Source of the DNA: Bacteroidia bacterium | GTDB lineage: Bacteria > Bacteroidota > Bacteroidia > UKL13-3 | DNA: 62,430 nt | NCBI GenBank assembly: GCA_020049855.1 | Contig: JAGVLJ010000032.1 | Location: 1 to 62,430, forward strand | Direction: 5' to 3' | Shown: piece by piece, positions 1-62,430 of the stretch | How positions within the stretch are numbered: the first letter of the stretch is position 1 | How the letters are laid out: each line of letters starts with the position of its first letter | Notes under the pieces: model-generated | What the model saw: only the letters and a program-made list of their open reading frames with translations | Told to the model about the DNA's origin: nothing | Databases searched by the model: none | Program-made: the position numbers and the translations under genes

Positions 1-2
1 GT

Positions 3-320
3 AAGGTGATTGAAGAAATGGTGGAAAAGGACGAAGTAAATGTAATGAGTAGGTACGACTCTCTCAAAAAGTATAATATTATGGGCGACTTCCGGTTTGT
101 AGTTATAGATCGGATTTTCAATTACGATGTTGAGCAATCGGCCTGGGAGAAATTTATCATGCGGTTCTACTTCCTGCTAAAAGAACTGGGGCTATCGGAA
201 GAAAAAGCTTTCGGACTTGATACAAGCAACGTAAAAGTAGAGAAGGTGCCGCTCACCATTCCGCGACCGAGAAATTTAAATATTAAACGGGTGATTGAAC
301 ACCCGCCTCATCACAGCTAA
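3..320 (+). CDS. C-terminal part of an unrecognised protein, cut by the window edge
   Basis: An open frame runs from the left edge to a TAA stop at 318-320, so the true start lies outside the window; the GTG at 6 is only the first start-like codon inside it. The visible ~105 residues are rich in charged and aromatic residues, with no signal peptide or membrane segment, and end in a proline/histidine-rich tail (IPRPRN... HPPHHS). I do not recognise the family. It converges on the TPR gene downstream with only 2 bases between the two stops. Coding is likely because the frame is open throughout and amino-acid composition is normal; function unknown. Confidence 0.6.
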   Translation, partial: KVIEEMVEKDEVNVMSRYDSLKKYNIMGDFRFVVIDRIFNYDVEQSAWEKFIMRFYFLLKELGLSEEKAFGLDTSNVKVEKVPLTIPRPRNLNIKRVIEHPPHHS

Positions 321-322
321 AC

Positions 323-1900
323 TTACTTCAAATTAGCCATTGCTGCTTTTGCATCCTTATTTTGAGGATCTAGCTCCAATACTTTTCCAAAATAAATTTT
401 TGCATTAACTTTATCATTTTTTAGATAATAGTGTCTTCCTAAATAAGTGTATGCTTCAATCAAATCTCTCTTATATTTAACTCTATCAGTTGCAAGTTCA
501 ATTACCTTTTCATAATATACTTTTGCCTTACCTTCATCTGGTTTTTTTTCAAAGGCAGTATTTGATTTAGCCCTGTAAGAATATCCAGGAAGATAAGTGG
601 GAGCCAACTCAATCAATTTAGCAAAAGTCGTATCAGCTTTGCCATATTGTTTCATTTGGTAATAAGCGCGCCCCATCAAAAAGTAATCTACCGCATTGTT
701 GCTTGTTTTTACGGCCAGCAATTTCTCACTTGCATTAACGCATAACTGGTACTTTTTTGTTTTAAAATAATAATCAGCCATGAGCGTGCATATTTCTGTA
801 GCCAAATCGGCATCCATAGCAATGGCTTTGTCAAATTGCACTTGGGCTAATGAGTCATTCCCCGATTTCATTAACAACCTGCCATAGTATTGAAAATCGC
901 GGGCATTAATTTTTTGAGCAGGCGCTTTTGCCATAAACTCAACCATTGCCTTCAATCCGTCATTTACACTATCAATCTCGGCAGCCGATTGACCCAAAAT
1001 ACGATTGAGATAAATATTTTTATAATTCTGTTCCTGCAATTTTTTGGCCTCCTGATAAGCCAGATCGTATTGCTTATTGATTAATAAAAAGGAAGCATAT
1101 TTTAAACGGGCGTCATTGTTATTCTCAATCATTGAAAGGTATTTTTGATACGATTCAATCGCTTTTTGGGTTTGGTTGGAAAGAAAATAAAAATCCCCCA
1201 TATCGCGGTAAATTGGTGCCAGTGCAGGGTCCATTTGTAACGCTTTATCATAAAAAGGTTGCGCTACCGAGGCCGCACGTGAGCGGGTGTAGAGGTAACC
1301 CAATTTCCAATACGGTTTGGCCGAGGTTTTATCTTTATCACTGCTGTGTTCAAAAGCCCTTACTGCTTCTCCTCCATTCCCCAGTTCAAGATGTATTATC
1401 CCTAACAGAAAATCGGCATCGGCCATGTTTCCTTTTTTATCCAGGCTAATTACACGATTTATAATCTTAAGCGCATTATCGGCACTTTTTACTTCAGCAA
1501 TCATCATGGCGCGGGCGGTGTACATCAACACCAATGGATCATTCACCACCGTACACATTGCAAAAGCTTTATCATAAACTAGTTTTGCATCTTCTGCTTT
1601 TCCCTGCTCTGCCAATATTGCTCCATTGGCAGCTGTAAATAGCGCACTAGCCGGATCTGCATTCAAGCCCTTAGCAAAATACTCATTTGCCTTTTGAATA
1701 TTTCCAGATAACAACTGAGCTTCACCAGCCAGATAAAAATACAATGTTACGGTTGGCTGGGCATCAATTTTACGCTGAAACCACGTAGTTGCCTCATTGT
1801 ATTTCTCTATGTCAATCAAACGGAGACCATCTTTCATATCCTGTGGAAATGCAGAAATGGAAATAACTAAAATGGGTAGGAGTGCGAAAATTCGTTTCAT
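323..1900 (-). CDS. Secreted tetratricopeptide-repeat (TPR) protein
   Basis: The 525-residue product begins with a Sec signal peptide (about residues 1-19, ending ISAFPQD) and then consists almost wholly of TPR helices: repeated patterns such as A..YF.KGL..DP, YDKALQMDPALAPIYRD and YFGKVLELDPQNKDA. TPR arrays are protein-protein interaction scaffolds; here it is predicted to act in the periplasm or be surface attached. It lies after the TonB/PstS-like operon on the same strand, an order I believe is common in Bacteroidota, but an exact TAnnTTTG box at 1938-1945 suggests it also has its own promoter. The substrate or partner cannot be told from the sequence; a link to phosphate or TonB-dependent uptake is inference from position. 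Confidence 0.85.
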   Translation of the reverse strand: MKRIFALLPILVISISAFPQDMKDGLRLIDIEKYNEATTWFQRKIDAQPTVTLYFYLAGEAQLLSGNIQKANEYFAKGLNADPASALFTAANGAILAEQGKAEDAKLVYDKAFAMCTVVNDPLVLMYTARAMMIAEVKSADNALKIINRVISLDKKGNMADADFLLGIIHLELGNGGEAVRAFEHSSDKDKTSAKPYWKLGYLYTRSRAASVAQPFYDKALQMDPALAPIYRDMGDFYFLSNQTQKAIESYQKYLSMIENNNDARLKYASFLLINKQYDLAYQEAKKLQEQNYKNIYLNRILGQSAAEIDSVNDGLKAMVEFMAKAPAQKINARDFQYYGRLLMKSGNDSLAQVQFDKAIAMDADLATEICTLMADYYFKTKKYQLCVNASEKLLAVKTSNNAVDYFLMGRAYYQMKQYGKADTTFAKLIELAPTYLPGYSYRAKSNTAFEKKPDEGKAKVYYEKVIELATDRVKYKRDLIEAYTYLGRHYYLKNDKVNAKIYFGKVLELDPQNKDAKAAMANLK

Positions 1901-1937
1901 CTTATCTTATGTCAATCTAAATTAGGACGCAAAAATT

Positions 1938-1945
1938 CAAAAATA
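1938..1945 (-). promoter_or_regulatory. TAnnTTTG -7 promoter box for the TPR gene
   Basis: Minus-strand TATTTTTG, an exact match to the Bacteroidota -7 consensus, 37 bases before the ATG at 1900. No clear -33 TTG partner was seen. Confidence 0.5.
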
Positions 1946-1959
1946 AAGCCAAATCATCA

Positions 1960-2877
1960 CTATGGCTCAATCTTTACCAAACGAGGAGGCATGGATGCCG
2001 GTATTAATCCCTCTTTTAAAACCACCCGTTGCCCCTTATCATTGGTAAGGTAATTCCCAAACGGAAACCTCACCGTATTTCCAAGGGTTATCACAAAAAC
2101 TTCTCGAAGAAGTATATATTCTTTCGTGGCGATATACGCTTGCAAAGGCAAATAATACGAATGGGTATTAGGATTTTCCAATTCAAGTACTTTAACCTTA
2201 TCTAAAAAACTGCCGGCTGTGGTATCGTTATGTTCGCTTATCCAACTCATACCTATAATCCCAATACTATTTTCATTTTTTTCTACATAATTCACCACGT
2301 CTTCTGGCGAGTTGAGTGCAAAAAATGTAGCTGGACGTTTGTTTCCTTTTAAAAGTGAATCATCAATTTGCCGAATGATAGACGAATGTGGATGATCAAA
2401 TACCACTTTAATACCATTGGATGATAATGTTGGACTAAGTTGCTTCCCGCTATTTATTTTTCCATTTACAATATCATACAACTGCCGATAAGATAAATTA
2501 TCAACAGCAAATTTTTTACCTACAATTAACGCAATGGCATCTGTGGCTATTTTGGTCTCATTAAAAACTAATTGACGATGCCGTAAATCTTTTCTTTCCG
2601 ATTCATTCAGTTTGCGTGAAGCCACGATGAGACGGACGGAATCTACCATAAAAGATTTAAACAACTCATCCTCCGACAAAAAAGTTAGGTTTATTTTATT
2701 TTCGCTCCTCAGCCCTTCAAAAGCAAGTTTCTCCGATTCGAGCAGGGGCTTTAAGGTCATATCCCCGTAAATGCGACTGGATGGTGGCTGGTACTGCGAT
2801 ACAGTTGACGATGACCCGCATGATGCAGCCATGGCAATAAAAAATATTCCTGCCAATAAAAAAAGATTAATCCTCAT
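1960..2877 (-). CDS. PstS-like phosphate-binding lipoprotein
   Basis: A substrate-binding protein of the PstS/PBP-like family, about 305 residues from the chosen start. I use the ATG at 2877 rather than the longer open frame to 2961 because it begins directly with a lipoprotein signal (MRINLFLLAGIFF, cysteine in MAASCGSS); the longer reading would put another hydrophobic stretch in front. Family features seen are the K.FAVDNLSYRQLYDIVNGKI region and the GIIGMSWISE segment, like the hinge and ligand-binding parts of PstS. It overlaps the preceding small membrane gene by 11 bases and ends the exb-tonB operon. No pstCAB genes are present, so it may sense or deliver phosphate (or another oxyanion) to a TonB-dependent step rather than to a Pst ABC transporter; that is inference. 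Confidence 0.75.
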   Translation of the reverse strand: MRINLFLLAGIFFIAMAASCGSSSTVSQYQPPSSRIYGDMTLKPLLESEKLAFEGLRSENKINLTFLSEDELFKSFMVDSVRLIVASRKLNESERKDLRHRQLVFNETKIATDAIALIVGKKFAVDNLSYRQLYDIVNGKINSGKQLSPTLSSNGIKVVFDHPHSSIIRQIDDSLLKGNKRPATFFALNSPEDVVNYVEKNENSIGIIGMSWISEHNDTTAGSFLDKVKVLELENPNTHSYYLPLQAYIATKEYILLREVFVITLGNTVRFPFGNYLTNDKGQRVVLKEGLIPASMPPRLVKIEP

Positions 2878-3073
2878 CCGTATACTTATTTTTAATTCGC
2901 GCAAAACGGTAAATCCCATAAGAAACACAAACAATACCGATAAGAATGCGCTGCCATCCACTTAAAAAGAAAAATACGGCCGGATTAAAAATAATATATC
3001 CGCCAAGCACCGTGTACACAAGTATCATTAAATAACTGAAATACCTGAGTACGTCTGGATTTTTGGCGGACAT
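2867..3073 (-). CDS. Small two-helix inner-membrane protein
   Basis: A 68-residue protein with two predicted membrane helices (about residues 10-33, VLRYFSYLMILVYTVLGG, and 38-57, LSGWQRILIGIVCVSYGI) and a charged C-terminus (KNKYTDED). It sits 18 bases after tonB and overlaps the start of the PstS-like lipoprotein by 11 bases, so translational coupling is likely. I recognise it only as the small hypothetical often found in this position of Bacteroidota tonB clusters. Role unknown; a helper of the ExbBD-TonB motor or of the lipoprotein is possible from position alone. Confidence 0.7.
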   Translation of the reverse strand: MSAKNPDVLRYFSYLMILVYTVLGGYIIFNPAVFFFLSGWQRILIGIVCVSYGIYRFARIKNKYTDED

Positions 3074-3091
3074 ACTGCTTCTTATAAAGAA

Positions 3092-3901
3092 TTAATGCAA
3101 CTCAAACTGAATTGGTAAAGTGAGCTTTACTTTAACCGGCTTTCCATTCTGTAAACCTGGCTTGTAAGCAGGCAGTTTCTTTATTACACGTTCTGCTTCT
3201 TCCCTTAGCCCATATTGCGGTCCTTTTACAGCTTGTACATCTGTAATACTTCCATCTTTATTCACAACAAATTCAACAAAGACTCTGCCTTCTACTTCTG
3301 CAGCTTTTGCCAATGGTGGGTAATTGAGGTTTTTCTGAACAAAAGCATAAAATGCCTCTTCTCCACCCGGAAATTCAGGCATAACCGGTGCAAACAATAC
3401 AGGAGCCTCATCCTCCTCAATCACCTCATTTACCTGAGGAGGCGCTTCAATAGCAATGGTGTCCCCGTCTAAATTGTTTTCATCGCCAATCACCGCATTA
3501 TCCATCTCTTTAATGTCAACAATTTGTTCTACCACTTCTTCTTCCACAATTACCGGAGGGGTAAATTTCACCTCTTTCAGATCGGGTAGCTTAATTTCGG
3601 GCGGTGGCGGTGGTGGTGGTTTATTCGCATCCATATCGGGTGGAGGTGCCAGTTCGGTAATTTTAACTTCTACCTTTTTCTTACCCAATTCATCAGCTGC
3701 TCCGGAAATTAACCGAATAATAGCGGGTAAATAAAAGGCAAAAACAAAGGCCGCAATAGAAATTACGAATGCTTTTAAAACCACTTTTTCGTACTCCTTG
3801 CGGATAACAAAAGCTCCATATGCTTTGTTCCGGTTTTCAAAAACCAAATCAATACGTTCAGGGGCTGTGGCATTGTTCCAGGATAATTTAAACATACTCA
3901 T
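3092..3901 (-). CDS. tonB: Energy transducer TonB
   Basis: TonB carries the energy of the proton gradient, harvested by ExbB-ExbD, to outer-membrane TonB-dependent receptors. The 269-residue protein has a cytoplasmic N-terminus with the Bacteroidota-type start (DLVFENRNKAYGAFVIR), one membrane helix near residues 43-67, a Pro-rich periplasmic spacer (PPPDMDANKPPPPPPPEI) and a C-terminal TonB domain from about residue 175 (FPGGEEAFYAFVQKNLNYP... VEGRVFVEFVVNKDGSI). An AAGGAG stands 3 bases before the ATG at 3901 and 9 before the second ATG at 3895, so 3895 may be the real start. It follows the second exbD by 9 bases in the operon. Confidence 0.93.
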   Translation of the reverse strand: MSMFKLSWNNATAPERIDLVFENRNKAYGAFVIRKEYEKVVLKAFVISIAAFVFAFYLPAIIRLISGAADELGKKKVEVKITELAPPPDMDANKPPPPPPPEIKLPDLKEVKFTPPVIVEEEVVEQIVDIKEMDNAVIGDENNLDGDTIAIEAPPQVNEVIEEDEAPVLFAPVMPEFPGGEEAFYAFVQKNLNYPPLAKAAEVEGRVFVEFVVNKDGSITDVQAVKGPQYGLREEAERVIKKLPAYKPGLQNGKPVKVKLTLPIQFELH

Positions 3902-3910
3902 TTTCTCCTT

Positions 3911-4471
3911 TTATAATCCTGATATCATTTCAATTTCTTTGGGAGTAATCTCAACGATTGCATAAACAGGCACCTCGTTAATATTCATCTCATCCAATAC
4001 ATCAATCATATTTTTGTATTTGGCATCCTTATCGGCCTTAATAAGAATAACAACTTTATGCCGTTCATTTGTAGTACTTCCGGCTTTAAGTCTGGATTCG
4101 CACTCTTTTTTCTTTTCAATAATGGCCTTGCGCAAACTGTTGGGCTTGGTAGCATCAAAACTGGCCTGTTCTACCTTTGGTTCTTTAATACCAAAGTAAT
4201 AAAACACCCGGTTATTCTTGCTGAGAATAATAGTCATTGCATCCTCATCATCCACCTTTGTTTCTTTAGTTGGGTCGGCAACTTCGTTCTTATCTGGCAT
4301 AATCAATGGCATTGCCTTTGGTTTGCTTAATGTAGTAGTGAAAAGGAAAAATGTAAGAAGCAAAAAGGCCAAATCCACCATAGGGGTCATATCAATATGG
4401 GTGGAATGTTTCTTAGCCCTAATCTTTTTCCCCTTCTTTTTTTCTCCACCGGAGTCTTGTACTTCTGACAT
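3911..4471 (-). CDS. exbD: Biopolymer transport protein ExbD (second copy)
   Basis: ExbD is the single-span partner of ExbB in the proton-driven motor for TonB. The 186-residue protein has a basic N-terminus, then the family signature MTPMVDLAFLLLTFF with the proton-carrying Asp (about residue 32) in the membrane helix, followed by a periplasmic domain. It is larger than E. coli ExbD (141 aa), with an insert between the helix and the C-terminal fold (residues about 60-120), as is usual for Bacteroidota. The gap to the upstream exbD is 2 bases. Having two different exbD genes in tandem implies a hetero-oligomeric stator or two alternative ones. Confidence 0.92.
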   Translation of the reverse strand: MSEVQDSGGEKKKGKKIRAKKHSTHIDMTPMVDLAFLLLTFFLFTTTLSKPKAMPLIMPDKNEVADPTKETKVDDEDAMTIILSKNNRVFYYFGIKEPKVEQASFDATKPNSLRKAIIEKKKECESRLKAGSTTNERHKVVILIKADKDAKYKNMIDVLDEMNINEVPVYAIVEITPKEIEMISGL

Positions 4472-4473
4472 AA

Positions 4474-5076
4474 CTATTTTTTCGTTTCAAGATTGGTGAT
4501 CAAATTGAACTTATTTAATTTAAGTTCTTTGCTTTGTAAGGTTGTAATAACCTGTGCTACCGCAGTGTAATCAGCATTCTGATCTCCTTTAATGGCATAC
4601 ACATATTTATTACTCATGAAGCGAAGTGCAATTAACCATTCTTTCAATTCATTATTTAATGAATCGGTAGGAATGCCGGGTTGCTTTATCGATTTACGGT
4701 CTTCGGGCGATGCAGCCAGAAAACTTTTCAGTTGATTAAACGGAACTCCTACTGCCGACATAACGGAGTAAGCTTTCTTTTCGTCCTCGGTAAGGTTGAG
4801 GCCTTTTGACTCAGATATCTTGTTGATAAGCTCATACCTGGTATTCTTGTTATCTACTGCAAGAAATACCTGCTTTTCTTTACCAACCTGAACTTCAATC
4901 AGATTTTCTGTTTTCACTGGCGTATCATACGTGGCCTTAGGTGAATCTACCACCAATGGTTCATCGGGTTTGAATTTTGCCGTGAGCATAAAAAAAGTTA
5001 CAAGCAAAAAGGCCAGATCCACCACCGGTGTCATATCAAGCACAGGCTTTTTACGATGTGGTTTTACTTTTGCCAT
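4474..5076 (-). CDS. exbD: Biopolymer transport protein ExbD (first copy)
   Basis: First of two exbD genes. The 200-residue product shows the ExbD/TolR signature DMTPVVDLAFLLVTFFML near the N-terminus, including the functional Asp, followed by a periplasmic region of about 160 residues that is clearly divergent from the second copy. The C-terminal fold motif (YAIKGDQNADYTAVAQVI) is recognisable. It lies 35 bases after exbB and 2 bases before the next exbD, consistent with a single mRNA exbB-exbD-exbD-tonB. It is likely to work in energising outer-membrane uptake. Confidence 0.92.
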   Translation of the reverse strand: MAKVKPHRKKPVLDMTPVVDLAFLLVTFFMLTAKFKPDEPLVVDSPKATYDTPVKTENLIEVQVGKEKQVFLAVDNKNTRYELINKISESKGLNLTEDEKKAYSVMSAVGVPFNQLKSFLAASPEDRKSIKQPGIPTDSLNNELKEWLIALRFMSNKYVYAIKGDQNADYTAVAQVITTLQSKELKLNKFNLITNLETKK

Positions 5077-5111
5077 TTCTTAATTCTCTTCTAATTTTTA
5101 AGTGAATATAC

Positions 5112-5906
5112 TTATTTGCTTGCAGCGAAAGTTTGAACAATACTAAATCCGGCTTCGTCAATACCGTGTGTAAGGGTATCAATTTTATTGGTGAAGTAAT
5201 TATAGTAAATAATGGCTAAAGCCGATGTACCAATTCCCAAAGCAGTATTGATCAACGCTTCAGAAATACCTAACGCAAGTGCATTGGCATCTCCACCGCC
5301 ACTGGCAGCCAAAGCCGCAAACGAACGAATCATACCCAATACCGTTCCAAACAATCCCATTAGGGTAGCAATAGAGGCGATGGTAGATAGTACCACAAGG
5401 TTTCTTTCCATCATGGGCATTTCGAGCTGGGTAGCCTCTTCAATATCCTTTTGAATGGCAATAATTTTTTTCTCTTTATCCAAGACCTGATCTTTTTCCA
5501 TCTCCTGATACTTAACCAAACCGGCTCTGATTACGTTAGCCACAGAACCTTGTTGTTTATCGCACTCTGCAATAGCTGTTGAAATTTCGCGTCCTGCCAA
5601 TAGGGTTTTAATCTTTCGTACAAATCCACCAACGTTTCCTTTACCTGCTGCCTTACCAAGAGTAATAATTCTTTCAAAAAAGAAAATCCAAACCATTAGA
5701 AACAAAGAGATAAGCACAGGTACCACCAAACCACCGGTATAAATCATACCAAGGAAATTACCAGTCTTTGGTGTGTGTTTCTCCAGGTCAACAAAGTTGC
5801 CTTGAGCACCAAAAATGAATTTGTAAATCAGAATTGCCACCAAAACAGTAGCGGGAATTACGATAGCTGCAAAACCAGCTCCATTTGAATTTTTTGCGTT
5901 ACTCAT
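5112..5906 (-). CDS. exbB: MotA/TolQ/ExbB proton channel protein
   Basis: First gene of the TonB energising operon. I chose the ATG at 5906 (MSNAKNSNGAGF) over the longer frame to 5948, which adds an unlikely 14 residues. The protein (264 aa) has an N-terminal membrane helix (AAIVIPATVLVAILIYKFIF), a second helix (LVVPVLISLFLMVWIFFFE) and the paired C-terminal helices of the TolQ/ExbB domain (STIASIATLMGLFGTVLGMI and ALINTALGIGTSALAIIYYN). The extra N-terminal helix is typical of the Bacteroidota form. A near-match to the -7 box (TATAATTG, minus strand, 5946-5953) lies 40 bases upstream. Confidence 0.92.
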   Translation of the reverse strand: MSNAKNSNGAGFAAIVIPATVLVAILIYKFIFGAQGNFVDLEKHTPKTGNFLGMIYTGGLVVPVLISLFLMVWIFFFERIITLGKAAGKGNVGGFVRKIKTLLAGREISTAIAECDKQQGSVANVIRAGLVKYQEMEKDQVLDKEKKIIAIQKDIEEATQLEMPMMERNLVVLSTIASIATLMGLFGTVLGMIRSFAALAASGGGDANALALGISEALINTALGIGTSALAIIYYNYFTNKIDTLTHGIDEAGFSIVQTFAASK

Positions 5907-6071
5907 ATTGTTATATTTCTCTATTTTAATACAGTTTAATTTTTGCAATTATAACAAAGGTTTGGAAACATTCTAAGAAAATAAATTGTTAAATGTTATT
6001 CGCTTCCAATTTAATTCAACCTCAGAACTAACGGATTTTCATTTTAGCATAGTATTTAGCTTCTTGTGAAT

Positions 6072-6079
6072 TAGCTTTG
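6072..6079 (+). promoter_or_regulatory. TAnnTTTG -7 box for the ABC-F gene
   Basis: TAGCTTTG, exact match, 20 bases before the TTG start at 6100. It probably drives the ABC-F, plug and long-queA genes as one unit. Confidence 0.5.
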
Positions 6080-6099
6080 CACAAATTTTTTTTGACACA

Positions 6100-8028
6100 T
6101 TGCTGACATTAAACAACATCACTTTTGAATTTGGCAGCCGGGTCTTATACAAAGACACCAGTTGGCATATTAAGCCGGGAGAACGCATTGGTTTAATTGG
6201 CCGCAACGGAACCGGAAAATCAACACTATTGCGCATCATTTCAGGCGAATACAGTATTTCTGCCGGAAATATATCGAAGATAACCGGAATGACTATTGGC
6301 TTTTTTAATCAAGATCTTTTGTCGCTGGAAGTCAATGAGCCTGTTCTTAAAGTGGCATTAAGTGCCTTTGAACGGCAACTTATATTGCAGGAGGAAATTG
6401 AAGAGATCATTAAAAAACTTGAATACGACCACTCGGATAAGGTTATTCAACAACTTACTGACAAACAACATGAGTTTGAGCAATTAGACGGATATCGAAT
6501 TCAATCAAAAGCAGAAGAAATACTTGAAGGGCTTGGTTTTAAAACAGCCGACCTGCAAAAACCCTATAAAGAGTTTTCGGGAGGATGGCGTATGCGGGCC
6601 ATGTTGGCCAAACTGATTTTGCAAAATCCCGACCTACTGATGTTGGACGAACCCACTAACCACCTCGACCTTCCGTCCATTGAATGGCTGGAAGATTACC
6701 TTGAAGATTATGAAGGAACCGTAATTATTGTTTCGCACGACAGGTACTTTCTAGATAGAATGGTAACTAAAATTGCTGAGGTTGAAAATGCTCGGATTAC
6801 CTTATACACCGGTAATTATACCGATTATCTAGAACAGAAGGAAGAACGAACCGAGCTACAGCAAGCTCAATATGAAAACCAGCAAAAAGTGCTGAAACAA
6901 CAAGAGCGATTTATTGAACGCTTTCGTTCAAAAGCATCAAAGGCCACGGCTGTACAAAGCCGGATTAAAATGCTTGAAAAAATTAAACGGGTAGAAGCTG
7001 TTTTAGAAAATAAAAGTAAAATATCAGTAAACTTCTCGTTCTCTACTTCGTCAGGAAAAATTGTGGAAGAATTTAGAAGTGTAAGTAAATCCTATCCCGA
7101 TCTGGAAATTGTTAAAAATGCAAATATTCAAATTGAGCGAGGAGATAAAATTGCCCTGATAGGAGCCAACGGATTAGGAAAATCCACAATTTTACGTATG
7201 ATAGCTGGAACTGAATCGTTTACAGGAACTATTGAGGACGGATACAACGTAAAAAAAGCTTTTTTTGCCCAGCACCAACTCGAATCGTTACGGCTTAGTA
7301 ACAACTTAATTGACGAATTGTTAGATCATGCACCACTGAAAACAGAAAATGAGTTACGAACAGTATTAGGATGCTTTCTGTTTAGCGGTGAAGATGTTTT
7401 CAAAAAAATAAAAGTACTCTCCGGTGGCGAAAAAAGCAGGGTTGCACTAGCAAAGGTCTTGTTGTCGGACGCCAATTTTTTATTGCTTGACGAACCAAGT
7501 AATCACTTGGATATGCAGGCTGTAAACGTGCTTATTCAAGCGCTTAAGTCCTATAAGGGTTCTATGATAATGGTATCTCACGACCGTTTTTTTATATCAG
7601 AAATTGCTACCAAAATATGGTATATTGAAAACAAGGAATTAAAAGAATATCCTGGTACTTATATTGAATTTGAAGAATGGCATTTAAAACGGAAACTTGG
7701 TTTGGAACAAGAAGAAAAATTGCAAAAAAAATCACCGAAGCCTGAAATAAAACTTAAAGTACCCGATTTTGAAAACAAACAGAAACAAAAGGAGTTAAAA
7801 AAACTTAATCAAGAGCTTAGTTCATTAGAGACAGAAATAGAGCAATTGAAAAAAGAAAAGAAAAATACCGAAGGATTATTTACTAAAGAGTCAATGGCAA
7901 CAGATGCTAGTAGAATAAAAGCCGTTAAGGAAAAATACCAGCTACTTAACATGCAATTAGATAAAAAAAACGTTGCGTATGAGAATTTATTCAATCAAAT
8001 TGTAGATTTGGAAAATAGCATAAATTAA
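6100..8028 (+). CDS. ABC-F family ATPase (ribosome-associated)
   Basis: ABC-F proteins have two ATPase domains and no membrane part; known members bind the ribosomal E site and act in translation or antibiotic protection. Seen here: Walker A GRNGTGKST (residues 34-42), signature FSGGWRMR, Walker B LLMLDEPTNHLDL; then linker with the EQKEERTELQQAQYENQQKV helix; second Walker A GANGLGKST (about 355-363), LSGGEKSRVALAK and FLLLDEPSNHLDM; and a C-terminal charged coiled coil (about 545-642), as in Uup/YdiF types. 642 aa is normal. The start is TTG; no ATG exists upstream in frame before the promoter box. It is followed by the T9SS plug gene after 11 bases. Which subfamily and whether it protects against any antibiotic cannot be told. 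Confidence 0.9.
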   Translation: MLTLNNITFEFGSRVLYKDTSWHIKPGERIGLIGRNGTGKSTLLRIISGEYSISAGNISKITGMTIGFFNQDLLSLEVNEPVLKVALSAFERQLILQEEIEEIIKKLEYDHSDKVIQQLTDKQHEFEQLDGYRIQSKAEEILEGLGFKTADLQKPYKEFSGGWRMRAMLAKLILQNPDLLMLDEPTNHLDLPSIEWLEDYLEDYEGTVIIVSHDRYFLDRMVTKIAEVENARITLYTGNYTDYLEQKEERTELQQAQYENQQKVLKQQERFIERFRSKASKATAVQSRIKMLEKIKRVEAVLENKSKISVNFSFSTSSGKIVEEFRSVSKSYPDLEIVKNANIQIERGDKIALIGANGLGKSTILRMIAGTESFTGTIEDGYNVKKAFFAQHQLESLRLSNNLIDELLDHAPLKTENELRTVLGCFLFSGEDVFKKIKVLSGGEKSRVALAKVLLSDANFLLLDEPSNHLDMQAVNVLIQALKSYKGSMIMVSHDRFFISEIATKIWYIENKELKEYPGTYIEFEEWHLKRKLGLEQEEKLQKKSPKPEIKLKVPDFENKQKQKELKKLNQELSSLETEIEQLKKEKKNTEGLFTKESMATDASRIKAVKEKYQLLNMQLDKKNVAYENLFNQIVDLENSIN

Positions 8029-8039
8029 AAATTACAAAA

Positions 8040-9329
8040 ATGCGTATACAATTAATAATTCTATTATTTCTTATCAGTTCCCTCTGTTTAAAGGCACAGG
8101 ATGAAATAAAACAAATGAGGTATGAGAATTATGCATATGAAGATAATTTCAAAACTGTGTTACTTTATAAAAGTGGAGGGCTTGATCCCTACCCTGTTGT
8201 TAACCTTGCTACAGGAGAAACTCTTGAACTAAGCTTTGACCAGTTAGGTTCACAAAATGATTATTACCAATACACACTTATTCACTGCGATGCCTCATGG
8301 CATCCAACCAATATGAACCAGAATGAGTACCTTACCGGGATGAATGTAGATAATATCAACAATTTTAAGTTCTCCACAAACACCTATGTGAGATATGTTC
8401 ATTATACAGTAACCCTGCCAAATGAAAATATGAAGCCTCGATTAGCCGGAAATTACCTTATAAAAGTATTCAGGAACTACGATGAAAGTGATGTGGTGAT
8501 TACCCGAAGATGCTATGTGCTTAATACTAAAGTAAACATAACATCTTCTGTAAAACCGGCCACACTGGCACAGTATCGTTTTACAAAACAGGAAGTTGAT
8601 TTTGAAATCAATTATAAGGGATACTCAATTCCGCAACCATTTCAGGATTTAAAGGTGGTAATCATGCAAAATAACAGAGCCGATAACGCGATCACCGATT
8701 TAAAGCCGCAATTTATGACTGGCGAAGTATTGCAATATGATTACCAGCAAGGAAACCTGTTTGATGGTGGAAATGAATTCAGGTGGTTTGATATTCGTGC
8801 TTTAAGGGGAGTAAGCCTGAATGTGAGAAGCAAAACAAAAGACACTTCATCAGTGTACCATTGTTTGCTCAATTTTGATGAAGGCCGTTCGGCAACTGCC
8901 TATTTAAATTGGCAGGATTTTAACGGAAGACGCGTGATTGATAACAGAGACATGAGTGGCAGTAATGCAGGTATTACAGGAGACTATGCTTGGGTTAATT
9001 TCTATCTCAATAGCCTGTATAAAATACAGGAAGGTGACATTTATATTTTTGGAGAATTTACCGACTGGCAGTTGAAAGATGAGTTCAAAATGCGATACAA
9101 CAAAACAAAGTTTAGGTATGAAGCTGAAATTTTTCTGAAGCAGGGACGATACGAGTACATTTATGTGGTGCCCGACCCAGATGGTAAGCCTAATGAAGCA
9201 ATTATTGAGGGCGTACACTACGAAACAGAGAATGATTACCTGATACTTGTATACCATCGAAATCAGCAATTCAACTACGATGAATTGATTGGTTACAAAA
9301 TGGGTAATTCGGGTGTATTAAAAAAGTAA
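8040..9329 (+). CDS. Type IX secretion system plug protein (DUF5103)
   Basis: This matches the DUF5103 family, known in Flavobacterium as the Plug protein that closes the periplasmic side of the giant SprA translocon when no cargo is present. The 429-residue protein has a signal peptide (MRIQLIILLFLISSLCLKAQ), an N-terminal beta domain with the diagnostic YTLIHCDASWHP, EYLTGM, YVRYVHYTVTLPNENMKP and GNYLIKVF stretches, and a C-terminal beta-rich domain (IYIFGEFTDWQLKDE... GRYEYIYVV). Its presence fits the two T9SS cargo proteins in the window. Its stop overlaps the start of the next gene by one base (TAATG), so the two are co-translated, although QueA has no known link to secretion. Confidence 0.87.
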   Translation: MRIQLIILLFLISSLCLKAQDEIKQMRYENYAYEDNFKTVLLYKSGGLDPYPVVNLATGETLELSFDQLGSQNDYYQYTLIHCDASWHPTNMNQNEYLTGMNVDNINNFKFSTNTYVRYVHYTVTLPNENMKPRLAGNYLIKVFRNYDESDVVITRRCYVLNTKVNITSSVKPATLAQYRFTKQEVDFEINYKGYSIPQPFQDLKVVIMQNNRADNAITDLKPQFMTGEVLQYDYQQGNLFDGGNEFRWFDIRALRGVSLNVRSKTKDTSSVYHCLLNFDEGRSATAYLNWQDFNGRRVIDNRDMSGSNAGITGDYAWVNFYLNSLYKIQEGDIYIFGEFTDWQLKDEFKMRYNKTKFRYEAEIFLKQGRYEYIYVVPDPDGKPNEAIIEGVHYETENDYLILVYHRNQQFNYDELIGYKMGNSGVLKK

Positions 9330-10579
9330 TGAATATACAGAAAAACGATCCGCGGTTTCTTCGTATTTCAGACTTTTCCTATAATCTTCCCGAATCAAAA
9401 ATTGCAATTTTCCCGTTAAAAAAGCGGAGCCATTCCAAATTACTTGTATTCAAAAATAAAGAAATATCAGGTCATATATTTGCAGAATTACCTAAACTGC
9501 TAAATCAAAATCACCTGCTAATTTTTAATACCACAAAAGTCATTCAGGCAAGGTTGTTATTTGAGCGCATTAGTGGAAGTAACATAGAAATTTTGTGCCT
9601 TGAGCCTATTAAACCATTTAATACATTTGAGCAGGCTTTTGGCGTAAAAAATTCGTGTACTTGGAAGTGTATGGTTGGAAACGCCAAACGATGGAAAGAA
9701 GAATGGTTGACAATGAAGTTTATCCACAAAAGTCGCTTGGAAAGTTTGAAGGCAAAAACAGTAAATCGAACGAATGATGTGTTTGAAATTAATTTTGAAT
9801 GGGAAAACAATGAACTCACTTTTGGAGAAGTGTTGTATGCTGCCGGAAATTTGCCACTTCCGCCTTACTTAAACAGGTCGGCCAATTTAAATGATGCTAC
9901 TTCGTACCAAACGGTATTTGCTAATGAACATGGATCGGTGGCCGCTCCTACAGCCGGCTTACATTTTACCCACTCTCTCGTGCACAAATTAAGATCAAAC
10001 GGCATTCAGTCGTGCCATATTACGTTGCACGTAGGTGCCGGAACTTTTAAACCGATTAAATCGCCAAGCATGCTTAATCACGATATGCATGCAGAATGTA
10101 TTTATGTAAATAGACAATGTATTACTGACTTAAAAGCAGCGGTTGAGGCTGGTAAAATTATTACCCCTGTAGGCACTACCTCAACCCGAACAATTGAAAG
10201 CTTGTATTGGTTTGGGAACAATTTGCTTAATAAACCAGCAACAATAAGTAAAAAATTTTCAGTATCTCAATGGCAACCATATGAACAAGACTTAGAACAC
10301 CCGGTAAAAGATGCGCTTGAAGCTGTTTTAAACTGGATGGACAAAAATGAAATAGATGTGCTAAGCGGGCAAACACAAATTTTAATTGCTCCGGGATATT
10401 TGTTTAAATTAACTGATGCATTAATTACAAACTTTCATCAGCCGCAAAGCACCTTGTTGCTCCTGATTGCTGCATTTACCGGAGAAAGCTGGAGACGAAT
10501 TTATGACTACGCACTGTCCAATGACTATCGTTTTTTGAGTTATGGCGACAGTTCATTGCTTTATAACAACACGATATAA
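9329..10579 (+). CDS. Long QueA paralogue: S-adenosylmethionine:tRNA ribosyltransferase-isomerase-like
   Basis: QueA moves the ribosyl part of AdoMet to 7-aminomethyl-7-deazaguanine in tRNA to give epoxyqueuosine. This 416-residue copy keeps the core motifs: YNLPESKIAIFP, LIFNTTKVIQARL, LPPYLNR, VAAPTAGLHFT, HITLHVGAGTFKPI, HDMHAECI, VGTTSTRTIES, LITNFHQPQSTLLLLIAAF and YRFLSYGDSSLLY. It is about 60 residues longer than usual, with extra sequence after the third motif (around 95-150) and before the C-terminal motif. A second, canonical QueA lies at 23674-24720, so this is a divergent paralogue; its substrate may differ. Translationally coupled to the plug gene and convergent with mlaF. Confidence 0.85.
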   Translation: MNIQKNDPRFLRISDFSYNLPESKIAIFPLKKRSHSKLLVFKNKEISGHIFAELPKLLNQNHLLIFNTTKVIQARLLFERISGSNIEILCLEPIKPFNTFEQAFGVKNSCTWKCMVGNAKRWKEEWLTMKFIHKSRLESLKAKTVNRTNDVFEINFEWENNELTFGEVLYAAGNLPLPPYLNRSANLNDATSYQTVFANEHGSVAAPTAGLHFTHSLVHKLRSNGIQSCHITLHVGAGTFKPIKSPSMLNHDMHAECIYVNRQCITDLKAAVEAGKIITPVGTTSTRTIESLYWFGNNLLNKPATISKKFSVSQWQPYEQDLEHPVKDALEAVLNWMDKNEIDVLSGQTQILIAPGYLFKLTDALITNFHQPQSTLLLLIAAFTGESWRRIYDYALSNDYRFLSYGDSSLLYNNTI

Positions 10580-10587
10580 CTAGAAAA

Positions 10588-11325
10588 TTACATGTTCTCT
10601 ATATCGTAGGCTTTCATAAAATCATAAAGTTCTTTATTTCCTGACGAGCGTATATCTTTTCTAGTGCCCTGCCACCACTTTTTTCCCTGCCAAATAAAAA
10701 TAATATTATCCCCCATATCAAACACACTTTTCATATCGTGGGTATTAATAATGGTCGTAATATTAAACTCGATGGTAATTTCTCTAATGAGTTCATCAAT
10801 GACACGGGAGGTGAGCGGGTCTAGTCCTGAATTAGGCTCATCGCAAAACAAATACTGTGGATTTAAAGCAATAGCTCTTGCAATACCAACTCTTTTTTTC
10901 ATTCCACCGCTTAAAGCGGAAGGAAAAAGATGATTTACGTTGCTCAAATTAACCCGCTGTAAGCAGAAATTAACTCTTTCTAAACGTTCAGCAGAAGTCA
11001 TTTTAGAAAACATTTTTATAGGAAACTCTATATTTTGCTCAACAGTAAGAGAATCGAATAAAGCCGTACCTTGAAAAAGCATTCCAATTTCTTTCCTAAT
11101 TTCCTTTTTAGCGTTATAATCTAAATGAGTGAAGTCACGGTTCTCATATAGAATACTTCCGTCAGTTACCTGCTCAAGCCCTACCATGCACTTCATCAGC
11201 ACACTTTTTCCGCTACCGCTAGAGCCTATGATAAAATTACTTTTCCCCTTATAAAAAGTTGCACTAACATCGTCCAGTACCTTTTTATCGCCAAATGATT
11301 TGTACACATTTTTAACTTCAATCAT
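10588..11325 (-). CDS. mlaF: ABC transporter ATPase of the Mla lipid-transport type
   Basis: MlaF is the ATPase of the MlaFE complex that moves phospholipids between inner and outer membrane. The 245 residues show Walker A IGSSGSGKSVLMK, Q-loop LFQGTALFDSLTV (the DSLTV pattern is typical of MlaF), signature LSGGMKKRVGIAR and Walker B YLFCDEPNSGLDP with the H-loop NTHDM. Its start overlaps the end of mlaE by 4 bases, so the two are coupled. No mlaD (MCE-domain) gene follows here; it must be elsewhere or the system uses a different binding protein. Confidence 0.9.
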   Translation of the reverse strand: MIEVKNVYKSFGDKKVLDDVSATFYKGKSNFIIGSSGSGKSVLMKCMVGLEQVTDGSILYENRDFTHLDYNAKKEIRKEIGMLFQGTALFDSLTVEQNIEFPIKMFSKMTSAERLERVNFCLQRVNLSNVNHLFPSALSGGMKKRVGIARAIALNPQYLFCDEPNSGLDPLTSRVIDELIREITIEFNITTIINTHDMKSVFDMGDNIIFIWQGKKWWQGTRKDIRSSGNKELYDFMKAYDIENM

Positions 11326-12059
11326 AATAGCAATTGAGCAAGAATATAATCAGAGAATAAAATAAGAACCGCACTATAAACAACCGCTTTAGTGCTTGAC
11401 TGCCCCACTTCAAGAGCCCCACCATACGTATAAAATCCCTGAAAAGCAGAAACGGATGTAATAATAAAAGCGAATGTTACGGCTTTGGTGCAAGAGAAGA
11501 AAACAGTAAACCCTTTAAAAGAACCTCTTGCGCCCTTCATAAATTCTTCTACTGGTAAAATACCTGCCATTTTTCCGGCAATAATTCCTCCGGAGATACC
11601 AAGAAAAATGGCAATTATAATAAGCATAGGTATCACAATCATTCCGGCCAAAATTTTAGGAAGAACTAAATAATTGGCAGAGTTAATGCCCATTATCTCT
11701 AAGGCATCAATTTGTTCTGTTACGCGCATGGTGCCAATTTCAGACGCGATACTAGAGCCAATTTTTCCGGCAAGTACCAAGCAGGTTATTGTGGGGGCAA
11801 GTTCAAGCATGGTAGAATCACTAACAATTGTTCCAATAATAGATTTAGCTACTAAACCGGATACCAACTGATAAGCAGTTTGAACGGTAGTTACCGCACC
11901 CACAAAAACAGAAATGATTGTGACAATTCCGATAGACCCCACCCCTATACTTTGCATCTCCTGAAACATGCGCTCCTTGAATACCCAGAATTTCTCGGGC
12001 TTGGAGAATAAACCTCTGATAAAAAGAATATAGCGTCCGAAATGATAGAAAAACGACAT
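11322..12059 (-). CDS. mlaE: MlaE-type lipid ABC transporter permease
   Basis: Permease of the Mla/Ttg2 family: 245 residues, about five membrane segments, with the family stretches VGAVTTVQTAYQL, LVLAGKIGSSIASEIGTMRV (cytoplasmic coupling region with conserved E..TM.V) and TEQIDALEIMGINSANYLV. It pairs with the overlapping mlaF. The ATG at 12059 is 46 bases from the divergent SDR gene's first possible start. It is predicted to sit in the inner membrane and help keep outer-membrane lipid asymmetry. Confidence 0.9.
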   Translation of the reverse strand: MSFFYHFGRYILFIRGLFSKPEKFWVFKERMFQEMQSIGVGSIGIVTIISVFVGAVTTVQTAYQLVSGLVAKSIIGTIVSDSTMLELAPTITCLVLAGKIGSSIASEIGTMRVTEQIDALEIMGINSANYLVLPKILAGMIVIPMLIIIAIFLGISGGIIAGKMAGILPVEEFMKGARGSFKGFTVFFSCTKAVTFAFIITSVSAFQGFYTYGGALEVGQSSTKAVVYSAVLILFSDYILAQLLL

Positions 12060-12114
12060 GTGTTAGAATATCGGTGGTAAATATAAATCAAATAGCTGTT
12101 ATTTTGTGACCTCA

Positions 12115-12822
12115 ATGAATCAACAACCGTTAATAGTAGTTAGTGGCGGATCTAAAGGGATAGGAAAAGCCATTATTAAACGATTTGCAGCATCCGGTTT
12201 CCGTATTGCGGCATTTGCCAGAAATATAGAATTTCTTGCCGCACTCGAAAAAGAATTAAAATCAAATGGATGCCACCAACTTTTGCTTCTTCAGGCAGAT
12301 GCATCAAACAAAGAATCAATACAACAGTTTACACATACTGTTCTTGAAAAAATGGGAACACCGGATATTTTGGTAAATAATGCAGGTATTTTTAAACCGG
12401 GACAGTTATTAAATGAAGAGGACGATACCCTTGAGTTGTTGCTTAAAACAAATGTGGCAAGTGCTTACCATCTAACAAGGGGCATAGTTCCTTCAATGAA
12501 AAAAAACAATAAGGGTCACGTTTTTAACATTTGCTCTACGGCCAGCATAACTCCATATATCAACGGAGGTTCATATTGCATCAGTAAATTCGCCTTGTTT
12601 GGAATGAGTAAAGTGCTAAGAGAAGAATTAAAGGAGACATTTATTCGCGTAACTTCAGTATTGCCAGGTGCTACCCTCACCGATTCATGGGAAGGAAGCA
12701 ATTTACCCCAATCCAGATTTATGCAGGCAGAAGATATTGCGGAAGCCATATGGAATGCCTACTCAATGAAAAGCGGGGTTGTTGAGGAATTACTTATTAG
12801 ACCTCAACTGGGAGATATTTAA
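12115..12822 (+). CDS. Short-chain dehydrogenase/reductase (SDR)
   Basis: NAD(P)-dependent oxidoreductase of the classical SDR family, about 235 residues. Motifs: nucleotide-binding VSGGSKGIGKAI, DILVNNAGIF, catalytic Ser in ICSTAS, and YCISKFALFGM (YxxxK). I prefer the ATG at 12115 to the GTG at 12106 because MNQQPLIVV leads straight into the first beta strand. It stands alone between mlaE (divergent) and ispG. Substrate cannot be predicted; 3-ketoacyl reduction or sepiapterin-type reduction are both possible. Confidence 0.85.
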   Translation: MNQQPLIVVSGGSKGIGKAIIKRFAASGFRIAAFARNIEFLAALEKELKSNGCHQLLLLQADASNKESIQQFTHTVLEKMGTPDILVNNAGIFKPGQLLNEEDDTLELLLKTNVASAYHLTRGIVPSMKKNNKGHVFNICSTASITPYINGGSYCISKFALFGMSKVLREELKETFIRVTSVLPGATLTDSWEGSNLPQSRFMQAEDIAEAIWNAYSMKSGVVEELLIRPQLGDI

Positions 12823-12877
12823 AACATAAGGCTAATTTTAATGTTTATAACCTAATGTGACAATTATTTAAGTTAAA

Positions 12878-14830
12878 ATGACATTTAGAGAGTTATCCGA
12901 AAATAAAAAATACTGCGAAAGTCTTACCCAATATCAACGCAGAAAAACTACTCCCGTTAAAATTGGTGATTTGTTTTTAGGAGGAGACTATCCAATAAGA
13001 ATTCAATCCATGACTACCACCGATACCATGGATACAAAGGCTACGGTTGAACAATCAATACGAATGATTGAAGCGGGTTGCGAGTTAGTGCGAATTACAG
13101 CCCCAAGCATGAAAGAAGCTTATAACCTTGAAAACATTAAAAAAGAACTTCGTGCACGGGGATACAAAACGCCATTGGTGGCTGATATTCATTTTACACC
13201 CAATGCTGCCGAAATAGCTGCACGTATAGTTGAAAAAGTACGCATTAATCCAGGCAATTTTGCCGACAAAAAAAAGTTTGAAACCATTGAATACACCGAC
13301 TCTGAATACATTGGCGAACTTGAACGTATTCGGGAAAAACTTCTCCCACTTTTAAAAATATGCAAAGAACACGGAACCGCTCTGCGTATAGGCACTAACC
13401 ACGGTTCGCTAAGCGATCGAATTCTTAGCCGCTATGGCGATACCCCAGCAGGCATGGTAGAAAGCGCATTAGAATTTTTGCGTATTTGCCGTGATGAAAA
13501 CTATCATAACCTGTTGCTTTCCATGAAATCAAGCAACCCCCAGGTAATGGTAGAAGCATACCGACTACTGGTGAACAAAATGGATACTGAACAGATGTTT
13601 TATCCTTTACACCTTGGAGTAACTGAAGCTGGCGAGGGAGATGACGGAAGAATAAAATCAGCACTGGGTATAGGCTGCCTACTGGAAGACGGAATTGGAG
13701 ATACCGTTCGTGTTTCACTTACTGAAGATCCCGAGTTTGAAGTTCCGGTAGCTCGAAAATTAATTGATAGATACACCAAACGTTATGGCCATGTTCCTAT
13801 TCACCAAATTTTTTCTCACTCTGTTCAACAATTTTCTCCATTTGAGTATACGAAACGAGAAAGTCGCATATGCCATAATATAGGAGGCAAAAATGTACCA
13901 AGGGTAATAGCCGATTTAAGTAACATAAAAGAGATTACCATATGGGAAATGAAACAAATTGGACATATTTATGATGCACATTTGGATAAATGGCATATGA
14001 CTGATTTAGGAGCAGATTTTATATTTACAGGCACTATAAAAATTTCATTTATGCTACCTAATGGATTGAAAGCCATTTGTAATTATGAAATTTGGAAAGA
14101 TATTGACAATAAGGGTAATTATTATCCTTTACTAACTCTTGCTCAATTTAATTTTATTCCCAATATCCAATCAGATATAGTTTTTATTTTAGTTAATTGT
14201 GAGGAGCTAAATGCGGAAATGATTCATCAATTAAACAATTATAAAAATACCGTTCTTGTTATTGAAACTACAAACAAGCACCAAATGAGTCAGATTCGTC
14301 AGGTGTTTTTGGATTTTCAGGAAGCTGGTTGCACAATTCCGGTAATAATCAAAACAAATTTCTCAGAAAAAGATGGAGAAACAATGATGTTACACAGTTC
14401 AACCGATTGCGGTTCTTTATTGATAGATGGATTTGGAGATGGAATTTGGATTAATGCTCCAGAAATTCAATTATCCCTTATCAATTCCGTAGAATTCGGG
14501 ATTCTTCAGGCCAGTAGAGTGCGTATTTCCAAAACCGAATATATTTCATGTCCTTCTTGCGGTCGTACATTATTCAATCTTCAGGAAACAACAGCCAAAA
14601 TCAGGCAAGTAACCGATCATTTAAAAGGAGTTAAGATAGGAATTATGGGCTGCATTGTAAATGGCCCTGGAGAAATGGCCGATGCCGATTTTGGCTATGT
14701 GGGTACCGGCCCAGATAAAATAACCCTCTATAAGGGTAAAGAAGTGGTGAAACGGAACATATCATCAGAAACGGCTGTTCAAGAATTAATTAACCTGATA
14801 AAGGAATATGGGATGTGGATGGAAAAATGA
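12878..14830 (+). CDS. ispG: 4-hydroxy-3-methylbut-2-enyl diphosphate synthase, large three-domain form
   Basis: IspG (GcpE) converts methylerythritol cyclodiphosphate to HMBPP in the non-mevalonate isoprenoid pathway, using a [4Fe-4S] cluster. The N-terminal TIM barrel (about 20-290) shows GGDYPIRIQSMTTTDT, ELVRITAPSM and RIGTNHGSLSDRI. A large inserted domain (about 300-530) follows, as in Bacteroidota, Chlamydia and plants, against about 370 residues in E. coli. The C-terminal domain holds the cluster ligands: C558 and C561 (SCPSCGRT), C592 and E599 (GCIVNGPGE). ispD, from the same pathway, lies 9 kb away. The insert (NYEIWKDIDNK... region) looks AT-rich and poorly conserved compared with the two outer domains. 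Confidence 0.95.
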   Translation: MTFRELSENKKYCESLTQYQRRKTTPVKIGDLFLGGDYPIRIQSMTTTDTMDTKATVEQSIRMIEAGCELVRITAPSMKEAYNLENIKKELRARGYKTPLVADIHFTPNAAEIAARIVEKVRINPGNFADKKKFETIEYTDSEYIGELERIREKLLPLLKICKEHGTALRIGTNHGSLSDRILSRYGDTPAGMVESALEFLRICRDENYHNLLLSMKSSNPQVMVEAYRLLVNKMDTEQMFYPLHLGVTEAGEGDDGRIKSALGIGCLLEDGIGDTVRVSLTEDPEFEVPVARKLIDRYTKRYGHVPIHQIFSHSVQQFSPFEYTKRESRICHNIGGKNVPRVIADLSNIKEITIWEMKQIGHIYDAHLDKWHMTDLGADFIFTGTIKISFMLPNGLKAICNYEIWKDIDNKGNYYPLLTLAQFNFIPNIQSDIVFILVNCEELNAEMIHQLNNYKNTVLVIETTNKHQMSQIRQVFLDFQEAGCTIPVIIKTNFSEKDGETMMLHSSTDCGSLLIDGFGDGIWINAPEIQLSLINSVEFGILQASRVRISKTEYISCPSCGRTLFNLQETTAKIRQVTDHLKGVKIGIMGCIVNGPGEMADADFGYVGTGPDKITLYKGKEVVKRNISSETAVQELINLIKEYGMWMEK

Positions 14831-14911
14831 AAAAGAACTATGCAACCTTTGTCAACAGGGCTTTGTCTTTACCATCAAAAAACAAACTTATAGAAATAGA
14901 ATAAAATTATT

Positions 14912-14919
14912 ATTTTTGT
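14912..14919 (+). promoter_or_regulatory. TAnnTTTG -7 box for the T9SS cargo gene
   Basis: TATTTTTG, exact match, 26 bases before the ATG at 14946. Confidence 0.5.
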
Positions 14920-14945
14920 AAAAAATCAATAAAGATCAATTCATT

Positions 14946-16229
14946 ATGAAAAAAAGTTTATTTACTTTACTCGGTGGAATGTTCACTTTCGGAGTTATGG
15001 CTCAAGGCTATCTCCAGCCACCAAACAAAATTGAAGTTAAGGAATATCAGGTTCCTAACCACAGCAAACTACGTGTAAACGCACCAGCCAGTGCCGGTGG
15101 ACAAATTTCTCAATGGTTCAGCTATGCAGGTTTGCAGGAAAATCAAAACGGATTTACAGGGGGGAGTATGATGTTGTTCCCTGACTCATCGGTTGTAATT
15201 GCTTACCTAAACAGCGGAACACCCGCAATGTACAACAACCTTTGGATTTCTGCCGGGCAGGCTCTGGATGTTAAAGATGTTGAATTCTCATTTGACCCAA
15301 ACACAGAACCATTGAGTAAATTCAATGATTACTCCGTTGACTCAATCAGCATCCTTTACCTTTATGATCGTAAAATACATACCGTAACCGATACTATGAT
15401 TGTGAGCTTTCACAAGCAGGGAAGTACCCCGGGAGCAATGTCTCTTTGGGCCTTCGGAACACCCCCAAATCAAAATGTGTTCGCCTCAACTGATTTTAAC
15501 CGATCAACTCGTGAAGCAACTAAAGGAGCCACAGTTTACCAAATCAGAATTCCGTTAACTGCGCTTGATTCAATTGCCAACCAAGGAGTGTGGGGTGTAA
15601 AAACTATTGCCATTCCTACCAGTTTTAAAGGTATTACCAGAAATAATATTATTGGTACAACGGTATCTTTTAAACCTGGTTATACCTACGCAGCCGGTGA
15701 CACAATACTTACAGGTACCGGTGTAAATGAGCCTGTTAATCCTTTAAATGCCTTTTGGGTTAGAACATTAAACAATGGTAACAATTCAGTATATGCGTAT
15801 TATAACAACGGGATGCTAATTGACAAAACTCAACTATATACCGACCGTTTACAGAACTTTGGTTCAAGATACCTTCCTTCAAATTTTTATACAGTTTCAC
15901 AAATAGTTCATATTGATTATTTAATCTCTTCTGCTAATGTTGGAATAAAAGATATAAATACCAACGGATATGGATTAGGTAATGCCTACCCAAATCCTGT
16001 TTCAGTAAATTCATCGGTAAACATACCTTTTGTTATTGGTAAATCGGGTGATGTTACTTTAACAATAACAAATATAATTGGCCAGAATGTTTCTGTTAAT
16101 ACCGGAAAATTCAACACAGGCGAAAACACATTTACTGTTGATTTAAACAACCTGAAACCCGGTGTTTATTTTTACACCATTAGCAGTGGTAATTTCACCT
16201 CAACTAAGAAATTTACAGTTGCTGAGTAA
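14946..16229 (+). CDS. Secreted protein with T9SS type A sorting domain
   Basis: A 427-residue exported protein. It has a Sec signal peptide (MKKSLFTLLGGMFTFGVMAQ) and ends in a type A sorting domain of about 85 residues (from GNAYPNPVSVNSS near 338 to KKFTVAE), the tag by which T9SS carries proteins over the outer membrane. The body (about 40-330) is beta-rich and contains no enzyme motif I know. It has its own -7 box and a strong terminator behind, so it is transcribed alone, probably at a high level. It could be a surface structural protein or a glycan-binding protein; there is no evidence to decide. Confidence 0.85.
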   Translation: MKKSLFTLLGGMFTFGVMAQGYLQPPNKIEVKEYQVPNHSKLRVNAPASAGGQISQWFSYAGLQENQNGFTGGSMMLFPDSSVVIAYLNSGTPAMYNNLWISAGQALDVKDVEFSFDPNTEPLSKFNDYSVDSISILYLYDRKIHTVTDTMIVSFHKQGSTPGAMSLWAFGTPPNQNVFASTDFNRSTREATKGATVYQIRIPLTALDSIANQGVWGVKTIAIPTSFKGITRNNIIGTTVSFKPGYTYAAGDTILTGTGVNEPVNPLNAFWVRTLNNGNNSVYAYYNNGMLIDKTQLYTDRLQNFGSRYLPSNFYTVSQIVHIDYLISSANVGIKDINTNGYGLGNAYPNPVSVNSSVNIPFVIGKSGDVTLTITNIIGQNVSVNTGKFNTGENTFTVDLNNLKPGVYFYTISSGNFTSTKKFTVAE

Positions 16230-16259
16230 TTCATTGTACTAAGCAGTATTGCTTGCAAT

Positions 16260-16292
16260 AAAAAAAGCCGCCTCATACAGGCGGCTTTTTTT
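16260..16292. terminator. Strong bidirectional hairpin terminator
   Basis: A-run, then GCCGCC, a 7-base loop, GGCGGC and a run of seven T. The A- and T-runs also pair, so the hairpin works for both the T9SS cargo gene (+) and the thioesterase gene (-) that converge on it. Confidence 0.9.
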
Positions 16293-16314
16293 ATTGAGTC
16301 AATTTTGCTTGGGC

Positions 16315-16746
16315 TCAAAAAATTATTTTTGCCATAGTAGTGGTTGCCTTAGCAATTTTTATGCTGTTTCCATTTTCTTCTGCCCATACCTCTGCCTCAC
16401 AAAAACTAAGCGTATTTCCTGTTTTAATCACCCAGCCCTTTGCATACACCCTACTTCCTATTCCGGGATTTAAATAAGAAACTTTTAACTCCACTGTAAC
16501 CACAGTACTGCCCTTTTCAATTAATGTGAAGGCGGCAAAACCTGCCACCAAATCGCATAGGGTTGCTGTGACTCCTCCATGCAAAAAGCCATTTTGCTGC
16601 TTTAAAAAATCGGTTAACTCAATTTCGCCCTCAACCTCCCCCTCGTTTACCCGGGTTAGGGTGAACCCAATATGATGCATAAAATGTTGGCCTTTCAGTT
16701 TTTCGTAAATCGTAGCAACAAAGTCAGGATTTTTAGATATAAACAT
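16315..16746 (-). CDS. PaaI-family hotdog thioesterase
   Basis: A 143-residue single hotdog-fold protein. The family signature is NGFLHGGVTATLCDLVAGFAAF, with the conserved HGG and the Asp/Asn on the long helix, followed by VTVELKVSYLNPG. Members hydrolyse acyl- or aryl-CoA thioesters, often as housekeeping for stalled CoA esters. No phenylacetate genes are nearby, so a link to that pathway is not supported. It is monocistronic, with a TAnnTTTG box 25 bases before the ATG. Confidence 0.85.
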   Translation of the reverse strand: MFISKNPDFVATIYEKLKGQHFMHHIGFTLTRVNEGEVEGEIELTDFLKQQNGFLHGGVTATLCDLVAGFAAFTLIEKGSTVVTVELKVSYLNPGIGSRVYAKGWVIKTGNTLSFCEAEVWAEENGNSIKIAKATTTMAKIIF

Positions 16747-16770
16747 GTTTTACGGAATAATTTAACGGAG

Positions 16771-16778
16771 CAAAAATA
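16771..16778 (-). promoter_or_regulatory. TAnnTTTG -7 box for the PaaI-type thioesterase
   Basis: Minus-strand TATTTTTG, exact, 24 bases before the ATG at 16746. A one-mismatch box for the divergent gene (TAATATTG, 16780-16787, plus strand) lies back to back with it. Confidence 0.5.
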
Positions 16779-16791
16779 GTAATATTGTCCG

Positions 16792-17628
16792 TTGAGTTTA
16801 ACCCAATCAAATATAACGAACATTTTCATCCATGAAAGTTATGCGGAAGCTGATGCTTTTATGTACGAAGCTTGCATACATATTAACAGGCAGCAGGCTA
16901 CCATTATGATTGTTGATAAAAACTCCAAAGAATGTAAGTTAATTAAGAAATACTCTTGCAGCATTGTTGATTTGAATAAGGCCGACATACTTGAAGTTAA
17001 TGAAACCATTAATCAGATTCAGGAAACTAAACTTAAATTCAGTCGTTTTTCCGTTGTCATAGACCACTCTCGACATAGCCTTGTTCCGGAAGTTTTTTTT
17101 GAAAAAGAAAACGCTGGGCTGTTCTATAAACAAACTAATGAGCAAAGCGATAATGAAGAATTGCATTATCAGAAACTGGCTGCATGGCAGTCAGTAATGC
17201 TGTTTCCATTTCATAAATACCTCACCTCATTATTCAATTCCAGATTACGTAGCCCCCGCTTAATTCATCAAAGTTCATCGTTGCTTTACGGAGCAGCAAA
17301 AGCTTTCAAAAATGAAGATGGCATTTTAGTAAACTATAACGGGCGTTTTGCCACCATTGTTTATCTCAAAAATAAAAACCCCTATTTTATTAACTCATTT
17401 GTGGCCGAAACCGATAATGATGCCCTATACTTTCTTTTGGCAACCATGGAGGAATTTCAAATTCCTCCAACTCACCCCATTTTTTTGAGCGGAGAATTTG
17501 AAGGAGAAGATAGTTTACTGGCCTTATTCCGAAAGTACCTGCATCAGGTAGAATGGATACCAACCGGGATGGCAATTCCCGATTCACATCGTTATTTTTT
17601 GTTGTTATCGGCAGCATTGTGCGAATAA
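16792..17628 (+). CDS. DUF3822 family protein
   Basis: A 278-residue protein typical of Bacteroidota and recognised mainly by its place just before rsmD and coaD. The family is thought to have an actin-like ATPase/ribonuclease-H-type fold; seen here are the N-terminal TIMIVDKNSKECK and the C-terminal PIFLSGEFEGEDSLLALFRKY, which resemble strands of that fold. The start is TTG at 16792: no in-frame ATG precedes the conserved region. The gene's 3' end overlaps rsmD by 10 bases. Function is unknown; a role coupled to rRNA methylation or CoA synthesis would be guesswork. Confidence 0.8.
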   Translation: MSLTQSNITNIFIHESYAEADAFMYEACIHINRQQATIMIVDKNSKECKLIKKYSCSIVDLNKADILEVNETINQIQETKLKFSRFSVVIDHSRHSLVPEVFFEKENAGLFYKQTNEQSDNEELHYQKLAAWQSVMLFPFHKYLTSLFNSRLRSPRLIHQSSSLLYGAAKAFKNEDGILVNYNGRFATIVYLKNKNPYFINSFVAETDNDALYFLLATMEEFQIPPTHPIFLSGEFEGEDSLLALFRKYLHQVEWIPTGMAIPDSHRYFLLLSAALCE

Positions 17629-18161
17629 TAAGCGGAGAACAAAAAGGACATATCATAAGAACTCCGGCTAATTTGCCGGTGCGCCCCACTACAGATTTAG
17701 CCAAAGAAAGCCTGTTTAATATTTTGGAAAACAGATTTTCTATAGATAAACTGAATGTGCTTGATTTGTTTGCAGGTACCGGAAATATCAGTTATGAATT
17801 TTGCTCCAGAAGAGTTCATAAAATAAAAGCAATTGATAAAGACGAAAAGTGCGTTCGTTTTATCAGACAGCAAAAAGAGAAACTTGGTTATGTGCAGTTG
17901 GAAGTGATAAAAGCCGAAGTGATAAGTTACCTGCAAAATGTGCATGAGCGGTTTGATCTTATTTTTGCCGATCCTCCTTATGCTATGTCTGGAATTACTC
18001 AAATTCCACAACTTATTTTCGGTGGGCACTTATTAAAATCCGGTGGAATTTTAATTGTTGAGCATGGAAAAGAACTGAATTTAAAAACCTTGACTAACTT
18101 TGCCGAAGAACGAAATTATGGGCAATCTGTATTTACGTTTTATAAAAATTCTGAACCATGA
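17619..18161 (+). CDS. rsmD: 16S rRNA (guanine966-N2)-methyltransferase RsmD
   Basis: RsmD methylates G966 of 16S rRNA with AdoMet. I place the start at GTG 17619 so that the protein begins MRIISGEQKGH, the usual RsmD N-terminus; the open frame continues upstream but only as a shadow of DUF3822. Motifs: RPTTDLAKESLFNIL, the AdoMet site VLDLFAGTGNISYE and the catalytic FADPPYAM. About 180 residues, normal. It overlaps DUF3822 by 10 bases and coaD by 4 (ATGA), so the three genes are tightly coupled. Confidence 0.93.
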   Translation: MRIISGEQKGHIIRTPANLPVRPTTDLAKESLFNILENRFSIDKLNVLDLFAGTGNISYEFCSRRVHKIKAIDKDEKCVRFIRQQKEKLGYVQLEVIKAEVISYLQNVHERFDLIFADPPYAMSGITQIPQLIFGGHLLKSGGILIVEHGKELNLKTLTNFAEERNYGQSVFTFYKNSEP

Positions 18162-18616
18162 AAAGAATTGCATTAGTTCCGGGCACTTTCGACCCAATCA
18201 CTATTGGCCATGTTGATATCATTGATCGGGCTTTACCCATGTTTGATGAACTTTGGATTGGCATTGGAAGAAATTCTATAAAACAAAGTCTTTTCCCTGA
18301 AGAAAAACGAAGAGAATGGATTGAAAACATATACGGAAGTAACAAAAAAATAAAAGTAGAAGCGTATGAAGGTTTGACAACAGACTTCTGCCACAAAATA
18401 GGCGCCTTATTTATTATCCGTGGCATACGTACAACTGCCGATTTTGACTATGAAAAAAATATTGCCCAAATGAATAAAGCGCAATACCCTGATATTGAAT
18501 CCATTTTTTTAATGTGTAATCCTGCCTATACAGCCATCAGTTCAACTATTGTACGTGATATTATTCGAAACGGTGGTGATGCTTCGCAATTTATTCCTTC
18601 CCAAATAAAACTTTGA
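18158..18616 (+). CDS. coaD: Phosphopantetheine adenylyltransferase
   Basis: CoaD makes dephospho-CoA from 4'-phosphopantetheine and ATP. The 152-residue protein shows PGTFDPITIGHVDIIDRA (the T/HxGH nucleotidyltransferase site), GLTTDFC, RGIRTTADFDYE and the C-terminal ISSTIVRDIIRNGGD. It is the last gene of the DUF3822-rsmD-coaD unit. It converges on the nudix gene with a single base between stops, leaving no room for a separate terminator. Confidence 0.95.
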   Translation: MKRIALVPGTFDPITIGHVDIIDRALPMFDELWIGIGRNSIKQSLFPEEKRREWIENIYGSNKKIKVEAYEGLTTDFCHKIGALFIIRGIRTTADFDYEKNIAQMNKAQYPDIESIFLMCNPAYTAISSTIVRDIIRNGGDASQFIPSQIKL

Positions 18617-18617
18617 G

Positions 18618-19232
18618 TCAGTCTGCCCCTTTTACCTGTTGCAGCACGTCCTTTATAGAGAGGTAAGAATCCATATCGCTAATATTCAACTCTTCCCAAT
18701 TAACCCATTTTACCTCAGTAATATTCTCCTTCACCTGCGGCTGCAACTTACCCTGCCAGGAACTACTCATTATATACCAAGCGGTTTGTTTAATAAATCG
18801 ATAGCCCTGTTGCTTGTAAGTATGAAAAGAATAAGTGAGTAGTCTTTTTATCTTTATCTCCTCAATACCACATTCCTCCTCCACTTCCCGAAGGGCGGCA
18901 TGCTCAGTACTTTCATGTGGGTCTATTTTTCCTTTTGGTAAATCCCATTTACCCAAACGCTTAATAATTAACACCTGATTATGATTATTAAAAACCACCC
19001 CACCTGCCGCTTTAATCATAATAAACTCTTTGAGAATCTTTTGAAATAAATCGGTAGGATTAGTGCATACATAAGCAATAGCTTTGTGCTGTAGAGATTC
19101 AAGCTCTTTTAGATGTATCATGGCATTAGGCGACTCACTTTCAGTAATAATTTTTAACCCGGGGTAAGATGGTAAGTTTTCACTTACATCCGCAATTACA
19201 AAAGGATTATCGTTAACGAAAATTTTATACAT
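18618..19232 (-). CDS. NUDIX hydrolase
   Basis: A pyrophosphohydrolase of about 204 residues. I use the ATG at 19232 (MYKIFVNDNPFV); the open frame upstream to 19352 lies inside pyrE and is spurious. The Nudix box is complete: GKIDPHE... REVEEECGIE, in a C-terminal Nudix fold (about 85-200), preceded by an 80-residue N-terminal domain found in the Bacteroidota version. Substrate (dinucleoside polyphosphate, sugar nucleotide or oxidised nucleotide) unknown. Its start codon is 8 bases from the divergent pyrE start. Confidence 0.88.
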   Translation of the reverse strand: MYKIFVNDNPFVIADVSENLPSYPGLKIITESESPNAMIHLKELESLQHKAIAYVCTNPTDLFQKILKEFIMIKAAGGVVFNNHNQVLIIKRLGKWDLPKGKIDPHESTEHAALREVEEECGIEEIKIKRLLTYSFHTYKQQGYRFIKQTAWYIMSSSWQGKLQPQVKENITEVKWVNWEELNISDMDSYLSIKDVLQQVKGAD

Positions 19233-19235
19233 TTG
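19228..19235 (+). promoter_or_regulatory. TAnnTTTG -7 box for pyrE, overlapping the nudix start codon
   Basis: TACATTTG, exact, ending 5 bases before the pyrE ATG at 19241; it covers the nudix start codon (19230-19232). It predicts a leaderless or 1-3-base leader mRNA for pyrE. Confidence 0.55.
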
Positions 19236-19240
19236 CCCGT

Positions 19241-19879
19241 ATGCCAACCGAAGAATCAATAGCAACAAAAATAGCAGAATATTTATTAGAAATTCATGCC
19301 ACCCGATTACAGCCACATCAACCTTTTGTATGGGCTTCAGGCTGGAAATCACCTATTTATAATGACAACCGCATTTCACTATCACATCCGCATGTTCGAA
19401 ACTATGTAAAAAAGCAGCTTGCTTCAACCATTCAATTGCAATTTACAACCTGTGAAATGATAGTAGGTGTGGCTACTGCCGGCATTGCCCCCGGAGTATT
19501 AGCTGCCGATGAATTGAACCTTCCTTTTGGTTATGTTAGATCGGAAGCTAAAAAACACGGAATGGGAAATCAAATAGAAGGAGATGTAAAACCCGGACAA
19601 AAAGTAGTGGTGGTAGAAGATCTTATTTCAACAGGTAAAAGTAGCTTGCAAGCAATAGAAGCATTAAGAAATTTTGGTTGTGAGGTATTAGGCCTTGTTT
19701 CTATATTTAACTATGGGTTTGATGCAACTGCATTAAATTTTGAAGTAGCTAAATGCTCTTTTATTTCTCTTAGCAACTACGATGAACTGATTAAAGCTGC
19801 TATTAATAAGAAATACGTTAAAGCCGAAGATCTTGAACTATTAGCCAATTGGAGAAAAGATCCAGCCAACTGGAGGTAG
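19241..19879 (+). CDS. pyrE: Orotate phosphoribosyltransferase
   Basis: PyrE joins orotate and PRPP to give OMP in pyrimidine synthesis. The 212-residue protein has the N-terminal ASGWKSPIYNDNR (orotate site), the flexible-loop REAKK equivalent (RSEAKKHG) and the PRPP motif VVVVEDLISTGKSS. It leads a plus-strand run followed after 12 bases by plsC. It shares its upstream region with the nudix gene; the two starts are 8 bases apart. Confidence 0.95.
   Translation: MPTEESIATKIAEYLLEIHATRLQPHQPFVWASGWKSPIYNDNRISLSHPHVRNYVKKQLASTIQLQFTTCEMIVGVATAGIAPGVLAADELNLPFGYVRSEAKKHGMGNQIEGDVKPGQKVVVVEDLISTGKSSLQAIEALRNFGCEVLGLVSIFNYGFDATALNFEVAKCSFISLSNYDELIKAAINKKYVKAEDLELLANWRKDPANWR
19266..19273 (-). 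promoter_or_regulatory. TAnnTTTG -7 box for the nudix gene, inside pyrE
   Basis: Minus-strand TATTTTTG, exact, 33 bases before the nudix ATG and within pyrE codons 9-11. Confidence 0.45.
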
Positions 19880-19891
19880 TTTCACAAAAAA

Positions 19892-20662
19892 ATGACCCTG
19901 ATTAAACTTATTCTACGTAAAATTTGGGGTATTTGGGTTTATTTTAATTTGACTCTTTGGTTCTTTCCCTTCTACCCTTTTTTTCTTATCTTCCTTAGTT
20001 CACCCAAATGGTATACCTATGCTCACTTTTGCCGCAAAATATGGGGTCGGCTAAGTTTAATACTGGGTGGAATGCACGTTAAAGTTCAATTCGAACAAAA
20101 GTTAAACAGGAAAACGACATATATTGTAGTTCCAAATCATAGCTCGTACCTTGATATTCCGTGCACCACTTGTTTTCTTCCTTTTGAAGTAAATTATATG
20201 GCTAAAATTGAGCTTACCAAACTGCCCCTGTTTGGCAGATTTTTTAATACCATTGATATTGCCGTGGATCGAAAAAATAATACTCATGCACATAAAGCAT
20301 TTTTGAAAGCCGGAAACCAATTAAAAAACAAAGAACGCAGCATTGTTATTTTTCCTGAAGGAACCATTTCAAAACTGGCTCCTAAGCTGGGTAAATTTAA
20401 GCCTGGGCCTTTTCGTTTAGCAATAGAAAATGAAATAGAGTTATTACCGGTAACTTTTAACAACAACTGGCAAAGATTACCTGATGACGGCAGTTGGACG
20501 GCAAGCCCCGGAATAATACATATGTTTGTTCATCGTCCTATCTCCACTGTTGGTCTGAATTTGACTGATGCAGAGCACCTCAAACAGCGGGTTTTTAGTA
20601 TTATTGAAAACAAATTAGCCGAACATGAAAATTACAAACGAATTGGTAGAAAAACTCGCTAA
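19892..20662 (+). CDS. plsC: 1-acyl-sn-glycerol-3-phosphate acyltransferase (PlsC family)
   Basis: Adds the second acyl chain in phospholipid synthesis at the inner membrane. 256 residues with N-terminal hydrophobic segments (WGIWVYFNLTLWFFPFYPF), the catalytic HX4D motif in VPNHSSYLDIP, a second motif FGRFFNTIDIAVDR and the FPEGTISK motif. It overlaps gatC by 38 bases, an unusually long same-strand overlap. Related ornithine-lipid or LPS acyltransferases share these motifs, so the exact acceptor is not certain. Confidence 0.88.
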   Translation: MTLIKLILRKIWGIWVYFNLTLWFFPFYPFFLIFLSSPKWYTYAHFCRKIWGRLSLILGGMHVKVQFEQKLNRKTTYIVVPNHSSYLDIPCTTCFLPFEVNYMAKIELTKLPLFGRFFNTIDIAVDRKNNTHAHKAFLKAGNQLKNKERSIVIFPEGTISKLAPKLGKFKPGPFRLAIENEIELLPVTFNNNWQRLPDDGSWTASPGIIHMFVHRPISTVGLNLTDAEHLKQRVFSIIENKLAEHENYKRIGRKTR

Positions 20663-20915
20663 CCTTTCAAAACTCGAATTTGAAAATCAGGAAAAGGAAA
20701 ACATTAAAAAAGACCTTGAAAAAATTGTTGGCTTTGTAGATAAACTTAGCGAGTTGGATACCTCGAATGTAGAACCATTAATTTTTATGACGGATGAAAT
20801 AAACGTGTTACGAGAAGATGAGGTGAAGCAGGAAATTACCAGAGAAGAGGCACTAAAAAACGCTCCCAAAAAAGATTCTGACTACTTCAAGGTACCCAAA
20901 TTTCTTGATAAATAA
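20625..20915 (+). CDS. gatC: Asp-tRNA(Asn)/Glu-tRNA(Gln) amidotransferase subunit C
   Basis: GatC is the small linker subunit that holds GatA and GatB together in the transamidase. 96 residues: [38 protein letters not shown] and the C-terminal [12 protein letters not shown] are typical. It starts inside plsC (38-base overlap) and its stop overlaps the next ATG by one base (TAATG). gatA and gatB are not in the window. Confidence 0.93.
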
Positions 20916-21625
20916 TGGCTCAAGAATCGCTCCTTAACCTGAGCAATATTGCCAAGGTGTACCAAATAGGATCTGAGCAAGTTTATGCTCTTCGTTCTAT
21001 TGATTTACAAATTAAAAAGGGGGAATACGTGGCACTGATGGGGCCCTCCGGTTCAGGAAAATCTACCCTAATGAACATTTTGGGTTGTCTAGATACACCA
21101 AGCAGCGGTACTTATATTCTAAATGGCATCAACGTAAGCAATATGACTGATGATGAACTTGCCGAAATACGCAACAAAGAAATCGGGTTTATTTTTCAAA
21201 CATTCAATTTGCTTTCACGACTTACGGCATTAGAGAATGTGGCTTTACCTCAGGTTTATGCCGGAATAAAAAAAGATATGCGTTTGCAACACGCTATGCA
21301 AAGTCTCACAAATGTAGGCTTAGGTGATAGGGTAAAGCATAAGCCAAACGAACTTTCAGGCGGGCAGCGGCAGCGTGTGGCAATTGCTCGTGCGCTGGTA
21401 AATAATCCTTCCCTGATTTTGGCCGATGAACCAACAGGAAATCTCGATACAAAGACTAGCCATGAAATAATGAAGCTACTTGAAGAAATACATCAAAATG
21501 GAAACACGGTTATTATTGTTACACACGAGGAAGATATTGCCAAAAGAGCACATCGTATCGTTCGCATACGAGATGGCGTAGTGGAAAAAGATTACCTAAA
21601 TACACCTCAATCAATCGAAATTTAG
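20915..21625 (+). CDS. LolD/MacB-type ABC transporter ATPase
   Basis: ATPase of the family that powers LolCDE lipoprotein release, MacB and FtsE-like systems. 236 residues: Walker [17 protein letters not shown]-loop [18 protein letters not shown], signature [15 protein letters not shown], Walker [14 protein letters not shown]-loop VTHEE. It has no permease beside it; the nearest, at 24876, is 3 kb away and transcribed from its own promoter. It is coupled to gatC by a one-base overlap. Which of the family roles it has cannot be told. Confidence 0.9.
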
Positions 21626-21672
21626 TTTAAAACATTTTCTACACATAGCAGGCTACTCTCGTGTTCCCTTTT

Positions 21673-21680
21673 TATTTTTG
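21673..21680 (+). promoter_or_regulatory. TAnnTTTG -7 box for the cobalamin adenosyltransferase
   Basis: TATTTTTG, exact, with only 5 bases between it and the ATG at 21686: the same spacing as at pyrE, predicting a (nearly) leaderless mRNA. Confidence 0.55.
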
Positions 21681-21685
21681 AAAAC

Positions 21686-22240
21686 ATGAGTTTTAAAATC
21701 TACACAAAAACGGGTGATAAAGGCGAAACCTCGCTTATCGGGGGGGTACGAGTTCCTAAATTTCATTTACGAATTGAGAGTTATGGTACCATTGATGAAC
21801 TTAACTCACACCTGGGTATGGTGCGAGATATGATAGGTGACCACCATGCCCGTGAGGTAATTTACGAGATTCAGGATCGTCTGTTCACCATTGGTTCGGT
21901 ATTAGCTTCGGATCCCGAAAAATCGAAAATGAAAGTACCCGATTTGCACTTGAATGACGTAACATTACTGGAAACGGAAATGGATAAGATGGAAGAAAAA
22001 CTTCCCGAATTAAAACACTTTATTCTACCCGGTGGGCATCCATCTGTTTCCGTCTGCCATATAGCCCGCTGTGTATGCCGCAGAGCCGAGCGGCTAGTGG
22101 TTCATCTACAAACTGAATCAGAAGTCCCTGAAATTATATCTATGTACCTCAATCGTTTGTCAGATTATTTATTTATGCTTGCCCGGTGGATTGCCAAAGA
22201 AGTAAAAATAGAAGAAACTCAGTGGCGTCCTCGTATGTAA
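21686..22240 (+). CDS. PduO-type ATP:cob(I)alamin adenosyltransferase
   Basis: Makes adenosylcobalamin from cob(I)alamin and ATP. 184 residues with the family N-terminus IYTKTGDKGETSLIGG, the YGTIDELNSHLG helix, LPGGHPSVSVCHIARCVCRRAER (here split by two extra cysteines) and LSDYLFMLARW. No cobalamin synthesis genes are nearby, so the cell probably salvages B12 for enzymes such as methylmalonyl-CoA mutase; that is inference. Confidence 0.93.
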   Translation: MSFKIYTKTGDKGETSLIGGVRVPKFHLRIESYGTIDELNSHLGMVRDMIGDHHAREVIYEIQDRLFTIGSVLASDPEKSKMKVPDLHLNDVTLLETEMDKMEEKLPELKHFILPGGHPSVSVCHIARCVCRRAERLVVHLQTESEVPEIISMYLNRLSDYLFMLARWIAKEVKIEETQWRPRM

Positions 22241-22281
22241 TCTCAAAATTTTGCTGTTAATTTGATTCAAATTCCACACAC

Positions 22282-22896
22282 ATGAAATTAAAATTTTTAC
22301 TCGCATCAATCATCCTTTGTGTAGGCATGATGATGGCTATGGCACAAACTCCGGTAAAACCTGTTGCTCCCGGAACTAAACCGACCTCCCCTGCCGCAAA
22401 ACCTGCCACTACTCCCACAGCTAAACCAACAGCCACTACCATTACTCCTCCAAAAATAACAAAAGATACCAACTGGATGCGCGATGCAATAAAACATTTT
22501 TACAATGACTGTTCATCAAAACACGATTATCGCGCCTGCGACTCTTGTGTGTATTGGGGTACAAATTATTTTAATGCTATTAAAACCGAAGATGCATATG
22601 CAGCTTATATGCGTTGTGTAGCCGCGTTTCACAAAATAAACAATACACTTAGCGATGAATCACATAAAAGTCAAACCAAATCTTCGTCAAGCGGAATTAA
22701 AAACATTGATGCCACTATAAAAACTTTACCAATAGAACGAAAAGATGAACTATTGAAAATGGCAGAGGCGGCTTTGGTTGAAATAAACTGGTTTATCAAT
22801 ACCTACAACAACGAAGATAAAGCGGGAGGCCGTCTTCAGGATGTGAAACAAAAACAATACATGATTGAAGACTATATCAAAAAATTGAAGATGTGA
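22282..22896 (+). CDS. Secreted protein with Pro/Thr/Ala-rich linker and Cys cluster
   Basis: I do not recognise this 204-residue protein. It has a signal peptide (MKLKFLLASIILCVGMMMAMAQ), then a low-complexity linker of about 38 residues made of K-P-T/A repeats (about 22-60), then a helical domain with four cysteines (NDC, RACDSC, MRC within 80-115) and a C-terminal helix. The linker resembles those that span the periplasm or peptidoglycan, so the helical domain may act away from the inner membrane. Its start follows the adenosyltransferase stop by 41 bases; the best -7 box is incomplete (TAATTTG). Confidence 0.75.
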   Translation: MKLKFLLASIILCVGMMMAMAQTPVKPVAPGTKPTSPAAKPATTPTAKPTATTITPPKITKDTNWMRDAIKHFYNDCSSKHDYRACDSCVYWGTNYFNAIKTEDAYAAYMRCVAAFHKINNTLSDESHKSQTKSSSSGIKNIDATIKTLPIERKDELLKMAEAALVEINWFINTYNNEDKAGGRLQDVKQKQYMIEDYIKKLKM

Positions 22897-22931
22897 TTTT
22901 GTAACAAACGGATACTATCCATTGTTAATTC

Positions 22932-23600
22932 TTATTTCAAAAATGCCGAAGCTGTTACTAAATCTTCAGGCGTTGTAATTTTTATATTTCGGTAACTACC
23001 TTCCGTCAGGTTAATGGTAGCTCCGTTAGCTTCGAGCACAGCCGCATCATCTGTAAACTGTTGATGCGTTGCTTTGCGGTATGCTTCCTTGATAAGCACT
23101 AATTGAAATGTTTGCGGAGTCTGCACCATATAAAACTCGTCTCGATTTACGGCTTTGTTTTCCCCATTCACCAGGTGTCTCAACGAATCTTTTGATTTCA
23201 CCGCAACAATAGCATTCCCCCTTTCAGCAGCAACAGCATATGCCTCGTTAATTATATTCGTTTCTATAAGCGGCCTCACCCCATCGTGAATAGCCACCAG
23301 CGCGTGGCTGTTTTCCCCAATTGCATTCAATCCATTTAGCACAGAATTAAACCTCAAGGCTCCTCCTTTCACCACTTCGTGAGGAATATTAAAAGCGTAG
23401 ACCTCACACAGGGTTTTCCATGTTTCTAAATGCGCCTCAGGTAAAACCAGTAGTAGTTGAATGGCGGCATCAGCCAAATAAAATGCATGTAAAGTGTGCA
23501 TCAAAATCGGTTTCTGATGTATTGTTAAAAATTGTTTCGGTTTATCGGCAGCCATACGCTCTCCTGTGCCTCCGGCTACTATAATTGCGTATTTATCCAT
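22932..23600 (-). CDS. ispD: 2-C-methyl-D-erythritol 4-phosphate cytidylyltransferase
   Basis: IspD forms CDP-methylerythritol in the non-mevalonate isoprenoid pathway. I start it at the ATG 23600 (MDKYAIIVAGGTGERM), where the nucleotide-binding loop GGTGERM directly follows; the open frame extends upstream to 23645 without support. Further motifs: PKQFLTIHQKPILMHTL, VAIHDGVRPLI and TDDAAVLEANG. About 222 residues, normal length. Convergent with the secreted protein gene and likely monocistronic with a -7 box 35 bases upstream. Confidence 0.94.
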   Translation of the reverse strand: MDKYAIIVAGGTGERMAADKPKQFLTIHQKPILMHTLHAFYLADAAIQLLLVLPEAHLETWKTLCEVYAFNIPHEVVKGGALRFNSVLNGLNAIGENSHALVAIHDGVRPLIETNIINEAYAVAAERGNAIVAVKSKDSLRHLVNGENKAVNRDEFYMVQTPQTFQLVLIKEAYRKATHQQFTDDAAVLEANGATINLTEGSYRNIKITTPEDLVTASAFLK

Positions 23601-23634
23601 CGTAGGTATATTAACCAAAATTGCCATACACCGG

Positions 23635-23642
23635 CAAAGGTA
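23635..23642 (-). promoter_or_regulatory. TAnnTTTG -7 box for ispD
   Basis: Minus-strand TACCTTTG, exact, 34 bases before the ATG at 23600. The same octamer is used by queA, the NYN gene and the sigma-factor gene. Confidence 0.55.
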
Positions 23643-23673
23643 CATGGCAATTTACAAGATTATTCTTTACAAA

Positions 23674-24720
23674 TTAAATTATGAGCATCGCGTCACCATA
23701 CGAAAGAAATTTATACTTCTCTTTCATAGCCACTTCGTAAGCATGCATTAAAAAGTCAAAATCAGCGAAAGCGGCAGCTACCATCATCAAGGTTGACTCT
23801 GGTGCATGGAAGTTGGTGATAAAGGCATTAGCTACATTAAAATCAAATGGTGGAAAAATGAATGTATCTGTCCATCCGCTTGAAGCATTTAGTGTTTTGG
23901 TGGATGACACTGATGACTCTACGGCCCGCATAACAGTAGTTCCTACGGCTACAATCCTTCTTTTTTCATCTAAAGCACGATTAACTATTTTAGCAGCCTT
24001 TTCATTTATTTCATAAAACTCAGAGTCCATTTTGTGTTTGGTAAGATCCTCTACCTCTACCGGACGAAATGAGCCTAATCCAGCATGAAGTGTTAACTCA
24101 GCAAATTTCATCCCTTTTATTTCCATGCGCATCATCAACTCTCTGGTAAAATGCAAACCTGCTGAAGGAGGTGCTACTGCTCCAACGTTTTTAGCAAAAA
24201 TAGTTTGATAACGCTCACGGTCATCTGGTTCCACATTACGGTTGATATAACGTGGAAGTGGGGTTTCTCCAAGTTTATTAATTAATCCGCTAAATTCATC
24301 ATCACTCCCTTCAAAAAGAAAACGTATAGTGCGGCCTCTTGAAGTTGTATTATCAACTACCTCAGCAACCAAATCATCATTTCCAAAGTACAATTTATTA
24401 CCAACACGTATTTTTCGGGCAGGGTCAACCAAGACATCCCAAAGTCGCTGTTCATGATTTAACTCACGCAACAAGAAAACTTCAATTTTAGCACCTGTTT
24501 TTTCCTTACTTCCATATAATCTGGCTGGAAAAACCTTGGTGTTGTTTATTATAAAAATGTCACGGTCATTAAAGAAACCTAAAATATCTTTGAAGTGGTG
24601 ATGCTCAATACGTTTCTTATCCCTGTATAACACCATTAGGCGAGCCTCATCGCGCTCGGGCGAAGGGTATTTAGCGATAAGATTTTCGGGTAAATTGTAC
24701 TTAAACTGGGATAATTTCAT
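23674..24720 (-). CDS. queA: S-adenosylmethionine:tRNA ribosyltransferase-isomerase
   Basis: Canonical QueA of 348 residues, acting near the end of queuosine synthesis on tRNA. Motifs in order: [103 protein letters not shown] and [12 protein letters not shown]. It is a much better match than the long copy at 9329-10579 and is likely the enzyme in the queuosine pathway. A TACCTTTG box is 22 bases before the ATG. Confidence 0.94.
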
Positions 24721-24742
24721 TTATGCGTAATTTTGGGAGGTG

Positions 24743-24750
24743 CAAAGGTA
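24743..24750 (-). promoter_or_regulatory. TAnnTTTG -7 box for queA
   Basis: Minus-strand TACCTTTG, exact, 22 bases before the ATG at 24720. Confidence 0.55.
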
Positions 24751-24863
24751 TAATTATAAGCCGTTTTAGCAAATGTGAATTTCTCTGTTTTTCATTTATC
24801 AGAATTTACCTGTTGTTTATCGGAATGACAACTGATTAAAGAGGCATTACCCCTGGCATGTAT

Positions 24864-24871
24864 TACTTTTG
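24864..24871 (+). promoter_or_regulatory. TAnnTTTG -7 box for the MacB-like permease
   Basis: TACTTTTG, exact, 4 bases before the first ATG (24876) and 16 before the second in-frame ATG (24888). Confidence 0.5.
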
Positions 24872-24875
24872 ACAT

Positions 24876-26129
24876 ATGCAACTATTCATGCTCATCCGCT
24901 TGCTTCGAGAAAGCATTATAATCGCCTTTCAGGCTTTGATAATGAATAAATTGCGTACTATTTTATCTGTAATTGGAATCACCATTGGTATATTTTCCAT
25001 CATTACTGTTCTGGCCATTGTAGATTCGATGGAACGCTACCTACGAACAAATATCAGTGCACTTGGGAATGATGTAATATTTATTCAAAAGTGGCCATGG
25101 TACGAAGAAAATTATCAATGGTGGAAATACATGAACCGACCAATTCCGACTGAAAACGACTTTAAAACAGTAACCAAAAGTGTTCGTTACGGAAATGCAC
25201 CGGTTTTGATGATTAACCTAAATGGTGTTGTATTAAAATTCGGGTCGAACAATGTTTCGAATACCACAGCACTGGGTGTAACTCATAATTGGCAAAATGT
25301 TAAAAATTTTGAAATTGTAAATGGCAGGTATTTTACCGAGTTTGAATCTATTAATGGAAGTGCAGCTATTTTAATCGGGCATGATATTTCAGAAAATCTG
25401 TTTAACGGATTAGATCCTGTTGGAAGGATAATTAAAGTTTCCGGACGGCCTCTTACTGTTATCGGAGTTTTTAAAAAAGAGGGCCAAAGTTTGATTGATA
25501 ACTCCCTTGATAATATGATTGTGATGCCGTATGAATTTGCCATAGGCATGTCAAGAAAAGACTCGGAGCGCACCAATCCAACCATCATGGTAAAGGCCAA
25601 GGAGAGTGTTCCATTAAGTTTTTTGGAAGATGAATTAAAAGGTATAATGCGCGCAGCGCGAAGAATAAAACCAGGTAATGAGGACAATTTTGCGCTGAAC
25701 AAAACCACTCTTCTATCAGACGGAATTGGGCAATTATTCACCATCATTCGTTTTGCAGGCAGCATTATTGGCTTATTCTCTATTCTTGTTGGTGGATTTG
25801 GTATTGCAAACATCATGTTTGTATCTGTAAAGGAACGAACCAATGAAATTGGGGTGCAAAAAGCCCTAGGTGCAAAAAATTACTTCATTCTGCTTGAATT
25901 TCTTACCGAGTCGGTAACTCTTTGTTTAGTAGGCGGAGTTATTGGCTTACTTATGGTTTATTTTACTACAATGTATTTCAGCAAGGCGATTGACTTTGAT
26001 ATGGCACTAAGCGCCATAAATGTACTTACCGGATTGCTCATTTCAATTTTTATAGGAATTTTATTCGGATTTATTCCGGCCTTTATGGCCTCAAGACTTA
26101 ATCCGGTAGATGCCATGCGCGCCAAATAG
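24876..26129 (+). CDS. MacB/FtsX-family ABC transporter permease
   Basis: Inner-membrane permease with four helices: one near the N-terminus (TILSVIGITIGIFSIITVLAI), a large periplasmic MacB_PCD domain (about 60-280), then three C-terminal FtsX-type helices (FAGSIIGLFSILVGGFGIANIMFVSVKERTNEIG marks the first and the conserved loop). 417 residues, normal. The ATG at 24888 (MLIRLLRESI) fits family N-termini slightly better than that at 24876. No ATPase is adjacent. Such permeases drive export, lipoprotein release or mechanotransmission; the substrate is unknown. Convergent with the TrkH gene with 5 bases between. Confidence 0.88.
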   Translation: MQLFMLIRLLRESIIIAFQALIMNKLRTILSVIGITIGIFSIITVLAIVDSMERYLRTNISALGNDVIFIQKWPWYEENYQWWKYMNRPIPTENDFKTVTKSVRYGNAPVLMINLNGVVLKFGSNNVSNTTALGVTHNWQNVKNFEIVNGRYFTEFESINGSAAILIGHDISENLFNGLDPVGRIIKVSGRPLTVIGVFKKEGQSLIDNSLDNMIVMPYEFAIGMSRKDSERTNPTIMVKAKESVPLSFLEDELKGIMRAARRIKPGNEDNFALNKTTLLSDGIGQLFTIIRFAGSIIGLFSILVGGFGIANIMFVSVKERTNEIGVQKALGAKNYFILLEFLTESVTLCLVGGVIGLLMVYFTTMYFSKAIDFDMALSAINVLTGLLISIFIGILFGFIPAFMASRLNPVDAMRAK

Positions 26130-26134
26130 CAGTA

Positions 26135-27394
26135 TTATAATGGCAATAATTCGGCCCGATGTTCAGGATATTTTTTCACCAAATACCAGCCAAGAAGCAA
26201 TATACCAGGCTTTCCTGCCAGCATCAATCCTGATACAGTTAATCCCTCTAAGGATTCGGGATAAAGTACTTTCCCTTCATAAAAACCGGATGCGGTAAAT
26301 GAACTTAATGAATTAAACAACGCTGACAAAAAGTTGATATGAGAAGTACACAGGCTAAGTACCAATGCACCTGTTGCCACACAAATAAAAAAGTAACCGA
26401 CTACCCAACGGGTTTTATTCCATAAATCACCATAAACAGCCGTTACGGGTCCATCTTTAAAGGCTGAAATGAGGGAATGTACTCCTGAAGTTTTTAATCC
26501 GCCACCCGCGGATGAGGTAGAAGATCCTACCATCATCAATAAAAAAAGTAATACCCACGTAATAGGCTGCAAAGACACTGACGATTGAATATGAAACATT
26601 CCAGCATCTGCTGACAGAGCGAAAAACAGAGACCGAATAACTCTCTCTACCAACCGGACGTCATTGAGCCCCGATTCCAAAAAGTAATAGGCTGCCGCAG
26701 CAACACATGTAAGCAGCATTGTTATAGTTAAAGCCACCCGGGTATTCAGTTCCCAATCCTCATCAGGAGTATTAAGCCGTTTACGCAACCGAGAAACAGA
26801 AAACATATCAATCAATGCAAGCACTCCAATGCTTCCTGCAACCAAAACAGGAATCATAGAAAGTTGTATCATTACCTGCCCTGACACAACTCCATTGTAC
26901 TTATTGGAGTTGCTAATTCCTGAATGACAAAATGCAGAAACCGCCAAAAAAAAAGAGTGGAACCATTTCTGAGAGGAAGATTGAAATACTGTTTCTGTAC
27001 TACACAACAGATAAATACAGCAGGCTCCGGCAATTTCAATTAATAAGGATATGAAAACAACCTGAATCATCACTGACTGAATTGAAAAAAGCTTTTCCTT
27101 GTTGAGTAAAAAAAGGTAAACAACGGCCATAATAAACAACCAGGCACCAGATTGAATCAGCCCTATTAATACCACCTGCGAGGTTAATGCTAAAACTGAC
27201 GGATCAATTGGTAACAGGCTGTTTCCTGTTAAAGCATTTATGGAAGTAAAAATTGCCTCGCTAACAGATAGTGAGAATACACTATTCCTCTCAAAATAAT
27301 AAAGAGCTAAAGCCCCAAAAACAATTAATCCTGCATAGCACCCAATTACAAAAAATATAAAATTTCTGAAAAATTTACCTGATACTAACGACAT
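26135..27394 (-). CDS. TrkH/KtrB-family potassium transporter subunit
   Basis: Membrane subunit of a Trk/Ktr K+ uptake system. 419 residues, shorter than TrkH. The four pore loops can be traced: SINALTGNSLLP, SAFCHSGISNS, STSSAGGGLKTSG and SSFTASGFYEG; each keeps the selectivity-filter glycine though the flanks diverge from E. coli TrkH. No TrkA/KtrA regulatory subunit is next to it. It is the last gene of the aminotransferase-heptose kinase-TrkH unit, 2 bases after the kinase. Na+ dependence or specificity cannot be told. Confidence 0.85.
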   Translation of the reverse strand: MSLVSGKFFRNFIFFVIGCYAGLIVFGALALYYFERNSVFSLSVSEAIFTSINALTGNSLLPIDPSVLALTSQVVLIGLIQSGAWLFIMAVVYLFLLNKEKLFSIQSVMIQVVFISLLIEIAGACCIYLLCSTETVFQSSSQKWFHSFFLAVSAFCHSGISNSNKYNGVVSGQVMIQLSMIPVLVAGSIGVLALIDMFSVSRLRKRLNTPDEDWELNTRVALTITMLLTCVAAAAYYFLESGLNDVRLVERVIRSLFFALSADAGMFHIQSSVSLQPITWVLLFLLMMVGSSTSSAGGGLKTSGVHSLISAFKDGPVTAVYGDLWNKTRWVVGYFFICVATGALVLSLCTSHINFLSALFNSLSSFTASGFYEGKVLYPESLEGLTVSGLMLAGKPGILLLGWYLVKKYPEHRAELLPL

Positions 27395-27396
27395 AC

Positions 27397-28377
27397 CTAA
27401 ATGGCTAATCGGGCTGCCTCTTCGGCAAATCGTTTAATGCCAATAGGTACAACACCAATTTCCTCGCACACTAATCCACCTGCCAGATTAGAGAGTGCGG
27501 CAATTTGTGCGGGAGTACATCCTGCAGCCAGTGCTAGTGCAGCCACACTTACTACAGTATCACCTGCCCCTGATACGTCAGCAATATTGCGGAAATGAGC
27601 CGGCTCCCAATGAATTTTATTCCCGTTAGTAATCATCACCCCTTTCTCGGAAAGTGTTGCCATAATCATTTGCGCCCTAATTCGTTTTTGCAATTTTAAA
27701 ATCGCTGCATAAAGGTGTTTCTCATTTAATAAATCATGATCCAGTTTTAATCCTTCCTTCAATTCCTTGAGGTTGGGCTTAAACAGCGTTACACCTGCAT
27801 AATTAAGAAAATTGACCTTTTTCGGATCCACCACCACCGGAATATTTTTTTTATCGGCAGCTTTTACCGTGGCGGCAATTACCTCCCCGTCAATCACACC
27901 TTTATCGTAGTCTTCAAAAATAACTACATCCGCTCTCAGTATTAGTTTTTTAATCTTAGCTAGTATGGCTAACCTGTCTGAACGATTCAAACTGTCTGTT
28001 TGCTCCTGATCAACACGAAGTAATTGATGATTATTTCCAATCATTCGCGTTTTTACAGTACATATCCGTTTATCCGATACCACTATCCCTTCCCTGCTCA
28101 TGTTTTGCTTTTTTAACAACCCGATAAGGGTGTTTGTAAATGCATCTTTACCAATAACAGAGCACAAAATTGGTTTTGCACCCAAAGCCTGAATATTTAG
28201 TGCCACATTTGCCGCACCTCCCAATCGGGTATCTTCACTACGAACATGTAATACCGGAACTGGTGCTTCGGGCGAAACACGTTCTACCTTACCAAAGACA
28301 TAGGAATCCAACATTACGTCACCTATTATGAGTACGTTCTGCTTTTTAAATGACTTTAGAAGTTGCTGAATATTCAC
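27397..28377 (-). CDS. Heptose-7-phosphate kinase, RfaE1/HldE N-domain type (PfkB family)
   Basis: PfkB-fold kinase of 326 residues most like the kinase half of HldE, which phosphorylates D-glycero-D-manno-heptose 7-phosphate for LPS core synthesis. Seen: LIIGDVMLDSYVFGKVERVSPEAPVPV, RLGGAANVALNI, the KVNFLNYAGVTLFKPN region and the catalytic AGAGDTVVSVAAL. The adenylyltransferase half is missing, as is usual in Bacteroidota, where it is a separate gene. GTG start at 28377, overlapping the aminotransferase stop by one base (TAGTG). Confidence 0.87.
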   Translation of the reverse strand: MNIQQLLKSFKKQNVLIIGDVMLDSYVFGKVERVSPEAPVPVLHVRSEDTRLGGAANVALNIQALGAKPILCSVIGKDAFTNTLIGLLKKQNMSREGIVVSDKRICTVKTRMIGNNHQLLRVDQEQTDSLNRSDRLAILAKIKKLILRADVVIFEDYDKGVIDGEVIAATVKAADKKNIPVVVDPKKVNFLNYAGVTLFKPNLKELKEGLKLDHDLLNEKHLYAAILKLQKRIRAQMIMATLSEKGVMITNGNKIHWEPAHFRNIADVSGAGDTVVSVAALALAAGCTPAQIAALSNLAGGLVCEEIGVVPIGIKRFAEEAARLAI

Positions 28378-29570
28378 TATCTTAGTTTACTTAGCACCTC
28401 GCGAATTCTGGTGAATGCTTTCGTTAAATTTTCATCACTTGCTGCATATGAAATACGAATATAATTACCGTTGCCAAATGCATCACCAGTAACAACAGAC
28501 ACATAGGCGTGATGCAACAGATACATACATAAATCTTCGGCAGTGCTTATAAGAACACCTCCGTTACTTTTCCCGAAATAGTAACTCACATCAGGAAATA
28601 CATAAAAAGCTCCTTCTGGTTTACTTACCTTAAGGCCGGGAATATCTTTGATTAGGTTCAATACCAAATCTCTTCTTTTTCTGAATGCTTCGCGCATATC
28701 GAACGTAGGTTTTAAATCGGATGTTATAGCGGCTAATGCAGCCCTTTGAGCAATGGAACAGGTGCCAGAAGTAAATTGCCCCTGAATTTTTTCGCATGCT
28801 TGAGCAATCCATTGAGCAGCCCCAATGTATCCAATTCGCCAACCAGTCATGGCAAAACCTTTAGAAACCCCGTTTACCGTAATGACCCTATCTACAATTT
28901 CGGGGAACTGGGCAATGCTCTCATGTTTGCCGGTGAAAGTAATATGCTCATATATTTCATCAGATATAATAAAAACATCAGGGTAGAAAGCAAACAATTC
29001 GGCAAGTTGTTTTAATTCACCCTTTGAGAATACTGATCCGGTAGGATTACAGGGGGAAGAAAAAATAAACAATTTTGTTTTGGGAGTAATAGCTGCCTTT
29101 ATTTGTTCAACAGACGGCTTGAAATCCTGCTCTACCGTAGCATGAACAAAAACAGGAATACCCTCAGCCAGTTTCACCATTTCCGAATAACTCACCCAAT
29201 ACGGAGTAGGAATAATTACCTCATCGCCCGGATTAACTAAAGATAGAATGGTATTCATAATGGCATGTTTTGCGCCCGTAGATACCACAATCTGATCAAC
29301 TGGGTAATCCAAATCATTATCTTTTTTAAATTTTTCTGAAATAGCTTTGCGTAAGTCAAGATACCCAGGAACTGGTGTATAAAAAGTAAAGCCATCGTCA
29401 ATTGCTTTTTTGGCAGCGTCTTTAATGTGTTGAGGAGTTTGGAAGTCGGGTTCGCCAAAGCTCAGATTGATTACATCTTTACCTTCTGCTGCTAGGACTC
29501 GGGCTAATTTAGCCATGCCTATCGTTTGCGACTCGTGTATGCTGTTTAACCTTTCGGCAGGATGTTGCAT
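28377..29570 (-). CDS. Class I/II pyridoxal-phosphate aminotransferase (AspC-like)
   Basis: 397-residue fold-type I aminotransferase, likely aspartate/aromatic type. Motifs: LSFGEPDFQTP, TGAKHAIMNTILSLV, the Asn and Tyr of the PLP site (SSPCNPTGSVFS and ISDEIYEHITF) and the Schiff-base Lys in VNGVSKGFAMTGWRIGY, with the C-terminal Arg in YIRISYAAS. It may supply hydroxyphenylpyruvate for the hpd/hmgA genes 6 kb away, but broad-specificity aspartate transamination is just as likely. It leads a three-gene unit. A one-mismatch -7 box (TATCTTCG) lies 18 bases upstream. Confidence 0.9.
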   Translation of the reverse strand: MQHPAERLNSIHESQTIGMAKLARVLAAEGKDVINLSFGEPDFQTPQHIKDAAKKAIDDGFTFYTPVPGYLDLRKAISEKFKKDNDLDYPVDQIVVSTGAKHAIMNTILSLVNPGDEVIIPTPYWVSYSEMVKLAEGIPVFVHATVEQDFKPSVEQIKAAITPKTKLFIFSSPCNPTGSVFSKGELKQLAELFAFYPDVFIISDEIYEHITFTGKHESIAQFPEIVDRVITVNGVSKGFAMTGWRIGYIGAAQWIAQACEKIQGQFTSGTCSIAQRAALAAITSDLKPTFDMREAFRKRRDLVLNLIKDIPGLKVSKPEGAFYVFPDVSYYFGKSNGGVLISTAEDLCMYLLHHAYVSVVTGDAFGNGNYIRISYAASDENLTKAFTRIREVLSKLR

Positions 29571-29793
29571 AATTAATATCGAAAGTGCGAAGATACAGGC
29601 TCTAAGTAAGAATTTTTCTTGTTTAAATTTCCGTCATCCACTTTTTTCGCACAAAAGTTTTGGAATTGTCTAAATTTTTGTAATTTTAGAGCATAAATAC
29701 TCTTTTATATAGAGTACATATTAGTTCTTTTCAATTGTTGGATACATAACACTTCCGCTAAATTCAGGCTTCATTGGGAGAGCAAATGATGAA

Positions 29794-29910
29794 GTGCTGC
29801 TTGTGCTGTTGGTGTTATCGGTATTCGCCCCACTAACAGAATTAAAAAGTTACCTGATGGCACTTTTTGAGAAGTATTTTTCGTTTTTAGATGATTATAT
29901 GGATACGTAG
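29794..29910 (+). CDS. Possible very small membrane protein (38 aa), related to the next gene
   Basis: The frame is open from about 29735 to TAG 29908-29910 but has no ATG; GTG at 29794 is the first usual start, an ATT at 29773 would give 46 residues. The product is one membrane helix (VLLVLLVLSVFAPL) and a short polar tail (EKYFSFLDDYMDT). It matches the start of the 61-residue protein behind it: NDEVLLVLLVLSVFA against DDSLLFVVIVLSSLA, followed in both by an amphipathic Tyr/Phe/Asp-rich tail. That likeness is the main support. It could also be a decayed copy. Confidence 0.35.
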   Translation: MLLVLLVLSVFAPLTELKSYLMALFEKYFSFLDDYMDT

Positions 29911-29934
29911 GCTTAAAAAAACAAAACAACTATT

Positions 29935-30120
29935 ATGAACGGAATCACATCAATCAGATCAGACGATTCGCTGCTATTTGTAGTGATTGTCCTTTCATCT
30001 TTGGCACTGATTATTTCGGTACATTATGCAGTAACTCATTTCAGACAAATCCGGGAGATGTTTATCAATTACATAGATCAATACTACTCTATGCTCTCAG
30101 GATCACGCGATGAGGATTAA
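29935..30120 (+). CDS. Small single-helix membrane protein (61 aa)
   Basis: Not a family I know. The product has a short N-terminus, one membrane helix (LLFVVIVLSSLALIISVHYAV, about residues 13-33) and an amphipathic tail (FRQIREMFINYIDQYYSML) ending in acidic residues. Coding is supported by a related, shorter frame just upstream (29794-29910) with the same helix and tail pattern. It lies 173 bases before clpB, possibly on the same mRNA. A type I toxin-like or regulatory small membrane protein would fit the shape, but nothing tests that here. Confidence 0.5.
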   Translation: MNGITSIRSDDSLLFVVIVLSSLALIISVHYAVTHFRQIREMFINYIDQYYSMLSGSRDED

Positions 30121-30292
30121 TTTACTGCAATTTTTTCAGTTGGCTTCATCCTCTAATCCATAAGGGTTTAGTTTTTTGCGCCTGCCTGTTTGTCGTTATA
30201 ATTTTTAAACACCCAAGTATTTCAAGCCAAAATTTCCGTAAATCTTAACTGGCAATTGTTTTGACCAATTGGCTTTTGAAAATAATTTACCG

Positions 30293-32899
30293 ATGAACTT
30301 TAATAACTACACCATTAAGGCACAGGAAGCCATTCAAAAGGCTACCGAAATTGCTGCACATAACGGACAACAAGCCATTGAAACTGGACACTTACTTCAA
30401 GGTGTGCTGAGCAGTGATGATGCCATCGCTGAAATGCTGCTGAAAAAACAAAATGTAAATATTCCGCGCGTAAAAGAAGCCCTTGAACGAATGGTACAGG
30501 GGTATGCTAAAGTAAGCGGAGGAAATCCATATCTAAGTAATGATGCCAATCAGGTATTGGTAAAGGCAATTGGTTTCTTAAAGGAATTTAAGGACGAGTT
30601 TGTAACACTTGAACATTTATTACTTGGGCTTGTGAGCGGAAAAGATCAAGTGGCTTCAATGTTAAAAGATGCCGGTGCCAGTGAAAAAGACCTAAAAAGA
30701 GCCATCAAAGAAATACGTGGCAATAATCGTGTAACCAGTCAAACGGCCGAAAATACCTTTAACTCGCTAGCTAAATACGCAAAAAATTTAAATGAACTCG
30801 CATCAGGGGGGAAATTGGATCCTGTGATTGGACGAGATGAAGAAATAAGACGCGTATTGCAAATTCTGTCACGCAGAACAAAGAATAATCCGGTACTTAT
30901 CGGAGAACCGGGAGTAGGTAAAACAGCAATTGCCGAAGGATTAGCTCACCGCATTGTAAATGGTGACGTACCAGAAAACCTTAAATCAAAAGTAATATTC
31001 TCCCTTGATATGGGTGCGCTGATAGCCGGTGCCAAATACAAGGGTGAGTTTGAAGAACGTTTGAAATCGGTGGTAAAAGAAGTCATTGGCAGCGAAGGTG
31101 AAATCGTCCTTTTCATTGACGAAATTCACACACTAGTGGGGGCAGGTGGCGGTGGAGACAGTGCCATGGATGCAGCCAATATATTAAAACCCGCCCTAGC
31201 TCGCGGGGAACTGCGCGCCATTGGAGCTACTACCCTTGGCGAATACCAAAAATACATTGAGAAAGATAAAGCACTGGAAAGGCGTTTTCAAAAAGTATAT
31301 GTAGATGAGCCAGACAGCGAAGATGCCATTTCTATTTTACGTGGATTGAAAGAACGATATGAAGTTCATCACAAAGTGCGTATAAAAGATGAAGCTATTA
31401 TTGCCGCAGTAGAACTTTCGCAACGATATATCAACGACCGTTTTTTGCCGGATAAAGCCATTGACTTAATGGACGAGGCGGCCTCGAAATTGCGACTGGA
31501 AATTGACTCGGTTCCTGAAGAGTTGGATGAACTCAATCGTAGAATCATGCAATTGGAAATTGAACGCGAAGCCATTAAACGCGAAGGTGATAATGATAAA
31601 GTAAAAGAGCTGAGTGAAGACATTGCCAACTTAAGCGAAGAACGAAACGGACTAAAAGTAAAATGGCAAAACGAAAAACAAGTTGTTGAAAGAATACAAG
31701 ATAAAAAAGAACTCATCGAACAACTGAAACAGGAAGCCGAACATGCCGAACGTGCCGGTGACTATGGTAAAGTAGCAGAGATTCGTTACGGACGCATTAA
31801 GGAAACTGAGCAGGAACTGGCCAATTTGCATAAAAAATTGCACGAGATGCAGGGCGACACCGCGATGGTGAAGGAAGAAGTAGATGCCGAAGATATTGCC
31901 GGTGTGGTAAGCCGCTGGACAGGCATTCCGGTTAATCGAATGTTGCAAAGCGAACGCGAAAAACTACTGCGATTAGAAGAAGAATTACACAAACGGGTGG
32001 TTGGACAAGAGGAAGCCATTGCTTCCATAAGCGATTCAATTAGAAGAAGCCGTGCCGGGTTGAGCGACCCAAAGAAGCCCATTGGTTCCTTTATATTTTT
32101 AGGGACAACAGGTGTAGGTAAAACCGAACTGGCCAAAGCACTGGCTGATTTTCTTTTTAACCAAGAGAACTCGATGGTGCGCATTGATATGAGCGAGTAC
32201 CAAGAAAAACACACGGTGTCGCGCCTAATCGGAGCACCTCCCGGATACGTGGGGTATGATGAAGGTGGACAACTCACCGAAGCAGTACGCAGACGTCCCT
32301 ATTCTGTGATTTTATTGGATGAAATTGAAAAAGCTCACCCCGATGTTTTCAATATTCTGCTACAGGTATTGGATGACGGACGTTTAACAGATAACAAAGG
32401 CCGCACCGCCAACTTTAAAAATACCATCATTATTATGACCTCTAATATGGGCTCCCATGTGATACAGGAAAACTTTGAGGAAATTAATGAACTAAACCAT
32501 GATGAAGTAATGGCCAAAACCAAAAATCAGGTTTTTGACTTACTTAAGAAAAATATTCGGCCTGAGTTTTTAAACCGTATTGATGATGTAATTATGTTCA
32601 CTCCGCTTAGCCGAGACGATGTGCGTGATATTGTTACCTTACAGTTTAAAGGCATACAAAAACAACTGGAAGGAAACGGAATCCGGATTAGTGCTACCGA
32701 AGAAGCACTTGACTGGCTGGCCGAACTTGGTTACGACCCGCAATTTGGTGCCCGCCCATTGAAGCGCGTGGTACAGAAACGGATTTTAAATGAACTCTCG
32801 AAACAAATTTTGGGTGGAAGTATTAAACGAGACAGTACCATCCTCGTTTTACTCTCTGAGAAAAAAGAATTCTTGTTTCAGAATGAAGAATTCGCTTAG
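30293..32899 (+). CDS. clpB: ATP-dependent chaperone ClpB
   Basis: ClpB is the cytoplasmic disaggregase that works with DnaK. I use ATG 30293 ([15 protein letters not shown]), the family's usual N-terminus; the open frame extends to a TTG at 30269. Order: N-domain repeats (1-150), AAA-1 with GEPGVGKTA and [11 protein letters not shown], the coiled-coil middle domain (about 410-530), AAA-2 with GTTGVGKTE and [14 protein letters not shown], and the D2 small domain [10 protein letters not shown]. 868 residues, full length. No heat-shock operator (CIRCE) was seen upstream. Confidence 0.96.
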
Positions 32900-32990
32900 A
32901 AATAAGTCAAGATCGAATTCAGTTGCTACAACTTACTTCACCACATAAAATCGTTTCGTCTTTTTACATATTAGTAGATAGAACATGAAC

Positions 32991-33050
32991 AATTATAAAC
33001 CCTGACAGGGCTGTATGCCGAAACAAAAAGCCCTGTCAGGGTTTATAATT
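32991..33050. repeat. Perfect 22-bp inverted repeat with 16-base loop
   Basis: Arms 32991-33012 and 33029-33050 are exact reverse complements; the loop is 33013-33028. Each arm contains CCCTGACAGGG, itself palindromic around the central base. There is no T-run, so it is not an ordinary terminator. It lies between clpB and the VF530 gene. It may be a REP/MITE-like hairpin, an mRNA-end stabiliser or a protein-binding cruciform. Confidence 0.85.
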
Positions 33051-33085
33051 ACTTACCATTATCAATTAATTCACCTGCCATTGCA

Positions 33086-33313
33086 ATGCCTACCACCCAA
33101 CCAAATAATCCGTTACACGGAAAAACCTTAGAAGCCATTCTCACCTACTTAGTCAATTTTTATGGTTGGGAAAAACTGGGCGAAGAAATACGCATCAACT
33201 GTTTTACACACGACCCCAGTATAAAATCTAGCTTAACCTTTTTACGTAAAACCCCATGGGCTCGTAAAAAAGTAGAGGAACTGTATGTTTTTACTTGTAT
33301 GCGCGAGGAATGA
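33086..33313 (+). CDS. VF530 (DUF2132) family DNA-binding protein
   Basis: A 75-residue protein matching the VF530 family, whose structure from Vibrio fischeri is a small double-helix-hairpin fold with DNA binding. The signature [33 protein letters not shown] and [18 protein letters not shown] is intact. It starts 36 bases after the right arm of the inverted repeat. The cellular role of the family is not established. Confidence 0.9.
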
Positions 33314-33335
33314 ACCGTACTCCCCTCTTTTAAAC

Positions 33336-33343
33336 TACCTTTG
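33336..33343 (+). promoter_or_regulatory. TAnnTTTG -7 box for the NYN-LOTUS gene
   Basis: TACCTTTG, exact, 36 bases before the ATG at 33380. Confidence 0.55.
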
Positions 33344-33379
33344 CCGGGTCAGGTGATAAACGCCTGAACTTAAAAACCA

Positions 33380-34141
33380 ATGGACATTATTAGAGATTTA
33401 CGATTAGCTGTATTGATTGATGCAGACAATGTACCCTATTCCAACGTAAAAGGCATGCTGGAAGAAATAGCCAAATACGGCACCCCCACTTTTAAACGCA
33501 TTTATGGCGACTGGACCAAACCGCACGTAACCGGATGGAAAAGTGTATTACTTGAAAACGCCATTACTCCTATACAACAATACAGTTACACATCGGGCAA
33601 AAACGCAACCGATTCGGCCATGATTATTGATGCCATGGATATTTTGTATACCGGGCGGGTAGATGGTTTTTGCATTGTATCCAGCGACAGTGATTTTACC
33701 CGTTTGGCTATTCGCCTGCGCGAAGCAGGTATGAAAGTATTTGGTTTAGGAGAGAAAAAAACACCTGGATCGTTTATTTCAGCCTGCGATAAGTTTATCT
33801 ATATCGAAATTCTTAAAATAACGGAAGAGCCTACTAAACAAGTCTCCACTGTGAGCAAAACGACTATAAAGAAAAATGACCCGACCGATACCATCTTAAA
33901 AATTGACAAAGGGCTTATCAAACTCATTACTGCCAGCATTAATGATTTAGCGGATGAAGAAGGATGGGCTTTTCTGGGTGATTTAGGCAATTTGCTACTA
34001 AAAAAACAACCCGATTTTGATCCCCGAAACTATGGTTTTAAAAAGTTGGTCCCTCTCATTAAAGCCATCAACCGCTTTGAAACCGATGAGCGCGACTCGG
34101 GAAAAGGGAATATTAAATTGGTTTACGTAAAAAACAAATAA
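33380..34141 (+). CDS. NYN-domain nuclease with C-terminal LOTUS (OST-HTH) domain
   Basis: NYN domains are PIN-like metal-dependent ribonuclease folds. Residues about 8-145 show the acidic pocket: LAVLIDADNVPYS, NATDSAMIIDAMD and CIVSSDSDFTRLAIRLRE, followed by GSFISACDKFIYIE. After a Lys/Thr-rich linker, residues about 180-253 form a LOTUS/OST-HTH winged helix (EEGWAFLGDLGNLL... FDPRNYGFKKLVPLI), an RNA-binding module. This LabA/YaaO-type arrangement is found in many bacteria; the target RNA is unknown. It is followed after 25 bases by arfB with no box, so the two may form an operon. Confidence 0.9.
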   Translation: MDIIRDLRLAVLIDADNVPYSNVKGMLEEIAKYGTPTFKRIYGDWTKPHVTGWKSVLLENAITPIQQYSYTSGKNATDSAMIIDAMDILYTGRVDGFCIVSSDSDFTRLAIRLREAGMKVFGLGEKKTPGSFISACDKFIYIEILKITEEPTKQVSTVSKTTIKKNDPTDTILKIDKGLIKLITASINDLADEEGWAFLGDLGNLLLKKQPDFDPRNYGFKKLVPLIKAINRFETDERDSGKGNIKLVYVKNK

Positions 34142-34166
34142 CCGTTTCATTTCAGTTTACTTAGTT

Positions 34167-34580
34167 ATGCATTTCAAACCTCCTTATCTCGATTCAGAAT
34201 TCATAGTAAAAACCAGTCGGAGCAGTGGTAAAGGCGGTCAACATGTAAACAAAACTTCTACCAAAGTGTTGCTAGAATTTTCGGTTCTCGATTCGGTGTT
34301 ACTTAACCCTGATGAGAAAGCCATGTTGCTTGAGAAACTCGCATATAAACTAACAAATAATGGCTTGCTTCAGGTAGTGGCGCAGGCAGAACGCAGTCAG
34401 TTTGGCAATAAAGAAATTGCCACGAAAAAAATGTATGCCCTGCTCAATAAATGTTTCGTAGTAAAAAAAAAGCGAAAGGCTACCAAACCATCCAGAACAG
34501 CCACAGAAAAAAGAATAACTGAGAAAAAGAGACGAGGGCTTCACAAAAAGGAACGCACGTTATTTTTGAAAAACGAATAA
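34167..34580 (+). CDS. arfB: Peptidyl-tRNA hydrolase ArfB (alternative ribosome rescue)
   Basis: ArfB (YaeJ/ICT1 type) frees ribosomes stalled on mRNAs without a stop codon. 137 residues: the catalytic GGQ in SSGKGGQHVNKTSTKV near the N-terminus and a basic C-terminal tail (KKKRKATKPSRTATEKRI) that enters the empty mRNA channel. The codon-recognition domain of true release factors is absent, as expected. It sits with NYN-LOTUS and VF530 in a small nucleic-acid-related group. Confidence 0.93.
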   Translation: MHFKPPYLDSEFIVKTSRSSGKGGQHVNKTSTKVLLEFSVLDSVLLNPDEKAMLLEKLAYKLTNNGLLQVVAQAERSQFGNKEIATKKMYALLNKCFVVKKKRKATKPSRTATEKRITEKKRRGLHKKERTLFLKNE

Positions 34581-34644
34581 GACAATCAACAATCTTTTTA
34601 ATTTAGCCTACCTTCCGTAAATTCGTTTTCGAATCTTAATCTTA

Positions 34645-35337
34645 ATGATGAAACTTTTTTCATATTTAATTTCTGGTTTAGCGTTTGCTACTGTGGTATC
34701 ATGCTCACATACACACCTTAACCGCCACATTACAAGCCACACGGTGTATCCCGTATTTGATACGCTGAATCGAACCGATTATTATATTACCAATGATACC
34801 ACCTTTGAGGTGCAGGTAAAATCGTATGCCGGAATTTTGTATCCTGTACAAAAGCCAGCCACCAGGCAAACCCAATGGAATAATTCCATCAAAAATCCGT
34901 TAATGATTAATATCGGACATTTTAAACTCAACACTTTAGGTTTAATTACCGGTATTGCACTAAGTGCTGTTTCGGCCTCCATAATTCAGCAGACGGGAGG
35001 CTATAAAACTAAACAAGTACCCACCACCCTATTTGGCATTATTCCCACAGGCAGCAAAACATTTAATGACGGATATAAAATTTCTTCGGCAATGGCTTTT
35101 GTGCCCGGAATAATTATAGGGTTTACGTTAAACAACTATCTCTACTCTCCAAAATACAAGGCTAAACGACTAGCTAAAAATCTATTATTACATACCTATC
35201 AGGTAGATTATTTATTGAACACAAGGTATCGTTATTCCACCCAAGGCAACCTTTTTTATAGGAGTGCAATAGTTCAGATCAAATCTAAAGGTATCAACAT
35301 AATTACCGGAACCCCTCCATTCTGGCCTTTGCCATAG
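34645..35337 (+). CDS. Lipoprotein of unknown function
   Basis: 230 residues with a lipoprotein signal (LISGLAFATVVSCSH). The body holds two likely membrane-associated or glycine-rich hydrophobic stretches (LGLITGIALSAVSASI and MAFVPGIIIGFTLNNYLY, about 95-165). I do not recognise the family. Either of the first two ATGs (34645, 34648) could be the start. It stands alone between arfB and hmgA; its -7 box is not clear. Confidence 0.7.
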   Translation: MMKLFSYLISGLAFATVVSCSHTHLNRHITSHTVYPVFDTLNRTDYYITNDTTFEVQVKSYAGILYPVQKPATRQTQWNNSIKNPLMINIGHFKLNTLGLITGIALSAVSASIIQQTGGYKTKQVPTTLFGIIPTGSKTFNDGYKISSAMAFVPGIIIGFTLNNYLYSPKYKAKRLAKNLLLHTYQVDYLLNTRYRYSTQGNLFYRSAIVQIKSKGINIITGTPPFWPLP

Positions 35338-35463
35338 GCATTTTACCTTATTTCCTGCCAAAAATCAGTTCCAAACGTGACCTAAATCATAGTCGGGTTT
35401 TGTTGTGGGTCTTAGTTTTACCGATAAAAAAATTAGCCAAATATCAACCTTAATTAATTTACT

Positions 35464-36630
35464 ATGCCATTATACCGTCAGGCGGGGATTATTCCGGCCA
35501 AACGTCATGTAGTTTTTCGTAAGCGAAATGGAGAATTATATCATGAAGAATTATTTGGAACGGACGGGTTTTCCGGCCCCTCTTCACTGGTTTATCATCT
35601 AAACCCGCCAACATTGGTTAAAAAACACAATTCTCCTTACTCAATTCGCCCTGAAATTGCCATAGAAGATAATCTGCAGGCAAGAAGTTATATGAGTATT
35701 AATGTAGCACCCTCCGATGATTACATAGCAAGCCGTAAAATTCTTTTTGTGAACAACGATATGAGCATAGGTGTGGCGGCTCCGGGAAAAAGTATGACGG
35801 ATTACTTTTTTAAAAATGCCGATGCCGATGAAATGCTGTTTGTACATAAAGGCTCAGGTATGCTAAAAACAATGTATGGAAGTATCCCTTTTGAATACGG
35901 AGATTACCTGATTATTCCCAGAGGGACGGTTTATCAATTGCATTTTGATCTTGGCGACAACCATTTACTGGTGGTAGAATCACATGGAGCCATTGAAACC
36001 CCTGCCCGCTACCGCAATAATTATGGCCAGTTTTTGGAGCATTCCCCGTTTTGTGAACGTGATTTTAAGATGCCCCAAAATCTGGAGACTCATGAAGAAA
36101 AGGGAGACTTTTTGATTAAGATAAAAAAACGCGGATTAATTTATCCATACGTTTACGAAACACACCCGTTTGATGTAATAGGATGGGATGGTTGCAGCTA
36201 CCCGTATGGGTTCTCTATTTTTAATTTTGAGCCAATCACCGGCCGCATTCACATGCCACCTCCTATTCACCAAACCTTTCACGGGCGCAATTTTGTGATT
36301 TGCTCCTTTGTGCCACGCTTGTACGACTACCACCCTGAAGCCATACCTGCACCCTACCATCACAGCAATGTAGACAGCGATGAACTGTTATACTATGTTG
36401 ATGGCGATTTTATGAGCCGGAATAATATTCAAAAGGGGCAAATTACTCTTCATCCGGCAGGCATTCCGCATGGCCCACACCCTGGAGCCATTGAGCGAAG
36501 TATAGGTAAAAAAGAAACAAAAGAATTGGCTGTAATGATAGATCCGTTTAATCCGGTAAAAATTACTACCAATGCATTGAATCTGGAACAACCGGATTAT
36601 TATAAATCATGGCTGCCTCAACTAATATAA
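35464..36630 (+). CDS. hmgA: Homogentisate 1,2-dioxygenase
   Basis: HmgA opens the homogentisate ring to maleylacetoacetate in tyrosine breakdown. 388 residues, the shorter type found in Bacteroidota. Cupin-like metal site region: the EMLFVHKGSG and FEYGDYLIIPRGTVY strands and the C-terminal LHPAGIPHGPHPGAIE with the Fe-ligand histidines. It is followed after 41 bases by hpd with no separate box, giving an operon that runs two successive steps in reverse order. Fumarylacetoacetase is not in the window. Confidence 0.9.
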   Translation: MPLYRQAGIIPAKRHVVFRKRNGELYHEELFGTDGFSGPSSLVYHLNPPTLVKKHNSPYSIRPEIAIEDNLQARSYMSINVAPSDDYIASRKILFVNNDMSIGVAAPGKSMTDYFFKNADADEMLFVHKGSGMLKTMYGSIPFEYGDYLIIPRGTVYQLHFDLGDNHLLVVESHGAIETPARYRNNYGQFLEHSPFCERDFKMPQNLETHEEKGDFLIKIKKRGLIYPYVYETHPFDVIGWDGCSYPYGFSIFNFEPITGRIHMPPPIHQTFHGRNFVICSFVPRLYDYHPEAIPAPYHHSNVDSDELLYYVDGDFMSRNNIQKGQITLHPAGIPHGPHPGAIERSIGKKETKELAVMIDPFNPVKITTNALNLEQPDYYKSWLPQLI

Positions 36631-36671
36631 TAAGCAAACTGTAATATAAAACAAAACTCTGAATAGATAGT

Positions 36672-37823
36672 ATGAGCGATTTAACCAAAGTTGAGAATTT
36701 TACTTACTCCGGGCAAAAAATATTTGATAAGGCTCAGGATTTTCTTCCGATTAACGGAACCGATTATGTAGAACTGTATGTAGGAAACGCCAAACAAGCT
36801 GCCCATTATTATAAAACTGCTTTAGGTTTTCAGGATTTGGCTTATGCCGGACTTGAAACCGGGGTACGCGACCGAACCTCCTATGTATTACAACAAGGAA
36901 AAATTTGTTTGGTGCTCACCACCCCTTTTAACCCGGAAAGCGATATAGCACATCACCTGATCAAACATGGGGACGGTGTAAAAGTAATTGCCCTTTGGGT
37001 TGATGATGCTTACGATGCCTTTGAGCAAACCACCAGCCGAGGTGCAACTCCGTATATGCAACCAATAACTGTAGAAAATAAAGATGGTGAAGTTCGTTTC
37101 AGCGGAATACATACTTATGGAGACACTGTTCACATTTTTGTAGAGCGGAAAAATTATAAAGGTTTGTTTTTACCAGGGTATGAAAAATTAGATACAGGTT
37201 ACAATCCCGGGTGGACAGGCTTAAAATACATTGATCATATGGTGGGCAATGTAGAATTGGGTTCAATGAATAAATGGGCGAATTTTTATGGCAATGTAAT
37301 GGGATTTGCCAACCTGATTACCTTTGATGATAAGGACATAAGTACCGAATACACCGCTCTGATGAGTAAAGTAATGACTAATGGAAATGGGTATATAAAA
37401 TTCCCAATAAATGAGCCGGCCATTGGTAAAAAGAAATCACAAGTGGAAGAATACCTTGATTTTTATAAGGGTCCCGGATGCCAACATATAGCAGTAGCTA
37501 CCGATGACATTGTATTCACCGTGTCTGAAATGAAAAAACGTGGACTAGAATTTTTACATGTACCCGGCACCTATTACGATACTGTGGAAGCAAGAGTAGG
37601 TCATATTTCAGAGGATCTCAACACCCTTAAAAAATGGGGCATTATGGTTGATCGGGACGAGGAAGGTTATTTACTGCAAATATTCACCAAACCGGTAGAA
37701 GACCGTCCTACCCTCTTCTTTGAAATCATTCAGCGTAAAGGAGCCAAATCATTTGGGAAAGGAAATTTTCAGGCACTGTTTAAATCGATAGAAGCTGAAC
37801 AGGAACGCAGGGGAACACTTTAA
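36672..37823 (+). CDS. hpd: 4-hydroxyphenylpyruvate dioxygenase
   Basis: HPPD turns 4-hydroxyphenylpyruvate into homogentisate. 383 residues with two vicinal-oxygen-chelate domains. The Fe ligands are visible as His in KYIDHMVGNV, His in GPGCQHIAVATDD and Glu in TLFFEIIQRKG; the C-terminal helix GAKSFGKGNFQALFKSIE closes the active site. It is co-transcribed with hmgA. Between its stop and the Crp/Fnr gene are 83 bases, so the regulator may have its own promoter. Confidence 0.95.
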   Translation: MSDLTKVENFTYSGQKIFDKAQDFLPINGTDYVELYVGNAKQAAHYYKTALGFQDLAYAGLETGVRDRTSYVLQQGKICLVLTTPFNPESDIAHHLIKHGDGVKVIALWVDDAYDAFEQTTSRGATPYMQPITVENKDGEVRFSGIHTYGDTVHIFVERKNYKGLFLPGYEKLDTGYNPGWTGLKYIDHMVGNVELGSMNKWANFYGNVMGFANLITFDDKDISTEYTALMSKVMTNGNGYIKFPINEPAIGKKKSQVEEYLDFYKGPGCQHIAVATDDIVFTVSEMKKRGLEFLHVPGTYYDTVEARVGHISEDLNTLKKWGIMVDRDEEGYLLQIFTKPVEDRPTLFFEIIQRKGAKSFGKGNFQALFKSIEAEQERRGTL

Positions 37824-37906
37824 TTAATAAAAAATAAAACCAGAAAAGCAATTACCCTATATACATTTAACAAACTCTACTAAAGAAGCAGCAAATTTTA
37901 TAAAGT

Positions 37907-38617
37907 ATGGCTTCAGAAAAACAAGATAGCGAGTGTAATCATTGCAAAGCCAGATTAAAGTCGGCCTTTTGTGTTTTAAGCCACGAAGAATTTGAAAGCT
38001 TAAGTCTGGTAAAGCAATGCACCCTGTATAAGAAGGGAAGAGTTATTTTTAATGAAGGAACCTTGCCAGAAGGGTTATACTGCCTACATAATGGCAAAGT
38101 GAAAATAACCCAAACTGGTGCTGACGGGAAAGAGCAGATTTTGCATTTAGCAAAAAATGGAGATGTAATAGGATACCGAGCAATTTTGGGAGGAGACCGG
38201 TTTTCCTGTTCTGCCGTTACGTTAGAAGATTCCGAAGTATGTTTTATCCCTAAGAATATGTTTCTCTCGCTAATAGAATCCAATTCAAAACTGGCTATGC
38301 AGTTTATTAATATGTTTGCCACCCTCCTCCGAGATATGGAACGCAATCTGGTAAATCTTTCGCAAAGCCCGGTAAAAGAACGAATTGCCCAATGCCTGAT
38401 ATTGTTAAAAAGTAATTATGGTTTTTTGGAAGGAACCAATCTGCTTAATATCGCTATCACCAGAGAGGAAATGGCCAATATTGCCAGCACCACCCGGGAA
38501 ACGCTTATTCGTACATTAGTTGAATTTCAAGACGATCACATCATTGAACTGGTAGGAAAAAAAATTGCCATTATGGATTATAAAAGACTTGAAAAACTTG
38601 CCAATATATCCGATTAA
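37907..38617 (+). CDS. Crp/Fnr-family regulator with N-terminal cysteines
   Basis: 236 residues: a cyclic-nucleotide-binding fold (about 25-145; FNEGTLPEGLYCLHNGKVKI, LHLAKNGDVIGYRAI), a long dimer helix and a Crp-type winged helix-turn-helix (TREEMANIASTTRETLIRTLVEF). The N-terminus carries C10, C13 and C22 (ECNHC... AFC), reminiscent of Fnr proteins that bind an oxygen-sensitive Fe-S cluster. A near -7 box (TACATTTA) lies upstream. It follows hmgA-hpd, two O2-using enzymes, so a link between O2 or redox state and tyrosine breakdown is possible; no operator was identified. Confidence 0.87.
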   Translation: MASEKQDSECNHCKARLKSAFCVLSHEEFESLSLVKQCTLYKKGRVIFNEGTLPEGLYCLHNGKVKITQTGADGKEQILHLAKNGDVIGYRAILGGDRFSCSAVTLEDSEVCFIPKNMFLSLIESNSKLAMQFINMFATLLRDMERNLVNLSQSPVKERIAQCLILLKSNYGFLEGTNLLNIAITREEMANIASTTRETLIRTLVEFQDDHIIELVGKKIAIMDYKRLEKLANISD

Positions 38618-38625
38618 TGCAACTG

Positions 38626-39159
38626 CTATTTTTTTGTATCTATTGAGTCTTTCAACAAATCTTTAAATTCGAGCGATAACGAATTAACACAATAACGTAG
38701 GCCAGTAGGCTCGGGGCCATCATCAAATACATGTCCTAAATGTCCCCCGCATCGGGCACACATAATTTCCGTTCTACTCATTCCATGCGATTCATCTGTA
38801 TCATACTTTATTCGGGTTGAGTCGAGCGAAGCAAAAAAAGATGGCCATCCACATCCTGAATTAAATTTAGCAGAAGAACTGAATAATTCGTTTCCGCAGG
38901 CAGCGCACGTATACATTCCCTCTTTTTCATAAAGCTCGAATTTGCCACTATATGGACGCTCAGTACCTTTTTGCCGCAAAACATAATACCGCTCGGGAGT
39001 TAATTGCTTTTTCCATTCTTCGTCTGTTTTAACCATTTCAAACTCCTTTTTGGTGCTGTCTTTTCCACCATTAAGCTCATTCATCTTGTTACTTGTCATG
39101 TCACGCATGGTACAACTTAATAAAATAAAGGTTACTAAAATAATCCATAATGTTTTCAT
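38626..39159 (-). CDS. msrB: Peptide-methionine (R)-S-oxide reductase, lipoprotein form
   Basis: MsrB repairs methionine-R-sulfoxide in proteins. I start it at ATG 39159 (MKTLWIILVTFILLSC), which gives a lipoprotein signal, rather than the TTG at 39171. The MsrB domain (about 60-165) has the zinc Cys pairs CAACG and CARCGG, the substrate site GCGWPSF and the catalytic Cys in GLRYCVNSLSLEF. Lipid anchoring places the repair in the periplasm or at the outer membrane. Convergent with the regulator gene (8 bases between stops). Confidence 0.93.
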   Translation of the reverse strand: MKTLWIILVTFILLSCTMRDMTSNKMNELNGGKDSTKKEFEMVKTDEEWKKQLTPERYYVLRQKGTERPYSGKFELYEKEGMYTCAACGNELFSSSAKFNSGCGWPSFFASLDSTRIKYDTDESHGMSRTEIMCARCGGHLGHVFDDGPEPTGLRYCVNSLSLEFKDLLKDSIDTKK

Positions 39160-39168
39160 ATTGTTACT

Positions 39169-39176
39169 CAAAATTA
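39169..39176 (-). promoter_or_regulatory. TAnnTTTG -7 box for msrB
   Basis: Minus-strand TAATTTTG, exact, 9 bases before the ATG at 39159. This supports the shorter start, because the TTG at 39171 would lie within the box. Confidence 0.5.
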
Positions 39177-39318
39177 AGGTGTTTTACCGATTATGACGAA
39201 AAAAGCTATTCAAACTTACACCTTTGTAAAAAATATTTTAGAATGTGAAACATCGGTTTCGCCCGTATGTTTGGTTAATCCCACTTTTTTCGTAATTTTT
39301 GTATGGGGGTAATTAAAG

Positions 39319-39897
39319 ATGAAAAAAGCATTTAAAGAAATAATTCTGTTTTCGGGTTTGCTAATGGCATGTGTCGGTGCTAAAAAAAATTCAGCCGTTA
39401 CTGCATCAGGTATAAAAAGTCCTATAACCATTAAACTTGAACTAAGCACGGCTGTTTTTACCCCTGATAAAAATCCGGATGACGGTTTGGTTTGTTACTT
39501 AACCAACAACACTGAGAACATGCTTGAAATAGGGATGGATACCCTGTTTAAATTTTTTACACTGTATGGTCAGGGCAACAGCCAAAAATACCCAATGTTT
39601 TTAAACTACAATCTGCCGGCAGAATTTTCGTCAAAAGACAAACTGTATATTGACCCTGGAAAAACAGAAGCTATTTTCAGAAGTCCGTTAGACCAATTGT
39701 TTTTTAATCAACTCAGGTTTGGAAAGGGAGAAAGTGGCTGGATGTGGCAAAGCACCATTAAACAAAAAGTAGATTTTTCCCCTGTGCATGATTATGATAA
39801 ATTACAGAAAGAAGCCTTGTTGTGGTTTGATCTTAAATGGGGTGGGCAAAATTATTCTTCTAACAAAGTGAAACTTCAGGTTACCCCAAAATCATGA
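39319..39897 (+). CDS. Lipoprotein of unknown function
   Basis: 192 residues with a lipoprotein signal (EIILFSGLLMACVGA). The mature part is predicted beta-rich (ITIKLELSTAVF, DGLVCYLTNNTENML) and looks like a single immunoglobulin-like or beta-sandwich domain, but I cannot name the family. It converges on the cupin gene with no gap between the stops (39897/39898). The nearest TA...TTTG box has a 3-base spacer instead of 2. Confidence 0.7.
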   Translation: MKKAFKEIILFSGLLMACVGAKKNSAVTASGIKSPITIKLELSTAVFTPDKNPDDGLVCYLTNNTENMLEIGMDTLFKFFTLYGQGNSQKYPMFLNYNLPAEFSSKDKLYIDPGKTEAIFRSPLDQLFFNQLRFGKGESGWMWQSTIKQKVDFSPVHDYDKLQKEALLWFDLKWGGQNYSSNKVKLQVTPKS

Positions 39898-40263
39898 TTA
39901 GAGTTTAAAAGTATCCCGACTGTGCTCAGCAATAGAATTACATTCTAAAAAAGAAATAGCTGTTACTGCTTCCACCTCATGCCATACCCATTTTGGAAAT
40001 AAGATGCGACAAGGTCCGTAGGCTTCTAAGTTCCCCTTTTCGCTTGTCACTAAATGCCTATACCTAATGACAACCTTTCCTGAAAGCAGGTAAAAAATTT
40101 CAGGGTTCTTAACCAATTCTATTCCCTTGTGGTAATGGGACCCATTCACGCTTCCTTTTTTTCGTATACCGAAAATAAATTCTCCAATTCTGTTGAGTTC
40201 AAGTGTAAAAGTAGCCCCCCGTTCATTTTCTCCAACCAGATGTAATGGAGTTACCTCAATCAT
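39898..40263 (-). CDS. Small cupin-fold protein
   Basis: 121 residues forming one cupin barrel. Motif 1 is [20 protein letters not shown] and motif 2 is around [11 protein letters not shown]; the two His of motif 1 could hold a metal. Proteins of this size act as epimerases (WxcM-like, sugar nucleotide) or as plain binding proteins; the sequence does not decide. Its ATG overlaps the end of parE by 4 bases (ATGA), where Bacteroidota often have parC instead. Confidence 0.75.
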
Positions 40264-42146
40264 ACTTCATCGAGCATGGCTTCGGGCGAAACACTAATGG
40301 TTTCAACCACATCTTTCTCAACCCTAAGGTTTTCGATAATGAAATTTTGTCGGTCGGGAGTATTTTTACCCATGAAATATTCTAGCAATTTAGGAATGGT
40401 GGTATCTTGTTTAAGTATAATAGGGTCTAACCTAATGTCTTCACCAATAAAGTTTTCAAACTCCTCTGGAGAAATTTCACCTAACCCTTTAAAGCGGGTA
40501 ATTTCGGGTTTTGCTCCTAATTTGGCCATGGCTTTTTGCTTTTCGTCTTCGCTGTAGCAATAAAAAGTTTCTTTTTTATTTCTCACCCTGAACAAAGGTG
40601 TCTCCAAAATATAAAGATGCCCGTTCTTTACCAAATCAGGGAAAAACTGAAGGAAGAAAGTCATAGTGAGTAACCGGATATGCATTCCATCCACATCAGC
40701 ATCAGTAGCAATCACAATGCGATTATAACGTAAATCATCAATTCCTTCTTCAATATTCAATGCGTGCTGAAGCAAATTAAATTCTTCGTTCTCATATACT
40801 ACTTTTTTGGTAAGTCCATAGCAATTAAGTGGTTTTCCCCGCAAGCTGAACACAGCCTGTGTCTCTACATCGCGCGATTTGGTAATGGAACCGCTTGCCG
40901 AATCTCCTTCGGTAATAAACAAGGTTGTCTCTAATCGTTTCTCATTATTTCCCTCGTTAAAATGCAGTCGGCAATCACGCAATTTTTTATTATGAAGCGA
41001 TGCTTTCTTTGCCCGTTCGTTAGCCAATTTTTTAATACCGGCCATTTCCTTACGCTCACGCTCGCTTTGCATAATGCGTTTTAATAACGCCTCAGCCGTT
41101 TGAGGATTTTTATGCAGGTAATCATCTAACTCTTTTTTCAGAAAATCGCCTATAAAACTTCTTACGCTTGGTCCCTCAACAGCCACATTTTGCGAACCGA
41201 GTTTAGTTTTGGTTTGCGATTCAAATACTGGTTCCTGAACACGTATGCTTATTGCGGCTATTACCGAAGCCCTGATATCTGAGGCATCAATATCTTTCTT
41301 GTAAAACTCACGAATAGTTTTTACAAAAGCTTCCCTGAAAGCCGCGAGGTGTGTACCACCCTGAGTGGTATGTTGTCCGTTAACAAACGAATAATATTCT
41401 TCACCATATTGATTTTCGTGCGTAAATGCAACCTCTATATCATGCGCTTTAAGATGAATAATAGGGTAACGCATTTCCTCTTCGTTTGTTTTGCGTTTTA
41501 ATAAATCAAGCAACCCATCTTTAGAGAAAAACTTTTGTTCGTTTAAACTAATAGTAAGACCGGAATTAAGGTACACATAATTCCAAATCATGTTTTCTAA
41601 ATATTCCGGGATAAAGTGATAGTTTTTAAAAACAGAATCATCAGGGGCAAAAGTGATAATGGTACCATTGGGTAAATCACTGGCCACCTCCCTGTGTTCT
41701 TTAGTAAGTTCTCCTTTTGAAAATTCAGCTACTTTGGTACGGCCATCACGAACCGATTGAACTTTAAAATAATTAGATAAAGCATTCACTGCTTTGGTGC
41801 CCACTCCGTTTAATCCAACCGATTTTTGAAAAGCCGATGAATCATATTTGCCTCCGGTATTAATCTTGGATACACAATCAATTACTTTTCCAAGTGGGAT
41901 TCCCCGCCCGAAGTCGCGCACCACTACTCTTCCATCAGCAATTTTAATATCAATCATTCGGCCATTGCCCATAACGTATTCATCAATGGAGTTATCAAGA
42001 ATCTCTTTGAGCAAAATATAAATCCCGTCATCCATTGATGATCCATCACCTAGTTTACCAATATACATACCGGGACGAAGACGAATATGCTCCTTCCAAT
42101 CAAGCGATCTAATGCTGTCTTCTGAATAGTTATTTTTCGCGGCCAT
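40260..42146 (-). CDS. parE: DNA topoisomerase IV subunit B
   Basis: ATPase subunit of topoisomerase IV, which unlinks replicated chromosomes. 628 residues, close to the Bacteroidota ParE type ([19 protein letters not shown]). GHKL ATP site: [36 protein letters not shown]; transducer with QTKTKLG; Toprim with [13 protein letters not shown] and [12 protein letters not shown]. Whether it might be GyrB is the main doubt; the N-terminal signature favours ParE. parC is not next to it. Confidence 0.92.
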
Positions 42147-42194
42147 GCTTCATAAATTAATTTATATAAATTCAGTTAGTAAAACTAAGTGCAA

Positions 42195-42202
42195 CAAACG
42201 TA
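42195..42202 (-). promoter_or_regulatory. TAnnTTTG -7 box for parE
   Basis: Minus-strand TACGTTTG, exact, 48 bases before the ATG at 42146. Confidence 0.45.
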
Positions 42203-42214
42203 GCTTTCAACCCT

Positions 42215-42222
42215 TAGTTTTG
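42215..42222 (+). promoter_or_regulatory. TAnnTTTG -7 box for mnmD
   Basis: TAGTTTTG, exact, 7 bases before the GTG at 42230. It predicts a very short or absent leader. Confidence 0.5.
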
Positions 42223-42229
42223 CAGAGTT

Positions 42230-42883
42230 GTGGAAAATAAACTCATTCTTACCCAAGATGGCTCTCACACACTGCTTTCCGAAAAATTCGGAACTCATTA
42301 TCATTCTATTTTTGGAGCGATGAACGAGTCGGAGCATGTTTTCCTGAAAGAGGGGTTATTAAAGTTCATCCACAAAGCAACACTCTCTATACTCGAAACT
42401 GGCTTTGGCACCGGCTTAAACGCTTGGCTTACATTGCAAAAAACTAAGAATCAAACCGTTTATTATACCGCTTTTGAAACAAATCCAATCAGTATTGCAT
42501 TGGCAAGCCAACTCAATTACCCAGAAATAGTACTCAAAGATGATTTCTTAAAACTACACACTTGCCAATGGGGCAAACCGTTTAGATTAGCTCAGCATTT
42601 TACATTGTTAAAACTTAATCATCCGGTTCAAGAATATTCATTACAGAGTGAATTTGATTTAATTTACCATGATGCCTTTGCGCCCAATATTCAACCCGAA
42701 TTGTGGGATAGGACACTTTTTAAAAAGTACTTCGATAGTTTATTTCCAGGAGGAATATTGGTAACCTACTGCGCCAAAGGAGACGTACGAAGGGCACTTA
42801 TGGAAGTAGGATTTAAGATAGAAAAAATCCCGGGGCCATCAGGTAAAAGGCATATGTTGCGTGCCAATAAACCAATCGCATGA
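42230..42883 (+). CDS. mnmD: tRNA 5-methylaminomethyl-2-thiouridine methyltransferase MnmD
   Basis: Methylates the wobble uridine (nm5s2U to mnm5s2U) with AdoMet; it corresponds to the N-terminal half of E. coli MnmC. 217 residues: AdoMet loop SILETGFGTGLNAWLT, acidic FETNPISI, the family motif YHDAFAPNIQPELWDR and GILVTYCAKGDVRRAL. Start is GTG, set by the close promoter box. It overlaps the FAD oxidoreductase gene behind it by 4 bases (ATGA), which together rebuild the MnmC layout as two proteins. Confidence 0.92.
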   Translation: MENKLILTQDGSHTLLSEKFGTHYHSIFGAMNESEHVFLKEGLLKFIHKATLSILETGFGTGLNAWLTLQKTKNQTVYYTAFETNPISIALASQLNYPEIVLKDDFLKLHTCQWGKPFRLAQHFTLLKLNHPVQEYSLQSEFDLIYHDAFAPNIQPELWDRTLFKKYFDSLFPGGILVTYCAKGDVRRALMEVGFKIEKIPGPSGKRHMLRANKPIA

Positions 42884-43929
42884 CAGTAGATTATATTATT
42901 GTAGGACAAGGAATCGCAGGATCAATTTTAAGCTATGAATTGCTTAAAAAAAATAAAAAAATACTCCTTATAGATAATAATTATCCTAATTCATCTTCAC
43001 GTGTGGCTGCTGGTTTATTCAATCCGGTTACGGGTCGAAGAATGGTTCATACCTGGTTGGCACATGAACTCTTTGCTTTAGCTCATTCGTATTACCCTAA
43101 AATTGAACTCAAGCTCAAAACGCAATTTTTTCATCCCCTTCCGTTACATTATCTTTTTTCGTCTATTAAAGAATCAAACGACTTATATGCAAAATTTAGC
43201 GAGCCTGAATTTGCCGACTGGATTAACCAAAACCAAACCGCAAATTGCCTTACGGATATACATGCGCCACTTGGTTTTTTAGAGCTAAAGCAAGCCGGAT
43301 GGTGCAATGTAAACAAGTTACTGGTGGCTTTCAAAAATTATTTTGAAATAACCGGATGCTACTTACAGGAGCAATTTAACTATGAAAAGTTATACCAAAC
43401 CGTACGTGGCTGGGAATATGGCCATATTAAAACTGCTGCTGTTATTTTTTGTGAAGGTGTTGGTGGATTAAACAACCCCTGGTTTGGCTACCTCCCGTTT
43501 AAACCGGTAAAAGGAGAAATAATTACCTTCAAAAGCAACAAATTATCCCTCACATCAATCGTAAAGCAACACTACTGGATTATTCCACAGGGAAACGGAA
43601 TATTTAAGTGTGGAGCAACATTTGATTTTAATCAGATTAACGAAACACCCTCCAAGCAGGCAGTAAACGAGTTGTTCAAGTGGCTTACCAAAACTTTAAG
43701 GGGGTCATTTGAAGTTATTAATCATCAGGCAGCCATTAGGCCAACCACACTTGACCGAAGGCCGCTACTGGGGGAACATGCAACATGCAAAAATTTGTTT
43801 ATTTTCAATGGATTGGGGTCAAAAGGAGTATCACTTGCTCCTTATTTAGCCAGCCATTTTATAGGATATTTATTTTCAGAAAATGAGCTGATACCGGAAC
43901 TAAATCACAGACGTTTCCCGCTTGCCTAG
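42880..43929 (+). CDS. FAD-dependent oxidoreductase, MnmC C-domain-like (DAO fold)
   Basis: 349 residues of the D-amino-acid-oxidase fold: N-terminal FAD loop VDYIIVGQGIAGSIL, then ASSR-like SSSRVAAGLFNPVTGRRM, and C-terminal HQAAIRPTTLDRRPLLGEH and FNGLGSKGVSLAPYLA. In E. coli, the MnmC FAD domain removes the carboxymethyl group from cmnm5s2U, giving the substrate for the methyltransferase half. Adjacent and overlapping with mnmD, so that function is likely. It could also be another DAO-type enzyme; the neighbour is the main evidence. Confidence 0.85.
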   Translation: MTVDYIIVGQGIAGSILSYELLKKNKKILLIDNNYPNSSSRVAAGLFNPVTGRRMVHTWLAHELFALAHSYYPKIELKLKTQFFHPLPLHYLFSSIKESNDLYAKFSEPEFADWINQNQTANCLTDIHAPLGFLELKQAGWCNVNKLLVAFKNYFEITGCYLQEQFNYEKLYQTVRGWEYGHIKTAAVIFCEGVGGLNNPWFGYLPFKPVKGEIITFKSNKLSLTSIVKQHYWIIPQGNGIFKCGATFDFNQINETPSKQAVNELFKWLTKTLRGSFEVINHQAAIRPTTLDRRPLLGEHATCKNLFIFNGLGSKGVSLAPYLASHFIGYLFSENELIPELNHRRFPLA

Positions 43930-43935
43930 TAAAAT

Positions 43936-45984
43936 ATGGTTGCCCTGAGAAAATATCAATCAGGCTGGTTATATTTGAAACTTGTGAAACGCCAAATAGC
44001 ATTTCTTTTATCTGCTTTCATCTTATCAGCAACAACGCATGTTAAGGCCATTGACAAATATGCCGTTCAGAATTTATTGCTTAAAATTTCATCCAACGAA
44101 CCGGACACACAAAAATCGCTTGACTACGGAAATTTGGCCCGACACTATAAATTTAGTTATCCCGACTCGGCCTTATATTTCGCCAATATCGCCTACAAAA
44201 TTGCGTTAAAAAACAAATTCATTTCAGGTGAGGCATATGCCATTAAATACATGGGGGAAATTTATTTGGAGATGAATTATCCAGATACTGTGCCTTCATT
44301 TTATTACAAAGCAATTCAGCTATTTGAAAGTATCCACAATAGTTTGGGAATAGCTGAAACTTATTTTGTGCTGGGTTCCTTTCATTACCAGCAAGGGAAT
44401 TATAACGAATGTATTGATTTGTACAATAAATCTGTTACCATTTATTTAAAACTGAGCCCAACTAGAAGAATTCACTATATCCTTAATGAGCTCGGCTCGC
44501 TGTGCTACTATCAAGGCCTTTACAAGGAAGCTGAAAAATATTATGCAAGAGCTTTAGCTTACGATATTAGGGAAAAAGATACGGCTATGGTGGCAACCAC
44601 GCTTAATAATATTGCACTAAATTTTGAGAAACAGGGGCAGAATGAAAAGGCCTATACCTATTACAAACTGGCCTACAAAATTGGAAAAATAACTCATTTC
44701 AACGATTTAATCACATCCGTATTAGCAAACATTGGAAAACTTCACATAAATACACGAAATTACCCAATGGCTGAGGCTGCACTTATTAAATCTTTACAGT
44801 ATTTCGATTCTTCAAATACCTCCTATGAACGTATAGAGATTTATGAGGTACTTACCGATATTTATTTAAAAAATAAAAACCTTACAAAAGCATCTTCTTA
44901 CCTTGATTCGGCTGCTGCAGTTCTTCTAATTAATCCCCTTCCTGACCTTAAAAAAAAATTAATGAGTTTGTATGCCAACTATTTTGAACAAAAAGGTGAT
45001 CTGTTTCATGCGCTCTTATGTGAAAAAGAAATTGTTACCATTACAGATTCCATAGAAAAAATAAATAAAAGCAAAATGGTAAAAGCCACCGAGCTTCGTA
45101 GTATTCTTAAAAGCCGAGAATCTGAAATAAAAAAATTATCAATAACCAATCAAGAGCAACAAGAGCAATTGAAACAAGGTAAAGTTAGTCTCATTTTTTT
45201 ATTGATTATGGCGCTTGGCATCACGGCTATTACCATTATTCTTTATGTAAGTTACCGATCAAAAAGTCAGATTAATAAAAAACTTGAAGAATTAAACAAA
45301 GAACGAAACACCCTTATGGGAATGGTTTATCATGATTTAAAAGCACCACTCGCTTCTATTCATAGTTTAAGTGAATTGATAGAATCTGATGGGCTAAACA
45401 AACTAAGCGAAGAACAATTAGTTTACAATCAATACATCCGCCAGATTGTAGATAATAGTTTTGAAATGATAAACAATGTAATGGATCTTAGTCGGGTATA
45501 TGACAAGAATATACAAGTGAACAAAACCAAAGTAAATCTGGCGGTCATTATTAAAACGTTAATTCAAAGTCATCGGTTTCAGGCGGCAAAAAAAGGAATT
45601 ACACTTATTGGAGAAAACATAGACCAAAATTTTGAATTTATCTTAGCAGATCAAATGCACCTGAAACGAATTGCAGAAAACCTGATTTCAAATGCTATTA
45701 AATTTTCACCTCCCAACGGCAAAGTCATCATTTCATTGCATCGAATTAGGGACTCACTCGAACTTCATGTAAAAGACGATGGACCCGGAATAAGTAAAAC
45801 CGACCAGCTGAATTTATTTAAAAAATACCAACGTTTAAGCGCATCGCCAACCGCCAATGAAAGTTCAAATGGATTGGGGTTATATATAGTAAAAAAACTA
45901 ACCGAATTAAATGGTGGGAAAGTTTGGTGTGAAAGCGAACCTTTGTCAGGTGCTACTTTTAAAGTCAGTTTTCCAATTAACTAA
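43936..45984 (+). CDS. TPR-sensor histidine kinase
   Basis: 682 residues in this order: N-terminal signal-like helix (IAFLLSAFILSATTHVKA), a periplasmic array of TPR repeats (about 60-370; GNYNECIDLYNKSV, GLYKEAEKYYARAL and others), a coiled coil, a membrane helix (about 416-440), a HisKA dimer helix with the phosphorylated His466 (MVYHDLKAPLASIHSL), and a HATPase domain (ENLISNAIKFSPP, DDGPGIS, GLGLYIVKKL). No response regulator gene is adjacent. The TPR sensor part suggests it senses a protein or peptide in the periplasm. Starts 7 bases after the FAD oxidoreductase. Confidence 0.92.
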   Translation: MVALRKYQSGWLYLKLVKRQIAFLLSAFILSATTHVKAIDKYAVQNLLLKISSNEPDTQKSLDYGNLARHYKFSYPDSALYFANIAYKIALKNKFISGEAYAIKYMGEIYLEMNYPDTVPSFYYKAIQLFESIHNSLGIAETYFVLGSFHYQQGNYNECIDLYNKSVTIYLKLSPTRRIHYILNELGSLCYYQGLYKEAEKYYARALAYDIREKDTAMVATTLNNIALNFEKQGQNEKAYTYYKLAYKIGKITHFNDLITSVLANIGKLHINTRNYPMAEAALIKSLQYFDSSNTSYERIEIYEVLTDIYLKNKNLTKASSYLDSAAAVLLINPLPDLKKKLMSLYANYFEQKGDLFHALLCEKEIVTITDSIEKINKSKMVKATELRSILKSRESEIKKLSITNQEQQEQLKQGKVSLIFLLIMALGITAITIILYVSYRSKSQINKKLEELNKERNTLMGMVYHDLKAPLASIHSLSELIESDGLNKLSEEQLVYNQYIRQIVDNSFEMINNVMDLSRVYDKNIQVNKTKVNLAVIIKTLIQSHRFQAAKKGITLIGENIDQNFEFILADQMHLKRIAENLISNAIKFSPPNGKVIISLHRIRDSLELHVKDDGPGISKTDQLNLFKKYQRLSASPTANESSNGLGLYIVKKLTELNGGKVWCESEPLSGATFKVSFPIN

Positions 45985-46625
45985 AAAGTATTTGGGCTGT
46001 CATTAGTAAATATACACGCTGGCCGATGGTATCCTGCTATTTTATTTAGCCATTTTGTTTCTTGAACCAGAATGTTTTAAAGACTTTGGAATAACAAAAA
46101 ACCAAGTGTTGCAAGTACACCTCATTTACTACTCTATCAATAAAAATTCAATTATAAAAATCAGAAACATTTCCCTGATTCACCTTCCTATTCAAAATTA
46201 AAAAAGATTTTTTTGTGTTTATCGAAGTAGTCGCTAAAACCAATGGAACTATATAAAAACCAGTTATACACAGGTTGCATTTTCCTATTGAGCAGAAGCC
46301 GAAAATAAAACCTTCATTCCATTAGCCGGAGAACACCCATGCACCAACATCTTAGATTTAGCAATTTTCCATTAGAAGTGTATATACTTAAATCATAGAA
46401 CACGTTGGCAGCACTATAAACTTATTGTCCGCAGTTGACCTCATACTGGGCTGGTGGCGTGTCCTGAGGGCATGAATACTCATAGAGAAACAATCATCAT
46501 GCTTAACACAAAAATTATTCTTTGGATCAAAAAAGAATTAATTGAACTCTTTTTCCTGTTTCATAATTTTATGTAGGTAGTTGTTTGCCGCTATTCATTT
46601 TGTATGTGGAAATATGTTGTTTCAT
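45985..46625. other. 641-base gene-free stretch
   Basis: Between the histidine kinase and the beta-barrel gene. I found no tRNA, CRISPR, terminator or insertion-sequence end. Frames are short; one of 25 codons begins at ATG 46500 but has no support. A more GC-rich patch at about 46430-46480 stands out from the AT-rich flank but shows no structure that I could name. Confidence 0.5.
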
Positions 46626-48110
46626 TTAGAAAAAAAACCTTACCCCAATTTCAGAACCAAGTGTAGTAAATTTTTGGGTAGCAGAATATCCCTTCTTATA
46701 GATGGATGAAACAGACTTTCGTAAATTGGGTCCAGCATACACCTCAATTCGTTTACTTGCCAAATAACTGACATAAGCACTCAAATTAAAATTAATCATG
46801 CTATGTGTAAACGGAGTGGAACCCGAAACCCCTGTAGCTTTGGCATAATATACTTTGAACGGATCATCAAATTTATCAATCAAATAATATGAGGATGTTC
46901 CAAAAAGATAACCAAAACCTGCACCAGTAGTTACCCTGCAGGCAATTTGTTTGTACAAAGTGCTGGAATAAGAAACTGTTAGCGGTATTTCGATATACTG
47001 ATAGGAATTTGTTATCACCTTTTCATATCCAGGATTGGTATAATAATCATCGACCCAAATGTTTCTGGTTATGTCATAAATGCGTTCAAAGTTCGCCTCC
47101 GCACTAATCTTATCCGTTACCTTACTAAAGTTAATTCCGGAACCAATGCTAAGTTGATTCAGCAGGGAATAGTCAACTTTAAAACCTGTACGATAGCCAT
47201 AAGATGTTTGTTGTGTCCTGTCTCTGAAAGCCTGATAAGTATCATTTGTTGGCAGGAACAACATTTTATCCGACTTATAGGTATTGGAGATTTGGTCGTA
47301 AGAATAGAATACCGCCACTGACCATGCCCCTGTTTTAACATTTTTAACACCTCTAATCAATGTATCCCTAAGGGTAACTCCATCCGAATCGGGAAAGTTA
47401 AACGCGGGCATGATTTCTTCTTCCACACTGGCAGGTATTTTTTCTAAAACGGGTAAAACCGAAGGGGAAACAGTGCTGGTACTTGTTTCATTCACCCTGC
47501 CAGCAACCTCTTCGTGTTCTTTGCGTGTTTCAGTTTTAATATTTACAAATGGAGAGAAGGGCAAAACTGTTATTGAGTGTTGTTTACCTGTTGAATGACG
47601 TATTTTGTGAACAGGATTTTCATTTATGGAATTTCCATTTAAAGCTGCGCTATTGAGGGTTGTTGCGGGTGTCGCCATAGCTCTAAATTTACCCGCTAAA
47701 TTTTGCCGTGAGGTATCGATTATTTCTTGTACAGTTACTTTTGCATCAATCACCTCTCTGTAGACTGCCGAATCTTGATTTATCTCAGCAGGTATTCTCT
47801 CGGTGGTAGCTATTCTATTTTTATGATATTGTTTAATATTTTCCTCTTCCGAAATTTTATTGGATTGCGGGAAAAACACGGTACTAACCGTGAGCACAGA
47901 AGCAGCAGCGGCATACCCCGCAAAGGTGAGTCCTTTAGAAAATATTGTTCTAATTATCCTTCCACTTTTTGATGCGGATAAGGAACTTTCAGCCGAAAGT
48001 TCATAACGAATATTCTCAAAAACGATGGACCGTGGTTTTATTTCAAAACCATCCGCCAGTTCTTGAATATTGTTTTCAAAATCATCCAATGGCAAACGCT
48101 TGTTCATCAT
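46626..48110 (-). CDS. Membrane-anchored beta-barrel protein, likely sigma-factor partner
   Basis: 494 residues with an unusual layout: an anti-sigma-like cytoplasmic N-terminus of about 55 residues (LDDFENNIQELADGFEIKP), one membrane helix (about 60-80; AGYAAAASVLTVSTVFF), a long polar periplasmic linker (about 85-240) and a C-terminal outer-membrane beta-barrel domain of about 230 residues (alternating hydrophobic strands: YGYRTGFKVDYSLLNQLSIGSGINFSK; final residue Phe). It starts inside the end of the ECF sigma-factor gene (29-base overlap), so the two are co-translated. Working idea: the N-terminus binds the sigma factor; the barrel may sense or span the outer membrane. Confidence 0.8.
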   Translation of the reverse strand: MMNKRLPLDDFENNIQELADGFEIKPRSIVFENIRYELSAESSLSASKSGRIIRTIFSKGLTFAGYAAAASVLTVSTVFFPQSNKISEEENIKQYHKNRIATTERIPAEINQDSAVYREVIDAKVTVQEIIDTSRQNLAGKFRAMATPATTLNSAALNGNSINENPVHKIRHSTGKQHSITVLPFSPFVNIKTETRKEHEEVAGRVNETSTSTVSPSVLPVLEKIPASVEEEIMPAFNFPDSDGVTLRDTLIRGVKNVKTGAWSVAVFYSYDQISNTYKSDKMLFLPTNDTYQAFRDRTQQTSYGYRTGFKVDYSLLNQLSIGSGINFSKVTDKISAEANFERIYDITRNIWVDDYYTNPGYEKVITNSYQYIEIPLTVSYSSTLYKQIACRVTTGAGFGYLFGTSSYYLIDKFDDPFKVYYAKATGVSGSTPFTHSMINFNLSAYVSYLASKRIEVYAGPNLRKSVSSIYKKGYSATQKFTTLGSEIGVRFFF

Positions 48111-48642
48111 TTCTAAATTTAATCGACAGTTTGTTTTGTAATATAGTTTTAGCTCTGCTGTACTGCGAACGGGAAGATGCTTCGGCTATTCCAAGCATCT
48201 CCCCTATTTCCCTGTGTGAATATCCTTCAATCGCATAAAGATTAAAGACGGTTCTATATCCTGCCGGAAGAGACTTAATGGCATGAATCACCTCTTCAGT
48301 ATCAAATTGCATATGAATAGCATCAGTATAACCTTCATCTTCTAAATTTTCAGTGTCCGATTCGTTTCTGAATTTTTTATTTGCTTTAATATTGTTAAGA
48401 GCTGTATTCACAACAATTTTCCTTATCCAGTGCTCAAGGGAGCTATTGTATTGAAAAGTGTGAAGGTTCTTAAATACCTTAATAAATGCCTCCTGAAGAA
48501 CATCCTCAGCTTCATAAATAGTTTGCATATACCGGTAACACACCCCCATCATTTTTGGAGCAAAACGATTGAATAACCTGCTTTGAGCTGAGCCTTCATT
48601 ATTGATACATGCGGCTATAAGCTCCTTTTCATCAAACTTCAT
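48082..48642 (-). CDS. ECF (extracytoplasmic-function) RNA polymerase sigma factor
   Basis: 186 residues: sigma-2 region (FAPKMMGVCYRYMQTIYEAEDVLQEAFIKVF and the DNA-melting W in SLEHWIRKIVVNTAL) and sigma-4 helix-turn-helix (IKSLPAGYRTVFNLYAIEGYSHREIGEMLG). It overlaps the membrane-anchored barrel gene, its likely regulator. A TACCTTTG box lies 53 bases upstream. Targets are unknown; no repeated non-consensus promoter that could be its own was noticed in the window. Confidence 0.93.
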   Translation of the reverse strand: MKFDEKELIAACINNEGSAQSRLFNRFAPKMMGVCYRYMQTIYEAEDVLQEAFIKVFKNLHTFQYNSSLEHWIRKIVVNTALNNIKANKKFRNESDTENLEDEGYTDAIHMQFDTEEVIHAIKSLPAGYRTVFNLYAIEGYSHREIGEMLGIAEASSRSQYSRAKTILQNKLSIKFRNDEQAFAIG

Positions 48643-48695
48643 ATAGAAGACACAACTGTTGGTAAAGACAAAAGAAATTGCTTAATTGCTGCTTG

Positions 48696-48703
48696 CAAAG
48701 GTA
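48696..48703 (-). promoter_or_regulatory. TAnnTTTG -7 box for the ECF sigma-factor gene
   Basis: Minus-strand TACCTTTG, exact, 53 bases before the ATG at 48642. Confidence 0.5.
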
Positions 48704-48739
48704 CTTTTATTTAATAAAACTGATTAGCAGAAACTTAAA

Positions 48740-49207
48740 ATGAAATTTCACATTCGGGAAGCAAATAAGGATGATCTTGAAACGTTAGTAAAATTTAACC
48801 TCAACTTAGCTTCCGAAAGCGAGGGGAAAATTCTCAATAAGGATATTGTATCCCTCGGAGTAACACGTATGCTCAGCACCCCGTCAAATGGATTCTACCT
48901 GCTTGCCGAGAAAGAGGGATATATAGCGGGACAGCTCATGATAACCTATGAAACAAGTGATTGGAGAAACGGAATTTTCTGGTGGATTCAAAGTGTATAT
49001 GTCGCCCCTACTTACCGAAGACAAGGTGTTTTTACTTCGTTATACACTAAAATAAAAAGACTGGCTAAAGCATCTCACAATTGCTGCGGAATTAGATTAT
49101 ACGTAGAAAGAAATAATGAACCCGCTCTAAAAACTTATAAAGCATTAGGTCTTATAAAAACAAATTATTTTTTACTCGAAAAAGATTTCAGAAATGAAGA
49201 CCCATAA
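48740..49207 (+). CDS. GNAT-family N-acetyltransferase
   Basis: 155 residues of one GNAT fold: N-terminal FHIREANKDDLETLVKFN, the acetyl-CoA-binding region VYVAPTYRRQGVFTSLYTKI (R/QxxGxx pattern) and the C-terminal RLYVERNNEPALKTYKALG. The substrate (amino acid, amine or protein) cannot be inferred. A one-mismatch -7 box (TACTTTTA) is present upstream. It ends in a strong hairpin terminator. Confidence 0.9.
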   Translation: MKFHIREANKDDLETLVKFNLNLASESEGKILNKDIVSLGVTRMLSTPSNGFYLLAEKEGYIAGQLMITYETSDWRNGIFWWIQSVYVAPTYRRQGVFTSLYTKIKRLAKASHNCCGIRLYVERNNEPALKTYKALGLIKTNYFLLEKDFRNEDP

Positions 49208-49239
49208 AAAAAGCCACCGCGCAAGCAATGGCTTTTTTT
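49206..49239. terminator. Bidirectional hairpin terminator
   Basis: A-run, AGCCA, 12-base loop, TGGCT and a run of seven T, between the GNAT gene (+) and the lipoprotein gene (-). Confidence 0.85.
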
Positions 49240-49258
49240 AATTGCAAAAAATTACGTT

Positions 49259-50014
49259 TTACTGAACAGTAATTGTTTTGGAAACTACTTTCTCATTTAC
49301 GAAATAAATATTTTCAGTTCCTGCTGCATTTTGCTCCCAATTGTAAGCAGCAACCTGAATAATTCCGCTTCCTGACATGCCAGCCATTTCAGCAGATGTA
49401 ATGATAAAATTATTAGCATTTGCACCATAGTAGGTTTTGCTAACCGTTTTGGATCCCGCTGCAAGAATAACCATTACCGAATCGGCATTAAAAATATTAC
49501 TCATTAAAGTAACAGTGTAGTCGTTTGCTGTATTTACGGTGGCAGCACTATTAATTTCAGCAACAACTGGGAAACCTTTAGACGTAGTATAAGTGAGAGC
49601 AGGCACAACCGTACCGTTTCCTGCAATCACCCAATCGGCCTGGGTATTGTTTGTTCCCCAAATATTGTTGTTTAAATTTGACCATAAGTAACTATTGTTT
49701 GACTGCTTGGTTAAATTGTTGTCGTCCAATTTTACAGCACCTGCATCACGGAATGCGTTGGTTGAAGTTCCAACAAAATATCCTCCGGTTCCCATTGATA
49801 ATTCTTTTACTCCAACAAGTGGAATATTTGTAGTGGTAATTACAGCGGCCCACACACTGGTAGCACCTTCAAAATTTGGAGTTGGAGTTCCTGGCGTAGC
49901 TGGCGGTGGCGTTGGGACTGGATCATCCTTTTTATCCTTTTTACAACTGGTAAAAGCGATACTCACGGCCATGCTGGCAATAAGTAATTTTCCTGCGATT
50001 GTCGTTTTGTTCAT
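49259..50014 (-). CDS. Exported lipoprotein, unknown function
   Basis: 251 residues. N-terminal lipoprotein signal (IASMAVSIAFTSCKK) followed directly by a Lys/Asp stretch (CKKDKKDDP), the surface-export-type signature after the cysteine seen in many Bacteroidota surface lipoproteins, and by a Pro/Thr linker. The rest (about 50-251) is beta-rich and low in charged residues, with NYTVTLMSNIFNADSVMVIL; no known domain. Convergent with the GNAT gene at the shared terminator. Confidence 0.75.
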   Translation of the reverse strand: MNKTTIAGKLLIASMAVSIAFTSCKKDKKDDPVPTPPPATPGTPTPNFEGATSVWAAVITTTNIPLVGVKELSMGTGGYFVGTSTNAFRDAGAVKLDDNNLTKQSNNSYLWSNLNNNIWGTNNTQADWVIAGNGTVVPALTYTTSKGFPVVAEINSAATVNTANDYTVTLMSNIFNADSVMVILAAGSKTVSKTYYGANANNFIITSAEMAGMSGSGIIQVAAYNWEQNAAGTENIYFVNEKVVSKTITVQ

Positions 50015-50045
50015 GGTAATATTAATAGTTAAAATGTGTTTAAAA

Positions 50046-50053
50046 CAAAAATA
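50046..50053 (-). promoter_or_regulatory. TAnnTTTG -7 box for the exported lipoprotein
   Basis: Minus-strand TATTTTTG, exact, 31 bases before the ATG at 50014. Confidence 0.5.
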
Positions 50054-50151
50054 AGGTTTTTAGTTGATTGACCAACTTCTTTCACAGAAAAAAGGAAATT
50101 TTTTATGCTTGTTTTTCAGCAACAACGTAACTACGATCGGTTGTTTAAAGG

Positions 50152-50925
50152 TTATGGTAATTGCGTTAATACCTCAACACCATCTTGGGTAAGTAAAACA
50201 GTATGCTCAAATTGGGCACTTAGCTTCCCATCAATGGTTCGTGCCGTCCAGCCATCTTTCCGGTCTATTTTTGCTCTGGCTTTTCCGGCATTTATCATGG
50301 GTTCAATGGTAAACGTCATTCCGGGTTTTAGAATGGGCCCCGAATTTTTAGGCGCAATATGGTTTACCTCTGGTTCTTCATGAAATTTTACCCCAACTCC
50401 ATGACCACAAAATTCATACACTACGGAATAACCATGAGCCAACGCATGACAGTTAATTTCAAATCCTATATTTCCCAAATAATTTCCGGGAAAACATTGT
50501 GCAATACCTATGTCAAGACACTCGTTGGTAACACGAATCAGTTTTTGAGCATATTCGCTTATAACGCCCACCGTAAACATAGCACTGGTGTCGCCAAAAT
50601 ATCCATTTAAGATGGTGGTAACATCAATATTCAGTATATCGCCCTCTTTTAGTTCGTAGGGGCCGGGAATGCCGTGGCAAATCACATCATTTATTGAAAT
50701 ACAGCTCGATTTGGGATATCCGCGATAGCCCAGCGTGGCTGGAATGGCTCCATGATCGCGTATAAACTGCTCAATGTTTCGGTCTATATCTTCTGTTTTT
50801 ACTCCGGGTTTCACCAACCCGCCTGCAAACCTAAGCGTCTTCGCTGCTAATTTTGAGCTTTTACGGATTCCGTCTATCTGTTCAGGATTTTTAATTAAAA
50901 TAGCCAACGTAATTTTTTCTTGCAA
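50152..50925 (-). CDS. map: Methionine aminopeptidase, type I
   Basis: Removes the initiator Met from new proteins. 257 residues with the pita-bread metal site: His in VICHGIPG, Asp in NIDVTTILNGYFGDTSAMF, His in CGHGVGVKFHEEPEV, Glu in FTIEPMI and QFEHTVLL. No ATG precedes the conserved start; TTG at 50925 or at 50907 (giving MAILIKNPEQIDG) must be used. It is the last gene of the mltG-ybgC-yihY-map unit, 19 bases after yihY, with a near -7 box at its front (TATAATTG). Confidence 0.92.
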   Translation of the reverse strand: MQEKITLAILIKNPEQIDGIRKSSKLAAKTLRFAGGLVKPGVKTEDIDRNIEQFIRDHGAIPATLGYRGYPKSSCISINDVICHGIPGPYELKEGDILNIDVTTILNGYFGDTSAMFTVGVISEYAQKLIRVTNECLDIGIAQCFPGNYLGNIGFEINCHALAHGYSVVYEFCGHGVGVKFHEEPEVNHIAPKNSGPILKPGMTFTIEPMINAGKARAKIDRKDGWTARTIDGKLSAQFEHTVLLTQDGVEVLTQLP

Positions 50926-50944
50926 TTATCCGCAATTATAACAT

Positions 50945-51934
50945 TTATTCCGATTTCTCTTCAAGTTCTTCTTTGGCATTCAAAAAATCATTAAATTTGG
51001 GTATAGGTCTTTTAAGTCTCTTCTCCAATCCTTTGTCAATGCTTGAGTTTAATTCAAAGCCAATCAATAAAATCATGCAATTAAAATAGATCAGCAATAA
51101 GACCACAATTAGAGTTCCGATAGATCCATAAAGTTTATTATATGAATTGAAATTATTTACATAAAAAGCAAATCCAAGTGTAGTTATGATAGATAAAATA
51201 GTAGCCAGCGTGGAACCGGGTGAAAAAAAACGCCATTTTTTTGTCTTGGACGGCCCCCAGTAATACAAACTTGAAATCATGGTGAAAAATAAAAAAAGTA
51301 CGACCAACCATTTGATAATGGTAAGTGCTACAATTGATGTTTTGTTACCGAAAACACCCCATACCGCCATTTTCTGCATTAACCACTCGCCTGATGTAAT
51401 TAACCCCACAGCCACCACCACTGTAGCTGAAATGAGCATAGCCAAACCAGTAGAAACAAAGCGCTGTTTTAAAAAAGAGCGCTCCTCTTCATCTTTGGTA
51501 TATTTATTAAAAGCATTCATCATGGAGTGAATACCGTTGGTTCCAAAATACAAGGCCATCAACATACTAAATGATAGCAAACTTCCTCTTTGGTGTTTAA
51601 GTATATCCTCTAGTGTTGACTCAATAGATACGTAGGCACTTTTAGGTAAAATATCGCTAAAGAATTGAAGAATGGCTTCATGCGAATTACCAATAGGTAA
51701 ATAAGCCACGAACGTAAAGAAAAAAATAGCTGATGGAAATAAAGCCATAAAAAAATTAAACGCCAGAGAAGTGCCCCGCACGTTCAACTCCTCCTTTAAC
51801 ACCTCTTTTATAAAGAAACTGATTACGCTATAAACAGGCACACGCTCAAAGCCTGGTAATGTAATTACCTTAAGAAAACCTACTAATCTGAGGTAAAGTG
51901 AAAATTTGCTTAAATACCGATGTATACCTACCAT
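50945..51934 (-). CDS. YihY/BrkB-family membrane protein
   Basis: 329 residues with six predicted membrane helices, matching the YihY (formerly RNase BN-named) family: GTSLAFNFFMALFPSAIFFFTF, ILKHQRGSLLSFSMLMALYFGTNGI and a C-terminal FNCMILLIGFELNSSI. The family's function is unclear; it is not a nuclease. It lies 4 bases after ybgC and before map in a four-gene minus-strand unit. Confidence 0.88.
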   Translation of the reverse strand: MVGIHRYLSKFSLYLRLVGFLKVITLPGFERVPVYSVISFFIKEVLKEELNVRGTSLAFNFFMALFPSAIFFFTFVAYLPIGNSHEAILQFFSDILPKSAYVSIESTLEDILKHQRGSLLSFSMLMALYFGTNGIHSMMNAFNKYTKDEEERSFLKQRFVSTGLAMLISATVVVAVGLITSGEWLMQKMAVWGVFGNKTSIVALTIIKWLVVLFLFFTMISSLYYWGPSKTKKWRFFSPGSTLATILSIITTLGFAFYVNNFNSYNKLYGSIGTLIVVLLLIYFNCMILLIGFELNSSIDKGLEKRLKRPIPKFNDFLNAKEELEEKSE

Positions 51935-51938
51935 GCAA

Positions 51939-52346
51939 TTAGTAAAAAAATGGCATTAATAATCCAGCCAATTGGCTTGGGCATCGGGTAGGTCGTTTGG
52001 TTGAGTTGTTCATAAATGCAAGGGAAACTACTCCACGATTAATTAACTGTGCCCGCTCATTTACAATTTCAAAATCAAAGGTGATTCGTGCCGTTGGCAT
52101 TTCCCGAATAATAGTTCTAATGGTTAATTGCTCATCATAAAGTGCCGGAAACAAGTAACGGCAACGCATTTCCAATACAGGCATCTGTACTCCGCTTTCC
52201 TCCATTTCCCGGTAAGTCATGCCAAGCGAGCGAAGTGCTTCCACCCTACCAATTTCATAATATAAAGCATAATTACCGTAATATACTACACCCATCTGAT
52301 CTGTTTCCCCGTACCTAACACGCACTTTTGTTTCGTGAATGAACAT
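51939..52346 (-). CDS. YbgC-family acyl-CoA thioesterase
   Basis: 135 residues of one hotdog fold. The catalytic Asp lies in RVRYGETDQMGVVYYGNYALYYE and the helix follows with VEALRSLGMTY. YbgC is often found near Tol-Pal or membrane genes in other bacteria; here it is between mltG and yihY with gaps of 2 and 4 bases. The stop falls within the AT-rich start of yihY. Substrate chain length unknown. Confidence 0.9.
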   Translation of the reverse strand: MFIHETKVRVRYGETDQMGVVYYGNYALYYEIGRVEALRSLGMTYREMEESGVQMPVLEMRCRYLFPALYDEQLTIRTIIREMPTARITFDFEIVNERAQLINRGVVSLAFMNNSTKRPTRCPSQLAGLLMPFFY

Positions 52347-52348
52347 GG

Positions 52349-53398
52349 TTATTTATAAATTCTTCGCTTATTTAATTCATGCTGGTACTTTCGGGCATTT
52401 GCCAGGTGCTGCTCTATTGTTTCGGCAAAATTATGATACCCCGAAAAATCTTCCCTTGCACAAAAGTAAATGTAATGGTGTACATTCGGGTGTAATACCG
52501 CTTCGATTGCCATTTGCGATGGAATACAAATTGGACCGGGAGGAAGCCCCTTATATTTGTAAGTATTATAAGGAGATTCGGTTTGCAACATAGCCGAGGT
52601 AACCCTTCGCACGGTAGCATCATTCATAGCAAAAATCACCGTGGGATCGGCCTGAAGCAACATCCCTTTTTTCAAACGATTCAAATACACTCCGGCCACC
52701 ACAGGCATTTCATCCCTTTTATGTGTTTCCTTTTCTACAATAGAAGCTACAATACTTACCTGAACCTGATTTAATCCAAGTGAATCAGCCAATCGTTTAC
52801 GTTCATCATCCCAGAAGGAACGGTATTCTTCATTTAACCTGTTAAACACCTTACTGGCAGAGCTATTCCAATAAAAATGATAGGTGTTTGGGATAAACAT
52901 CGCCATCATGGTTTCCTGATTAATTGATAGCACCTTGAGGACAGAATCGCTAGTAACAAGGCTATAAAATTCATTACTATCAGCTTCGAGCTTTCGTCCA
53001 ACCAACGATGCCAGATCTTTGAGACTATTCATAGAGCGAATTACCAAACTTACCTGCTCCTGATTGCCTGAACGAAGTAAATTAACCAACTCCCGGTTAC
53101 TCATTCCGTTAAGAATTCGGTATTTGCCCGACTTTACCGATTTAGGATAATTCATGAGCGAGGCCACCCAGTCAAAGGTAAGCGTATTGGAAATTACCTT
53201 CTCCTCAGCCAATTGTTGTAAAACTGTACGGTAATCCGAACCAGTGCGAATGTAGAAAAAAGTGTAGTTTTTATCAGCCAACCTTACGTTAGGAGAAAAC
53301 ACCATTTGCCACCCCTTATAGCCCACTAATACCCCAATAAAAACCATAAAAAGGAAAATAAAAAAAACTAGTTGTACACGCGATTTTTTCTTTGCCAT
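52349..53398 (-). CDS. mltG: Endolytic murein transglycosylase MltG
   Basis: MltG cuts new glycan strands at the inner membrane and so ends peptidoglycan polymerisation. 349 residues: N-terminal membrane helix (VFFIFLFMVFIGVLVGY), LysM-like region, and the YceG catalytic domain with the Glu in ASIVEKETHKRDEM, LKKGMLLQADPTVIFAM and SPYNTYKYKGLPPGPI. First gene of the four-gene unit; a TATTTTTG box lies 80 bases upstream. Confidence 0.94.
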   Translation of the reverse strand: MAKKKSRVQLVFFIFLFMVFIGVLVGYKGWQMVFSPNVRLADKNYTFFYIRTGSDYRTVLQQLAEEKVISNTLTFDWVASLMNYPKSVKSGKYRILNGMSNRELVNLLRSGNQEQVSLVIRSMNSLKDLASLVGRKLEADSNEFYSLVTSDSVLKVLSINQETMMAMFIPNTYHFYWNSSASKVFNRLNEEYRSFWDDERKRLADSLGLNQVQVSIVASIVEKETHKRDEMPVVAGVYLNRLKKGMLLQADPTVIFAMNDATVRRVTSAMLQTESPYNTYKYKGLPPGPICIPSQMAIEAVLHPNVHHYIYFCAREDFSGYHNFAETIEQHLANARKYQHELNKRRIYK

Positions 53399-53793
53399 CG
53401 TATGACTTACTCAATTAAAACGGTTGAAATTTACCTAATTTACCCATTTAAGAAAAAACAAAAAACAAAAGGGTTAATCAAAAATAACTAATTTACCTAA
53501 AGCCAAATAATTAAGATTAAATAAATACATAAGAGTTGCACGTATTAGTTGAACTTAGAAATGAAATATTCGCAATTGTGAGTGTTAAGCTATATCCGGC
53601 ATAGTATACCCTTAGTTTAATTGCTTTAATCTAATTTCTAACGAATAATTAAATGGCAACATGATATAATTCTTGTGCGAGTCGCCACCAAAAAAACATG
53701 AAGAAAAGTGAAAATAAAATTTGTAAACTCGGCAACAAAATGTAATGCGGGGAAAAAGTGCAAGACCACCTATTGCATGAGCACTTGTTATTA
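53399..53793. other. 395-base gene-free stretch
   Basis: Holds the mltG promoter box (53479-53486, minus) and is otherwise AT-rich with only very short frames; no RNA gene or clear terminator found. Confidence 0.5.
53479..53486 (-). promoter_or_regulatory. TAnnTTTG -7 box for mltG
   Basis: Minus-strand TATTTTTG, exact, 80 bases before the ATG at 53398; a longer leader than for most genes here. Confidence 0.4.
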
Positions 53794-55767
53794 TTAGATT
53801 TTGGCCAAAATACCCAAAATTCGGGGATCTCCCGGCTTTCTCTTTAGAAGTTTCTGTAAAATAGCTTTCGCCTTTTGTTTTTCACCTATCAAATTATATA
53901 AGCCTGCTTTATTCAAAAGAACAGGTTCAAAATCGGGGTCAAGCTGCAGAGCTTTTTCATAATACTGGTTAGCCTCGGTAATATTTTGTTTAAGCATAAA
54001 AGCATAGCCAAGAGTATTTAGTGCAGGTAAATATTTGGGTTGTGTCCGCAGTAATTCCTGCAAAATCATAATTGCCTCATCAGGCTGTTGCAACTGAATA
54101 AGCCCTTCGGCCAGTTTATTCTGAAAAGCCAGATTGGCGGGAGCTAAATTTACCGCTTGCCTCAACCAACTTAATGACAACTGAAACTGATTTTGATTAA
54201 AATAACTTTGTCCTACCCGATATGCTGTCCAGGCATCGGTAATGGTAGTTGCCTGTGTATGCTGCATCAATTTAACCACTTCATCAGGGCGATTTTTTAA
54301 GTAATAGACATGAACGGCCAACTCCATCTTACGATGATCTAAAGTGCCTGAAAAAATCCAGCTCAGTGCCGAATCGAGTAACGAAATAGTTCCTTCAAAC
54401 CGTTCGTAGTACGAAATATTGGCCTTTGACTTTGAATACGCATCGGCATGACGATTATTTACACAGGCAATCCCGATAAATTTTTTCACTTCTGCTATCT
54501 TTACTTCAGTGGCAGGTTTGCGGATATAATGATCGTGAACAGTAACATGTGGAATATCAATTGTACCAGAACGGGGCATGTGACAGGAAACACAATCGGC
54601 ATGCTTTTGAACATGTTTTAAATCCGAGCTCATGGCAAATTTTTTCAAGACTTCATTATTGGTGCAGGTGCCTAATTTTTTCATATCATGGCAACCCATA
54701 CACGTATTATTAAAAATTTCTTTCCCTGTTACCTTTACGCTCACATGCGGATTATGACAACTGATGCAGGTAAACTGTAACGCTTCTCCGCTTTTACCAT
54801 TATTCGATTGAATAAAACATTTACTCTGCTGCAAGCGGTCGGCATGAGATGCCATAATAAATTCGTTATCGGCACCATTGTATCGAGGCATATACACTTC
54901 CCAAAAATCACTCAATCGCATTCCGGGTCTGAAATCTCTGAATGTTTTTCCGGGTTTTAACACACTGTTGCCTTGCAAATGACAACGCTGGCATAAGTCA
55001 ATCTGAAGTTCCCAGCTCAGGTTTCGCGGATTTACAATAGTAGGATCAAAATGGCTTCCAGTGGTATCTGCTCTATGTCCGGCCATCTTTTGCTGTACAT
55101 GTAATTCACCGGGGCCGTGGCATCGTTCGCAATCAATCCCACCGGGTATTTGGGTGAATTTATTTTCAGAGCCTTTTTCAAAAACAGGCAACGCATTATG
55201 ACAACTCATGCATTCTTCTCCAATAATTCGGGTAAAACGTGAATTCCTCCCTTGTTCAAAACCTGGTGGCAAATCCCACTTTTTTTGTTGAGCATACCAG
55301 GTCATTGGCATTTGATAGAGGTACCCGTTTATTTGCATCAGGTGTGAATTGGTATGTTGCCCCGAACCGATAATATAAGCCACACGTTCTACGCGTTTAT
55401 GAATAGTATCTTTTCCCTGCAACCTATACTCCATTATAAGCAAGTCTTCTCCTCTGAAAAATGCAGTATAGTAAAAATCATTCAGTGAATCATACACTAC
55501 ATGCATTGTAGAAAAATCGGCTGCACTTTTAGCTTTTGAAGCCACATGAAACGACTGTCCCATCCCGGTTTCGATAAATGAATTATAGATGGATGCATGA
55601 CATTGTCGGCATGCCGACATGCCAACATATTTCACAGAATCATGGTGATTAAAATAAGTAAGTGTATCGGATGTGAATGCACTTTTATCAGCACATTGAA
55701 ACTGAAACAATGAAACCAAGGTAATTAATGGAATAAAGACTATATAGATCAGCCTTTGTCGCATCAA
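53794..55767 (-). CDS. Heptahaem c-type cytochrome with C-terminal TPR domain
   Basis: 657 residues. N-terminal export signal (IVFIPLITLVSLFQFQC, possibly lipidated at Cys26), then seven CXXCH haem motifs between about residues 54 and 395 (CRQCH, CMSCH, CERCH, CQRCH, CISCH, CMGCH, CVSCH), and TPR repeats from about 440 to the end (SYFNQNQFQLSLSWLRQAV, YEKALQLDPDFEPVLL). The haem part resembles the cytochrome c554/octahaem superfamily, but whether it acts on a substrate or only carries electrons is unknown. It overlaps the rhodanese gene by 4 bases and ends the ddl operon. Confidence 0.88.
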   Translation of the reverse strand: MMRQRLIYIVFIPLITLVSLFQFQCADKSAFTSDTLTYFNHHDSVKYVGMSACRQCHASIYNSFIETGMGQSFHVASKAKSAADFSTMHVVYDSLNDFYYTAFFRGEDLLIMEYRLQGKDTIHKRVERVAYIIGSGQHTNSHLMQINGYLYQMPMTWYAQQKKWDLPPGFEQGRNSRFTRIIGEECMSCHNALPVFEKGSENKFTQIPGGIDCERCHGPGELHVQQKMAGHRADTTGSHFDPTIVNPRNLSWELQIDLCQRCHLQGNSVLKPGKTFRDFRPGMRLSDFWEVYMPRYNGADNEFIMASHADRLQQSKCFIQSNNGKSGEALQFTCISCHNPHVSVKVTGKEIFNNTCMGCHDMKKLGTCTNNEVLKKFAMSSDLKHVQKHADCVSCHMPRSGTIDIPHVTVHDHYIRKPATEVKIAEVKKFIGIACVNNRHADAYSKSKANISYYERFEGTISLLDSALSWIFSGTLDHRKMELAVHVYYLKNRPDEVVKLMQHTQATTITDAWTAYRVGQSYFNQNQFQLSLSWLRQAVNLAPANLAFQNKLAEGLIQLQQPDEAIMILQELLRTQPKYLPALNTLGYAFMLKQNITEANQYYEKALQLDPDFEPVLLNKAGLYNLIGEKQKAKAILQKLLKRKPGDPRILGILAKI

Positions 55768-56072
55768 GTATTACCAAATTTTGATTGCCATTCCAACATA
55801 CCTCCCAGCAGGTTTCGCACTTTAACAAATCCATTCTCAGCCATAAATTGTTTAGCTGTATTGCTGCGGGCACCGGAACGGCAATGAACAATAATTTCTA
55901 AATTTTTTAAGTTTTCAAGTTCAACAAGTTTAGATGGCAACTTACCTAACGGAATCAGTTGGGCTCCAATATTAAACTCTTCGAATTCATTTGGCTCGCG
56001 CACATCAATTACATACAATTGCTCGCCAGCGTCCATTCGTTTTTTTAATTCATCAACGGTAATATCGTTCAT
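55764..56072 (-). CDS. Single-domain rhodanese-like sulfurtransferase
   Basis: 102 residues of one rhodanese domain with the active-site Cys in VHCRSGARSNTA and the N-terminal VIDVREPNEFEEFNIG. No signal peptide, so cytoplasmic. It lies 5 bases after the T9SS protein gene and overlaps the cytochrome gene by 4 bases. Moving sulfane sulfur for haem or Fe-S-related work, or dealing with sulfide, is possible next to a cytochrome, but unproved. Confidence 0.92.
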   Translation of the reverse strand: MNDITVDELKKRMDAGEQLYVIDVREPNEFEEFNIGAQLIPLGKLPSKLVELENLKNLEIIVHCRSGARSNTAKQFMAENGFVKVRNLLGGMLEWQSKFGNT

Positions 56073-56077
56073 AGGGT

Positions 56078-57952
56078 TTATTGTTTTATAAATTGTACAA
56101 AGGCGGTTTCCCCACTTGTGGTGTCGGTAACACGCATAAAATAGGCTCCAGTGCCAAATGCAGCAACATTTATTTCCTGATGGTTTGCTCCGGTAAACTC
56201 AAGATGAATTTTACCGGTAAAGTCGTAAACCATGTAGCGATAGAAGCCATTACCATTTACTTCTATAGTAAACTGGTTAAGTACCGGATTAGGATAGATT
56301 TTCACATCATCCTTTTTTATTTTATTTACTGGCTTTACGTAAAGCGGGTCGTCAACCATACTTCCAAGAACCGGTCTTATCATAGGAATTGCTCGGTAAA
56401 GAGACTTGGACCATACCCCGAAAACATTGTAATTCAAATTTGAATTTACCACAGCCGAAGGAGACATCAGTTGGTTATAATGCACGTCAAGGCCGAGGTT
56501 AACCGAATAGGCTGTACCCTGAATCCAGCCAATGTAAAATTCAAGATTAGAAAAGGTAATAGGGTCTATAAACTGAGGTGTATCCAATACAATGGTAGCA
56601 AACCCATTTACCACTCCGGTAAATACCTGCTGATTCAATACCTGAGTACGAATAATTGTTTCAGCAGATCCTATTTTGCTCCATACTGCCAATGTGCAAG
56701 GTTTGTTTCTGGTATCAAATTCAGATTGATTAAAGAAAATTTGAAACGCCTTTAATGTATCCGGCTTTTGCAACTGAAAACGTATCGCCACCTTACCTGC
56801 ACTACTTAGCATATATCCTGCTTCGGCATTCCCGTCATCATAGGCTATATAATTACTAAATGGCTGAAGTTGTTCAAGGCTGTCATTCTTCAAATTCAGA
56901 TCAAAAGTGGTATTCACGGAGTACTTCATTCGGATCATAAAAAACGTATCCGGAGAGGTAGTTAATGGGATAGCAAATTTATTTAACCTATACATTACAG
57001 TATCATAGGCTTTTAAATTAAGTCGGTTACTGTCTTGTGCAATAAGATTAAATCCGTAATCAGATGCTTTGTACTGATAAATGGCTTGCACCGGGATTGA
57101 ATTGAGGTTGCGTACTCTGATATAAACCGAATCAATCATTTCACTTTGCGGATTGGCAAGATTTTTAAATTGCTTCCAAGGTAATGCGCGGTAGTTTTTA
57201 AGCAGCGACCTTGGGTAGCCATTTATAGCTATGTCATTTATAAGGGTATCATTTACGTTTCTAAACCTATCAAGTCGCACATAATCCAGATGCACCTGAT
57301 TGAGGTTGCCTGCCAGACCGGTGCGACTCATAAAACGAAATCGGAATCCGGCATGGTAAAAACGGGCGTCTTTTACCGCAATCAGATATTGATTAAAGAC
57401 GTTTATATTCCCTCGGGAATTAAGCCTCCATATACGCTCCCAAATGCCGAATTGGTTATAAAAATCAACATATATGGAATCGCGCGACTGCAATGAATCC
57501 AATCCGTTGCCCTGAGGTTCAATAAAAAAACTAAGGTAAACCGAATCAGCTCCAATTACTGATGACAAATCAATGGCTTTTGAAGTCAGTGTGTCGGCAA
57601 ATCCATAGGGATCATTCCCCGTTATATTGTATGGGTTTCCGTAACGGTCTAATCCGTCAAACGTAGCCACATTGGTACTTGGTGGATTTATGGGGAAATT
57701 ATTATTAATATATACACTCCTGTCAATCCACAACAGTGTATCTGGCACGATACGCGAAGTGGAAAAGTCGTCAACAAAAGGTAATAGTATTGTATCAGAA
57801 ACAGCTAAGATTCGCATGGAATTACCAATGCGCTCTGAAGTAGGCCGTAGGTTTTTTAGAAATGGATTTGCAACCAATGAGCTGATTACTTCCTGAGCCA
57901 ATACAGCCTGAGCATAAACAACACAAAATATAAACAGGGTACGTTTAATCAT
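56078..57952 (-). CDS. Secreted protein with T9SS type A sorting domain
   Basis: 624 residues: signal peptide (TLFIFCVVYAQAVLAQ), a long beta-rich body without a known enzyme motif (about 25-540) and a type A sorting domain (from about 550; VKIYPNPVLNQFTIEVNG to GETAFVQFIKQ). Repeated VDYVRLDRF and LDVHYNQLM-like strands suggest carbohydrate-binding or sandwich folds. It lies between the PASTA gene (7-base gap) and the rhodanese, so it is probably made along with the cell-wall genes. Confidence 0.85.
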   Translation of the reverse strand: MIKRTLFIFCVVYAQAVLAQEVISSLVANPFLKNLRPTSERIGNSMRILAVSDTILLPFVDDFSTSRIVPDTLLWIDRSVYINNNFPINPPSTNVATFDGLDRYGNPYNITGNDPYGFADTLTSKAIDLSSVIGADSVYLSFFIEPQGNGLDSLQSRDSIYVDFYNQFGIWERIWRLNSRGNINVFNQYLIAVKDARFYHAGFRFRFMSRTGLAGNLNQVHLDYVRLDRFRNVNDTLINDIAINGYPRSLLKNYRALPWKQFKNLANPQSEMIDSVYIRVRNLNSIPVQAIYQYKASDYGFNLIAQDSNRLNLKAYDTVMYRLNKFAIPLTTSPDTFFMIRMKYSVNTTFDLNLKNDSLEQLQPFSNYIAYDDGNAEAGYMLSSAGKVAIRFQLQKPDTLKAFQIFFNQSEFDTRNKPCTLAVWSKIGSAETIIRTQVLNQQVFTGVVNGFATIVLDTPQFIDPITFSNLEFYIGWIQGTAYSVNLGLDVHYNQLMSPSAVVNSNLNYNVFGVWSKSLYRAIPMIRPVLGSMVDDPLYVKPVNKIKKDDVKIYPNPVLNQFTIEVNGNGFYRYMVYDFTGKIHLEFTGANHQEINVAAFGTGAYFMRVTDTTSGETAFVQFIKQ

Positions 57953-57959
57953 TCGTAAC

Positions 57960-58712
57960 TTATCTTAATGAAATATCAATTGACTGGCCGGGAGTAATTT
58001 TTGTATCGGGGCTGAAAGCAGGGATTTGCTGATAAACACGAGCTGTAGCTTTATCAACTCCTTCATCATAGGTAGCAATTCCAATGGCTAGCCCATCGGC
58101 CTGTAATACAAACAAGGCCTCCGCGTAGGTAAGTCCGTTTAGGTTTGGAATCATCATATCCCCTTTGCCCAATCCATCACCTAAAACTAAATCAATCAGT
58201 GAGCCTTTAGGAACCTGAGTTTCGGGTAATACCAAATGCCCGTTCCATAATTGTTCCAACACTACATTTTGAGCCAAATCGGGTTTATAGGAAATTTTCC
58301 CTTCTTTTAATCCGTAACTAAGCAAAATGGTTTGAGCCTGACGATATGAGACATCTATTAAATTGGGCATTTTAACTTTGGGCGGATCTAACGAATTAAG
58401 TGTTAAATAAATTGCGCGGCCTTCTTTGACTTTTTCTTCGGGAAGCGGATTTTGATCCACTACCGTATTTTTGGGTTTATCGGGGAAAAAAACCGAATCA
58501 ATGATGACATAACGAAGATTTTTCTGTTGCAGTACATCAACCGCCTGCTCAAGTCGTATCCCTCTTATATCAGGTACTGCCATTGATTCTCCGTGTCGAG
58601 TATGCGAATTAAGCCAGTTAAACATGAGCAATACTAAAGTAAACAATAGTAGAAATGCCAACAATATATGTGTAAGAAAAACTTTTGAAAGCAAAAACCT
58701 GAATAGTTTCAT
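57960..58712 (-). CDS. Membrane-anchored PASTA-domain protein
   Basis: 250 residues: one N-terminal membrane helix (about 12-33; LTHILLAFLLLFTLVLLMF) and three PASTA repeats (from VPDIRGIRLEQAVDVLQQ; VKMPNLIDVSYRQAQTILL; IPNLNGLTYAEALFVLQ). PASTA domains bind muropeptides or lipid II in penicillin-binding proteins and PASTA kinases. Here there is no kinase or transpeptidase part. Its ATG overlaps the ddl stop (4 bases), consistent with the ddl-PASTA pair common in Bacteroidota. Confidence 0.93.
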   Translation of the reverse strand: MKLFRFLLSKVFLTHILLAFLLLFTLVLLMFNWLNSHTRHGESMAVPDIRGIRLEQAVDVLQQKNLRYVIIDSVFFPDKPKNTVVDQNPLPEEKVKEGRAIYLTLNSLDPPKVKMPNLIDVSYRQAQTILLSYGLKEGKISYKPDLAQNVVLEQLWNGHLVLPETQVPKGSLIDLVLGDGLGKGDMMIPNLNGLTYAEALFVLQADGLAIGIATYDEGVDKATARVYQQIPAFSPDTKITPGQSIDISLR

Positions 58713-61378
58713 TTGCCTTTACGTTTAAATCCGTACTCCAAAATGGCATCAATAAATTCAAACGGTTTGTACCCGTTTAGGGCACATTGATGAAAAATAC
58801 AGGTAGCAGGAGTCATTCCCGGCAGTGAGTTCACTTCAATAAATATTACTTCCACCGAGTCGTCACAATTGATACGAACAAAAGCATCAATACGTGCGTA
58901 TCCCTCTACACCCAGTACAGTAGCCGCCTTTTTTAATTGCTCCTGAACTATCAACGAAATGCGTTTATTTTCTTCTGTTGTTCTGGCGTATCTGGCCGGA
59001 GTAATATTTTGTCCCTGCCCTGCCAAAAACTTTTCCTCAAGCGATAGAATATCATTTTGCGCCAATACTTCAGATGGTTCAAACATTTCATATTGCACCT
59101 CACCATTTTTGCCCAGTCGTGTTACAAAACCCCCGGTTATTTCCAGAAAATGTTTGGCATTTTCTCTCTGAATAAATTTCTCAATCAAAAAGTAATTCTT
59201 TCGTGGAAATTCCTCTTTCGGCATAAGACGCAAAATCTTTCCTTCCTCCTTCCCAATCTCTTCTGTTTGCCTGAAAATAGTGTGCATATAAGCAATAAGT
59301 TCAACCCTATTGGTTATTTTTTTCACTGCCGAACTGCACCCATCATCTGAAGGCTTGGCTATAACCGGATACCCCAACTGTTCGATAGCGTCAATTACTT
59401 TAGCAGCATTTATACCATATTCTTTTTCATACACCATTAATCCAGTGGCTACTAAAAAACCATGCTCGCGAAGTATACGACTTGTTTCAAATTTGTTAAT
59501 GGTAATTTGGCTCGATGCAGTGCCCGAACCGTTATAAGGTAGCCCTATTTTTTCTAATTCTGCCTGCAAACTTCCATCTTCTCCCGGTCGGCCGTGCAAC
59601 GCAATAAATACCCCATCTGCCTTTTCGGCCAACTCGGCAAATGAAATTTTTTTCGGTTCAAAAATAGGTTTACTTACACTCGAAAAAATATCAATTACAT
59701 CGCTGCATTCGTCAATAATTCGTTGCAAAACAGGATTCCGATGAAAGTGTTTTACCTTTTCCTTTATATCATCGGCATTATCTTTAAGCATACTATTTAC
59801 CGGAAGCAGGTACAACTCATGGTGCTCATCATTTCCGGTAAGGAACACCGGAACGGGCAGGTACTTGGTTGATGCCGATAATTTTTCGTACACGTTTCGC
59901 CCACTTTCAACCGAAATATGCCGCTCAGATGAATAACCACCCATAATCACGGCAATGCGGATAAGCCGTTGTTGTATATTACGCTGTTTTTCCAAAGCAC
60001 CATTTAACTGTTTCAGCAACCTGCGCACCTTTAAATTATGTTGCCAAGTACTTGCCCTTGCCCTAAGGGAAGCGATAATGATATAAGTTAAAAACTGTGA
60101 TGGATTTAACCCAATCTCGGCAGCCTGATGAAAGAAAAAACTTGAAGGCATCATCCCAGATGTGGTGTTTGGATCATTGAGGTAGATGGTTCCGTCATCT
60201 TTTATAAATCCATCAATACGGGCATATACGTTGAAATGAAAAAAATTAAACAACCGCACGCACTCGGTACGAATCCGCTCCACATCGGCATCGGGTAAAA
60301 GAATGGGGGTAATTTTTCGAGATAAACCCGGCAGGTATTTAGAGCGGTAATCAAACACCTCGTTGCCTTTCACTATTTCGGTAGGTGGCAAAGCTACCGG
60401 CTCTCCCCCTGTGTTTTGTATCACAATACACGAAAACTCCCTACCATCAATAAACTCCTCCATCAACACTTCACTTTCCCCGTACACTCCTTCAATTGTT
60501 ACCATATCGTGTGACGAAAATGCCAGTGTTACGGCCTTCAGCAACCCATCGGCATCAAACACTTTCGTTCCATTTACCAATGCAGGTAAGCCTATCCCTT
60601 CGCGTATATCTGACACCTGCAACAACAAAGTTTGCCTAGCCTCATCCGATAATATAACCCACTCGGATTTATACAAATGCTCAATAAAAAAACAACGGTT
60701 AATGGCTTTGGCAAATGCATCAAAATCGTTTGTGCGAAAAATACTTACTCCAATTGAGGAACCTTGGTTGGCTGGCTTCATAACATAGGGAAGCGGCATG
60801 GCTTCAACTACATTTGCAAATATTTCTTTGCGGTCACCCGCAAGCCAGTTACTTCTCGATATATGCAAAAACTTAGGACAGGGATATCCTCCTGCCTGTT
60901 GCCATTCTTTCTGTACCCGCTTGTTAATGCCTATGCCCGATGGCAATATGCCTGAGCCCGAATAAGGAATACCGTACCACTCAAGTAACCCCTGAATAGT
61001 TCCATCCTCGCCATACGTTCCATGCAAGGCCAAAAAAGCAAAATCAATCAGTTCACATAACTCGTGAGGTTGTACTTTGCGGCCAATACCTACTATCAGT
61101 TTTTCCTGCTGTTGGCTGGTGAGATCACCCAAATTTTCGGCATAGTATTGGAAATCGAGTTGCGTAGGTGGCAAAGCTGATACCGGAGGATAAAAGTCTC
61201 GAATACTGCCTTTGTAAACAAACTCCCAATTAAGAAGAATGATATTGTTAAAACTGTCAACAAAAAGCGGAACAGCCTCAAATAATTCTTTATTCAGGTT
61301 ATCGTACACAGTGCGACCACCGGCAAAGGAAACTTCCCGCTCGCGCGACTGACCGCCAAATAAAATTCCAATTCTCAT
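58709..61378 (-). CDS. ddl: Tandem (double) D-alanine--D-alanine ligase
   Basis: About 889 residues from ATG 61378 (MRIGILFGGQSRE; the TTG at 61387 would lie inside the promoter box). Two complete ligase units: one at about 1-460, one at about 470-889 (IRIAVIMGGYSSERHIS). Against E. coli DdlB by eye, unit 1 keeps the loop QGSSIGV (~207) and the Tyr of SKYLPG but has Asp for the metal Glu (DPNTTSGM, ~402). Unit 2 keeps EVNSLPGMT (~851) but has DGCSSAV for the Ser loop (~678) and Phe in EEKFLAGQ where DdlB has Tyr216. Usual Ddl is about 310-360 residues. It leads the PASTA-T9SS-rhodanese-cytochrome unit. Confidence 0.93.
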   Translation of the reverse strand: MRIGILFGGQSREREVSFAGGRTVYDNLNKELFEAVPLFVDSFNNIILLNWEFVYKGSIRDFYPPVSALPPTQLDFQYYAENLGDLTSQQQEKLIVGIGRKVQPHELCELIDFAFLALHGTYGEDGTIQGLLEWYGIPYSGSGILPSGIGINKRVQKEWQQAGGYPCPKFLHISRSNWLAGDRKEIFANVVEAMPLPYVMKPANQGSSIGVSIFRTNDFDAFAKAINRCFFIEHLYKSEWVILSDEARQTLLLQVSDIREGIGLPALVNGTKVFDADGLLKAVTLAFSSHDMVTIEGVYGESEVLMEEFIDGREFSCIVIQNTGGEPVALPPTEIVKGNEVFDYRSKYLPGLSRKITPILLPDADVERIRTECVRLFNFFHFNVYARIDGFIKDDGTIYLNDPNTTSGMMPSSFFFHQAAEIGLNPSQFLTYIIIASLRARASTWQHNLKVRRLLKQLNGALEKQRNIQQRLIRIAVIMGGYSSERHISVESGRNVYEKLSASTKYLPVPVFLTGNDEHHELYLLPVNSMLKDNADDIKEKVKHFHRNPVLQRIIDECSDVIDIFSSVSKPIFEPKKISFAELAEKADGVFIALHGRPGEDGSLQAELEKIGLPYNGSGTASSQITINKFETSRILREHGFLVATGLMVYEKEYGINAAKVIDAIEQLGYPVIAKPSDDGCSSAVKKITNRVELIAYMHTIFRQTEEIGKEEGKILRLMPKEEFPRKNYFLIEKFIQRENAKHFLEITGGFVTRLGKNGEVQYEMFEPSEVLAQNDILSLEEKFLAGQGQNITPARYARTTEENKRISLIVQEQLKKAATVLGVEGYARIDAFVRINCDDSVEVIFIEVNSLPGMTPATCIFHQCALNGYKPFEFIDAILEYGFKRKGK

Positions 61379-61384
61379 TTTGCA

Positions 61385-61392
61385 CAAATATA
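61385..61392 (-). promoter_or_regulatory. TAnnTTTG -7 box for ddl
   Basis: Minus-strand TATATTTG, exact, 6 bases before the ATG at 61378; short-leader arrangement. Confidence 0.55.
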
Positions 61393-62040
61393 AGATGGAA
61401 TATGAAAGTTTTTTGGACGTTTTTCCTACTATAAATGATGATAGATTCTATTGATCGCATCTGCTTCATTTCCTGTTGATACAATAAATCATTTCATGCG
61501 GCAAACGGCAATTTTATTTGATTATAGCAAAATAGCAACCTTTGTCAAGCTAATTCTGAAGTAAAATACCCATTCCCCTGCCAATTTTTTTACCTATAGT
61601 CGTATGGTTAAAACTATCAAGTTGCTGCCATATTTAGTGCTGCATTACATGAAATGAAGACCGGAAAATGTTTCCAACTACTTGAAATGATGTTATAATC
61701 ATGATTATTTCTTTTGTGTGCTACCTAATCATGAATGAACTCCTCAACACGCAATTGATACAGGAAGCCTGGTAAATTAAATACGAACCCATCCGGGTGC
61801 GGTTATAGGGGAAGTTCTAAAAGCAAGAAAATAAAATCCGTGTAAGCAGGCAAGGAAGAATGTGGATTGATACCATTCCCCCACTTTGGGAAGCATGAGA
61901 TAATCTCGCTAAGCCAAAGTAAAGTACCAGATAAGGCATGGAATTTTTTGTTTTAAGCTAACAATTAATATTTAGCCTACCCTTTTAAAACCAATTATAA
62001 AAACTTATACTTGTATTCTTGAACCCTTAAATTAACTCCT
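61393..62040. other. About 650-base gene-free stretch
   Basis: AT-rich flanks with a more GC-rich patch at about 61735-61830 that has short inverted pieces. No frame over 65 codons is supported and no tRNA was found. Possibly decayed sequence; see rejected items. Confidence 0.5.
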
Positions 62041-62319
62041 ATGCTCATAACTCTAAGACAATTGCAGTATGTAATTGCCGTAGCCGAAAGCGGAAGTTTC
62101 TCAAAAGCTGCCGATATTTGTCATGCCGAACAAAGCACCGTAAGTCAGCAGGTAAAAAGTATGGAAGAAAAAATCGGAGTAGTCATTTTCGACCGGAATA
62201 CTTTGCCGATAAAGGTTACCTCTGAAGGAGTAAAAATTATTGCTCAGGCCAAATACATAATTGAAAAGGTAGAGGAACTTTTGGCTCCTTTCAAAACCAA
62301 ACCCGTCAATTTTAGCTAA
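62041..62319 (+). CDS. LysR-type DNA-binding domain without effector domain
   Basis: 92 residues, complete from ATG to TAA, containing only the LysR/OxyR-type winged helix-turn-helix: LRQLQYVIAVAESGSFSKAADICHAEQSTVSQQVKSMEEKIG and the start of the dimer helix (SEGVKIIAQAKYIIEKVEELL). LysR regulators are about 300 residues; the co-inducer-binding domain is missing, and the next frame begins 8 bases after the stop. It may be a short stand-alone regulator or a remnant. Near -7 boxes (TATTCTTG, TATACTTG) lie upstream. Confidence 0.85.
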   Translation: MLITLRQLQYVIAVAESGSFSKAADICHAEQSTVSQQVKSMEEKIGVVIFDRNTLPIKVTSEGVKIIAQAKYIIEKVEELLAPFKTKPVNFS

Positions 62320-62327
62320 TAGCCTTT

Positions 62328-62430
62328 ATGATTAAAGGATGGCTTTTAAAAGAACATTCAAAACGAAACACCCAACGCATTATTGAATACATTGGCAATG
62401 ACCCCAGCCGATTGAAAGAATTATTGAAGA
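62328..62430 (+). CDS. N-terminus of an unrecognised protein, cut by the window edge
   Basis: ATG 62328 opens a frame that runs to the end of the window (34 residues visible: MIKGWLLKEHSKRNTQR and following, with IEYIGNDPSRLKEL). It is predicted helical. It is 8 bases after the LysR-domain gene, so probably in the same unit. Too little is visible to name it; a HEAT-repeat-like start is possible. Confidence 0.6.
   Translation, partial: MIKGWLLKEHSKRNTQRIIEYIGNDPSRLKELLK

Follow-up and report, generated by a model that had tools for sequence, protein, structure and literature searches.

A probable Dma/Reo-type anti-sigma factor reaching from the cytoplasm to the outer membrane, encoded beside an ECF sigma factor gene outside Bacteroides

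Can a single polypeptide, with no additional receptor, tie a cytoplasmic ECF sigma factor to the outer membrane? The question is raised by a locus in a Bacteroidia bacterium of the UKL13-3 lineage (assembly GCA_020049855.1, contig JAGVLJ010000032.1), the whole analyzed stretch of which, 62,430 nucleotides long, is referred to here as the window. An original prediction had given the product of a gene overlapping that of an ECF sigma factor an anti-sigma-like N terminus with a cytoplasmic start, one inner-membrane helix, a long periplasmic linker, and a C-terminal outer-membrane barrel.

The gene pair and the anatomy of the 494-aa protein

The pair and its upstream element are laid out as follows.

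48694..48703, minus strand: TACCTTTGCA, resembling a housekeeping −7 element, kept in three species of the genus
48082..48642, minus strand: ECF sigma factor gene, 186 aa (Sigma70_r2, E 9.8e-14; Sigma70_r4_2, E 5.5e-14)
46626..48110, minus strand: gene for the 494-aa putative Dma-type (dual membrane-spanning) anti-sigma factor, from fold and profile match
48082..48110, minus strand: overlap of the two reading frames, 29 bases, from frame coordinates

As assessed by Pfam, regions 2 and 4 are both present in the sigma factor. The ATG of its partner lies 29 bases inside the sigma gene, so the two genes do overlap as predicted. This overlap, which in relatives is mostly 4–29 bases, suggests that translation of the two genes is coupled. 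The housekeeping −7 element of Bacteroidota is TAnnTTTG, and the conservation of TACCTTTGCA, ∼60 bases 5' of the sigma start, suggests that the pair is steadily expressed from a housekeeping promoter. A housekeeping-like rather than autoregulated-like upstream element is a point against the explanation that we favor below. The genes flanking the pair encode a histidine kinase with TPR repeats and a GNAT acetyltransferase. The kinase gene (43936-45984, plus strand) is convergent to the pair at a distance of ∼640 bases, and the best NCBIfam match of its product is FimS, below the FimS cut-off.

The 494-aa protein was modeled with AlphaFold from an alignment of 46 relatives (mean pLDDT 68.8, pTM 0.54), and four parts can be delineated.

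47967..48110, minus strand: two-helix cytoplasmic head, residues 1–48, presumed to bind the sigma factor (helices and profile match)
47871..47942, minus strand: single inner-membrane helix, residues 57–80, with basic residues on its N-terminal side
47343..47870, minus strand: periplasmic tether, residues 81–256, fast-changing
46629..47342, minus strand: predicted eight-stranded outer-membrane β-barrel, residues 257–494, last residue Phe (AlphaFold, structure match, and profile)

The head consists of predicted helices at residues 8–20 and 28–45. It is followed by a long helix (48–79) that contains the sole hydropathy peak of the protein, a stretch at residues 61–79 that is only moderately hydrophobic (mean 1.55 over 19 residues), which counts against the explanation favored below. 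Most of residues 84–240 have no predicted structure, with pLDDT mostly <50, which makes the tether ∼160 disordered residues long. The barrel strands (263–493) are predicted with pLDDT mostly 90–98. When compared with solved structures, the barrel resembles OprF (4rlc, Z 18.7), the transmembrane domain of OmpA (1qjp, Z 17.5, 2.4 Å over 136 residues), and OmpW (Z 16.6). The model, hydropathy, and structural matches bear out the predicted order of parts, with a C-terminal region that is modeled as an OmpA-like eight-stranded outer-membrane barrel and not as a soluble or inner-membrane domain. The whole-chain pTM of 0.54 means that the placement of the parts relative to each other is not fixed by this model.

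Searches with the single protein were much less informative. Pfam returned only OMP_b-brl_2, below its cut-off (E 0.041) and over the barrel part alone, and neither Pfam nor NCBIfam gave a match to an anti-sigma family. An initial scan of contigs with the protein itself as query found no relative. A search of solved-structure sequences gave no match with the single protein; with the family profile, neither a barrel nor an anti-sigma factor was matched below E 0.2.

Homology, gene pairing, and relation to the Dma/Reo class

Profile searches revealed the family. A leave-one-out profile built from 46 relatives, with the 494-aa protein excluded, matches that protein at E 9e-38 over residues 2–492. 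Its parts are also matched alone, the barrel at E 3e-26 and the head at E 2e-6, the best of 400 shuffles reaching 0.02. The reading frame is uninterrupted and has been retained in two congeneric species, with 72% identity in the first; in the second, identity is 57% in the head, 14% in the tether, and 38% in the barrel. The nearest relative, from another species of the genus, displays 94, 47, and 83% identity in head, tether, and barrel, respectively. Conservation at both ends, with a tether that can vary freely, is the pattern expected of a flexible link that joins two working ends. Among NCBIfam anti-sigma models, a match was obtained for only 2 of the 47 family members; the model matching two members bears the name of NF052375 (anti-sigma factor), which itself has no match in the window's own genome.

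To see the pairing from the side of the sigma factor, 84,980 species genomes were searched with a sigma-factor profile alone, and 80 loci were kept. In 76 of these, chosen by sigma similarity alone, a head-bearing gene lies directly downstream of the sigma gene; the remaining four consist of one locus at a contig edge and three with partners just below threshold. Homology of the head, together with this pairing, supports the predicted anti-sigma-like N terminus paired with a sigma factor. The C termini of the partners in the 80 loci comprise 55 barrels, 9 type IX secretion (T9SS) C-terminal domains, 10 that are neither, and 2 that are cut off. The head was found at E ≤ 0.01 in 28 of 30 partners with quite different C termini. 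Eight apparent decoy matches at the same threshold, the own true partner of which was absent from the target list, were not counted as false positives. Within the window's own genome, where 12 ECF genes were examined, every one of the seven genes of the group is adjoined by a partner that the family profile recognizes, which is true of none of the five others. The head match is significant in six of the seven partners, the seventh (219 residues) scoring E 3.5 with the head alone. In a co-divergence comparison, the head did not stand out as the part tracking the sigma factor (r 0.73 for sigma and head, r 0.88 for sigma and barrel; 45 of 100 equally short barrel stretches matched the head's value), so we infer head–sigma contact from gene pairing and homology.

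Two variations on the partner were observed. The head may be in tandem, with two or three copies before the membrane helix, and multiple copies were counted in 16 of 100 partners (loci L008, L011, L013, L016, L018, L020, L023, L027, L030, L075, L094, L095, and L102). Short partners of ∼240–330 aa with head and helix have no recognizable outer part (L107, L110, L111, L115, L117, L121, L123, and L124).

The original prediction implied that a receptor-free tie between a sigma factor and the outer membrane would be new, but such a class is already in the literature. Dma1, Dma2, and Dma3 of Bacteroides thetaiotaomicron, with their Das sigma factors, are described in PMC13088901, which cites Pardue et al. 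(2024, PNAS). Dma/Reo proteins have been proposed to connect the cytoplasm physically and directly with the outer membrane (PMC13088901, PMC13114119). Homology to the Bacteroides type was assessed using four pairs, two from B. finegoldii and one each from Parabacteroides distasonis and Phocaeicola massiliensis. The family profile recovers all four partners (E 2e-19 to 8e-45), covering nearly the whole length of the three best-scoring ones, and the window sigma profile recovers the sigma factors of three of the four pairs (E 1e-43 to 2e-63). Head and barrel are homologous to those of Bacteroides-type pairs. One B. finegoldii pair, with a sigma gene scoring E 1e-47 against the window sigma profile, is adjoined by a NigD-like gene, as expected of the Dma1/Reo type, since NigD genes are part of the published Dma1/Reo regulons (PMC13088901, PMC13114119). 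The Bacteroidales records annotate the partners as outer membrane beta-barrel protein or porin family protein. Three records filed as plasmids of B. finegoldii or P. distasonis, NZ_OY725915.1 (L168), NZ_OY725762.1 (L169), and NZ_OY725958.1 (L170), carry chromosome-like genes (nadC, queF, and rlmH) together with sigma/anti-sigma pairs, and their plasmid label may be wrong.

The window protein shares with the Dma family a head, one helix, a long disordered tether, a C-terminal barrel, and an adjacent ECF sigma gene. The likeness to Dma1 and Dma2 is by published description, whereas sequence homology is through the other Bacteroidales pairs. The window pair differs in that it is not from Bacteroides, has no NigD-like or PUL gene directly beside it, and has an anti-sigma gene that overlaps the sigma gene by 29 bases. 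A nearby known system is Reo with EcfO in B. fragilis and Phocaeicola vulgatus (PMC9308784, PMC13114119), in which a large anti-sigma factor, predicted to reach from the cytoplasm to the cell surface, is likewise encoded directly downstream of the sigma gene; its stress response is known from experiment, whereas the window pair is presumed to have one. As in FecI/FecR/FecA, an outer-membrane signal would be carried to an ECF sigma factor, but there the outer-membrane part is a separate receptor, whereas here it would be part of the same chain, and no TonB-dependent receptor gene is adjacent to the pair. FecR/TonB-dependent signaling was considered and rejected, as there is no FecR match and the sigma factor scores 87 of 126 bits, below the TIGR02985 cut-off. 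Class I anti-sigma domain (ASDI) proteins also have a short cytoplasmic helical domain followed by one membrane helix, but the window protein has no Pfam or NCBIfam match to known anti-sigma families. On the profile evidence, the window protein is best classified as a Dma/Reo-type anti-sigma factor outside Bacteroides, belonging to a class that has been published.

Three other explanations were weighed. The one that survives best, although it is unlikely, is that the chain is cut early: the helix would be a late signal sequence, the barrel would go to the outer membrane as an ordinary barrel, and the head would be a separate anti-sigma factor, with no bridge at rest. A disordered, fast-changing tether would be easily cut, and the 10 partners of the same sigma group without an outer part suggest that the head can work alone. 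However, head, helix, and barrel form one fused frame in the 55 barrel-type loci, which are spread across the phylum, and the homologues in the literature are said to extend through every compartment (PMC13114119). That the partner assists the sigma factor as a positive co-factor and does not inhibit it is very improbable; the sign of control cannot be read from sequence alone, but in homologues the regulon is switched on when the partner gene is disrupted (PMC9308784, PMC13088901), and such a disruption is reported to set the sigma factor free (PMC9308784, PMC13114119). Least credible of all is an ordinary outer-membrane barrel that has no connection with the overlapping sigma gene and whose N-terminal extension arose by chance. 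Barrels of this family do abound in Bacteroidota, and no part outside the barrel is covered by the Pfam match, but the head is conserved in its own right, also with different C termini, and lies beside the same sigma group at nearly all loci. Taken together, these findings make it very probable that the pair consists of an ECF sigma factor and a Dma/Reo-type anti-sigma factor, with its head at the inner membrane and its barrel in the outer membrane.

Partners ending in type IX secretion domains

Some partners end in domains of a different kind. Of 24 partners lacking the barrel, 10 have a CHU_C domain according to Pfam (best E 7e-17). The partners in the window's own genome include three of the barrel type and three of the T9SS type, and the latter (L126, L127, and L132) contain PKD domains and a T9SS sorting domain; their coordinates below are those within each locus.

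962-2602, minus strand: T9SS-ended partner L126 (Por_Secre_tail, E 3e-4, below its cut-off)
2794-4104, plus strand: T9SS-ended partner L127 (CHU_C, E 1e-14)
6661-8235, plus strand: T9SS-ended partner L132 (Por_Secre_tail, E 1.6e-6)

A profile built from barrel-type heads only matches the heads of these three proteins at E 6e-7 to 5e-6, and SprA, a component of the T9SS translocon, is also encoded in this genome (E 7e-166). In two congeneric species, three other genomes of the family, and two other families, L127 has full-length relatives that are encoded after a sigma gene. The model of another such partner, L091, displays two short N-terminal helices and folded C-terminal β-domains, which resemble the PKD and T9SS domains of PorU and PorZ with modest Z scores (7.6–8.2). 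Besides L126, L127, and L132, partners with head, one helix, and a CHU_C or Por_Secre_tail end were observed at L048, L057, L076, L082, L083, L091, L093, L101, and L103, and the same form at L137–L140, L145, L154, and L156.

These profile comparisons show one shared head joined to two predicted kinds of outer end. In the literature library searched, we found no report of an anti-sigma factor with a T9SS C-terminal domain, which is not proof of novelty. The nearest published case is that of PorA, which is a CTD protein in its own right and influences SigP by way of PorXY (PMC7712824). A tentative view, to which we give somewhat less than an even chance, is that the partners are a modular set of trans-envelope anti-sigma factors, whose outer ends are clients of BAM or of the T9SS (the latter often with PKD domains) and report their own export. 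Failure of BAM or the T9SS, or outer-membrane damage, would then leave the chain unanchored, the head would be lost, and the sigma factor would be freed.

Proposed mechanism and significance

For the window pair, a direct, receptor-free tie between sigma factor and outer membrane fits the data. The two-helix head would hold the sigma factor at the inner membrane, where the single helix would anchor the chain with its N terminus inside, while the disordered tether would cross the periplasm to a barrel inserted in the outer membrane. Upon outer-membrane damage or failed barrel assembly, the head would be set loose or degraded, the likeliest route being cleavage first in the tether and then in the inner-membrane part, and the freed sigma factor would switch on envelope-repair genes. 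Repression of the sigma factor and a response to outer-membrane stress are inferred from the published genetics of homologues. That proteolysis is involved, and that the signal is barrel assembly, is purely our conjecture. The toxin BcpT and bacteroidetocin A strongly induce the homologous pair, and the target of bacteroidetocin A is BamA (PMC9308784, PMC13114119), which in our view makes failed barrel assembly an attractive signal.

These findings extend the Dma/Reo design well beyond gut Bacteroides, to a sigma group with head-bearing partners across Bacteroidota that has seven members in the one genome of the window. They also bear on the low proportion of Bacteroidetes ECFs, only 6%, for which a recognizable ASDI neighbor has been reported (PMC7406223). 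The T9SS-ended relatives offer a direct way to ask if these proteins monitor the functioning of the system by which their outer end is exported. The result that most deserves pursuit is that, inside a single genome, a common head is combined with different outer ends.
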